From a virus, in IMG/VR virus record IMGVR_UViG_3300028025_002185, positions 1 through 36,126 of that record: a stretch of 36,126 nt of DNA. One strand, given 5' to 3'. The notes under the pieces were generated by a model that saw only the letters and a program-made list of their open reading frames with translations, ran no database searches and was not told the origin of the DNA. Shown piece after piece: positions 1-36,126 of this stretch. The position numbers and the translations under genes were made by a program. Each line of letters opens with the position of its first letter. Position 1 is the stretch's first letter.

Positions 1-13
1 GTTAATGTCTTAG

Positions 14-40
14 GTACTTTATAGTACTCCACTTAAAAGT
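14..40. promoter_or_regulatory. Operator-like palindromes upstream of terminase genes
   Basis: ACTTTATAGT (16-25), inside the inverted repeat GTACT-TTAT-AGTAC (14-27), is followed by ACTTAAAAGT (31-40). Both differ by one base from the ACTTTAAAGT palindrome repeated in the control region near 33.4-33.55 kb. TATAGT at 20-25 would serve as a -10 box, but its -35 would fall at or beyond the left edge, so a promoter cannot be confirmed. A shared regulator is an inference. Confidence 0.35.
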
Positions 41-67
41 CTCCCTATAAAGGACAAAGACGAGATC

Positions 68-427
68 ATGACTAAACCAACAGGTAATAAAGTAGGACGT
101 ACCTCTAAAAGGGAACTAAAGTCTATCACTGAGAATCGTAGTGTCGGTAGACCTAAGGGTGATGCAGCTATTATCAATGAGTATAAGCTTAGAATGCTTA
201 ACTCACCTAAGAGTGCTAAGGTTCTAGAAGCTATTTATGATGCAGCTCTTAATGATGAGCATAAGAATCAAGCTGCAGCATGGAAGTTAATTGTCGATAG
301 GATTGTACCTGTCAGTGTATTTGAAGCTCAAAAGGCTGGGAATAATACACCTACTGTGTCGATCAACATAACAGGTTTAACATCACCTACAATCAGTACT
401 AACAATGATGAGGTGATAGATGTCTGA
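68..427 (+). CDS. Putative terminase small subunit
   Basis: This 119-residue basic protein lies directly before the large terminase and overlaps its start by 8 bases, the usual place for the DNA-recognition subunit of the packaging motor. The N-terminus is Lys/Arg-rich and carries VGRPKG (about residues 26-31), an AT-hook-like DNA-binding motif. Residues 45-85 (SPKSAKVLEAIYDAALN... AAAWKLIVDRIVP) look helical and resemble the packing core of other phage small terminases. The C-terminus is Thr/Asn-rich and probably flexible. The ATG is preceded by an AAAGGACAAAGACGAG purine stretch. The call rests mainly on position and overall character; no catalytic motif is expected. It could instead be another DNA-binding packaging accessory. 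Confidence 0.6.
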   Translation: MTKPTGNKVGRTSKRELKSITENRSVGRPKGDAAIINEYKLRMLNSPKSAKVLEAIYDAALNDEHKNQAAAWKLIVDRIVPVSVFEAQKAGNNTPTVSINITGLTSPTISTNNDEVIDV

Positions 428-1679
428 ACTTAACTTCCAACTGCTTAAGTGGCAGCAGAGTGTCTTTAAAGATACTACTCGTTTTAAAGTTGTAGCTGCA
501 GGTAGACGTTGTGGTAAGTCAAGGTTGTCAGCTGTATCGTTACTGATTGAAGGTCTTAACTGTCCAGATGGTTCAGCTGTGATGTACATAGCACCTACCC
601 TAGGACAAGCTAGAACGATTATGTGGGACTTACTGCACGAGCTAGGTAGGCCTGTGATTAAGTCAAGTCATGTAAATAACTTAGAGATTACTTTGATCAA
701 TGGTAGGAAGATCTTAGTTAGAGGTGCTGATAACCCAGATAGTCTTCGAGGTGTGTCGTTAGTCTACGTAGTGATGGACGAATGTGCCTTTATTAAGGAA
801 GATGTATGGCAGAAGATCATTCGAGCTTCACTGTCAGATAAGAAGGGTAGAGCTCTATTCATTAGTACGCCATCAGGTCGTAACTGGTTCTACGATACTT
901 TCAATCTAGGACAGGATAATACAGACGAAGAGTGGAAGTCATGGCACTTCACAACGCAGGACAATGAGACTATTGATCCTAAGGAGATTGAGGCTGCAAA
1001 GCGTACATTGAGTTCCTTTGCATTCAAGCAGGAGTACTTGTCTAGTTTCGATACAGCAGGTGCTGATGTCTTTAAAGAGGAATGGTTTAAGCTAGCTGAA
1101 GAACCTCAGTTTGGTAGTTACATTGTAGCTATTGACTTAGCAGGTTTTGAAGAGGTAGGTAAGAATGCAGGTGCATCTAAGAAGAGACTAGACGAGACAG
1201 CTATTGCAGTTGTTAAGTTAGAGGATAACGGTAACTGGTGGGTGCATAAGATCCAGCACGGTAGGTGGGACATCAGAGAGACTGCAGTTAACATCTTGAA
1301 GGTAATCAGAGACTTTGAACCTACAAGCATAGGTATTGAAAGAGGAGCATTGAAGAATGCTGTACTGCCCTACCTGAATGACTTGATGAGGAAGAATAAT
1401 ATCTACGCTCACATACAGGACTTAACTCACGGTAACAAGAAGAAAACTGATAGGGTTGTCTGGAGCTTACAAGGTCGCATGGAGCATGGAAGGATTACCT
1501 TCAATGAGGATGAGGACTGGAGTGAGTTTAAAGATCAACTGATCATGTTCCCAACAGCTGGTGTGCATGATGACTTGGTAGATGCTTTAAGTTACATCGA
1601 TCAACTGGCTATAGCTAACTACAACCAAGACTACGAAGATGATGACTACGAAGTCTTAGATGTCATTAGCGGATATTAA
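420..1679 (+). CDS. terL: Terminase large subunit (ATPase-nuclease)
   Basis: This is the DNA-packaging motor, which translocates DNA into the prohead by ATP hydrolysis and cuts the concatemer. The N-terminal ATPase shows Walker A GRRCGKS (residues 28-34), Walker B VYVVMDE (115-121) with the catalytic Glu121, and the coupling motif STPSG (149-153). The C-terminal RNase H-like nuclease shows IVAIDLAG (Asp239), GIERG (Glu307) and HDDLVDAL (Asp384/385), the expected acidic metal-binding triad. At 419 residues it is compact but complete for large terminases. It overlaps the small-subunit gene by 8 bases, which implies translational coupling. The acidic tail (YEDDDYEVLD) may contact the portal. Confidence 0.95.
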   Translation: MSELNFQLLKWQQSVFKDTTRFKVVAAGRRCGKSRLSAVSLLIEGLNCPDGSAVMYIAPTLGQARTIMWDLLHELGRPVIKSSHVNNLEITLINGRKILVRGADNPDSLRGVSLVYVVMDECAFIKEDVWQKIIRASLSDKKGRALFISTPSGRNWFYDTFNLGQDNTDEEWKSWHFTTQDNETIDPKEIEAAKRTLSSFAFKQEYLSSFDTAGADVFKEEWFKLAEEPQFGSYIVAIDLAGFEEVGKNAGASKKRLDETAIAVVKLEDNGNWWVHKIQHGRWDIRETAVNILKVIRDFEPTSIGIERGALKNAVLPYLNDLMRKNNIYAHIQDLTHGNKKKTDRVVWSLQGRMEHGRITFNEDEDWSEFKDQLIMFPTAGVHDDLVDALSYIDQLAIANYNQDYEDDDYEVLDVISGY

Positions 1680-1691
1680 GGAAACACAACT

Positions 1692-1856
1692 ATGCCTAAG
1701 AATGGTTTATATGCAAACATCCAAGCTAAGCGTAAACGTATAGCTGCAGGATCTGGTGAGAAGATGAATAAGCCCGGCTCTAAAGCTGCACCATCTAAGA
1801 TGGACTTTATTAACTCAGCTAAGACAGCTAAGACTAAGAAACCTAAAGGTAAGTAA
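1692..1856 (+). CDS. Small basic phage protein (54 aa)
   Basis: This 54-residue, very Lys-rich protein begins MPKNGLYANIQAKRKRIAAG and continues GEKMNKPGSKAAPSKMDF. It starts 12 bases after the terminase stop behind AAGGAAACACAACT, a good ribosome-binding site, and ends one base before the next gene. Short proteins with the NGLYANI.AKRKRIAAGSGEKM pattern are common next to terminase and portal genes of podoviruses. Their role is unknown; a DNA-binding or packaged virion component is conceivable. It is real by context, spacing and family resemblance, but I assign no function. Confidence 0.75.
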   Translation: MPKNGLYANIQAKRKRIAAGSGEKMNKPGSKAAPSKMDFINSAKTAKTKKPKGK

Positions 1857-1857
1857 T

Positions 1858-2115
1858 ATGAAGGATTCTAGACTTGAAAGAGCTGGTGTCAGTGGCTTTA
1901 ATAAGCCTAAGAAGACACCTAACCACCCTACTAAGAGTCACGTTGTAGTGGCTAAAGAGGGTGATCAGGTTAAGACCATCAGATTCGGACAGCAAGGTGT
2001 CTCAGGTAGTCCTGAAGGTTCAGCACGTAATGACTCCTTTAAAGCTAGGCACGCTAAGAACATAGCTAAAGGTAAGATGTCAGCGGCTTACTGGGCTAAC
2101 AAGGTGAAATGGTAA
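1858..2115 (+). CDS. Conserved small basic phage protein
   Basis: This 85-residue basic protein has the layout RLERAGVSGFNKPKKTPNH, then TIRFGQQG, then SFKARHAKNIAKGKMSAAYWANKVKW. Proteins with this FGQQG...FKARHAKNI...SAAYWA.KV.W signature are widespread in phages, and some host-associated viruses, as a domain of unknown function. The gene sits between terminase and portal, one base after the preceding stop, and its stop lies just before the portal start. The conserved Arg/Lys/His-rich C-terminus suggests nucleic-acid contact, but no activity is established. Confidence 0.8.
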   Translation: MKDSRLERAGVSGFNKPKKTPNHPTKSHVVVAKEGDQVKTIRFGQQGVSGSPEGSARNDSFKARHAKNIAKGKMSAAYWANKVKW

Positions 2116-2126
2116 CAAGGAATACA

Positions 2127-4151
2127 ATGGCTCTAACTAACGACCAATTTGATGACGAGAGTAACTCTCAATTTGAGGAACCTACAGAGGCTGAGAAAGA
2201 GCTTACCTCGTGGGTAACTCAGCACATTACTCGCTGGCGTGACCATCGTGATGCTAACTACATGGATTTGTGGTTGGAATACGAGCGTGTCTTCCGAGGT
2301 ATCTGGGCTGCTGAGGATAAGACTCGTGAGAGTGAACGCTCACGTATTATCTCTCCAGCTACTCAGCAAGCTATTGAGACTCGCCATGCTGAGATCATGG
2401 AAGCTATCTTTGGTCAGGGAGAGTTCTTCGATATCTCCGATGATGTTAAAGATGTAGATGGTAATCCTCTAGATGTTGAAATGATCAAGGTTCAACTGCA
2501 TGAAGACTTTAAGCGTGACAAGATTAAGAAAGCTATTGACCAGATTGAGTTGATGGCTGAGATATATGGTACAGGTATTGGTGAGATCATTGTTAAGACT
2601 GAGAAGGAGTACACTCCAGCTACTCAGGCTATCCCCGGTATTGCCAATGCAGCAGCTATTGGTGTACAAGAGAAGGATCGTATCGCTGTTAAGATCAAAC
2701 CAGTTAACCCTAAAAACTTCCTTATTGATCCTAATGCTGATTCCATTGACGATGCTTTGGGCGTTGCTATCGAGAAGTATGTATCCATTCACAAGATTGT
2801 GGACGGTATTGAAAGAGGCATTTACAAAAAGGTAGGCATTACCACAGCCTCCGAAGATGAAGACTTAGAAGTAACTCAAGACTTGAAGACCTATCAAGAT
2901 GATAAGGTTAAGTTGATTACCTACTACGGTTTAGTTCCTAGAGAGTATTTAACTGAAGGCGATGAAGAGGAAGAATACGAAGAGTTGTTCGCTGAAGGTA
3001 CATCAGCTGACGAACACTCTAACCTTGTTGAAGCTATTGTCGTTATTGCTAACGATTCAGTCTTGTTGAAGGCTGAGGCAAACCCTTACATGATGAAGGA
3101 TCGTCCAGTAGTTGCCTACCAAGATGACACAGTTCCCGGACGCTTCTGGGGTCGTGGTACAGCTGAGAAGGCCTACAACATGCAGAAGGCCATTGATGGT
3201 CAGCTCCGTGCTCACATGGACTCCTTAGCCTTGACTACAGCACCTATGATTGCCATGGATGCTACAAGACTGCCACGAGGTGCTAAGTTTGAGATTAAGC
3301 CCGGTAAGGCTATCTTGACCAATGGTTCACCTTCTGAGATCTTGTTCCCATTCAAGTTCGGTCAGACTGATAACAATGCAGCTGCAGCAGCGCAGAACTT
3401 TGAGCGTATGCTGCTACAGGCTACAGGTACAGTTGACAGCGCAGGTATGCCATCTAACGTTCCTCGTGATGCTGGCGCTGGTGGTATGTCTATGGCTATG
3501 GCTGGTATCATCAAGAAGTACAAACGTACCTTGAGTAACTTCCAAGAAGACTTCATGATCCCGTTCATTAACAAAGCTGCCTTCCGTTATATGCAGTTTG
3601 ACAGTGAGCGTTATCCCTCAGTTGACATGAAGTTCATTCCTACAGCCACTTTGGGTATCTTGGCACGTGAGTTTGAACAACAACAGATGATTGGTTTGCT
3701 ACAGACACTAGGCCCTGACACTCCAGTACTGCCTTTGATCCTTAAAGGGATCCTACAGAACAGTTCTTTGTCTAACCGTGGTGAGTTGATGCAAGCTTTG
3801 AGTCAGATGTCTCAGCCTAATCCTGAAGCTGCTAAAGCTCAACAGGAACAACAGATGGCTCAGATGCAACTGGCACAGGCTCAAGTGGCAGATCTACAGA
3901 CTAAGGCTCAGAAACAATCAGCTGAAGCTCAGAAAACTATGGTTGAAGCTCAGTTGATCCCTGAAGAGCATAGAGTTAAGGTCATTCAAGCTGCTGCAAC
4001 TAACATCGATCAGAGTAGTGACTTCGATAAACGCTTGAAATTGGCTGACATGATGCTAAAAGAGAAGCAAGTTAACCTTAAAGCTGCTGATATTGCATCT
4101 AATGAACGCATTGCAAGCCTTCAAATGATCAATAAATCAATGAAACAATAA
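2127..4151 (+). CDS. Portal protein (head-tail connector)
   Basis: This is the portal, a ring at one capsid vertex through which DNA enters and leaves. It has 674 residues from the chosen start. The N-terminus WRDHRDANYMDLWLEYERVFRG...SRIISPATQQAIETRHAEIMEAIFG is typical of large podovirus portals. The middle has the NPKNFLIDP motif and a wing/stem region around GRFWGRGTAEKAYNMQKAIDGQ. The C-terminal 120 residues are Gln/Ala-rich and strongly predicted coiled coil, as in portal barrels. I chose the ATG at 2127 (MALTNDQF) because AAGGA lies 5 bases upstream; an in-frame ATG at 2109 lies inside the previous gene. Gene order terminase-portal-scaffold-coat supports the call. Confidence 0.93.
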   Translation: MALTNDQFDDESNSQFEEPTEAEKELTSWVTQHITRWRDHRDANYMDLWLEYERVFRGIWAAEDKTRESERSRIISPATQQAIETRHAEIMEAIFGQGEFFDISDDVKDVDGNPLDVEMIKVQLHEDFKRDKIKKAIDQIELMAEIYGTGIGEIIVKTEKEYTPATQAIPGIANAAAIGVQEKDRIAVKIKPVNPKNFLIDPNADSIDDALGVAIEKYVSIHKIVDGIERGIYKKVGITTASEDEDLEVTQDLKTYQDDKVKLITYYGLVPREYLTEGDEEEEYEELFAEGTSADEHSNLVEAIVVIANDSVLLKAEANPYMMKDRPVVAYQDDTVPGRFWGRGTAEKAYNMQKAIDGQLRAHMDSLALTTAPMIAMDATRLPRGAKFEIKPGKAILTNGSPSEILFPFKFGQTDNNAAAAAQNFERMLLQATGTVDSAGMPSNVPRDAGAGGMSMAMAGIIKKYKRTLSNFQEDFMIPFINKAAFRYMQFDSERYPSVDMKFIPTATLGILAREFEQQQMIGLLQTLGPDTPVLPLILKGILQNSSLSNRGELMQALSQMSQPNPEAAKAQQEQQMAQMQLAQAQVADLQTKAQKQSAEAQKTMVEAQLIPEEHRVKVIQAAATNIDQSSDFDKRLKLADMMLKEKQVNLKAADIASNERIASLQMINKSMKQ

Positions 4152-4168
4152 AATAGTTAACAAAAAGC

Positions 4169-4197
4169 TTGACAAAGTGTTGTTTTTATGCTACAAT
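4169..4197 (+). promoter_or_regulatory. Sigma70-type promoter for the capsid genes
   Basis: TTGACA (4169-4174) is a perfect -35. A 17-base spacer precedes TACAAT (4192-4197, 5 of 6 matches to TATAAT), and TGC directly upstream of the -10 makes it an extended -10 promoter. It lies in the 85-base gap between portal and the next gene and would drive 4237 through the coat protein to the terminator at 6677. It shares TTGACA-N12-TATGCTAC with the leftward promoter at 33528-33556. Confidence 0.85.
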
Positions 4198-4236
4198 AAC
4201 ACTATTGTTTAAGAATTCAATGGAGGGATAAGCCAA

Positions 4237-4470
4237 ATGGCCCCTGATTTACAAAAGTATTACGAAGAAACCTTTAATACGATGAGTACTAGAGGTTGGG
4301 AGTACCTTATAGAGGACTTCGAAGAGATTAAGGCTAGTTTAAACGACTTATCAACTGTCACGGACACACAATCTTTATATTTCCGTAAGGGACAGTTAGA
4401 TATTCTTGAATTAGTTTTAGGGCGTAAGGCTACGTGTGAGAAGGTATTTGAGGATTTACAGAATGGCTAA
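4237..4470 (+). CDS. Conserved hypothetical protein, helical
   Basis: This 77-residue acidic protein is the first gene after the 4169 promoter, with a strong GGAGGGA ribosome-binding site 8 bases before the ATG. The sequence MAPDLQKYYEETFNTMSTRG...DFEEIKASLNDLS...RKGQLDILELVLGRKATCEKVFEDL looks mainly alpha-helical. Similar short proteins often sit between portal and coat genes in podoviruses, with no established function. Its stop overlaps the next start (ATGGCTAA), so the two are probably translated together. Confidence 0.75.
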   Translation: MAPDLQKYYEETFNTMSTRGWEYLIEDFEEIKASLNDLSTVTDTQSLYFRKGQLDILELVLGRKATCEKVFEDLQNG

Positions 4471-4699
4471 CAGACTGTACGACTTTAAGTGCCCCAACGA
4501 TCACATAACTGAATCGCTGGTTGATAGCGAGCATACAACTGCTAAATGTAAGGTATGTAGTAAGGACGCTATCAGGCTTATTTCAGCTCCAAGTATCAGT
4601 TTAGACGCTCTATCAGGCGACTTTCCCGGTGCTACAGCTAAATGGGCTTCTGTGAGGGCTGACAGGCTCAAGCAGGAACAAAAGAGAGGATCTGAGTAA
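4463..4699 (+). CDS. FmdB-like zinc-ribbon protein
   Basis: This 78-residue protein has two Cys pairs: CPNDH near residues 10-14 and CKVCSK near residue 34. The opening MANRLYDFKCP..H and the later RLISAP...D..SG.FPGATAKW match the small zinc-ribbon proteins of the FmdB type found near phage capsid genes. It probably binds one zinc ion. In this family the role in phages is not settled; RNA binding or virion assembly have been suggested. The ATG at 4463 has AGGA 8 bases upstream and overlaps the previous stop. An in-frame start at 4436 lies inside the previous gene and is less likely. Confidence 0.75.
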   Translation: MANRLYDFKCPNDHITESLVDSEHTTAKCKVCSKDAIRLISAPSISLDALSGDFPGATAKWASVRADRLKQEQKRGSE

Positions 4700-4732
4700 T
4701 TCCCGCAACGTAGTGAGGATCTTTAAAGGATT

Positions 4733-4747
4733 CTTATCTGCGATAAG
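4733..4747. other. Small hairpin in gap before scaffold gene
   Basis: CTTATC-TGC-GATAAG forms a 6-bp stem with a 3-base loop in the 121-base gap at 4700-4820. No T-run follows on either side, so it is not a convincing terminator. GGATCTTTAAAGGAT (4717-4731), with a CTTTAAAG core, lies just before it. It could be an mRNA processing or stability element. Confidence 0.3.
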
Positions 4748-4820
4748 GAGTAACATCAGGCAACCCAATTCTATTTTATAAATATCCTGTAATCCATATG
4801 TGGACAGGGAAAGGTTAGGT

Positions 4821-5636
4821 ATGGCTTTAATTGAGCATAATGAGGAACTAGGTAATGTTAGTGAGTTAGACGCTGAGGACTTTAAACAACAACAAGTCCA
4901 AGCAAGCGAACAACAGAAACAACAACCTGCTGATAATAATGTAACAGAGATCCCTGAGAAATACAAGGGGAAGAATCTTGAAGACATTGTACGCATGCAT
5001 CAAGAGGCTGAAAAGCTTATTGGTAGGCAAGCACAGGAAGTTGGCGAAGTTAGACGCTTAGCGGATGAATTACTAAAACAAAGCTTAGCTCAAAAGACAC
5101 AACAACAAGCACAACCAAAAGCGGTGGATATTCCACCACAAGAGATCGACTTCTTTGAAGATCCGCAGAGTCACGTTAATCGTGCTGTTGCGAATCATCC
5201 TGATGTATTGGCAGCTAAACAAGCTTCCTTGCAACTCAAGCAAATTCAGACACAAGCAATGCTCAATAAGAAGCATCCTGACTTTGCAAGTATTGTAAGC
5301 GATGGTGAGTTTCAAGAGTGGGTTAGGTCTTCTCCAATGAGACTTAATATCTACGCTATGGCTGATGCTCATTATGATTTCAATGCAGCTGATGAACTTA
5401 TCTCTACATTCAAACAGATTCGTACATCTAAGACACAACAAACTACTGATGCAGGTAACGCTGTCCGCAAACAGAACCTTAAAGCAGCTAGTGTCGATGT
5501 TGGAGGAACTGGAGAATCTTCTAAGAAGACATATCGTCGTGCCGACCTTATCCGGCTACGTATGACAGATCCTGACCGATATGAAGCCTTACAACCAGAA
5601 ATTATGGCAGCATATCAAGAAGGTCGGGTGAAGTAA
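4821..5636 (+). CDS. Capsid scaffolding protein
   Basis: This 271-residue, Gln-rich acidic protein lies immediately upstream of the coat protein. It should guide procapsid assembly from inside and leave before or during packaging. Residues about 45-85 (IPEKYKGKNLEDIVRMHQEAEKLIGRQAQEVGEVRRLADELL, quoted in part) are the hallmark helical segment of podovirus scaffolds. The body is predicted coiled coil, and the basic C-terminus (KKTYRRADLIRLR... YQEGRVK) is the usual coat-binding end. ATG 4821 is chosen because GGGAAAGG lies 6 bases upstream; an in-frame GTG at 4800 lacks such a site. Confidence 0.9.
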   Translation: MALIEHNEELGNVSELDAEDFKQQQVQASEQQKQQPADNNVTEIPEKYKGKNLEDIVRMHQEAEKLIGRQAQEVGEVRRLADELLKQSLAQKTQQQAQPKAVDIPPQEIDFFEDPQSHVNRAVANHPDVLAAKQASLQLKQIQTQAMLNKKHPDFASIVSDGEFQEWVRSSPMRLNIYAMADAHYDFNAADELISTFKQIRTSKTQQTTDAGNAVRKQNLKAASVDVGGTGESSKKTYRRADLIRLRMTDPDRYEALQPEIMAAYQEGRVK

Positions 5637-5671
5637 TTTAATTAATTTATCATCATCAGGAGATTTTTAAA

Positions 5672-6631
5672 ATGGCATTAGGTACAGATCACGTAACAAG
5701 TACGACCGCAGCAACGTTCATTCCAGAAGTATGGAGTGATGAAATTGTAGCGGCTTACAAAAAGAGCTTGGTTGCAGCTAACCTAGTTAAGAAGATGAGC
5801 TTCAAGGGCAAGAAAGGTGATGTAGTTCACATTCCAGTCCCTACACGTGGCAATGCTTCAGCTAAGGCAGCTTCTACACAAGTTACATTGATTGCAGCTA
5901 CTGAGTCTGAAATTACAGTTGCTATCAACAAGCACTACGAGTATTCACGTTTGATCGAGGATATCGTGGAAGCTCAAGCTTTGTCTAGCCTCCGTCAGTT
6001 CTACACTGATGACGCTGGTCATGCTTTGGGTAAGCAAGTTGATACTGACTTGGTAAATTTGGGTCAACAGTTCAACGTTTCAACAGCTGGTGCAGGTAAC
6101 TTCCGTTACGCTGGTGCTTTCATTGGTGGCGATGGCTCTACAGCTTTCGACTACACAGCTAACACCAACGCTGGTAACGCCTCAGCTTTGACAGCTGCTG
6201 GTATCCGTCGTACTATTCAGCGTCTCGATGACAGCGATGTTCCTATGGACAATCGTTTCTTCTTGATTCCTCCTTCAGTGCGTAACACCATCCTCGGCTT
6301 GTCTGAGTTCACCACCTTCAACAGTGTTGGTGAAGCCGGTACTGCTAACAGCATCCGTAACGGTATGATTGGTGACATCTACGGTGTTCCAGTCTATGTT
6401 ACTTCCAATGCTGGCTACGCTAACAGCGCAGCTAACGGTTCAGGTACTAACATCGGTCGTGTGTGCTTGATGGCTCACAAAGACTCTATGGTGTTGGTTG
6501 AGCAAGTCGGTGTCCGTTCACAGACTCAGTACAAACAAGAGTACCTCGGTACATTGTTCACTGCTGATACTTTGTACGGTTGCGCTGAGTTGCGTAACTA
6601 CGGTGGCGTTGCCCTCGTGGTTCCCGTCTAA
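5672..6631 (+). CDS. Major capsid (coat) protein
   Basis: This 319-residue protein forms the icosahedral shell. The opening ALGTDHVTSTTAATFIPEVWSDEIVAAYKKSLVAANLVKK and the following KGKKGDVVHIPVPTRG are typical of phage coat proteins of the HK97 fold, including P22- and N4-type relatives. The middle segment ITVAINKHYEYSRLIEDIVEAQA corresponds to the long spine helix region, and the end (TLYGCAELRNYGGVALVVPV) is typical. A strong AGGAG site lies before the ATG. Codons here shift toward C-ending forms (GGC, AAC, CTC) compared with neighbours, consistent with selection in a highly expressed gene. A terminator follows directly. Confidence 0.93.
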   Translation: MALGTDHVTSTTAATFIPEVWSDEIVAAYKKSLVAANLVKKMSFKGKKGDVVHIPVPTRGNASAKAASTQVTLIAATESEITVAINKHYEYSRLIEDIVEAQALSSLRQFYTDDAGHALGKQVDTDLVNLGQQFNVSTAGAGNFRYAGAFIGGDGSTAFDYTANTNAGNASALTAAGIRRTIQRLDDSDVPMDNRFFLIPPSVRNTILGLSEFTTFNSVGEAGTANSIRNGMIGDIYGVPVYVTSNAGYANSAANGSGTNIGRVCLMAHKDSMVLVEQVGVRSQTQYKQEYLGTLFTADTLYGCAELRNYGGVALVVPV

Positions 6632-6641
6632 GTAGACTAAG

Positions 6642-6677
6642 GGTTCTCCGCACTCACAAGGTGTGGGGAGCCTTTTT
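6642..6677 (+). terminator. Intrinsic terminator after coat gene
   Basis: A 12-bp stem, GGTTCTCCGCAC (6642-6653) with GTGTGGGGAGCC (6661-6672), has three G-U pairs and a 7-base loop, and is followed by TTTTT (6673-6677). It lies 10 bases past the coat-protein stop and ends the unit started at 4169, although read-through must feed the tail genes unless another promoter exists. Confidence 0.85.
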
Positions 6678-6719
6678 AATGTATTATAAGTTTAGTACAT
6701 CAGAAAGGTTAACAGTCAA

Positions 6720-6935
6720 ATGAAATTTAAGTGTAATCAATCAGGCAATACCGTTGAGTTCTTCCAAGAGCATGAGATTGCTGAGATGCGTAAACATGCA
6801 GGATATACAGAAGTACCTCCAGAAGCTCCTAAACCAGTAGCACCAACAACACCATCAACATCATCATCAAACAGTAAGAAGGTAGCTAAGAATGAGATCA
6901 GTATCAACGGGGAATCTGCTAACAGCGGGAACTAA
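6720..6935 (+). CDS. Hypothetical protein downstream of coat gene
   Basis: This 71-residue protein has an N-terminal part (MKFKCNQSGNTVEFFQEHEIAEMRKHAGYTEV) that looks like a small folded domain. A Pro/Thr/Ser linker (PPEAPKPVAPTTPSTSSSNS) and a polar tail follow. Short proteins of this layout commonly follow coat genes in podoviruses. An AAAGG site lies upstream of the ATG. Its last 44 bases overlap the next gene in another frame. Function unknown. Confidence 0.7.
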   Translation: MKFKCNQSGNTVEFFQEHEIAEMRKHAGYTEVPPEAPKPVAPTTPSTSSSNSKKVAKNEISINGESANSGN

Positions 6936-7224
6936 GACTACTGTCTATACCGTTCCTACTGGCTACTACGCTAAATGGAATCTTTGCTTTATTTCAAACC
7001 ACACAGGTAACAATAAACTGGTAAGTGTTTGGTGGTATGACTCTAGCCAGAATGCTGAAATTACAGTTGTTGATGCTTATCAGATTGCAGCTACTCAATA
7101 CCTTCGCTTTGATGGCGGTGCTTATGTAGTACTTGAAGAGGGAGATCAAGTACGTATTACACCTGAGACTGGATCTTCAATGTCAGCTACTAATACGTTT
7201 GAGTTATACAGAAAAGGCGAGTAA
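6892..7224 (+). CDS. Small beta-rich virion protein (putative)
   Basis: This 110-residue protein begins MRSVSTGNLLTAGTKTTVYTVPTGYYAKW. Alternating hydrophobic strands, LVSVWWYDSS and LEEGDQVRITP, suggest a beta-sandwich. Proteins with this TVYTVPTGYYAKW... LEEGDQV pattern occur among structural genes of marine and freshwater phages and are probably minor head, neck or decoration proteins. It overlaps the previous gene by 44 bases in a +1 frame; AAGG lies about 9 bases before the ATG. A short alternative start inside the gene would remove conserved strands, so I keep this one. Confidence 0.7.
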   Translation: MRSVSTGNLLTAGTKTTVYTVPTGYYAKWNLCFISNHTGNNKLVSVWWYDSSQNAEITVVDAYQIAATQYLRFDGGAYVVLEEGDQVRITPETGSSMSATNTFELYRKGE

Positions 7225-7229
7225 CAGTA

Positions 7230-9686
7230 ATGGCTATTTTTAACCAGAATAACATGTTAAGCGACTTCGCCTTTGAAGACATGGGCGGTGGTGGTGGCTT
7301 ATTTGATAGTGGCTCATTCACTCTTCAAGATCTGTTAAATTATTCATCAACTCCTGAGCCTTCCTTTGTAGCTCCAGCGCCAGCTCCTGTGTATATGCCA
7401 GAGCCTGTGTACACACCTGAGCCTGTATATACACCCCCAGCTTTTGTATCACAGCCTGCAATTGATTACTTTGCACAGCAGTTTGCTCCTGAAATGTTTA
7501 CTCAAGCACCTGCTCCAGTATATCAACCAACGTTTACACCTGAGCCTGTAGCAGCTCCTGCTTTACCTCCACAAATGATGGAGTCATTGTTCACAGGTCA
7601 ACCTGTAGGTGCTGTTATGCCTACTCCTGAGTTTGTATACCAGCCTATGCCGGCTTATCAGCCTATGCCGGCTTACCAGCCTGAACCAGCTTACCAGCCT
7701 ATTCAACAAGTAGCTGACGCACCAGTTGAGCAATTACAACCCGCACAGCCAGCACAAGAGACTAAGCCATCATCGGCATCAGTTATTGATAACCTAACAA
7801 AGCAAATCTTAGGCTCTAGCGATTCTTCTAAGTGGACTGGTGGCGTAGGCGCTGAACAAGCCGCTAAAGACATGGCTAAGATCATGGCTGGCATTGGCAT
7901 CACAGACATTAGTCAGTTTGGCAAGATCACACAAACTGGTTTGCAAGAGGATGTCCGTCCTGATGGTCGTGGTGGCTATGTAGACCAACGAGGCAATCCT
8001 GTTGACCCTAACATTGTCCAAACAGGTTCATATGAAACTGAAGGCGGTCGCATTGACTATGCTACTGCACCTATCGGCACACAGGTAACTTACGGCAACA
8101 AGTTAACAAACCAAGCTGTACCGATTACATATAGTGAGCGTCAGACTGGTAACGCCTTTGGTGGTACTTTTGAGGGCAAAGGTAACACAGGCTATCGAGT
8201 TGACTTCGATGCTTCAGGTAAGCCAGTTTTCTATACTACTGGTGCATCAAGCTCAGATGCAGCAAGTGCACTGCCTTTTATTCAGATGGCTTTGTTGGCT
8301 ACTGGTGCTGGTGGTTTGTTAGGTAATGCTTTACTAGGCTCCGGTGCTTCACAAGTAGCTGCTAATGCTCTTGGAGGTGCTATCTTAGGTGGAGGTACTT
8401 CTGCAATTACAGGCGGTGATGTAGTTAAAGGTGCACTGTTAGGCGGTGCAGGCGGTGCTTTGTCAGGCTACTTAGCTCCTGAAGTGCCTGTGGATGCTGC
8501 AGGTACTCCTACAGTAGATCCTGCAGCATTCATGACTCCTGATGTTTCAATCTTTGAAGCGCCTCCAACTAACACACTATTCCCACCTATTGAAGCTCCT
8601 CCAATAGTTCCTGAGCTACCTTATGTAGCACCTGAGCTTCCCTACGTAGCTCCTCCAACTGATACCTTTTTACCAGCTATTGAAGCTCCTCCAATAGATG
8701 TAGCTCTACCTCCAATTACAGAAGCTCCAGTAGTCACAACACCTCCTTATATTGAGCCCGAGTCTTTCATGACTCCTATGCCTGTTGAGCCTACGCCAGT
8801 GCCTACACCTACCTATGTAGAGCCTGAAGCATTCATGACTCCTCAAGCTCCTATTGTCACTGAGGCTCCTGTCGTCACTGAAGCTCCTGTATCAGTAGTG
8901 GATAATATTCCTGAACTGGTTATTACACCTACTCCTGAACCTGTAGTTACACCTGATGTTGCTGCTAATCCTCCTGCCTTAACTCTTGCAGACCTAGGTA
9001 TTGATTACTCATTAAACAACGGTAGTCTAATGAAGCCGTTGACTGATATGGGTGGCGCTCAAGGTGTACAGCCGGGTACTTCAGCTAACTTACCTGACAT
9101 GGGTGGTGGACAAGGATTAACTATTAATGTAGGTGCTCCATCTACAACTCTTGCAGATGCTATAGCTACCTTAGCAGGTGTTAACCCAGCTCCTTTGCCT
9201 GACATGGGTGGAGCTCAAGGTTTGACATATCAGACACCTACAGGTTTAGTGACTGAGGGTGGTCTGTTAGCTACAGGTATTGCAGGTACAGTTCCTTCAA
9301 TATTAGGTGAGACAGGTATTAATACAGCTACTAATATCGGTTCTAACATCGGTACTGAGTTAGCTAAGATTAACACAGGTATTACTGAGCCTACACCATT
9401 ACCTCCAGCTAGTACTAATCCTTTAAGCAACCTTACACCATCACAAATAGCTAATATCCTTAAAGGTGCTGCAGGTTTGTTTGGTGCTGTCAATGCTTCT
9501 AATATGGCTGGTGGCGGTGGAGGCTCTCCAATGAATGTAGGTGCTTTGCCTACACAGGGTATTCCTTTGAATAGTCAAGATTATTTCAATGCTATTCAAC
9601 AGAACTATAACTCGTTACTACCTGCACTGCCTAGGGATGTTGCTACACCTCTTGCAAACTGGTATAACTCTCAATATGGGGCTTAA
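7230..9686 (+). CDS. Proline/glycine-rich repetitive virion protein
   Basis: I do not recognise a family for this 818-residue protein. Residues 40-165 are a Pro-rich tract with degenerate (V/A)Y(Q/T)P(E/M)P repeats. Residues 165-330 look folded (DNLTKQILGSSDSSKW; RPDGRGGYVDQRGNP). Residues 350-415 form a long Gly/Ala-zipper hydrophobic region (LLATGAGGLLGNALLG; LLGGAGGALSGYLAPE) that could cross a membrane. A second Pro-rich tract with E.FMTP and EAPVVT repeats follows, then three (P/T)DMGG(A/G)QG repeats (about 605-660). The C-terminus (DYFNAIQQNYNSLLPALP...WYNSQYGA) is folded-looking. Position among virion genes and the glycine zipper suggest an internal or ejected virion protein; this is inference. 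Confidence 0.7.
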   Translation: MAIFNQNNMLSDFAFEDMGGGGGLFDSGSFTLQDLLNYSSTPEPSFVAPAPAPVYMPEPVYTPEPVYTPPAFVSQPAIDYFAQQFAPEMFTQAPAPVYQPTFTPEPVAAPALPPQMMESLFTGQPVGAVMPTPEFVYQPMPAYQPMPAYQPEPAYQPIQQVADAPVEQLQPAQPAQETKPSSASVIDNLTKQILGSSDSSKWTGGVGAEQAAKDMAKIMAGIGITDISQFGKITQTGLQEDVRPDGRGGYVDQRGNPVDPNIVQTGSYETEGGRIDYATAPIGTQVTYGNKLTNQAVPITYSERQTGNAFGGTFEGKGNTGYRVDFDASGKPVFYTTGASSSDAASALPFIQMALLATGAGGLLGNALLGSGASQVAANALGGAILGGGTSAITGGDVVKGALLGGAGGALSGYLAPEVPVDAAGTPTVDPAAFMTPDVSIFEAPPTNTLFPPIEAPPIVPELPYVAPELPYVAPPTDTFLPAIEAPPIDVALPPITEAPVVTTPPYIEPESFMTPMPVEPTPVPTPTYVEPEAFMTPQAPIVTEAPVVTEAPVSVVDNIPELVITPTPEPVVTPDVAANPPALTLADLGIDYSLNNGSLMKPLTDMGGAQGVQPGTSANLPDMGGGQGLTINVGAPSTTLADAIATLAGVNPAPLPDMGGAQGLTYQTPTGLVTEGGLLATGIAGTVPSILGETGINTATNIGSNIGTELAKINTGITEPTPLPPASTNPLSNLTPSQIANILKGAAGLFGAVNASNMAGGGGGSPMNVGALPTQGIPLNSQDYFNAIQQNYNSLLPALPRDVATPLANWYNSQYGA

Positions 9687-9689
9687 GTA

Positions 9690-10592
9690 ATGTCAATTTA
9701 TCGAGGCCCGGGAGGTTCTGGTGATGCTACGAATGACGCTAGCAGTCAAGCTTCTTTAGTAGCTCAGAAAGTTACTGAGGCTACTGAGGCAGCTTCACAG
9801 GCTTCTGCAAGTGCCGTTGCAGCCAGTACTTCAGCATCTAATGCATCTATGTCAGCCAGTGCAGCTAGTTCATCCGCTAGTGCTGCAGCTACTTCAGCTT
9901 CTAATGCATCCACATCAGCTAGCTCAGCAAGTACTTCAGCATCCAATGCTAGTTCATCGGCAAGCACAGCTACTACACAGGCTACTAATGCAGCTAGTTC
10001 AGCCACTACAGCAACTACTAAAGCTATTGAGGCTGCATCATCGGCTACAGCTGCAGCTTCATCAGCTACCGATGCAGCTAACAGTGTAACAAGTATTGGT
10101 ACATCTGTCAGTGATGCTGCAGCGTCAGCCTCAGCAGCCTCTAGTAGTGCCTCAGCAGCTTCAAGTAGTGCTTCAGCAGCCAGTACAAGTGCAACCAATG
10201 CAGCTAGCTCAGCTTCAGCAGCGTCCTCTAGTGCTTCAGCAGCGTCCTCTAGTGCAAGCTCTGCAAGCTCTTCAGCAAGCTCAGCGAGCTCCTCGGCTAC
10301 TACAGCAACTACTAAGGCCAGTGAAGCTGCTACATCCGCTACTAACGCTAGTAACTCAGCTAGTGCAGCTTCAACATCAGCTACAGCAGCTTCATCGTCA
10401 GCCAGCACAGCTAGCACACAAGCGAGTAATGCAGCCAGTAGTGCCTCGGCTGCTTCAACGTCAGCTACTAACGCAGCCTCAAGTGCTACTAACGCAGCTT
10501 CGTCAGCCACAGCAGCTGCAGCATCAGCCACAGACGCAGCTTCATCAGCTAACTCAATTCTCAATGGAACTATTAACGGTGGGACTTACTAA
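9690..10592 (+). CDS. Ala/Ser-repeat tail-fibre-type protein
   Basis: The 300-residue protein opens MSIYRGPGGSGDATNDASSQ, a head typical of phage fibre proteins. About 250 residues of Ala/Ser/Thr heptad-like repeats (ASSSASAASTSATNAASSA and variants) follow, as in the shafts of lambda-type side fibres, where such repeats form trimeric rods. It ends SILNGTINGGTY. The next gene, a fibre with an S74 chaperone domain, starts directly after the stop, so this may be a shaft or adaptor partner. The repetitive DNA gives long open frames in other frames and on the other strand, which are artefacts. Repeat number may vary between relatives. Confidence 0.75.
   Translation: MSIYRGPGGSGDATNDASSQASLVAQKVTEATEAASQASASAVAASTSASNASMSASAASSSASAAATSASNASTSASSASTSASNASSSASTATTQATNAASSATTATTKAIEAASSATAAASSATDAANSVTSIGTSVSDAAASASAASSSASAASSSASAASTSATNAASSASAASSSASAASSSASSASSSASSASSSATTATTKASEAATSATNASNSASAASTSATAASSSASTASTQASNAASSASAASTSATNAASSATNAASSATAAAASATDAASSANSILNGTINGGTY
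9780..10545. repeat. Low-complexity Ala/Ser codon repeat tract
   Basis: DNA made almost wholly of GCN, TCN, AGC/AGT and ACN codons in short repeats such as TCAGCAGC and GCTAGTTCA. It encodes the fibre shaft above. Such tracts can change length by slippage or recombination. Confidence 0.8.
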
Positions 10593-12461
10593 ATGACTTC
10601 AACTATTATCACAAAGAACAGTAGCACAGCCTCTTCTGTGCCCTCATCTGGCTCACTGACTCAAGGTGAGTTAGCTGTTAACGTTACTGACAAGAAACTG
10701 TACACCAAGGACTCAGGTGGTACTGTCGTTAAGCTTGTTGGTAGTCTGGGTAATCAGGAAGCTAGTGCTGCAGCAATCACTGGAGGTTCTATCAATGGAA
10801 CTACAGTGGGGGCTTCTACAGCCTCTACAGGTGCTTTCACTACTTTGTCAGCATCCTCTACAGTATCAGGCACAGGCTTCTCAACTTACCTAGCAAGCCC
10901 TCCTGCTATTGGTGGTACAGCGGCTGCGGCTGGTTCATTTACAACTCTAAGCGCTTCTGGTGCTGTAACCCTCTCTGGAGGTACTGCTAACGGAGTAGCG
11001 TATTTAAACGGCTCTAAGGTTGTTACAAGCGGTTCTGCGCTTACTTTTAATGGAACTACTTTTATTGCTCCTGTGGTTCAAGCATCTGATGCAAATGCCA
11101 CAGTAAAAGCGGACGGAAATGGTGTTGGTGGAATACGGATGTATGCCAACAGTAGCGGAACAGCTTTACTTGAAACAACAACAGATTCTGATTTGATTTT
11201 TCGTAGAAATTCAACAGAAGGTATGCGCCTAACCAGCACAGGTTTGGGTATTGGTACAAGTAGTCCTACTGCAAAGCTATATGTTAATGCTAACAACTCT
11301 ACTGCTACTGCCATATTTCAAGACGAAAACAATGGTGCAAAAATCAGGCTACTAGCCAACTCCATTAACTTTGATTTAGGAAATAACGGGACTAACGCAT
11401 ATCTAGCTGTTAGTGGCGCAACTTCTTTGGCTTTTAATACTAATAGCACGGAGCGTTTACGCCTTGACGGATCAGGCAATCTAGGCTTGGGAGTTACTCC
11501 TAGTGTTTGGGGAAGTGTGTGGAAAGCGCAGCAATTTCAAGTTGGCGGGTTTATTGCATCGCAAACAAATGCGAATGACATTATTCATGTTGGAACAAAC
11601 GCATTTGCAAATTCAAGTAATGCTTGGACTTACATAAATACTGCCGCATCAACTCGGTATCAGCAATATCAAGGCGCACATTCTTGGTACACAGCCCCAT
11701 CAGGCACAGCAGGAAACTCCATTACCTTTACTCAGGCAATGACTCTGGATGCCTCGGGGCAACTTGGCATCGGAACTACAAGCCCAGGAAATAAACTTGA
11801 TGTGCGTGGTGGTGTGAACTTTTGGGGTGCTAGTAGCGGCATTGTCCAATTTGATGGAACTTCAATCAAGCAAGTTGACAATACAGTTTTAACTGTCGGG
11901 ACTTTTTACAATCAGGCTTTCACGCTTATAACCAACAACACAGAGAGAGCCCGTATAGACACAAGCGGTCGGTTTGCTATCAATGTTGCAGGAAATTCTT
12001 ATTCACAAGATGCAGGCTTAACAGTTAACGGAACGGGTTTCACAAGAGCAATTTATACCAATATAAATGGCACTTCTTCTGCTACTCATTGTTCTTTTGC
12101 AAATGGAAATGGTGTTGTTGGTTCAATTACAACAAGCGGCACTACCACAACCTATGCAACATCATCCGACTATCGCCTAAAGAACACCGTTGCTCCAATG
12201 ACAGGAGCATTGGCTAAAGTTGCTTTGCTCAAGCCAGTCACTTACAAGTGGAACGCTGACGGCTCTAATGGTGAAGGCTTCATTGCTCACGAATTGGCTG
12301 AAGTTTGTCCTGATGCCGTAGTAGGCGAGAAAGATGCTGTTGACGCTGAAGGCAATCCTAAGTACCAAGGCATTGACACCTCATTCTTGGTAGCTACATT
12401 GACTGCCGCTATCCAAGAACTCAAAGCAGAATTTGATGCCTACAAAGCATCTCACCCTTAA
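10593..12461 (+). CDS. Tail fibre with C-terminal S74 chaperone domain
   Basis: This 622-residue protein is probably the host-recognition fibre or spike. The N-terminus (SLTQGELAVNVTDKKLYTKDSGG, about residues 22-45) is a common virion-attachment module. The middle is beta-rich with repeated LGIGT(S/T)SP.(A/G)KL.V units (about residues 226 and 388) and ER(L/A)R.D.SG. Residues 524-622 are a peptidase S74 intramolecular chaperone of the endosialidase type: S525-DYRLK530 supplies the Ser/Lys pair that in this family releases the domain by self-cleavage after trimer folding. Base and codon use in about 11,040-12,460 (many GCA, AAT, TTT, GGA) differ from the flanking genes, suggesting a swapped receptor-binding segment. 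Confidence 0.9.
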   Translation: MTSTIITKNSSTASSVPSSGSLTQGELAVNVTDKKLYTKDSGGTVVKLVGSLGNQEASAAAITGGSINGTTVGASTASTGAFTTLSASSTVSGTGFSTYLASPPAIGGTAAAAGSFTTLSASGAVTLSGGTANGVAYLNGSKVVTSGSALTFNGTTFIAPVVQASDANATVKADGNGVGGIRMYANSSGTALLETTTDSDLIFRRNSTEGMRLTSTGLGIGTSSPTAKLYVNANNSTATAIFQDENNGAKIRLLANSINFDLGNNGTNAYLAVSGATSLAFNTNSTERLRLDGSGNLGLGVTPSVWGSVWKAQQFQVGGFIASQTNANDIIHVGTNAFANSSNAWTYINTAASTRYQQYQGAHSWYTAPSGTAGNSITFTQAMTLDASGQLGIGTTSPGNKLDVRGGVNFWGASSGIVQFDGTSIKQVDNTVLTVGTFYNQAFTLITNNTERARIDTSGRFAINVAGNSYSQDAGLTVNGTGFTRAIYTNINGTSSATHCSFANGNGVVGSITTSGTTTTYATSSDYRLKNTVAPMTGALAKVALLKPVTYKWNADGSNGEGFIAHELAEVCPDAVVGEKDAVDAEGNPKYQGIDTSFLVATLTAAIQELKAEFDAYKASHP

Positions 12462-12479
12462 TCTCTAAAGGAAATCAAA

Positions 12480-12776
12480 ATGACTACTACCACTTGGAAA
12501 ATCAACACACTTGAAAGCAACACAGCAGACGGATTCGTTTCTGTTGCCCATTGGACTTGCACAGCAGTAGACGGAGAACACTCTGCCTCTGCCTACGCAA
12601 CAGTCTCATGGGCTGAAGGCACTCCTGCCATTCCTTATGCAAATCTCACAGAAGCTACTGTACTAGAGTGGGTGTGGGAAAGCATTGACAAAGCAGCTAC
12701 AGAGGCTTCTTTGGCGGCTCAAATTGCTTTGCTGAAGAATCCTGTTAAGGCTACTGGTACGCCTTGGACTGAGTAA
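12480..12776 (+). CDS. Small fibre-associated protein (DUF7936-like)
   Basis: This 98-residue protein, MTTTTWKINTLESNTADGFVS..HWTCTAVDGEHSASAYATVSW, ends with ALLKNPVKATGTPW. The pattern matches a small phage and prophage family of unknown function that follows fibre genes; I recall it as DUF7936 but could not check. The fold is probably a small beta-sandwich plus a C-terminal helix. AAAGGAAATCAAA precedes the ATG. It has the same atypical codon use as the preceding fibre C-terminus, so the two probably moved together. It may be a fibre chaperone or accessory. Confidence 0.75.
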   Translation: MTTTTWKINTLESNTADGFVSVAHWTCTAVDGEHSASAYATVSWAEGTPAIPYANLTEATVLEWVWESIDKAATEASLAAQIALLKNPVKATGTPWTE

Positions 12777-12789
12777 GTCATAGGTTATC

Positions 12790-13023
12790 ATGGACAATAA
12801 AGAAGTCACTCATGAGCATATCTATGACAGGCTGTTAGCTGTTGAGGCTAAGGTAGACAGTATTGAGAGAAACACTCAAGAGGTTGTAAAGGCATTCAAT
12901 GCAGCTGCAGGTGCTTTTCAAGTTCTTGAGTGGGTCGCTAAAGCTATCAAGCCACTCATTGTTATAGGTGCTTTCTTCGGAGCTATTTGGTTAGCTATTG
13001 ATAATAAACTACACGGGAGTTAA
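12790..13023 (+). CDS. Small membrane protein, candidate holin (XhlA-like layout)
   Basis: This 77-residue protein has an N-terminal amphipathic coiled-coil segment (DRLLAVEAKVDSIERNTQEVVKAF), a helical linker and one C-terminal membrane segment (IKPLIVIGAFFGAIWLAID). This topology resembles XhlA-type holins and holin-like accessory proteins. It sits among tail genes, well away from the endolysin, so a virion or ejection role is also possible. ATG follows GTTATC with no strong ribosome site visible. Confidence 0.55.
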   Translation: MDNKEVTHEHIYDRLLAVEAKVDSIERNTQEVVKAFNAAAGAFQVLEWVAKAIKPLIVIGAFFGAIWLAIDNKLHGS

Positions 13024-13028
13024 AGTAT

Positions 13029-13220
13029 ATGAAAGGTATGCCTACAAGAGGACAGCGTACAGCTAAGAATAAGATGAAGAAAGTAATGGGTGAGTACAAA
13101 GAAGGTACTCTCCACAGTGGTAAAGGCGGCCCTGTGGTGAAGTCAAGAGCCCAAGCAGTTGCGATTGCTTTGAGTGAAGCTGATAGAGCTAAGAGAAAAA
13201 CTGGTAGAAATAAAAAGTAA
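13029..13220 (+). CDS. Small basic protein, DUF6496-type
   Basis: This 63-residue, Lys/Arg-rich protein contains KVMGEYKEGTLHSGKGGPVV and SRAQAVAIALSEADRAK. The KVM.E.K.G.L.SG...V.SR.QA.AIALSEA pattern is a recurrent small domain in phages and bacteria (I recall it as DUF6496). Function unknown; the charge suggests nucleic-acid binding or packaging as a virion component. It begins 6 bases after the previous stop. Confidence 0.75.
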   Translation: MKGMPTRGQRTAKNKMKKVMGEYKEGTLHSGKGGPVVKSRAQAVAIALSEADRAKRKTGRNKK

Positions 13221-13232
13221 AGGAATACACAA

Positions 13233-13883
13233 ATGGCTACGTATTTAGACGTTGTGAACAATGTGCTCAGACGCTTGCGTGAGCCTGTTGTATCCTCTGT
13301 AACAGATACTGATTATTCAGCTATGTTAGGTGTGTTCGTTAATGATGCTAAGCGTGAGATTGAGGATGCTTACGATTGGAATGCTTTATCGGACACACTG
13401 ACAGCTACTACCACTGAGGACATCTTTAACTATGTTCTGGTAGGCTCTCGTACTCGTTTCCGTACTATTGATGTATTCAACGAGACTAAAGAAGTTGAAA
13501 TGCACTACAGGCCTACAGGATGGATGAATAGACAGTTCATCATTGTAGATCAACAGAAGGGTGAGCCTACATACTACAACTTCAACGGTGTAGATGTTAA
13601 TGGTGATACTCAAGTTGATGTGTATCCAATTCCTAATGGTGTATATGATCTACGCTTTAACTTGGTTATCCCTCAGGCTGACTTAGTTAACGACAATGAT
13701 CGTATCTTAGTTCCTTCACATCTAGTAGCTATGTTAGCCCACTCTAAAGCTATTGCTGAGCGTGGTGAGGACTCAGGAGTCTTGTCTTCAGAGGCCTATC
13801 AGATGTACAGATTAGCTCTTGCTGATGCTGTAGCTATTGAGCGTAATCACTACGATGAAGAGATGACTTGGGAAGCTGTTTAA
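13233..13883 (+). CDS. Head-to-tail connector protein (gp11/P22 gp4-like)
   Basis: This 216-residue protein, MATYLDVVNNVLRRLREP...VNDAKREIEDAYDWNAL, is a typical start for podovirus adaptor proteins (T7 tail tubular protein A or P22 gp4 type). These form the ring joining portal to the tail nozzle. The helical N-terminus and C-terminus flank a beta domain (TEDIFNYVLVGSRTRFRTIDVFNETKEVEMHYRP). AAAGGAATACACAA precedes the ATG. The following gene, a nozzle-type protein, starts directly after its stop, matching the usual pair order. Confidence 0.85.
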   Translation: MATYLDVVNNVLRRLREPVVSSVTDTDYSAMLGVFVNDAKREIEDAYDWNALSDTLTATTTEDIFNYVLVGSRTRFRTIDVFNETKEVEMHYRPTGWMNRQFIIVDQQKGEPTYYNFNGVDVNGDTQVDVYPIPNGVYDLRFNLVIPQADLVNDNDRILVPSHLVAMLAHSKAIAERGEDSGVLSSEAYQMYRLALADAVAIERNHYDEEMTWEAV

Positions 13884-15425
13884 ATGTCAGAACAACTATT
13901 AACGACAACTATTCAAGCTCCGGGCTTCATGGGTTTGAACCTTCAGGACTCTTCAGTGAGTCTTGAGAATGGTTACGCCACTGTAGCTACTAATTGTGTG
14001 ATTGATAAGTTTGGACGTATTGGTGCTCGTAAGGGATGGAGCCCAGCTCACTCAACTTTAGCAGCTTTAACAGGCTTCAATGTTAAGGTTATTGGTGAGT
14101 TGATTGATAACAGTGGTAACTCCTACATTGTAGCTGCTGGACATAGTAAGTTATTTAAACTGTCAGGATCTACCCTTACAGAGTTAACCTACGGAGGTGG
14201 CGGCACAGCTCCTACCATTACAGACGATAACTGGCAGATGGCTCCGTTGAATGGCTGCTTATACATCTACCAAGCTGGTCATGATCCTCTAGTGTTCGAT
14301 CCTGCGACCAGTGCCACTACTTATAAGCGTATTTCTGAGAAGACTGGTTACTTAGGTACAGTTAAAAGTAACAACTGTGTAATCAGTGCCTACGGTCGTA
14401 CATGGAGTGCCAATAACAGTACAGACAAGAGTACTGTACAGTTCTCTGACTTACTATCTGGTCATGTCTTAAATACAGGTACTTCAGGTACTTTGGATGT
14501 ATCTCAAGTGTGGCCTGCAGGTTCTGATGAGATTATTGCCTTAGCTGCACATAATAACTTCTTGATTATCTTTGGTCGTAGACAAGTATTAGTGTATGCC
14601 AATGCTACAGATCCTAATAACTTAACACTTTCTGATACAATTACAGGTGTAGGTTGCTTTGCTAGGGACTCCGTAGCTAAGACTGGTAGTGATATTGTCT
14701 TCCTGTCAGATACTGGTGTTAGATCCTTGATGAGAACTATTCAAGAGAAGTCAGCTCCTATGAGAGAGATTAGCTTGAATGTTAAGGATGCTTTAATAGA
14801 TGATTTAAGTTCTGAGACAGCAGCTAATATTAGATCGGTATATTCAGACAAGGATGCCTTCTATTTATTGTCTCTCCCTGCAACTAATACTGTCTATTGT
14901 TTTGATATGCGTGGACAGTTACCTAACGGTGCAGCTAAGACTACAACGTGGGATAATATCACTCCTACAGCTTTCTTTTACACCCGTAGTAAGGAATTAT
15001 TGCTAGGACAAGAAAGTTATATTGGAAAATATCAGAATTCACTTGACAACACTAGTACTTATAAGTTAAAATATTATACTAATTACTTTGACTTTGGTTC
15101 TCCTACATCATTGAAGATCCTTAAGAAGATTAACATGACCTTTGTAGGTGGTAACGGAGCTGATGTAATTGTTAAGTATGGGTTTGATTTCAGTCCTAGT
15201 TATATATCAAGAGTAGTTGAACTTGGTAATATCTCAATAGCTGAATACGGTATATCTGAGTATAACATTGGACAATACACAGCTGGTGTTGTCTACGATA
15301 ATCAGAAGATTAACGCAAGTGGTTCAGGCAATGTAGTACAGCTTGGACTTGAGACAGATATTAATAACTTTGAAATATCATTACAGAAACTAGATTGCTA
15401 TGTTAAAGCAGGAAGGACACGATAA
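13884..15425 (+). CDS. Tail nozzle/hub protein (P22 gp10-type)
   Basis: This 513-residue protein begins with APGFMGLNLQDSSVSLENGYATVATNCVIDKFGRIGARKGW, the conserved start of podovirus tail hub or DNA-stabilisation proteins. These hexameric proteins form the tail tube below the adaptor and hold the packaged DNA in. The centre is beta-propeller-like, with repeated strand segments (NGCLYIYQAGHDPLVFDP; NNFLIIFGRRQVLVYAN; DAFYLLSLPATNTVYCFDM). Its stop overlaps the next start (TAATG). Confidence 0.85.
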   Translation: MSEQLLTTTIQAPGFMGLNLQDSSVSLENGYATVATNCVIDKFGRIGARKGWSPAHSTLAALTGFNVKVIGELIDNSGNSYIVAAGHSKLFKLSGSTLTELTYGGGGTAPTITDDNWQMAPLNGCLYIYQAGHDPLVFDPATSATTYKRISEKTGYLGTVKSNNCVISAYGRTWSANNSTDKSTVQFSDLLSGHVLNTGTSGTLDVSQVWPAGSDEIIALAAHNNFLIIFGRRQVLVYANATDPNNLTLSDTITGVGCFARDSVAKTGSDIVFLSDTGVRSLMRTIQEKSAPMREISLNVKDALIDDLSSETAANIRSVYSDKDAFYLLSLPATNTVYCFDMRGQLPNGAAKTTTWDNITPTAFFYTRSKELLLGQESYIGKYQNSLDNTSTYKLKYYTNYFDFGSPTSLKILKKINMTFVGGNGADVIVKYGFDFSPSYISRVVELGNISIAEYGISEYNIGQYTAGVVYDNQKINASGSGNVVQLGLETDINNFEISLQKLDCYVKAGRTR

Positions 15426-15655
15426 TGTCTAATTATACCAAGGCTACTGACTTTGCAGTGAAGGACTCCCTATCAACGGGGAACCCTTCAAAGCTTGTTA
15501 AAGGCACTGAAATTGATACTGAGTTTAGTGCTATTCAATCAGCAGTTAACTCTAAAGCTGATAAAGCTAATCCTTCTTTCACAGGGACTCTGACAGCAGT
15601 GGACATCACTATGACAGGATCATTTACAGGAACACTTGACGGAGGCACATACTAA
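15425..15655 (+). CDS. Small tail/fibre-associated protein with GGTY end
   Basis: This 76-residue protein opens MSNYTKATDFAVKDSLSTGNPSKLVKGTEIDTEFSAI, a motif found in short phage structural proteins. It ends SFTGTLDGGTY, nearly the same tip (GT.(N/D)GGTY) as the Ala/Ser fibre protein that ends at 10592. Its start overlaps the nozzle gene (TAATG). Likely a small fibre or baseplate-type virion component; function unproven. Confidence 0.7.
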   Translation: MSNYTKATDFAVKDSLSTGNPSKLVKGTEIDTEFSAIQSAVNSKADKANPSFTGTLTAVDITMTGSFTGTLDGGTY

Positions 15656-15656
15656 A

Positions 15657-16664
15657 ATGGCTGATTGGACAGATTTAATTGGCCCTTTGCTGGGCACTGC
15701 AGGTAGCGTATATGCTGCTAACACAGCTGCTAATGCTACCACTAACGCAGCTAATCAAGCTGCACAAGCTGCACAGTTCAGACCTGTAGGAATCACTACA
15801 AGGTTTGGTAAGTCAGGCTTCCAGTATGATCCTGCTACAGGACAACTCACAGGTGCTGGCTATCAAGTAGCTCCTGATGTTGCAGCTATGCGTGAAGGTT
15901 TGATGGGCTTGGCAGGTACTGGCTTAAGTCAAGCTCAACAGGCTCAAGCTCAACAGGCAGGTATTACTCAAGCTGGTCAAGGCCTATTCAACCTAGGTCA
16001 GCAGTATGTAGCTCAGACACCTCAGGGTGCAGCTCAGCAGTTCATGTCGCAGCAGCAGCAACTACTGGCTCCCGGTCGTGAACAGCAACTGGCTCAACTG
16101 ACTAACCAACAACAGCAGCAAGGTCGTTTAGGTCTAGCTACTGGCGGCACTGCACAGGGTTATACAGCTGGCGCTCAAGGCTTACAAGCTGCTAATCCTC
16201 AGATGGCTGCTTACTACAATGCATTGGCTCAGCAGGATGCGCAGTTGGCAGGACAGGCTCAACAGGCTGGACAACAGCAGGTACAGTTCGGTCAAGGATT
16301 GATGTCTAGTGGTTTAGGTCTGCAGAATACAGGCTATGGTTTACAAGGTGCAGCTTTGGCTCCTTATACTAACTATATCGCAGGTGCTACAGGCTTAGAG
16401 AATCAAGGCTTGAATGCTTTGACTCAAGGACTTGGTTTAGGTTCATCAATCACAGCAGCATCCACAGCTGCGGCTAACATTCAGAATGCTGCAGCTCAGC
16501 AAGTAGCCCAGCAACAATTACAAAGAAACAATGCTATTGTAGGTGGTTTAACAGATCCTATTAGTCAATTGATTGGTGGCCTTACAGGATCTACAGCGGC
16601 TAGATCAGCCAATGCTAATACAGCTTTTAACCCTTACTTTCAGTCTATTGGATATCGTCCTTAA
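15657..16664 (+). CDS. Internal virion protein (Gln/Ala-rich, gp14-like position)
   Basis: This 335-residue protein begins MADWTDLIGPLLGTAGSVYAANTAANA, a hydrophobic N-terminal stretch that could insert into a membrane. Long Gln/Ala/Gly-rich helical tracts follow (QQQQLLAPGREQQLAQLTNQQQQQG). In T7-like phages three internal proteins follow the nozzle gene and are ejected to make a channel across the cell envelope; this is the first of such a trio here. I place the start at 15657 because an in-frame ATG at 15636 lies inside the previous gene; GGAGG lies 11 bases upstream. Homology to gp14 is positional only. Confidence 0.65.
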   Translation: MADWTDLIGPLLGTAGSVYAANTAANATTNAANQAAQAAQFRPVGITTRFGKSGFQYDPATGQLTGAGYQVAPDVAAMREGLMGLAGTGLSQAQQAQAQQAGITQAGQGLFNLGQQYVAQTPQGAAQQFMSQQQQLLAPGREQQLAQLTNQQQQQGRLGLATGGTAQGYTAGAQGLQAANPQMAAYYNALAQQDAQLAGQAQQAGQQQVQFGQGLMSSGLGLQNTGYGLQGAALAPYTNYIAGATGLENQGLNALTQGLGLGSSITAASTAAANIQNAAAQQVAQQQLQRNNAIVGGLTDPISQLIGGLTGSTAARSANANTAFNPYFQSIGYRP

Positions 16665-16672
16665 GGAATAAC

Positions 16673-17845
16673 ATGGCAACACTACCACAAGGTTTATTTG
16701 GAGGCATGGGTACTCCTGAGGAAATGCAAAGAGCATTGTCTGAACAAAAGGCTATGCAGTTTGCTACTATGTCTCCTCAACAACAGCTTTCATACAACAT
16801 CTTTAAGAACACTAGCAATCTAGGTCGTGGCTTAGCTGGTGCTATGGGTGCGGATGTACAAGATCCTGCAATCCGTAGAGCTACTATGCTTAGACAGATG
16901 GCTTCACAGTATGATACTACTACTCCTGAAGGTTTGCGTCAAATGGCTGCAGCTCTTCAAGGCACAGACCCTGAGTTGGGCTTCCAAGTCATGCAACGTG
17001 CTGATGCTTTGGAGTTGTCTAAGGCTAAGATTGGTTCTGAGAATGCATTGATTAAGCAACGTGAGCATGAGAAAACTGCTGCAGATCCTTTCCAGCAATT
17101 CTTACGCTCTGCTGTAGGTAAAGTCACACCAGCTAGTTTGAAAAAGTTTAAAGATTCTGAAGATCCTCAAGACTTAGAATGGGTAGATAAGCCTAATTTA
17201 ACTGAGATTCAGAAACTACAAGAGTACAGAGACTCTCTTCCTGTAGGTTCTAAAGCCCGTGCTGAAGTAGATGCAAAGATTAAAGCTGAAGGAGAAGGTA
17301 AAGGAACTAAGATTGTTAATGAGATCCCCGGCTTAAAAGGCACTGGTGATATTGTGAGTCTTCGTCAGAATCTTAACACTACATTAAAACCTTATCGTGA
17401 TGCTGTTAATGCTGCTGATTCAGCTATTGCACTGGCTGACGATGTTCTTAAGACAAATAACTTTGCTTCCTCTTCGGCCTTATCACGCCAGTTAGCTAAG
17501 GCTGTTGGAGAGCAACAAATCTCTAAAGCTGACGTAGATGCTTTTGGTGGTGATCCTTCGTTAATTGGTATGGTATCAGATGTTGCTTCAAGATTAACAA
17601 CAGGTACACCTACAGCAGATACAACACGTAGATTAAAACAACTTGCTCAGATTATCAAGAAAAAGAATGAAGCTCTTGAGAATAATGAAATTAAACAGAC
17701 ACAGCGCACAGCTGAGTTGTCCGGTTTGTACAAGCCTGAGCAAATTAAAGAGGTCTTTACATTAAGAGGGTCAAAACAACCAGAAGGAACTAAACGAACC
17801 ACTAAGAGTGGAGTTACCTACTATGTTGCAAATGAGGATAAGTAA
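16673..17845 (+). CDS. Internal virion protein (second of three)
   Basis: This 390-residue, mainly helical protein begins MATLPQGLFGGMGTPEEMQRALSEQKAMQFA and contains LSYNIFKNTSNLGRGLAGAMGAD and repeats of helical Gln-rich segments. No enzyme motif is visible. An AAGGAATAAC ribosome site precedes the ATG, and its stop overlaps the next gene (TAATG). By order it fits the second ejection protein of podoviruses; the assignment is positional. Confidence 0.65.
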   Translation: MATLPQGLFGGMGTPEEMQRALSEQKAMQFATMSPQQQLSYNIFKNTSNLGRGLAGAMGADVQDPAIRRATMLRQMASQYDTTTPEGLRQMAAALQGTDPELGFQVMQRADALELSKAKIGSENALIKQREHEKTAADPFQQFLRSAVGKVTPASLKKFKDSEDPQDLEWVDKPNLTEIQKLQEYRDSLPVGSKARAEVDAKIKAEGEGKGTKIVNEIPGLKGTGDIVSLRQNLNTTLKPYRDAVNAADSAIALADDVLKTNNFASSSALSRQLAKAVGEQQISKADVDAFGGDPSLIGMVSDVASRLTTGTPTADTTRRLKQLAQIIKKKNEALENNEIKQTQRTAELSGLYKPEQIKEVFTLRGSKQPEGTKRTTKSGVTYYVANEDK

Positions 17846-20409
17846 TGAAGTACATTATTAACGGTAAGCCTGTTATTGTAGATAAAGAACTAACTGATGA
17901 TGAGATTGATGAGATTGCAGCTGACTTAGGAGGTTCTAGACCTACAACAGGCCCTGAAGCTATTCCAACAGGAGGTTATGCACCGGCTCCTCCAGCGCAA
18001 CCTCAAATGTCAGCAGGTCAGCGAACCTTTCAGAATGCTTTAACAGGCGCTATGGCAGTTCCTGTCTTAGCTGCTGGAGCTAGGGGTTTGCAACTTGCAA
18101 CACAAGGCGGTAGAGCTGCACCTTATACAGCTAACTTGGCTAAAGCATTCTTGCCTCAGTCAGGCCGTGCATTGGCTGCTGAAGGGGTTATTGGAGCTAC
18201 TAGTGGTGTTGTAGGCGGTGAGACCGGTCAACAAGTTGCTCAAAAGTTTGGAGAACCTTATAGACCTGTAGGTGAGTTTGTAGGTGGTTTAGGTTCAGGT
18301 CTGTTTGCTAATACAGTTGCTCGTAATGTACCTGAAATGGCCTTGGGTGCTTTCCAAGCTAAAACCGGTAACATTGTTGATGAAGTATCGGCAGCTGCCG
18401 GAGGTGTGCGTGCTCGTGGTCGTTTATCTCAAGCTATGGAAGCTAATCCTAGCTTATCTGCTGACCTTGCACGTGCTAAGGAAATTGAAGCATCTACAGG
18501 TGTAAAACTACCTGTTACAGCCGCTTCTAAAGGCGATACAACATTGAGTGGTTTGGTAACTTCTCAGACATCACGTGGTGAGAATGCTTCCTTCACAGCT
18601 TTCATGGCTAACCAAGAGAAAGAAGCTATAGAGGCTGTTAAACAAGCACAACGTAGACTTGCTGGTGATCCTAAGAATGCTGAAGCTTTGGCTCAAGTAG
18701 AGGCTAAAAAGGCAGAGCTTGAGAACTTCCGTAGAGAGACAGCAGCTGAAATGCGTATAGCTAATCAGAACCGTACTGTTGAATCTATCGATACCCGTAT
18801 TAAGGAACTAACTGAAGATACTTTAAATGTATCTACAGATAAAGAAGATATTGGTAATCGTATTAATAACTTGTTGTCAGCTAAAGAAAAGGCTGTACGT
18901 GAAGACTTCTCTAAGAACGTTTATACACCGCTATTAAGTGAGGCTAAAAAAGAAGGTGTTGAAATGGAATCACAGGTAGCTGCTGTGATGTGGAATTACA
19001 TTAAACAAGAGAAAGCTGGGGATGTCTTTACTAAGTTCCCCGGACTTTTGGCACAAGTTGAGAGAGCTTTTGCACCTAAGAAAACACCTACAAGCAGTAA
19101 GTTTGCTGAGAAATACCCTAATCTTGTAAGATCAGCTGAAGGTACTTTTCAAAACGTATCTGTTAGTGATGTAGATTCTTTAAAAAGAGCTGTTAATAAA
19201 GCCATTGGAGATACTCAGGATCGTGATCAGCTTCGTATTTTGTCAGGTTTTAAACGACAACTAGATGATGCTATTGCAACAATGCCTGAATCTTTTTCAG
19301 TTCCTTATAAACAAGCAGATAAAGACTTTGCAGCTAAAGTAGGAATGCCATTTAGTGAGGCAGGTGTGGTGTCTGTTGATAGGGCTCGATTTGTTGAGTC
19401 TGTTGTTCCTATGCTTACAAACAAGCCTTCAGCTGTACGTCAAATCTTAGCAGCTTCGGATAACTCTCCTGAAGCTTTAAAGATCATTGAAGATGCTTTC
19501 TTAATGCGTATTTCACAGACAGATGGTATTGTTAATAAAAATACACTGGAAGTTAACCCTGCAGCTTTAACATCCTTCATTAAGAAGAACAGTGCAGCTA
19601 TTGATCAAGTACCGGGCTTAAAAGAAAGACTTCAAGGCTTAGCAGGTAATGTAGAAAGACTAAGTGTTAATAGAGCACGCATTCTTGATGAACAAAAGAA
19701 TGCCTCTGTTGAAAAGTTTGCTAATGTTTGGTCTGAAGCTTATGGATCTAAAGGCGGTTTTGAAGGCTTTGTAAACAATGCTTTAAAGACTCCTGAAGAT
19801 ATGAATAGGCTTATTCGAATGGCTGGATCAGATACTTCATTGCGTAACGGACTAAAGAGTACTATATTAGAGATTGGTTTAAACAGTCCTAATAAACTAG
19901 CTTTCTACACTGATAACGCTAAAGCACTTGACAGTTTGTTTGGTAAGGAACACTCACAGACAGTTAAGGATCTTTTAGAAGGTGCTGAGAGACTTGCACA
20001 GTTCCCTTTGCGTAGTAAAGTTAACCAGACACTGACACAGCAGACTGGCTTTGAGCGTGAGTTTGGTACAGATCCTGCTAAGGCTGCATCCCTTATCAGA
20101 CAACAAGTACAAAGCACATTCTACAAAGCTTCTACTTTGTTTAGTCGGTTCGTACAAAACAAGGCTACTAAAGCTGAAGCTACAGAGATACAAGAATTCT
20201 TAAAGAATCCCGGAGCTGTTGCCGATGCTGCTGAGTTGTTGAAAGCTTTAAATGATACTTCTGAACAAGGTATAAAAAAGGCTTTAAAGATAGCTAATAA
20301 ACTAGCTAAGAATACAGCTTCTGCAGGTATCTTTGGTGGTCTAGCACCTGTAGTTACTGGTGAACTTGGTTTGAGTGAAAGACAGCCAGTACAGCAGTTT
20401 GCTGAGTAA
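17845..20409 (+). CDS. Large internal virion protein (third of three)
   Basis: This 854-residue protein is the largest in the window. It starts MKYIINGKPVIVDKELTDDEIDEIAADLGG, a short domain seen at the start of many phage internal proteins. A Pro-rich linker and an Ala/Gly hydrophobic segment (residues 63-85, NALTGAMAVPVLAAGARG) come next, then long helices and coiled coils (QEKEAIEAVKQAQRRLAGD; EAKKAELENFRRETAAEMR). I do not see the Glu-containing lytic transglycosylase motif of T7 gp16. It is likely ejected with DNA. The C-terminus has another Gly/Ala stretch (ASAGIFGGLAPVVTG). Confidence 0.65.
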   Translation: MKYIINGKPVIVDKELTDDEIDEIAADLGGSRPTTGPEAIPTGGYAPAPPAQPQMSAGQRTFQNALTGAMAVPVLAAGARGLQLATQGGRAAPYTANLAKAFLPQSGRALAAEGVIGATSGVVGGETGQQVAQKFGEPYRPVGEFVGGLGSGLFANTVARNVPEMALGAFQAKTGNIVDEVSAAAGGVRARGRLSQAMEANPSLSADLARAKEIEASTGVKLPVTAASKGDTTLSGLVTSQTSRGENASFTAFMANQEKEAIEAVKQAQRRLAGDPKNAEALAQVEAKKAELENFRRETAAEMRIANQNRTVESIDTRIKELTEDTLNVSTDKEDIGNRINNLLSAKEKAVREDFSKNVYTPLLSEAKKEGVEMESQVAAVMWNYIKQEKAGDVFTKFPGLLAQVERAFAPKKTPTSSKFAEKYPNLVRSAEGTFQNVSVSDVDSLKRAVNKAIGDTQDRDQLRILSGFKRQLDDAIATMPESFSVPYKQADKDFAAKVGMPFSEAGVVSVDRARFVESVVPMLTNKPSAVRQILAASDNSPEALKIIEDAFLMRISQTDGIVNKNTLEVNPAALTSFIKKNSAAIDQVPGLKERLQGLAGNVERLSVNRARILDEQKNASVEKFANVWSEAYGSKGGFEGFVNNALKTPEDMNRLIRMAGSDTSLRNGLKSTILEIGLNSPNKLAFYTDNAKALDSLFGKEHSQTVKDLLEGAERLAQFPLRSKVNQTLTQQTGFEREFGTDPAKAASLIRQQVQSTFYKASTLFSRFVQNKATKAEATEIQEFLKNPGAVADAAELLKALNDTSEQGIKKALKIANKLAKNTASAGIFGGLAPVVTGELGLSERQPVQQFAE

Positions 20410-20411
20410 TC

Positions 20412-20702
20412 ATGAGAAAGCTAATATATGCCCTACTAATCATAGGGCTGTTAGCGTCAGCTCAAGTAGCTCCTACTAACTGCGCTAGAGAGTTTTACTT
20501 AATATCTCAATATGTCCATAATCCTTCAGAGCGACATCAACAACTCTTAAGAATACTTTCAATATACGAATGTACCACTTATGAGTTGAATGATATATGG
20601 AATAACCTAGGTAGTTGGGCAGGTACTGCTGATAGTGCAGAACTAAGACAGAAACTTATTCACGAACACGCTAAGGCTACTCTAAGGGAGTCTAAGAAGT
20701 GA
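20412..20702 (+). CDS. Small exported protein, possible spanin-like
   Basis: This 96-residue protein begins MRKLIYALLIIGLLASAQVAPTNC, a good signal peptide or membrane anchor with a possible cleavage site after LASA. There is no proper lipobox. Two Cys (24 and 53) could form a disulphide in the periplasm. It opens the block holding the holin and endolysin, so a lysis role such as a spanin component is possible but unsupported by homology. Its stop overlaps the next start. Confidence 0.6.
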   Translation: MRKLIYALLIIGLLASAQVAPTNCAREFYLISQYVHNPSERHQQLLRILSIYECTTYELNDIWNNLGSWAGTADSAELRQKLIHEHAKATLRESKK

Positions 20703-20941
20703 TCTCCTCGTTACACAAATGGTATCCCTTTGTCTTCCCTGACACACACGATGTAAAGTCAATAGCTTTTGAGAAGAGAGTTGAGAGACTTGAATATGAG
20801 TACAGGGAGGCAGTTAAAGCTCAGAAGGTAAGGGATGCTATTGAGGAATATGCTTTAGAGTTATATAACAAAAGGGCTTATCAAACTACTATAGAGATAG
20901 AGACTTTTAATAATACTAGGCACTTTGATAAATACGTATAG
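20699..20941 (+). CDS. Hypothetical protein, GTG start
   Basis: This 80-residue protein starts with GTG that overlaps the previous stop (GTGA), with AAGGGAG about 9 bases upstream. The sequence MISSLHKWYPFVFPDTHDV...EKRVERLEYEYREAVKAQKVRDAIEEYALELYNKR has a central charged helix or coiled coil. No family recognised. It lies within the lysis block. Confidence 0.6.
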   Translation: MISSLHKWYPFVFPDTHDVKSIAFEKRVERLEYEYREAVKAQKVRDAIEEYALELYNKRAYQTTIEIETFNNTRHFDKYV

Positions 20942-20958
20942 TAAGAAGGAGATTAAAC

Positions 20959-21366
20959 ATGTTTGCATTAGATGCACTTTTAAATGTAGGTAGTAAGTTA
21001 ATTGATAAACTTATACCAGATCCTGAACAGAAAGCTAAAGCTCAGTTAGAACTACAGAGGATGGCTCAAGAGGGTGAGTTAGCTAAGATGGCTAATGAAA
21101 CTAAACTCTATGAGACTGAACAGAACAATCTGACACAGCGTATGCAAGCTGATATGGCTAGTGACTCATGGATGTCTAAGAATATACGTCCATTAACTCT
21201 AGTGTTCCTGTTAGCAGCTTATTCAGGCTTTGCAATTGCATCTATCTTTGAGTATGAGACTCGTGGTGCTTATGTGGAGCTTCTAGGTCAGTGGGGAATG
21301 CTAGTAATGTCCTTCTACTTTGGTGGACGCACAATGGAAAAGATTGCAGATAGGGTTAAGAAATAA
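20959..21366 (+). CDS. Holin, GTA_holin_3TM-like
   Basis: This 135-residue protein has the family layout: an amphipathic start (LLNVGSKLIDKLIPDPEQKAKAQLELQRMAQEGEL), a charged helix, then DSWMSKNIRPLTLVFLLAAYSGFAIASIF and LGQWGMLVMSFYFGGRTMEKI as two strong membrane segments. It matches phage holins of the GTA 3TM type, which form the inner-membrane hole that triggers lysis. It lies directly before the endolysin with TAATG overlap, the classic lysis pair. An AGGAGA site precedes the ATG. Confidence 0.85.
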   Translation: MFALDALLNVGSKLIDKLIPDPEQKAKAQLELQRMAQEGELAKMANETKLYETEQNNLTQRMQADMASDSWMSKNIRPLTLVFLLAAYSGFAIASIFEYETRGAYVELLGQWGMLVMSFYFGGRTMEKIADRVKK

Positions 21367-21794
21367 TGAACCTTACTAAACACTTTACTCTTGAAGAGTT
21401 AACTCATACAGATCACAGACAGTTTGATAATACACCCAATGAACAAGAACTTGCAAACCTTAGAAGACTTGCAGCCTTCCTCGAAGAGGTCAAGACAGTG
21501 CTTGGAGGAAGACCAGTCATGGTTAACTCAGCTTTTAGAAGTAAGCAAGTCAATGACGCTGTTGGCTCTAAAGATACTAGCCAGCATCGTAGTGGTTGTG
21601 CTGTGGACATCAGAGTACCTCAATTAACCCCAGATCAGGTTGTCAGGACTATCATTGATGCAGGTCTAGAATATGATCAGATCATACGAGAGTTTGACAG
21701 GTGGACTCATATAAGTATTCCTAACACACCAGAGGCTAAACCTAGAAAGCAAGCACTGATTATCGATAAACAAGGTACTAGAGCATTTGCTTAA
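21366..21794 (+). CDS. Endolysin, M15 family peptidase
   Basis: This 142-residue protein, NLTKHFTLEELTHTDHRQFDN, is the usual start of M15_3 zinc peptidases. The core VNSAFRSKQVNDAVGSKDTSQHRSG contains the first zinc ligand His74, CAVDI gives Asp81 and RWTHISI gives His115, so the H/D/H zinc set of D-Ala-D-Ala carboxypeptidase-like enzymes is intact. It should cut peptide cross-links in peptidoglycan. There is no signal peptide, so export depends on the holin just upstream. Confidence 0.9.
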   Translation: MNLTKHFTLEELTHTDHRQFDNTPNEQELANLRRLAAFLEEVKTVLGGRPVMVNSAFRSKQVNDAVGSKDTSQHRSGCAVDIRVPQLTPDQVVRTIIDAGLEYDQIIREFDRWTHISIPNTPEAKPRKQALIIDKQGTRAFA

Positions 21795-21827
21795 GTATAC
21801 AGTACTAAGTTTTAAGTATCCAATAGA

Positions 21828-21862
21828 AAAGCCCTTTAGAGTTATTAGCTCTAGAGGGCTTT
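21828..21862. terminator. Bidirectional terminator between converging operons
   Basis: A 14-bp stem, AAAGCCCTTTAGAG (21828-21841) with CTCTAGAGGGCTTT (21849-21862), has one G-U pair and a 7-base loop. The stem ends in A's on the left and T's on the right, so it works in both directions. It lies between the endolysin stop and the last gene of the leftward operon. Confidence 0.9.
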
Positions 21863-21872
21863 CTTGTTATTG

Positions 21873-22028
21873 CTAGTCTAGGATAAACGCTAAGGTTAAG
21901 AATCCTATGTGCAGATAGATAACAGGTACAGGCTCTTCAGTCATGATGTCATTCTCGTCCATGATGAATAGTTGATCAGCTTCTAAGCCAAACACTAGAC
22001 CCGCTTTAGTTTCAAACTCTAATGTCAT
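21873..22028 (-). CDS. Small hypothetical protein (51 aa), end of replication operon
   Basis: Read directly from the sequence: MTLEFETKAGLVFGLEADQL then FIMDENDIMTEEPVPVIYLHIGFLTLAFILD. The start overlaps the glutaredoxin-like stop (ATGA), and the stop lies 10 bases before the shared terminator. The last 17 residues are hydrophobic and could interact with a membrane. Function unknown. Confidence 0.6.
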   Translation of the reverse strand: MTLEFETKAGLVFGLEADQLFIMDENDIMTEEPVPVIYLHIGFLTLAFILD

Positions 22029-22210
22029 TTAGCTTCTCCTTCAACTACTGTGTAAGGGACTGTACGAACTGTTGGAAACTGATTCATAAAGTCTTCCCTT
22101 GTAATGTCTCTACCTATCTTGATCTCTTTAAAAGGTCTACCCTCTTGTGTGAGAGTAGCCTTTAAAGATACACAAGCTGGACAGTTATCCTTTGTGTAAA
22201 CTGTGATCAT
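22025..22210 (-). CDS. Glutaredoxin-like protein
   Basis: This 61-residue protein, MITVYTKDNCPACVSLKATL, has the redox motif CPAC (residues 10-13) and the cis-proline loop TVRTVP (about 47-52), which together define a short glutaredoxin or thioredoxin-fold disulphide reductase. It starts one base after the ribonucleotide reductase stop, so it is probably the electron donor that re-reduces the reductase's C-terminal cysteines. I use the ATG at 22210; the frame is open further upstream, inside the reductase gene. Confidence 0.85.
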   Translation of the reverse strand: MITVYTKDNCPACVSLKATLTQEGRPFKEIKIGRDITREDFMNQFPTVRTVPYTVVEGEAK

Positions 22211-22211
22211 C

Positions 22212-24113
22212 TTAGATCTCACATCCGCCTGCAGCACACGCTAATGTCTGAGAGCCTTCAACATTGTCAGTACGTTCAATGAACTTATCCCAGTCAATAC
22301 CTAAAGGCATTCTAGACACCATGTCGTGATACTCAAACTCATTCATGGACTCATAAGGAGCTTGTCTGTATGTACCTCCATCCATCGGTAGGAAGCTCAC
22401 ACCTGTAATCTCATCAAAGTTATTCCATACCCAAGCTCCAACTTCAGGCCACTCATTCTCATTCACTGAGATAGTCACTGATGGCTTATGTTCACAGTAG
22501 TGACGCTGGAACAACAACCACAGTCTCAAGTGCTTAATAGCATTCAAGTCCTCACGCAGTACAGCACCCTTCTCAACTCGCATTGGGAAGCTGAACACCG
22601 TAGTACTCTCAGGCTTCATAACACAAGGCTCAGCTGGGAACCCTTGAGCTTTCAAGAAGTCAGTCAGAGGGTCTTTGTTATCAGACCGTACACGACGAAT
22701 AAAGTACTGACTGTGCTGAGGATGGATGCCACTAGCAGTGCCTGTAAGCTGAGAGACAGTGCCCTCGGGCTTAATTGCAGTAATGGCAGCACTTCGATTA
22801 ATGCCAATAGCGTCAGCAAACTCAGCGTTAGTATCAATAGCCACATTCTTAAGTCCTTCCAAGATAGCTGGTAATTCAGCGTTATCAGGGTCATTCAACA
22901 ATACATTATCCAAGATACCTGTCATTGACACGCCCAACAAACGCTCCTCTTCAGTGTTAGTCTGCCACACCTTACGAAGGTACGGGAAGTGAGTCATTGT
23001 CGATTGAAAAGTCCCCAGAATAGTAGCCAAGCGCACCTTATTCCGTAGAGTATCCACACTATCGCTGCTCCGAACAATAACAGAAGACAGATTACAAAAT
23101 TGATAAGGTCTAAGGATAATCTCACTGCAAGGGTTTGTACCCCACTCTTTACCCAACTCCCTACGTCCATTCTTAGCTGCTTGAAGTTCACTTGCATAAC
23201 GATTAAAGATACCTCGCTCTCCAGAGTGTGATTCATAGATACTTGACCACTCACGCATGAACTTACCTACATCAGGCTTAACTTCGTAGATTGCACTGTT
23301 GTTAGCCAAGGCACGTTGACCATTACCATCCCACCAGTTACCAGCTTTAGCGTGAGCCATACGATCATCACTCAAGTCAGACAATGAGATCATAGCCGAT
23401 CTACGCACTCCACCGACCACCACAACTTCGCCAACTTTGCAGAGGATGTCGTGAGCTTCCAAGCTTGTAAGTTTTCGTCCCGCAGCAAGCTTGAATTTAT
23501 TAACAACATACTTGAACAAGTCCTCAAGAGGTTGAGGGCCACTGGCACGTCCACCGAAGGTCTTGAGTCTAGCACCTGCAGGTCGTACAGCAGATACGTC
23601 CCACTTCGGAATCTCGCCAGCATACAGTAAGGCGATAACCTGTCGTAACGCTTTAGCCCATCCCTCTTTGGAGTCCTTAACGTTAATGATAGTACCACTA
23701 TTAAACAACTCAGTTGGAATCTCAGGTAACTTAGATACATACTTTTGCTCCACACTAAAGCCTACACCTGTGCCACACAGAAGAATATACATGGCCTCAT
23801 CAAATGCCTTAGGATCATCGATAGGCAAATATGAACAGTTATAACCTGCAATGTTCTGACGCTCCAAAGCATCACCAGCTGTCATGATACTACGCATTGA
23901 AGGTACTACTTCAAGGTTAGTCACAGCAGTTTGTAGCTCCTCACGCAAAGCTGGAGTAAAGTCATAGTTATGGTTAGTCTTCAACTGCTTAGTCATGAAG
24001 TCAAAGTATCGTGCCACAGTCTCAGGCCAGTGTTCCCTACGGCCTTTATCATCCAAGTAGCGTGAATAACGGCTTTTACCGATGTACTCTTGGTATGGTG
24101 TCATAATTGTCAT
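22212..24113 (-). CDS. nrdJ: Class II (B12-dependent) ribonucleotide reductase
   Basis: This 633-residue enzyme makes deoxyribonucleotides for phage DNA synthesis, using adenosylcobalamin. Its cysteine spacing matches the Lactobacillus leichmannii monomeric ribonucleoside-triphosphate reductase: Cys93 (YNCSYL) and Cys340 (QFCNLS) as the active-site redox pair, Cys329 in NPCSEIIL as the thiyl-radical site with Asn327 and Glu331, and Cys626/Cys631 in the C-terminal CAAGGC shuttle. LCGTGVGFSVE and the loop KPEGTVSQLTG are also present. It is shorter than the usual 730-740 residues. The cofactor must come from the host, so the host or its habitat should supply cobalamin. The gene is followed by its likely reductant. 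Confidence 0.93.
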   Translation of the reverse strand: MTIMTPYQEYIGKSRYSRYLDDKGRREHWPETVARYFDFMTKQLKTNHNYDFTPALREELQTAVTNLEVVPSMRSIMTAGDALERQNIAGYNCSYLPIDDPKAFDEAMYILLCGTGVGFSVEQKYVSKLPEIPTELFNSGTIINVKDSKEGWAKALRQVIALLYAGEIPKWDVSAVRPAGARLKTFGGRASGPQPLEDLFKYVVNKFKLAAGRKLTSLEAHDILCKVGEVVVVGGVRRSAMISLSDLSDDRMAHAKAGNWWDGNGQRALANNSAIYEVKPDVGKFMREWSSIYESHSGERGIFNRYASELQAAKNGRRELGKEWGTNPCSEIILRPYQFCNLSSVIVRSSDSVDTLRNKVRLATILGTFQSTMTHFPYLRKVWQTNTEEERLLGVSMTGILDNVLLNDPDNAELPAILEGLKNVAIDTNAEFADAIGINRSAAITAIKPEGTVSQLTGTASGIHPQHSQYFIRRVRSDNKDPLTDFLKAQGFPAEPCVMKPESTTVFSFPMRVEKGAVLREDLNAIKHLRLWLLFQRHYCEHKPSVTISVNENEWPEVGAWVWNNFDEITGVSFLPMDGGTYRQAPYESMNEFEYHDMVSRMPLGIDWDKFIERTDNVEGSQTLACAAGGCEI

Positions 24114-24114
24114 A

Positions 24115-24276
24115 TTAGTCTAGTTCCTTTATTAAGTATTCTTGTTTCTTTTCAATGATGTCATCAAATCTTTCGACAAGATCATCACTCTGGAGTCCTA
24201 GCAGTTCCAAGAGCGAGACCTCATCTAAACGTTTGAGAGCCTCTTTCAGTTCTTCAAATGTTATTGTTGCGTTCAC
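24115..24276 (-). CDS. Small acidic helical protein, GTG start
   Basis: This 53-residue protein begins MNATITFEELKEALKRLDEV and ends DDLVERFDDIIEKKQEYLIKELD. I chose the GTG at 24276 because GGAG lies 8 bases upstream; the frame is open further but would lie inside the previous gene. It overlaps the DUF3310 gene by 23 bases and ends one base before the reductase start. Highly charged and helical; function unknown. Confidence 0.65.
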   Translation of the reverse strand: MNATITFEELKEALKRLDEVSLLELLGLQSDDLVERFDDIIEKKQEYLIKELD

Positions 24277-24670
24277 ATTCGTTGCTCCGCTCACGTTTAT
24301 CAATCTCTCTGTCAATGTACCACTTAGCCTTCTTAAGGTCTTCAATAGCATCTTTCTTCAGATCACAACGCCAGATATATTTAATTGCATTACCTAAGTT
24401 AAAGCCCATGTGTTCTGTAACTTGGATGCATTCAATACCTGAGGGATGCTCAGTGTAGTGTTTAGGTTTGTTAACAATGTCTTCCTGATCCTCTTCCTTA
24501 ACATCTACCCATTCCTTAATAGCTTCACTTAAGGGCTTAGCAGCTTCTTGAATGTACATACTACGAGGAACCCACTTCTCTCCCTCATAGCAGTCATTAC
24601 AAGGATGAATACCACCATCTAATTCTTTATAGAAACAAGTTCTACATTTATCCCATGTTGTTGTTTCCAT
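24254..24670 (-). CDS. DUF3310 protein with N-terminal zinc-finger-like Cys pairs
   Basis: This 138-residue protein has CRTC (residues 9-12) and CNDC (24-27), a probable zinc site. A linker follows, then DIVNKPKHYTEHPSGIECIQVTEH and NLGNAIKYIWRCDLKKDAIEDLKKAKWYIDREI (64-124), the DUF3310 domain of phages. From memory this domain also occurs in T7 gp1.7, a nucleotide kinase, so a role in nucleotide metabolism beside the ribonucleotide reductase is plausible. Its start overlaps the phosphoesterase gene by 23 bases. Confidence 0.8.
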   Translation of the reverse strand: METTTWDKCRTCFYKELDGGIHPCNDCYEGEKWVPRSMYIQEAAKPLSEAIKEWVDVKEEDQEDIVNKPKHYTEHPSGIECIQVTEHMGFNLGNAIKYIWRCDLKKDAIEDLKKAKWYIDREIDKRERSNECERNNNI

Positions 24671-25424
24671 ATTTCCTCCCTAAATATTCAACACTTAAAA
24701 ACATCTCATCGAAGTGTCCATCTTGTACTTCATTCATCATAAGTAAACCTCTCCAGTGTCTGTTACTTAGTTGATCCATATACGACTCATCGTGTAGATA
24801 AAAACTTCCAACAATAATAGCGCATATAGGTTTACCGTCAGCTCGTTTACCGTAGGCGATCTGTTTACCTTGCTGATGGCCAGCAACGCAAGACATATGA
24901 AGTTTATTAATAATAGCACTGGCAGCTCCGGCAGGTCTCCCCATGGCTCCAACAGGCCAATAGTGGTTAAACCCCACACCGTGAATAAAAACAGGGTGGA
25001 GAAACCCGTGAACCTCCCAATCTTTCTCATAGTCTAAGTCCTTGGTTGAGATCAATCCCTCTAGAGTTGGATTGTTGTTAACAGCCCTATCAATACGATT
25101 CTCATGGTTCCCTAGAGTCATCACCATACGAGGTTTGTATACCTTGTGCTTACCTACTTTCTGTGACCTTTGAAGTTCCCTAAGAGGAGCCAGTAACAGC
25201 TTCATGGCCTCCTTAGCAGCTTCAACATCCTTCTTGTAGCGTAAACCTTCAAAGTATTTACTACCTTTGATGTCGTGGCTACTAAGGCTTGGCATGTCAG
25301 CAAAGTCACCTAGATTAACAACTACATCAGGTTTGTAATCGACAATAGCTTTACCAGCCCATGTCAGATGCTCTAAAGGTACACCTTCTTTAACTTGACA
25401 GTCAGGTATCACTAGTATCTTCAA
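24648..25424 (-). CDS. Calcineurin-like metallophosphoesterase, TTG start
   Basis: This 258-residue protein carries the metal-binding motifs of the superfamily: PDCQ (Asp8), NLGDFAD (Asp40), TLGNHENR (Asn106-His107), HPVFIHGVGF and AGHQQGK (His183). It probably hydrolyses phosphoester bonds in nucleic acids or nucleotides; the substrate is not evident. I chose TTG at 25424 (giving MKILVIPDCQ, a normal family start) because AAGGAG lies exactly 6 bases upstream; a longer TTG start at 25439 overlaps that site. It overlaps the previous gene by 23 bases. Confidence 0.85.
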   Translation of the reverse strand: MKILVIPDCQVKEGVPLEHLTWAGKAIVDYKPDVVVNLGDFADMPSLSSHDIKGSKYFEGLRYKKDVEAAKEAMKLLLAPLRELQRSQKVGKHKVYKPRMVMTLGNHENRIDRAVNNNPTLEGLISTKDLDYEKDWEVHGFLHPVFIHGVGFNHYWPVGAMGRPAGAASAIINKLHMSCVAGHQQGKQIAYGKRADGKPICAIIVGSFYLHDESYMDQLSNRHWRGLLMMNEVQDGHFDEMFLSVEYLGRKYGNNNMG

Positions 25425-25584
25425 GATCAACTCCTTCAACAGTTAGTTTATCTCCACTACGTATACCAGCTTTGATAGCCTCTAGTATGCCGTAGCTTAA
25501 GAGTGCTTGAGCTTCATCAGCTGTTAAGTCAAACTGAAAAGTGGCACTACCATCTTCATGCTCTTTAATCAGATCTACGTTCAC
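25402..25584 (-). CDS. Hypothetical phage protein
   Basis: This 60-residue acidic protein, MNVDLIKEHEDGSATFQFDLTADEAQALLSYGILEAIKAGIR, fits a small alpha/beta fold. Similar short proteins starting MNV(D)(L/I)IKE.EDGSA.F.F are frequent in phage replication regions, without known function. It overlaps both neighbours by about 20 bases, implying translational coupling. Confidence 0.7.
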   Translation of the reverse strand: MNVDLIKEHEDGSATFQFDLTADEAQALLSYGILEAIKAGIRSGDKLTVEGVDLEDTSDT

Positions 25585-25828
25585 TCTCAGCCTCCTTCAA
25601 GAATTCTTCAGCATCAGGTCTGTACATGAAGTATCTCAAACATGTAGCAATAGCTCTATTGATTTTTAAGTTCTCCACGATGTCTTGAGGATCACTGCTG
25701 AAGCCACCGCTGATAGTGTTTAGGTAGGTCTCTTTAAGAGTCTCTACAGTGATAGCGTCAGCTAAGTCATACCAAGCATTCTTAGCTTCCTGTGAATTCT
25801 CAACTGCTTGTATAAGTTTATTTAACAC
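25565..25828 (-). CDS. Hypothetical helical protein, GTG start
   Basis: This 87-residue protein contains LNKLIQAVENSQEAKNAWYDLADAIT, LKINRAIATCLRYFMY and an acidic tail. I chose GTG at 25828 because AAAGGA lies 7 bases upstream; an ATG at 25852 is possible but lacks such a site and lies in the endonuclease gene. Function unknown. It starts just before the endonuclease I stop. Confidence 0.65.
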   Translation of the reverse strand: MLNKLIQAVENSQEAKNAWYDLADAITVETLKETYLNTISGGFSSDPQDIVENLKINRAIATCLRYFMYRPDAEEFLKEAESERRSD

Positions 25829-26258
25829 ATTTAGTTCCTTTCTTAGGTTCATTTAACCATGACACAGGAATATCTTTATCAGCGAATTTGAACCCATGCT
25901 TATCACACCACATACCGTATGTTGTCTGACTTAGCTTTGAAAGCTTAGCTTTAGAGTTACTAAAGACAAACCTAATATCTAACTCAGGGTACTGCTCTTG
26001 AATCATTAGGTGCTTCTGTCTATCCGCTGTTACAAATCTTCCCTTACTCTCAATGATAATACCGTTGTTAAGAAGTACAAAGTCAGGAGTGTACTTTCTA
26101 GACTTGGCAGGCTGTACATAATCAATCACTAGCTTCTCATACTCAAATGGAATGCCTAGATTAGTTAAGTTCTCAGCTATCTTGTCTTCTAGGCCAGATC
26201 TAAAGCCATGCTTTAAAGCTACCTGTCTGACTGTAAGTGGCTTCCTCTTGTTGCTCAT
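25818..26258 (-). CDS. T7-like endonuclease I (Holliday junction resolvase)
   Basis: This 146-residue enzyme resolves branched DNA during replication and packaging and can help degrade host DNA. The metal site is intact: Glu24 (RSGLEDKIAENL), Asp59 (RKYTPDFVL), Glu70 and Lys72 (IIIESKGRF), corresponding to T7 gp3 Glu20, Asp55, Glu65 and Lys67. Length matches T7 gp3 (149). The basic N-terminus is usual. The start overlaps the previous gene by 4 bases (ATGA). Confidence 0.93.
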   Translation of the reverse strand: MSNKRKPLTVRQVALKHGFRSGLEDKIAENLTNLGIPFEYEKLVIDYVQPAKSRKYTPDFVLLNNGIIIESKGRFVTADRQKHLMIQEQYPELDIRFVFSNSKAKLSKLSQTTYGMWCDKHGFKFADKDIPVSWLNEPKKGTKCVK

Positions 26259-26542
26259 ACTACCCTAGTCCTTTGATACTGGTGCAGCAAGGCTCCAAAG
26301 GCATCTGTAAACTCTTCATCGTGGTTTAGCTTACCCATTGTAAACATAACGGCATGCACTAACTCATGATAGAAGGTTTGCTCAGTAGCTTGTTTGTTCA
26401 TGCCACTTCGGATTGATATAGCTTGTTTCTCAGGATCACACTTACCCATATCATCTAAGTAGCTAACAAACTCTACAGTCCAGACAGCTCCTGCGAGACT
26501 GAAGGAGGTTGCCACATCTGGTTTGGTTTCCTTCTTAGCCAT
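26255..26542 (-). CDS. Zinc-metallopeptidase-like protein (HELVH)
   Basis: This 95-residue protein contains FYHELVHAVMF, an HExxH zinc site with His59, Glu60 and His63, followed by NHDEEFTDAFGALLHQYQ, which may give the third ligand. An N-terminal beta part (FSLAGAVWTVEFVSYL...KQAISIR) precedes it. The layout resembles minimal ImmA/IrrE- or SprT-like peptidase domains of phages. Its target is unknown; by analogy it could cleave a host regulator or repair protein. The gene overlaps the 3' end of the exonuclease by 70 bases in another frame; a GTG start at codon 10 is an alternative. Confidence 0.75.
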   Translation of the reverse strand: MAKKETKPDVATSFSLAGAVWTVEFVSYLDDMGKCDPEKQAISIRSGMNKQATEQTFYHELVHAVMFTMGKLNHDEEFTDAFGALLHQYQRTRVV

Positions 26543-27186
26543 AAGAGCTTACCGTTCTCCAGTACCCTGTCAGTATTGCCGTCATAAGCTTTGATACAAG
26601 CTTCATATAGTTCCCTTTCAGTTGTACAGTCTTTCAATATCTTATCAGCCTTTACAGGGCCAATACCTCTGATACCTTCTATGTTATCAACTCTGTCACC
26701 TGTCAGTATCTGTTTGTAGAAACTGTACAAGCCTTCAAACTCAGTAACATAGTATTCTTCATCCTTTACAGGATTGTAATGCCAGCCGGGTAACTGATCT
26801 AGGTCTTTATCTACATGCACTATCCAGTAGTTACCTTCAGTGGATGCAATACCTACAGCGTCATCAGCCTCTTCACCCTCTGACATCTTAGCCCCTAGCT
26901 TCATTAGATGCTTACGAAGGGCATCGTAGTGCTTAGGCTTAGGAGCATCTTTACGATTCCCCTTGTAAGGAACTGTGGTAGCTACCTCGAATCTAAAGTT
27001 AGTTTTACCTGTAATCCAAGCTCTGTAGTCATCACACTTCAAGCGCATATAGATTATGTCGGTAAACCACTCTGTGAGTCGATTTAGTGCCCACCGTTCC
27101 TCTTCGTCCTCATTGGAGAAGCCAACTTTATATACTAAAAAGTCAGCATCTACAATAGCCTCAGTAGGCCTATTAGAGGACATCAT
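26473..27186 (-). CDS. 5'-3' exonuclease (T7 gp6/FEN-type)
   Basis: This 237-residue nuclease removes RNA primers and recesses 5' ends for recombination and host DNA breakdown. Motifs from the ATG at 27186: IVDADFLVY (Asp13), VPYKGNRK (73-79), EEADDAVGIA (105-114), VDKDLDQLPG (125-134), TGDRVDNIEGIRGIGPVKA (162-180, acidic residues plus helix-hairpin-helix). The C-terminus LLWLRRKPNQMWQPP is typical. The start is uncertain: ATGs at 27186 and 27183 and an upstream GTG at 27210 are all in frame. It overlaps SSB by 14 bases. Confidence 0.9.
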   Translation of the reverse strand: MMSSNRPTEAIVDADFLVYKVGFSNEDEEERWALNRLTEWFTDIIYMRLKCDDYRAWITGKTNFRFEVATTVPYKGNRKDAPKPKHYDALRKHLMKLGAKMSEGEEADDAVGIASTEGNYWIVHVDKDLDQLPGWHYNPVKDEEYYVTEFEGLYSFYKQILTGDRVDNIEGIRGIGPVKADKILKDCTTERELYEACIKAYDGNTDRVLENGKLLWLRRKPNQMWQPPSVSQELSGL

Positions 27187-27604
27187 CCGCTGTTTCTTGT
27201 TCCTCAGCACCCTCTGGAGAGTACACCTTCAATTCAGTGATCACCAGCTTCTTAATTGATGGTGCAGCACCAAACTTAGCTGACATCTTGTGGCGGTATG
27301 AGGACACCAATGCATAACACTTAGTACCGTTACCAATCTTAGAGATATCTACAGGATTACCCTCTTCATCGACAGGCTCAAATAAGAACTTAGACTTACC
27401 GACAATATACTTACCCATTGTGTCTTTATCTTTCAACTTAATACCAAGCTCTTCCAACTTAGCACAGGCTGCATCGCTCAACTGTCCCAATGTGCACTCA
27501 TACTTATCGTTAGCCTCGTTGAACTTCTTGTTGTACTCTTTCATCCAGTTACTCCAGTACAGTTCACCAGCGACTTTTACGGGTTTGATGCTATCAATAC
27601 TCAT
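27173..27604 (-). CDS. Single-stranded DNA-binding protein (gp2.5-like)
   Basis: This 143-residue protein contains GELYWSNWMKEYNKKFNEANDKYECTLGQLSD, DKDTMGKYIVGKSKF and SKIGNGTKCYALVSSYRHKM...APSIKKLVITEL. This is the pattern of podovirus single-strand binding proteins with an OB fold. It ends in an acidic tail, EEQETADDVL, as SSBs use to contact polymerase and helicase. It lies directly before the exonuclease in the replication operon. Residue-level DNA contacts cannot be judged here. Confidence 0.85.
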   Translation of the reverse strand: MSIDSIKPVKVAGELYWSNWMKEYNKKFNEANDKYECTLGQLSDAACAKLEELGIKLKDKDTMGKYIVGKSKFLFEPVDEEGNPVDISKIGNGTKCYALVSSYRHKMSAKFGAAPSIKKLVITELKVYSPEGAEEQETADDVL

Positions 27605-27628
27605 TTCATTTTCCTTTAATGTTTAAGT

Positions 27629-27787
27629 TTACTCAGCTGTTACAGGGGCTACTTCTTGTTGTTTCTCTTGTGCTTGGAATTGTTCCACCAGCTTCTGATG
27701 CAACGGGAATGCACCTGACTCAGTAGGAAGTTGTCCAATCACACGAACAATGAAAGCAGCTTCATTAGGTTCAATGTTAAATACCAT
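27629..27787 (-). CDS. Small hypothetical protein (52 aa)
   Basis: Read directly from the sequence: MVFNIEPNEAAFIVRVIGQL, then PTESGAFPLHQKLVEQFQAQ and a Gln/Glu-rich end. AGAGGA lies 5 bases before the ATG. The EP.EA.FI...I..LPT..GA.PLHQKL..Q pattern is common in short phage proteins near SSB genes. Function unknown. It fills the 194-base space between the SSB gene and the next gene upstream. Confidence 0.75.
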   Translation of the reverse strand: MVFNIEPNEAAFIVRVIGQLPTESGAFPLHQKLVEQFQAQEKQQEVAPVTAE

Positions 27788-27798
27788 TTTAGTCCTCT

Positions 27799-27981
27799 TT
27801 AGTGTAGCTCGTTTGATTGTGGGTGAGCCATATTACCCATAGCTAGATCTTCTAAGTATACCAATGCTGAAGCCAACACTGTATATACCTCTTCAAGATC
27901 TAGATCCTCACCTATCTTAACCTTGAAAGTGTCTCCTTCAACGTTAAATAGGATTTGATTCTTCTCTATGATCTTCGACAT
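27799..27981 (-). CDS. Hypothetical acidic protein
   Basis: This 60-residue protein, MSKIIEKNQILFNVEGDTFKVKIGEDLDLEEVYTVLASALVYLEDL, has a beta hairpin plus helix pattern and ends MAHPQSNELH. Its first 38 bases overlap the 3' end of the HNH gene. No family recognised. Confidence 0.65.
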   Translation of the reverse strand: MSKIIEKNQILFNVEGDTFKVKIGEDLDLEEVYTVLASALVYLEDLAMGNMAHPQSNELH

Positions 27982-28351
27982 AAGTAGCAGCCTTTCTCAT
28001 AAGTTCTGGATTATCTTTAAATAAACCTAGAGCACGATTACAGTTATGACATAAAAGCTTTCTAACCTTACCTGTCTTATGATCATGATCAACAGCTAGT
28101 TTCTCATTGTGATTATTCTTACCTATTAAGAATCCTTCAGAAGAACACAAGTAACATTTATTATCTTGGTCTTTCTTCATCTTAGATAGGCCGTTATCAT
28201 CAATACCATAATTTCGTTTGTAGTAAGAATTCTTTCCTCTACATTCTACACTACAGTATGTATTGCATGGGTTAGTAGGTGTAAAGACATTACCGCAAGT
28301 TTTACAGCTCTTATCTTTAAAGTACCCGTTAGGATATTTAGTGACAGTCAT
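27944..28351 (-). CDS. HNH endonuclease, endonuclease VII-like
   Basis: This 135-residue protein has an N-terminal zinc finger (CKTC 16-19; CSVEC 33-37). The recombination endonuclease VII core follows: CYLC (66-69), AVDHDHKTGKVRKLLCHNCN with Asp88-His91 and Cys101/Cys104, then ALGLFKDNP with Asn114. Such proteins either resolve branched DNA or behave as free-standing homing-type nucleases. It is inserted right after the DNA polymerase (14-base overlap), a favoured place for mobile HNH genes, and its DNA is more AT-rich than neighbours. Since endonuclease I is also present, a homing origin is my preferred reading. Confidence 0.88.
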   Translation of the reverse strand: MTVTKYPNGYFKDKSCKTCGNVFTPTNPCNTYCSVECRGKNSYYKRNYGIDDNGLSKMKKDQDNKCYLCSSEGFLIGKNNHNEKLAVDHDHKTGKVRKLLCHNCNRALGLFKDNPELMRKAATYVEDHREESNPI

Positions 28352-30041
28352 ACCAATTCTTTCCAGTTTTAAACTCAGCTCCTACAGGACATCTAAACTT
28401 TAGAATTTCACCTGCATCAGCTGCTGCTTTAACTACAATCTCACCTACTATTATACCATACTTTTCAGGAACTTCAATCTGGACTTCGTCATGAACCCAC
28501 GCTACGAGCTTAAATGGTATCTTTTTTGCTTTGAGCTCCTTGTGAAAGCACACAATCCATTGCTTAGCGATAATCGCTCCTGCCGACTGCAAGAGTGTAT
28601 TAAGTGCGCTATGCTCAGATCTAATCTGCAACCTACGTCCATCAAGACCCGGTATCCACCCTTTTGCAGCGAATTTAGATACTTTCTTCTTAAGCGCAGC
28701 GTATGCTGGGACGTTCCGTTGAAAATTATCAATAATCTTTTTCCCTTGCTTTTCTGAACCACCAATAATTGTACCAACCTTACCCGGTGAAGCACCGTAG
28801 AGTGTGGCGTAGAGCACAGTCTTGGCAAGATCTCTCGTAGCGACTCCAAATGCATTCTGATTTCTCGTGTGGACATCTCCATTTACAACCTCATTTGAAT
28901 ATTCAGGATCATTAAGATAGTGAGCAAAGCAACGCAACTCAATACCAGACAAGTCTGTACCAACAAGTACATTACCTTCCTCAACAGTCCAACAACTTCT
29001 ACATTCTTTACCATATACTGACCTCGTAGCAGGTATTTGAGCCATATTAGGTGAGCTATGAGTAGCTCTTCCAGATACAGCCCCATTAGTGATAACCTTA
29101 CCGTGAACTCTACCGTCCTTACCTACAGCTTCTAACCAGCTTTCAATCTGAGCTACTCGTTTCTGTAGCATCAGGTATTCAGCAATCATCTGAGCCTCAG
29201 GAATCTTAGTGACATTAGCTAGTACTGTCTCATCGACAATAGGTTGACCCTTCTCAGTGAACTCCTTAGGCTTCCATCCTAACTCCATCAACTTCTCTCC
29301 GATTTGTTTCCTACTTCCGGGGTTGAAAGTATCAACGGAATCTTGGATGGGTCTTCCATGGGTCTTGTGGAACCTTGGAGTGATGACTGGAGGCCATCTC
29401 TCTTGCATCTGTTCATATATTCCTGCCATCTTTCCTTTGATGTCAGCAAGTAAGCAGGTTGCGAAGGGTAAGTCAAGTTTGAAGCCATTACGTTCCTGTT
29501 CAGCTATGATAGAAGCTACCTTATGTTCAAGATCAATGCTTTCTTGTGAAAAGCCTTTCTTAGTGAGTTCATCAGTAAGATGCTTATAAAGATTGCAAGT
29601 GACCTCAACGTCCCTAATGCAATAATACTCCAGAAGAGCCATATGAGGAACGTTGAAGCACTCACCTTTATACTCCTCTTTTCTGTTCATTAACCATTCC
29701 CAGATCCTTTTGTAGTCAACCTTCTTGAGTGCCTTCATCCTCTCGCCCCAAGCGTCTAAGCTGTGCCCGTTCTCTATTGAGGGATTTAACAACCTTGACG
29801 CTATCAGTGTATCGTACACTTGGCTCAAGCGAATCTTCGTAGTCCATAGCCGATTGAGTATCGGGAAATCGAAGCTTATGCCGTTGTGGGCTACTATCAA
29901 CGTAGTGTCCTTTAAATACTCCACGAGGCTGTTTGCTGCTTTCCATACGTTAACTTCTCCAGTATCAATGTCTTTAGTGACTACCATCCAGATCGTGTTG
30001 TGATCTAATGTTGTCTCGATGTCTAACACAATACGCTTCAT
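28338..30041 (-). CDS. Family A DNA polymerase, T7-like without thioredoxin-binding loop
   Basis: This 567-residue replicative polymerase has an intact 3'-5' exonuclease: LDIETT (Asp7, Glu9), HNGISFD (Asp58) and CIRD (Asp144). The polymerase has motif A GTDLSGIELR (Asp363), motif B RDLAKTVLYATLYG (Arg403, Lys407, Tyr411, Tyr415) and motif C VHDEV (His517, Asp518, Glu519), ending NWYDCH like T7 NWAICH. T7 polymerase (704 aa) carries a thioredoxin-binding loop of about 76 residues before NPSSR; here only about 21 residues separate ERWPP (214-218) from FNPGSR, so the loop is absent. Tyr411 matches T7 Tyr526, the position that lets dideoxynucleotides be accepted. Confidence 0.95.
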   Translation of the reverse strand: MKRIVLDIETTLDHNTIWMVVTKDIDTGEVNVWKAANSLVEYLKDTTLIVAHNGISFDFPILNRLWTTKIRLSQVYDTLIASRLLNPSIENGHSLDAWGERMKALKKVDYKRIWEWLMNRKEEYKGECFNVPHMALLEYYCIRDVEVTCNLYKHLTDELTKKGFSQESIDLEHKVASIIAEQERNGFKLDLPFATCLLADIKGKMAGIYEQMQERWPPVITPRFHKTHGRPIQDSVDTFNPGSRKQIGEKLMELGWKPKEFTEKGQPIVDETVLANVTKIPEAQMIAEYLMLQKRVAQIESWLEAVGKDGRVHGKVITNGAVSGRATHSSPNMAQIPATRSVYGKECRSCWTVEEGNVLVGTDLSGIELRCFAHYLNDPEYSNEVVNGDVHTRNQNAFGVATRDLAKTVLYATLYGASPGKVGTIIGGSEKQGKKIIDNFQRNVPAYAALKKKVSKFAAKGWIPGLDGRRLQIRSEHSALNTLLQSAGAIIAKQWIVCFHKELKAKKIPFKLVAWVHDEVQIEVPEKYGIIVGEIVVKAAADAGEILKFRCPVGAEFKTGKNWYDCH

Positions 30042-30156
30042 ATTCAGCTTTCAAGTCTTCGTAGTGATGGATCAGTAATTGATACTTATCTTGAAGTTCA
30101 TAGTACTTCGTTTCTAAGTCAAGCATTCTACCAGCTATCTTATCTAAGTCAATCAT
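29974..30156 (-). CDS. Small coiled-coil protein upstream of DNA polymerase
   Basis: This 60-residue protein, MIDLDKIAGRMLDLETKYYELQDKYQLLIHHYEDLKAEYEAY, is an almost continuous coiled coil with a charged His/Arg/Asp end. The ATG at 30156 overlaps the previous stop (ATGA) and has AGGGGA 8 bases upstream. Its 3' end overlaps the polymerase start by 68 bases in another frame. A polymerase partner is possible, but there is no direct evidence. Confidence 0.65.
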   Translation of the reverse strand: MIDLDKIAGRMLDLETKYYELQDKYQLLIHHYEDLKAEYEAYCVRHRDNIRSQHDLDGSH

Positions 30157-30353
30157 TTTTTCATTCCCCTGATTATCTCTGCTAAGTAGGGAGCACCATA
30201 TCTGGTCTCGAACCACTCAGCTACCTCATCAATCACTTGATTACGCTGAGATACAGACACATACACGCCATCAAAGAAGTATGGCTGTCCTGACTTCATA
30301 GCATTCTCTCGTGCAATACGCTCAAACTCATCGTCTTCGTCAGTATGAATCAT
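30153..30353 (-). CDS. Hypothetical protein
   Basis: This 66-residue protein, MIHTDEDDEFERIARENAMKSGQPYFFDGVYVSVSQRNQVIDEVAEWFETRYG, has an acidic start and a helical end (YLAEIIRGMKK). AAGGAGG lies 11 bases before the ATG, directly after the tiny gene upstream. No family recognised. Confidence 0.65.
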   Translation of the reverse strand: MIHTDEDDEFERIARENAMKSGQPYFFDGVYVSVSQRNQVIDEVAEWFETRYGAPYLAEIIRGMKK

Positions 30354-30366
30354 GTTTTGTTCCTCC

Positions 30367-30432
30367 TTACTTTGAAATCAATACACCTGCAATAAAGCAC
30401 AATGCTAAAAAAATAAGATAACTTTCGCTCAT
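30367..30432 (-). CDS. Tiny membrane peptide (21 aa)
   Basis: Read directly from the sequence: MSESYLIFLALCFIAGVLISK. It is one hydrophobic segment of about 16 residues with polar ends. The start overlaps the preceding stop (ATGA), and its stop is joined to the strong AAGGAGG site of the next gene. The spacing and start/stop overlap argue for a translated membrane microprotein, but a 21-codon frame can arise by chance. Confidence 0.5.
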   Translation of the reverse strand: MSESYLIFLALCFIAGVLISK

Positions 30433-30809
30433 GTGTTCTTCTCCTTGAGTTTGGCTTCAATAACTGTAAAAACCTCGTCATCTGTTTTATGGTCTAGCCA
30501 TGAGCTAAACAAATGTTTTTCCTTATCCGTCAGCCCCACCCATGTGCGCTGTGGTGGGGTGGTGTAGAAAGGTTGTCCAACATAAAAAATATTTTTATCC
30601 GCAAAATGTAAAGTTCCATCCTCTCGCATCCACGCAACAGGTTCATCCTTCGCTTCTCCGTCACTTCGTGACAATAGTGCGGCTTTAATGGCGGTGATGG
30701 CTTCATTGTTCTTTTCCCAAACTTCGGTTGGCGCATCGGTTTCAAGCCATGCCCTATTTTCTTTCAACGCCTCCAATGCTAATTTAAGAGCTTCATCTTT
30801 ATCATTCAT
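30429..30809 (-). CDS. Hypothetical protein of Burkholderiales phage type
   Basis: This 126-residue protein starts with a helix (EALKLALEALKENRAWLE...EAITAIKAALLSR), followed by EPVAWMREDGTL and FYTTPPQRTWVGLTDKEKHLFSSW. The EPVAWM...TTPPQR.WVGLT layout recurs in phages and prophages of Burkholderiales, with unknown function. Its DNA (GTGGTGGGGT, GTGCGCTG) is richer in GC than the rest of the operon, suggesting recent acquisition. A similar REWVGLT segment occurs in the protein at 34124-34324. Confidence 0.75.
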   Translation of the reverse strand: MNDKDEALKLALEALKENRAWLETDAPTEVWEKNNEAITAIKAALLSRSDGEAKDEPVAWMREDGTLHFADKNIFYVGQPFYTTPPQRTWVGLTDKEKHLFSSWLDHKTDDEVFTVIEAKLKEKNT

Positions 30810-31099
30810 GATATTTGTTTCCCTCTATAGTTCAACTCAGTACATTGATACACAGGAGCTTCCTTCCAGTTAGGTCGGTAGGTATACTTAATAGCTACTC
30901 CAGCAGATCCTGATACAGTCTCTAAAGTTTGATTCTTCTTAGCTCTATAAGCTCTCTTATGTGCAGCTTTGATGTCTCTATTCCTCTGAGCCCATTCACG
31001 CTCCTTGATGCGTCTACGATTAGCTCTCTCTTCAATGACTTCTGGAGAAACTCCAATGTCCATCATCCTTTGCATCCACTTAGGTATAGTACCTGTCAT
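30806..31099 (-). CDS. Hypothetical basic protein
   Basis: This 97-residue protein, MTGTIPKWMQRMMDIGVSPEVIEERANRRRIKEREWAQRNRDIKAAHKRAYRAKKN, is a long Arg/Lys-rich helix likely to bind nucleic acid. A short beta part (VAIKYTYRPNWKEAPVY) follows. It is joined to both neighbours by 4-base overlaps. No family recognised. Confidence 0.7.
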   Translation of the reverse strand: MTGTIPKWMQRMMDIGVSPEVIEERANRRRIKEREWAQRNRDIKAAHKRAYRAKKNQTLETVSGSAGVAIKYTYRPNWKEAPVYQCTELNYRGKQIS

Positions 31100-31242
31100 T
31101 TTGCAGCCTCCAAGTATAATCCCACATTCCCTAGAGCATAACCTACGAAGGCTATACCTAAGCCAGTGTTACCTTTAACGAGTAGGTCAATAGCTACAAC
31201 AGTGTAGACTACTCCTACTACAGCGATTAACCATGCGCTCAT
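31096..31242 (-). CDS. Small two-segment membrane protein (48 aa)
   Basis: Read directly from the sequence: MSAWLIAVVGVVYTVVAIDL, LVKGNTGLGIAFVGYALGNV, GLYLEAAK. Two hydrophobic segments are separated by a KGNT turn, giving a membrane hairpin. Its stop overlaps the next start (ATGA), and AGGAATCGTT precedes its ATG. Similar small hairpins occur in other phage replication regions. Function unknown. Confidence 0.75.
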   Translation of the reverse strand: MSAWLIAVVGVVYTVVAIDLLVKGNTGLGIAFVGYALGNVGLYLEAAK

Positions 31243-31263
31243 AACGATTCCTCTTTCATTCGA

Positions 31264-32889
31264 CTAAAGCGTCTCATCTTGTATCTCCATCATACGTCCA
31301 GTCTCCATGTCGTACTTCAAAGTACACGCTGGGCCTGTGTAGCCATTGTAACGATTCTTAGCCACTGCAATCTTAGTCATGTGTCTCTCATTCTCATCCT
31401 CAGCCATGCTATTACGTTCCAATGTAATCACAGCATCTGACAGCTGAGCAATTGAGCCTGAACCTCTGAGCTGAGACAAAGATACTGATTGTCCATCCTC
31501 GTGTCCTGCGTTACCTTGAGGCCTACGAAGGTGACTTACACAGATCAGAGTGATCTCCAACTCTTGAACCAGTGTACGAAGCTTCGTCATCATGTTATCA
31601 ATTGCCTTACGCTCATCTCCAAGATCCTGACCACTGACAACAATGCTAATGTGGTCAAGAAAGATGACCCTACAATCGCAAGCTTTAGCCATATACCTGA
31701 TTCTGTTGGCAATGTTGTCAACGTCACTGCTACCGAAGTGATCAAAGAGATAAATACGATTACTTCCCAATGTTGCATCAAAAGCATCTTTAAGTTCCTT
31801 CTCAGTTGTTGGTGTATCAGGTAAATGCAACAGCTTATTAGCGTGCAAAGACATGATACTTCTAGCTGTCTTACGAGTTGACTCTTCGAGGAATAACCCT
31901 CCAATGTTCCACTTCGTAGTGTTCAGAATGTTAAACAATATCTCACGTAAGAATTGGCTCTTACCGAGGCCTGAACCAGCTGTGACTGTAACTAACTCCG
32001 AAGGTCTCATACCGTAGAGAAGCTTATTCAAGCCCTTCCAAGGGTACATAGCCTCAGCCTTAGCCTCAGGTTTAATCACTTCCTCCCACAGTGATGCAGC
32101 ATTGATGATCCCATCAGGAATGTACACCTCAGCTCTCCACCACTCATTGACAAACTCTTTAGTAGCCCCAGCAATGAGGTAATCACAAGCATCTTTGTAG
32201 CCACTCAAATGCTTCACAATCTTAGCCTTCTGTCCGAACAGTTCAGCTACCTCTTTAGAAGCCTTCTTACCCGGCTCATCAGCATCGAAGCAGATAACAA
32301 TGTTCTCAAAGCTGTTTAACCATTCATACTGAGCTTTGCAGTCCTTTAGGGCTGCTTGCGCACCATTCCGTATAGAGACACTAGGCCACTGGCTTCCGGT
32401 GAGTTGGTAGCCTGCGAGTGCATCGAGCTCCCCTTCGTAGATTGTGACGTACTTCCCTCCTGCGTGGAAGAGACCCTGCCCAAACAACCGTGCATTGTGA
32501 AAGGTTCCGTTAATTGAAAAAGACTTTTCAGCAACTCTTCGTGTTTTGTAGGCGACAACGGTTCCACTGTCGTCAGTGTAAGGGTAAAAGTGATTTTGTG
32601 CATCTTGAGTAACTCCGTACTTCTCACAAGTTTGTAAGTTAATACCTCTATCAGGTATCGATTTAATAGTCCCTTTAGGTTCTATCATTTTAGTCTTTCG
32701 TGGTTGTACTGCATCTTGCTTAACTGTGAAGTCATCATATTCATTATCATGGTGAGTTTCATGGCAGTTAAAACAATAGGTATGATTATCATCGTATAAA
32801 GCACCAGCATCTGAGCTACCACAGTACTCACAAGGTATGTGCTTTACAAACTTTGACTCCTGTTTCTCTTTGCGTACGATGCTAAGCAT
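31264..32889 (-). CDS. Primase-helicase (T7 gp4-like)
   Basis: This 541-residue bifunctional protein makes RNA primers and unwinds DNA at the fork. A zinc finger lies at CEYC...CFNC (Cys20, 23, 39, 42). A TOPRIM primase follows, with YEGELDA (Glu152, Glu154, Asp156) and CFDADEPGKK (Asp202, Asp204). The RecA-type helicase has Walker A GSGLGKS (305-311), catalytic EES near 335, Walker B VIFLDH (Asp412), ICVSHLRRP and the arginine-finger region AVAKNRYNG. Length is close to T7 gp4 (566). GGGAGG lies 9 bases before the ATG. It overlaps the previous gene by 8 bases. Confidence 0.95.
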   Translation of the reverse strand: MLSIVRKEKQESKFVKHIPCEYCGSSDAGALYDDNHTYCFNCHETHHDNEYDDFTVKQDAVQPRKTKMIEPKGTIKSIPDRGINLQTCEKYGVTQDAQNHFYPYTDDSGTVVAYKTRRVAEKSFSINGTFHNARLFGQGLFHAGGKYVTIYEGELDALAGYQLTGSQWPSVSIRNGAQAALKDCKAQYEWLNSFENIVICFDADEPGKKASKEVAELFGQKAKIVKHLSGYKDACDYLIAGATKEFVNEWWRAEVYIPDGIINAASLWEEVIKPEAKAEAMYPWKGLNKLLYGMRPSELVTVTAGSGLGKSQFLREILFNILNTTKWNIGGLFLEESTRKTARSIMSLHANKLLHLPDTPTTEKELKDAFDATLGSNRIYLFDHFGSSDVDNIANRIRYMAKACDCRVIFLDHISIVVSGQDLGDERKAIDNMMTKLRTLVQELEITLICVSHLRRPQGNAGHEDGQSVSLSQLRGSGSIAQLSDAVITLERNSMAEDENERHMTKIAVAKNRYNGYTGPACTLKYDMETGRMMEIQDETL

Positions 32890-33088
32890 GTTTTAATGCC
32901 TCCCGTAGCCCTTCAATGGTCTTTAGAGCTGTTTTATCGAGGTATCCATAGTAGATGTCACCCCTGAGCTGAAAAGCTGTGAAATCCTCCATCATCGATA
33001 AGGTCTCAGCCAATGCCTTCAGACTTGAATCACCCGATAAAGGAACCTGAGGGAATGGCCATGGTTTGTCAGGATCAATGTCAGTCAT
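32882..33088 (-). CDS. Hypothetical protein before primase-helicase
   Basis: This 68-residue protein, MTDIDPDKPWPFPQVPLSGDSSLKALAETLSMMEDFTAFQLRGDIYYGYLDK, has a Pro-rich start and helical body. The ATG directly follows the stop of the tiny gene upstream, and its end overlaps the primase-helicase start. No family recognised. Confidence 0.65.
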   Translation of the reverse strand: MTDIDPDKPWPFPQVPLSGDSSLKALAETLSMMEDFTAFQLRGDIYYGYLDKTALKTIEGLREALKHA

Positions 33089-33151
33089 TTATTTGTTACT
33101 CAATACAAGTTTAATTAAAGTTACTATGGAGACAAACAAAGCCATTATCAT
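33089..33151 (-). CDS. Tiny membrane peptide (20 aa)
   Basis: Read directly from the sequence: MIMALFVSIVTLIKLVLSNK, essentially one membrane segment. Its ATG overlaps the previous stop (ATGA), and the next gene's ATG follows its TAA without a gap. There is no strong ribosome site of its own, so it would rely on re-initiation. It resembles the 21-residue peptide at 30367 only in size and hydrophobicity. Confidence 0.5.
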   Translation of the reverse strand: MIMALFVSIVTLIKLVLSNK

Positions 33152-33369
33152 GGATGTTCATCCACTGGCAGTTGTTCATCGTTAATAGGTAAGACATAAC
33201 CTTCACCTAAGCGTTTAAGCACAGTTTCAGCTACATCAGCCATAACCTTATCACGACCATTGTTCATGATTAAGTCAGCCATACTATCAATGACAGACCA
33301 ATACCAACATTCATACTTAACGACATCAAGTTCATGACCATCATCATCAATCATCAGTTCAATAGACAT
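33148..33369 (-). CDS. Hypothetical acidic protein, first gene after the leftward promoter
   Basis: This 73-residue protein, MSIELMIDDDGHELDVVKYECWYWSVIDSMADLIMNNGRDKVMADVAETVLKRLGEGY, is acidic. It is the first gene transcribed from the promoter at 33528-33556, with CTAGGAGGATAATTT giving a strong ribosome site. No family recognised. Confidence 0.7.
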   Translation of the reverse strand: MSIELMIDDDGHELDVVKYECWYWSVIDSMADLIMNNGRDKVMADVAETVLKRLGEGYVLPINDEQLPVDEHP

Positions 33370-33414
33370 AAATTATCCTCCTAGGGTTATTGTCTATACC
33401 ACATTATGAAACTC

Positions 33415-33556
33415 TGGCACTTTAAAGTTACTTTATAAGTAATTATATAAAGGTACTTTAATAGTGTATTTAACTACTATGTAACTTCTATGAAACATCA
33501 TAGGTACTCAGTAGTTACTTTAAAGTAAGGGTAGCATACTTTAAAGATCTTGTCAA
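33415..33556. promoter_or_regulatory. Cluster of ACTTTAAAGT palindromes (operator or origin candidate)
   Basis: Perfect ACTTTAAAGT lies at 33419-33428 and, within the 14-bp palindrome TTACTTTAAAGTAA, at 33515-33528. Variants are TTACTT-TAT-AAGTAA (33428-33442), ACTTTAATAGT (33455-33465) and ACTTTAAAGA (33538-33547). The last lies in the promoter spacer, and its centre is 21 bp, two helical turns, from the site covering the -10 edge and start point. A leader hairpin (AACTACT 33472-33478 with AGTAGTT 33510-33516; CTATGA 33488-33493 with TCATAG 33498-33503) lies between. The region is very AT-rich. Confidence 0.65.
33528..33556 (-). promoter_or_regulatory. Promoter of the leftward replication operon
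   Basis: Reading leftward, TTGACA (33556-33551) is a perfect -35, with a 17-base spacer and TACCCT (33533-33528) as a weak -10 helped by an upstream TGC (extended -10). It shares TTGACA-N12-TATGCTAC with the promoter at 4169. It sits just past the stop of the 33560 gene; transcription should begin near 33521. The weak -10 plus overlapping palindromes suggest regulation. Confidence 0.7.
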
Positions 33557-33559
33557 GTG

Positions 33560-33787
33560 TTATTTAAAGTCCACTTCCTCCATAGGGTTAATATCATCAT
33601 TATCCTCAGCACTGTCGTCAATGTCATCCTCTGAGATCAGGTCTCTCCTATCCTTTGTAGGTAGGTTAGCGTCCATCTGTACAGTTTTAAAGCATTGCTG
33701 ACATAGGTCTATAAACATACCTGTCACAGCGTGCTTACGTGTAGCTTCGAAGTCAGTTAATAATCTATCACAGCATAGGCATTTCAT
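33560..33787 (-). CDS. Small zinc-binding protein with acidic tail
   Basis: This 75-residue protein has CLCC (residues 3-6) and CQQC (29-32), a four-Cys zinc site. The opening MKCLCCDRLLTDFEATRKHAVTGMFIDLC recalls small phage zinc proteins. The last 28 residues are highly acidic (SEDDIDDSAEDNDDINPMEE), suggesting DNA mimicry or protein binding. The start overlaps the previous stop. Function unknown. Confidence 0.75.
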   Translation of the reverse strand: MKCLCCDRLLTDFEATRKHAVTGMFIDLCQQCFKTVQMDANLPTKDRRDLISEDDIDDSAEDNDDINPMEEVDFK

Positions 33788-33981
33788 GATTGTCCCCTTA
33801 ATCGTATAACCCTAGCAACCCACTGTGCAATATGATGTTCTTCATCCTCAGCAATCTTTGCACAGGCCTCACGCTCAGCATCAGCCACTATCATAGCAAA
33901 CTGTCTTAGCGCATAGTGTTGACCTTCAGAAGGATAAGGTAGGAACTCATTTATCAGTTTTGTTAGTTCATCTTGTGTCAT
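33784..33981 (-). CDS. Hypothetical helical protein
   Basis: This 65-residue protein contains LRQFAMIVADAEREACAKIAEDEEHHIAQWVARVIRLRG, a helical pattern (F...V...ERE.CAKIAE) common in short phage proteins of unknown role. It is joined to both neighbours by 4-base ATGA overlaps. Confidence 0.7.
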   Translation of the reverse strand: MTQDELTKLINEFLPYPSEGQHYALRQFAMIVADAEREACAKIAEDEEHHIAQWVARVIRLRGQS

Positions 33982-34127
33982 ACATCCTCCCTCACTTCAA
34001 TTAAGTCCATCTCTTCAGGGTCATAGCCTAGTTCATCGTAGACAAGCCCTTCAGCTTCATCCTCATTACTGGCATACACCCATACTTCCTTTGTAGGGCT
34101 TACCTGATAACAATATTCATGTTTCAT
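33978..34127 (-). CDS. Small acidic hypothetical protein (49 aa)
   Basis: Read directly from the sequence: MKHEYCYQVSPTKEVWVYAS, then NEDEAEGLVYDELGYDPEEM and DLIEVREDV. The beta start and acidic helix resemble short phage accessory proteins. ATGA overlaps join it to the genes on both sides, and AGGAGAA precedes the ATG. Function unknown. Confidence 0.7.
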   Translation of the reverse strand: MKHEYCYQVSPTKEVWVYASNEDEAEGLVYDELGYDPEEMDLIEVREDV

Positions 34128-34324
34128 TGGTTCTTCTCCTTTAACTTATCCATGGTTTGAAGTAATGCATCCATAGGGTCTACAGCGTCTTCAATGATGT
34201 CATCAATCTCCTGAGTGGTAAGTCCTACCCATTCACGCTTAGGTGTTTTATCAGGACATGTACAAGTTCTTGGATTGCCTATATACCAACACTCACCACA
34301 ATCACCGCAACACATCTTAAACAT
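34124..34324 (-). CDS. Cys-rich protein with WVGLT motif
   Basis: This 66-residue protein begins MFKMCCGDCGECWYIGNPRTCTCPD, with six Cys that could bind metal. It continues TPKREWVGLTTQEIDDIIED, a segment also seen at 30429-30809. The start overlaps the previous stop (TAATG) with AAGGA upstream. The motif is frequent in Burkholderiales phages; function unknown. Confidence 0.7.
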   Translation of the reverse strand: MFKMCCGDCGECWYIGNPRTCTCPDKTPKREWVGLTTQEIDDIIEDAVDPMDALLQTMDKLKEKNQ

Positions 34325-34536
34325 TATTTATCCTTCCTTTTAAAGGGGTTAACTGTACTCCAAGCTGCCAAGTGTACAGTTTTGCCATCAGCATCATAGC
34401 AGAGACTGTACATCCCATCAACATGCTTGAACCATAACAGACCAACATGGGTCTTTATAGGTGTCTCTTTAGGGACATCGTACAAGGGTTTTGAGGGTTG
34501 TTCGTCCCAGTCTTTTAAGTCAATTTCTGATAACAT
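34324..34536 (-). CDS. Hypothetical protein
   Basis: This 70-residue protein, MLSEIDLKDWDEQPSKPLYDVP, continues with LLWFKHVDGMYSLCYDADGKTVHLAAWSTVNPF, a small beta-rich fold. ATG 34536 is preferred, with GAGGA 9 bases upstream; a TTG at 34542 is in frame. No family recognised. Confidence 0.65.
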   Translation of the reverse strand: MLSEIDLKDWDEQPSKPLYDVPKETPIKTHVGLLWFKHVDGMYSLCYDADGKTVHLAAWSTVNPFKRKDK

Positions 34537-34538
34537 AG

Positions 34539-34727
34539 TCAAATGTCCTCACTTTCAAAGTTAACTCTAAAGGTTAAAGCTTCTCCCATCTCATTAAAAT
34601 TCTCTCTCAATGAGTACATGAGAGCCCCTAGTTCATCATCAGTCATAAGACAGTTAAATTTAAACTCTAAGACCTTAAGACCATACGCCCCTGAATACCC
34701 TACAATTGAGCCTTTATTGTATAACAT
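34539..34727 (-). CDS. Hypothetical protein
   Basis: This 62-residue protein, MLYNKGSIVGYSGAYGLKVLEFKFNCLMTDDELGALMYSLRENF, has a beta start and a helix. A GGTAGGGTGCT stretch precedes the ATG. It ends 3 bases before the next start. No family recognised. Confidence 0.6.
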   Translation of the reverse strand: MLYNKGSIVGYSGAYGLKVLEFKFNCLMTDDELGALMYSLRENFNEMGEALTFRVNFESEDI

Positions 34728-34739
34728 AGCACCCTACCC

Positions 34740-35024
34740 TTAACCAATGTGAAATGAAGGCTTAGAGAGCCTATAAATAGCCTTTAAAGGGCTCCCGTTA
34801 TCGTAGTCAATGGTCTGTTGTTCTACTAACTCAGCTTTATAGGACTTTAAAGCATCCCATTCAAGCTCAGTCCATTGATTGTCAGAAAGTACATCATAGA
34901 CGTTAAAGCCCTCATAAATGACTTCGTGAAACTCTACGTATTCACTCTCTAAGTCAATCTCACATGTGACAGTGACCAAAGCTCTACTATCAGCTAATAG
35001 AGTATCAAATTTATAAGTAACCAT
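34740..35024 (-). CDS. Hypothetical acidic protein
   Basis: This 94-residue protein, MVTYKFDTLLADSRALVTVTCEIDLESEYVEFHEVIYEGFNVYDVLSDNQWTELEWDALKSY, looks like an alpha/beta fold. Its beta start is similar in style to other phage proteins of unknown role. AGGAAATAACACC precedes the ATG. No family recognised. Confidence 0.65.
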   Translation of the reverse strand: MVTYKFDTLLADSRALVTVTCEIDLESEYVEFHEVIYEGFNVYDVLSDNQWTELEWDALKSYKAELVEQQTIDYDNGSPLKAIYRLSKPSFHIG

Positions 35025-35028
35025 GGTG

Positions 35029-35172
35029 TTATTTCCTATTTATTACAAGTTTATAAAGGTTAGCGGGTTGACCTTCTAAGTTATTATTATCAGCTAGCCA
35101 GTCCTGAGCGAATGATAACTTATTGAAGGTGGCAACTACAATCCCCGATGATATTGATACTATTTTGTACAT
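35029..35172 (-). CDS. Small hypothetical protein (47 aa)
   Basis: Read directly from the sequence: MYKIVSISSGIVVATFNKLS, FAQDWLADNNNLEGQPANLY, KLVINRK. AGGAAACC lies 5 bases before the ATG, and the gene fills the space between its neighbours exactly. Function unknown. Confidence 0.65.
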   Translation of the reverse strand: MYKIVSISSGIVVATFNKLSFAQDWLADNNNLEGQPANLYKLVINRK

Positions 35173-35174
35173 GA

Positions 35175-35384
35175 TCAGGTTTCCTTTGTGTATTCAATAG
35201 CATCTTTCCACATTAGCCATGCATCCTCAATATTTGACCATGTGCCAATTTGATCTACCACCGTGTCAGTAGCGTTATCCTTATTGGCTAAGAAATATAA
35301 CAAACTACTAAGTGACGCTACAGCCACGTTTCTCTTATAAGCCCTAATAAAGGCCTGCTCTTCATGTGTAGGTGTATAGCTCAT
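35175..35384 (-). CDS. Hypothetical protein
   Basis: This 69-residue protein, MSYTPTHEEQAFIRAYKRNVAVASLSSLLYFLANKDNATDTVVDQIGTWSNIEDAWLMW, is helical with a hydrophobic centre. Its ATG overlaps the preceding stop (TAATG). No family recognised. Confidence 0.65.
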   Translation of the reverse strand: MSYTPTHEEQAFIRAYKRNVAVASLSSLLYFLANKDNATDTVVDQIGTWSNIEDAWLMWKDAIEYTKET

Positions 35385-35548
35385 TAGGACATGTCCTCTT
35401 CATCAATGTTAAGAATTGCTAGAATAGCTTTAACTTTATCAGCCGATACAGTTAGCCACCGAGTCTCGCCTTTATCTGAAATAAGCTTAAGATCCGCCTG
35501 TTGAGCATTGTCACCTAGGCGTTTGAATTCAAAATCATAATATGTCAT
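35384..35548 (-). CDS. Small hypothetical protein (54 aa)
   Basis: Read directly from the sequence: MTYYDFEFKRLGDNAQQADL, KLISDKGETRWLTVSADKVK, AILAILNIDEEDMS. The E.RWL.VS...V.AI..IL segment suggests a small alpha/beta fold. It starts 26 bases after the previous stop with AGGGAAACAGTAAA upstream, and its stop overlaps the next start. Function unknown. Confidence 0.7.
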   Translation of the reverse strand: MTYYDFEFKRLGDNAQQADLKLISDKGETRWLTVSADKVKAILAILNIDEEDMS

Positions 35549-35574
35549 TTTACTGTTTCCCTATATAGTTGAGC

Positions 35575-35895
35575 TTAACGGCAATTCCAAAGTTCTTCTA
35601 AGGCTTCATCTAGGCCGATATTGTCCTTGAATGTTGCCCTGCATGAGTCAGCCCACCAGTAACCGTCAACCGTCTTGGTTCTAGTGTTAACCCAGATATT
35701 AGGGCCTCCACAGGCAACCATAACCCTTGCACCTTTATATTCACCCTTACTATTGACAATGTATTCAATATCTAAGGCGTCTTGCAAGTAGTCAAAGGCT
35801 GTCATTGGCTCACCATCAACGTTTAATTCGTCTTCATCGAAGCCATTGGTGAGAGTGTCAGCAATGTGTTGCACAAAGTTAGTTTCTGTTATCAT
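35575..35895 (-). CDS. Conserved hypothetical protein
   Basis: This 106-residue protein contains EPMTAFDYLQDALDIEYIVNSKGEYKGARVMVACGGPNIWVNTRTKTVDGYWWADS and an acidic end, EALEELWNCR. The G.RVMVACGGPNIWV.T....V.GYWW pattern recurs in unrelated phages, so it is a real conserved family, but I know no function. AAAGGTTAAACC precedes the ATG. The hairpin at 35943-35993 lies in its leader. Confidence 0.75.
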   Translation of the reverse strand: MITETNFVQHIADTLTNGFDEDELNVDGEPMTAFDYLQDALDIEYIVNSKGEYKGARVMVACGGPNIWVNTRTKTVDGYWWADSCRATFKDNIGLDEALEELWNCR

Positions 35896-35942
35896 GGTTT
35901 AACCTTTCAAAGTTAGGCCGTGGCCTGTTACTGTTACCTGTA

Positions 35943-35993
35943 GACATTACAGGCCATAGCATCCTACCATAGGACGCTACAGTCTGTAATGTC
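35943..35993. repeat. 51-bp near-palindrome between two leftward genes
   Basis: GACATTACAG (35943-35952) pairs perfectly with CTGTAATGTC (35984-35993). Inside, TAGCATCCTA (35957-35966) pairs with TAGGACGCTA (35970-35979) apart from one mismatch, around a 3-base CCA loop. A competing stem GGCCTGT (35922-35928) with ACAGGCC (35949-35955) uses part of the same sequence. No T-run follows, so it is not a standard terminator; it may be an attenuator, processing site or protein-binding site. Confidence 0.8.
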
Positions 35994-35995
35994 AC

Positions 35996-36126
35996 TTATG
36001 AGACTGCGTCTAGATTAATGACAATAGTTTGTAACCTGAAACGGTCATTAGACATTTCAGATCCATGCATATACCGAGCAATTACTTTTTTGTCGCCATC
36101 GCTTAGTAGATCACTGTTATAAGCCA
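35996..36126 (-). CDS. Partial CDS at right edge (C-terminal 42 residues)
   Basis: An open leftward frame enters from the right edge and ends with TAA at 35996-35998. The visible end reads AYNSDLLSDGDKKVIARYMH then GSEMSNDRFRLQTIVINLDAVS. The absence of stops, ordinary codon use and position before the palindrome support a real gene whose start is outside the window. Function cannot be judged. Confidence 0.55.
   Translation of the reverse strand, partial: AYNSDLLSDGDKKVIARYMHGSEMSNDRFRLQTIVINLDAVS

Follow-up and report, generated by a model that had tools for sequence, protein, structure and literature searches.

The DNA analysed here (the window) comes from an uncultured phage and makes up an IMG/VR virus record that is 36,126 bases long and classed as linear. 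Terminase, portal, capsid, tail and lysis genes occupy the plus strand of its left arm, and the minus strand of the right arm carries genes for a T7-type primase/helicase, DNA polymerase, endonuclease, exonuclease and ribonucleotide reductase. The primase/helicase of this replication operon lies at 31264-32889 (minus strand; phrog_239, E 5e-188). We found close relatives among uncultured contigs only, the nearest named phages reaching at most ~50% identity in the primase, and a host search via cellular genome contigs found no relative. We kept 80 of 255 related loci from IMG/VR; the leaders and genomes compared below are related sequences from one phage group, and counts among them are not independent. 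Complete relatives are circular, as judged from a 127-bp end overlap.

The replication operon is preceded by a 190-bp gap (33370-33559). On its upstream side, a gene for a Cys4 protein with an acidic tail (33560-33787, minus strand; relatives in 65/67 loci) borders the gap, its end lying 4 bp from the -35 hexamer described below. The first gene past the leader (33148-33369, minus strand; relatives in 69/73 loci) encodes an acidic protein of 73 amino acids (pI 4.1) and has the Shine-Dalgarno sequence AGGAGGA at 33376-33382 on the same strand. In the Methylophilales phage MEP402, a hypothetical-protein gene lies beside the primase gene, with a DNA match that overlaps the Cys4 gene of the window.

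Symmetric sites in the gap

On the minus strand, the gap contains a -35 hexamer TTGACA (33551-33556), a 17-bp spacer and an extended -10 element TGC-TACCCT (33528-33536, with TG at 33536-33535 and the hexamer at 33533-33528). A generic promoter scan left this combination unlisted because TACCCT is a poor hexamer; judged from the relatives, it is nonetheless a conserved promoter. Centred on the predicted start point is dyad 1, TTACTTTAAAGTAA (33515-33528), with the core CTTTAAAG at 33518-33525. As originally predicted, it is a perfect 14-bp palindrome at the promoter, and no other position in the window comes within two mismatches of it.

Copies of the 10-bp palindrome ACTTTAAAGT are found at 33517-33526 and at 33419-33428, the latter forming the last dyad, 98 bp downstream of dyad 1. 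The spacer dyad ACTTTAAAGA (33538-33547) sits between the -35 and -10 elements, its centre at 33542.5 being 21 bp from that of dyad 1 at 33521.5. Two variant sites are of an 11-bp type with one extra base, TTACTTTATAAGTAA at 33428-33442, where most relatives have TACTTATAAAG, and TACTTTAATAGT at 33454-33465. In all, the cluster has five ACTTTAAAGT-like sites, of which three differ from the palindrome at no more than one position.

This clustering exceeds chance. The window holds 8 sites with at most one mismatch to ACTTTAAAGT, compared to 2.5 +/- 1.5 in shuffled sequences, none of 100 shuffles reaching 8, and 3 of these 8 lie inside the gap. Across 10 related, non-independent genomes, ACTTTAAAGT was the top 10-bp palindrome in non-coding DNA with 16 copies, vs. 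3 copies in nine times more coding sequence, a 41-fold enrichment. Other AT-rich palindromes were enriched in non-coding DNA too, so part of the excess is due to composition. A literature search for ACTTTAAAGT gave no relevant paper among those listed. The five-site cluster of the original prediction is therefore real: every site is where it was placed, the genome-wide count with one mismatch is in excess over shuffles, density is lower in coding than in non-coding DNA, and the motif is conserved in relatives.

The remainder of the leader has a structure of its own. An imperfect inverted repeat, AGTAACT-ACTG-AGTACCT (33502-33519, minus strand), is a perfect AGRTACT-N4-AGTAYCT in many relatives and is deleted in five (L007, L008, L014-L016). 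Two 11-bp direct repeats CATAGWAGTTA follow (33471-33492, minus strand); many relatives have a single copy, with dyad distances 11 bp shorter. A block of ~23-25 bp, AGTAGTTAAATACACTATTAAAG (33456-33478, minus strand), is common to the terminase leader of complete relatives. The least stable 80-bp stretch of the window also falls here, at 33423-33502 (80% A+T, z -4.0).

Position of the sites in related leaders

We compared the gap in 58 related loci showing the promoter pattern, which reduced to 47 distinct leaders. All 47 have TTGACA, exactly 17 bp, TG[CT]TA[CA]CCT and then a CTWTAWAG-type dyad. The constancy of the promoter is partly a matter of selection, these leaders having been picked by that very pattern, but the dyad lies outside it. 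In every leader, the centre of dyad 1 was found 6-8 nt past the -10 element (sd 0.6 nt). The core was exactly CTTTAAAG in 42 leaders and exactly CTATATAG in 3, with the one-mismatch form CTTTAGAG in the remaining two (L027 and L032). In place of CTTTAAAG, L009, L012 and L022 have another perfect dyad, of 12 bp (ACCTATATAGGT, ATCTATATAGAT), at the start, leaving the two-fold symmetry intact. The constant part of the dyad is 8 bp; the outer bases of the 14-bp palindrome vary. A further dyad occurs 80-100 bp downstream of dyad 1, again in 47/47 leaders, and the distance from the last dyad to the ATG ranges from 32 to 120 nt. Overall, CTTTAAAG is present 2.06 times per leader, vs. 0.013 in dinucleotide shuffles.

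Five loci outside the 47 (L069, L070, L074, L076 and L077) have a different -10 region, TATGG-TAAAAT or TAATAT, at the same spacing, and carry ACTTTAAAGG at the start. The primase genes of L069 and L077 are only 40% identical to that of the window at 4-fold degenerate sites. The presence of ACTTTAAAGG at +1 despite this divergence argues for selection over recent common descent.

The original prediction had also pointed to the 21-bp pair formed by dyad 1 and the spacer dyad as a geometry suited to two bound dimers. The pair is present in the window, but the spacer dyad was found in only 4 of the 47 leaders, so the pair is best seen as a local feature of the window's lineage and is not supported as the working arrangement. 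The broader claim, that regulator sites are embedded in the promoter of the replication operon, fares much better: dyad 1 is kept at the same place in all 47 leaders, and its position and conservation support such a role.

We propose that the gap is a host-sigma70-type promoter and leader of the replication operon, whose dyads serve a homodimeric DNA-binding protein as operators, and give this reading a probability of roughly 0.6. Symmetric sites above chance and a fixed position relative to the promoter, as expected of an operator cluster, are both found here. The main argument for an action on transcription initiation is that the distance from the -10 element to dyad 1 is nearly fixed, whereas other distances are free. 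That symmetry is kept while the sequence changes argues for a homodimer, and the ACTTTAAAGT palindromes are very probably binding sites for a regulator of the replication promoter. Since dyad 1 covers the start, the sites probably act in repression rather than activation. Several observations count against the operator reading: Pfam and PHROGs gave no candidate regulator among the early proteins, the spacer dyad is not conserved and the dyad distances are not strictly phased.

In mechanistic terms, host RNA polymerase would read the replication operon on the minus strand from TTGACA-17-TGCTACCCT, the host enzyme being assumed because no phage RNA polymerase gene was found: the single-subunit enzyme (PF00940) was absent from the window and 11 relatives in a search that recovered the T7 positive control, and the large unassigned proteins had no Pfam match. 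The CTTTAAAG-type dyads would serve as operators, a dimer on dyad 1 competing with or locking the polymerase at the start point. The conserved dyad 80-100 bp downstream may reinforce this effect as a roadblock, or by cooperation across the AT-rich stretch. Rigid looping between the dyads was considered and rejected, as distances of 80-100 bp are not uniformly phased, although steps of 11 bp (87 to 98) give it a little leeway. Operon timing and the start of replication in such phages, to our knowledge a little-studied matter, would become approachable through the gap. It would provide an exact and testable point of control over the replication genes in an uncultured group with a T7-type replisome and no RNA polymerase of its own, on a short DNA fragment usable in a reporter or as bait for the regulator.

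The sister element and alternative readings

Complete relatives contain exactly two close copies of the block (at most 4 mismatches), facing outward, one in the replication leader and one in the leader of the terminase genes. In these relatives, the terminase leader shares the block, an AT-rich core and the same dyads with the replication leader. Local alignment of the two in the same direction scored 58-77, vs. null maxima of 33-41. The element also recurs in part in inverted orientation: in G001, a reverse copy that extends from the dyad to the block scored 67 (null maximum 37), and in G003 and G005 the reverse score was barely above the null maximum. The window begins inside the sister element and lacks the remainder of this ~1-kb non-coding region; positions 1-40 (plus strand) hold its 3' end, with GTTAATGTCTTAGG, ACTTTATAGT (16-25) and ACTTAAAAGT (31-40). 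The inverted similarity between this element and the replication leader is greatest in G001. The recurrence of the sites suggests one regulator for the replication and terminase operons, which would place both outward-facing operons under one switch.

The terminase leader of relatives has a perfect TTGACA-17-TATAAT promoter (e.g. L026 reverse strand near 16507; G003 37765-37870, in coordinates rotated to the terminase). Two hairpins follow: the first has a near-invariant loop, CCTGACCCCA, which reads CCTAGCCCCA in G011, and the other, CCYT-NNN-ARGGGGAAC, shows paired changes. These hairpins look like a conserved RNA leader element, for which Rfam gave no match.

A repressor alone leaves the shared block and the AT-rich core unexplained, and the original prediction had raised a replication origin as the alternative. 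In its T7-like form, the transcript made by host RNA polymerase from the promoter would open the AT-rich leader, and T7-type helicase and polymerase would take over its 3' end. The terminase leader would act as a second origin. We regard this as unlikely, despite several points in its favour. The replication and terminase elements have sequence in common and rank as the two least stable stretches of 80 bp in each of four complete circular genomes, the partial inverted recurrence suggests a role as DNA rather than RNA, and the phage combines a T7-type replication module with the lack of a phage RNA polymerase. Furthermore, a transcript made by E. coli RNA polymerase can serve T7 helicase and polymerase as a restart point in vitro (PMC5997990). 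On the other hand, AT-rich DNA is common in promoters and leaders anyway, there is no switch in GC skew at 33.5 kb, and an origin would not account for the fixed position of the dyad on the start point. The gap is easily melted, as an origin should be, but it has neither regularly spaced direct repeats nor DnaA boxes of the iteron or DnaA type, its dyad spacing (80-100 bp) is variable, and the missing PF00940 polymerase speaks against an origin of the classical T7 type. The shared block was also considered as a T7- or SP6-like promoter, TTAAATACACTATTAAAG being faintly like ...ACACTATAGAAG, and rejected as such for want of the same polymerase gene.

Better origin candidates exist elsewhere in the relatives. 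In complete relatives, the region separating the early genes from the terminase promoter holds a cluster of 3-6 DnaA boxes (TTATNCACA) within ~200 bp (G001 36832-36937, G002 36339-36465 and G003 37097-37224, all rotated to the terminase), and such clusters occur in ~30 related contigs. The region is absent from the window fragment, whose sole TTATNCACA is at 11999. In the closest relative of the window (L001) and in G005, three GGYAAATWTTGCC-type palindromes 21 bp apart replace the DnaA-box cluster at the equivalent place (repeats of GGCAAATATTGCC type; L001 reverse complement ~6110-6165; G005 with L098/L030). These repeats of the window's lineage are possibly an exchangeable origin or early operator. 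The DnaA-box/21-bp-repeat region is a better origin candidate than the gap, for which the unstable DNA and the sister element still speak. A composite scheme, in which the gap and the terminase sister are twin origins of a T7-type replisome primed by host RNA polymerase transcripts in the genome's two least stable stretches, with dyads that let one protein switch between transcription and replication, seems to us quite unlikely.

Two further readings dispense with DNA operators or with a regulator altogether. The leader might act as RNA, for example in antitermination or mRNA stability, consistent with the presence of the shared block in both transcribed leaders along the direction of transcription and with the terminase-leader hairpins, whose conserved loop is accompanied by some paired changes (AGAAG/CTTCT to AGTAG/CTACT). 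We consider this very improbable for the replication leader: RNAalifold gave no consensus fold among 44 replication leaders, Rfam matched no known RNA family there, several relatives have lost the AGRTACT/AGTAYCT hairpin or have it in broken form, and half of dyad 1 is untranscribed because it straddles the start point. Initial sequences influence promoter escape, and dyad 1 is always at +1; the conserved sequence could thus be a mere preferred initial transcribed sequence or discriminator, the other copies being AT-rich background. This is, if anything, even less probable, given that a second copy lies away from the start in every leader, that the motif is strongly enriched over coding DNA across the genomes, and that two-fold symmetry survives sequence change.

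Candidate regulators and comparison with known systems

The absence of a visible regulator with a known fold, noted in the original prediction, holds within Pfam and PHROGs, neither of which matched the early proteins to a recognised DNA-binding family; two structure predictions revealed none either. Most of the conserved early proteins are acidic. The AlphaFold prediction for the Cys4 protein (pLDDT 59.5) was not usable. The protein encoded at 30806-31099 is strongly basic (pI 10.2), mostly helical and present in 63/80 relatives, with the conserved C-terminal motif YRPNWKEAPVYxCPELTYRGK. Its predicted structure has confident helices (block means >90 over residues 11-50), and a bZIP match was below threshold. 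As a binder of the dyads it is unconvincing: the predicted structure found no fold match in the PDB, and G011, which keeps the dyad, has no relative of the protein.

The arrangement that we favour, operators at a sigma70-type promoter, recalls the lambda oR/oL, P22 and 434 operators, where several two-fold symmetric sites likewise lie within and around the promoter of a replication operon and similar sites occur at a second operon. Unlike in those phages, no cI/Cro-like protein was found here, site spacing is loose and the sites reach into a long AT-rich leader. We know of no CTWTAWAG core in lambda, P22 or 434. The T7 primary origin (phi1.1A/phi1.1B and an AT-rich region) is similar in its T7-type primase/helicase and polymerase and in having a promoter followed by an AT-rich non-coding stretch; it differs in that the phage studied here lacks both a single-subunit RNA polymerase and a T7-type promoter, and instead shows symmetric dyads and two elements per genome.

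A-4L lacks the ACTTTAAAGT cluster, as do the parts of HTVC115P, HTVC103P and MEP402 that were examined, with single one-mismatch sites at most; the shared block is missing from A-4L as well. In genome organization, by contrast, the phage resembles the T7-supergroup podoviruses SIO1 and VpV262 and the Saffermanviridae, such as A-4L, which likewise have no phage RNA polymerase and arrange their genes, those for T7-type replication included, in two arms (PMC6775973). Its capsid protein has relatives in A-4L and Pf-WMP3.
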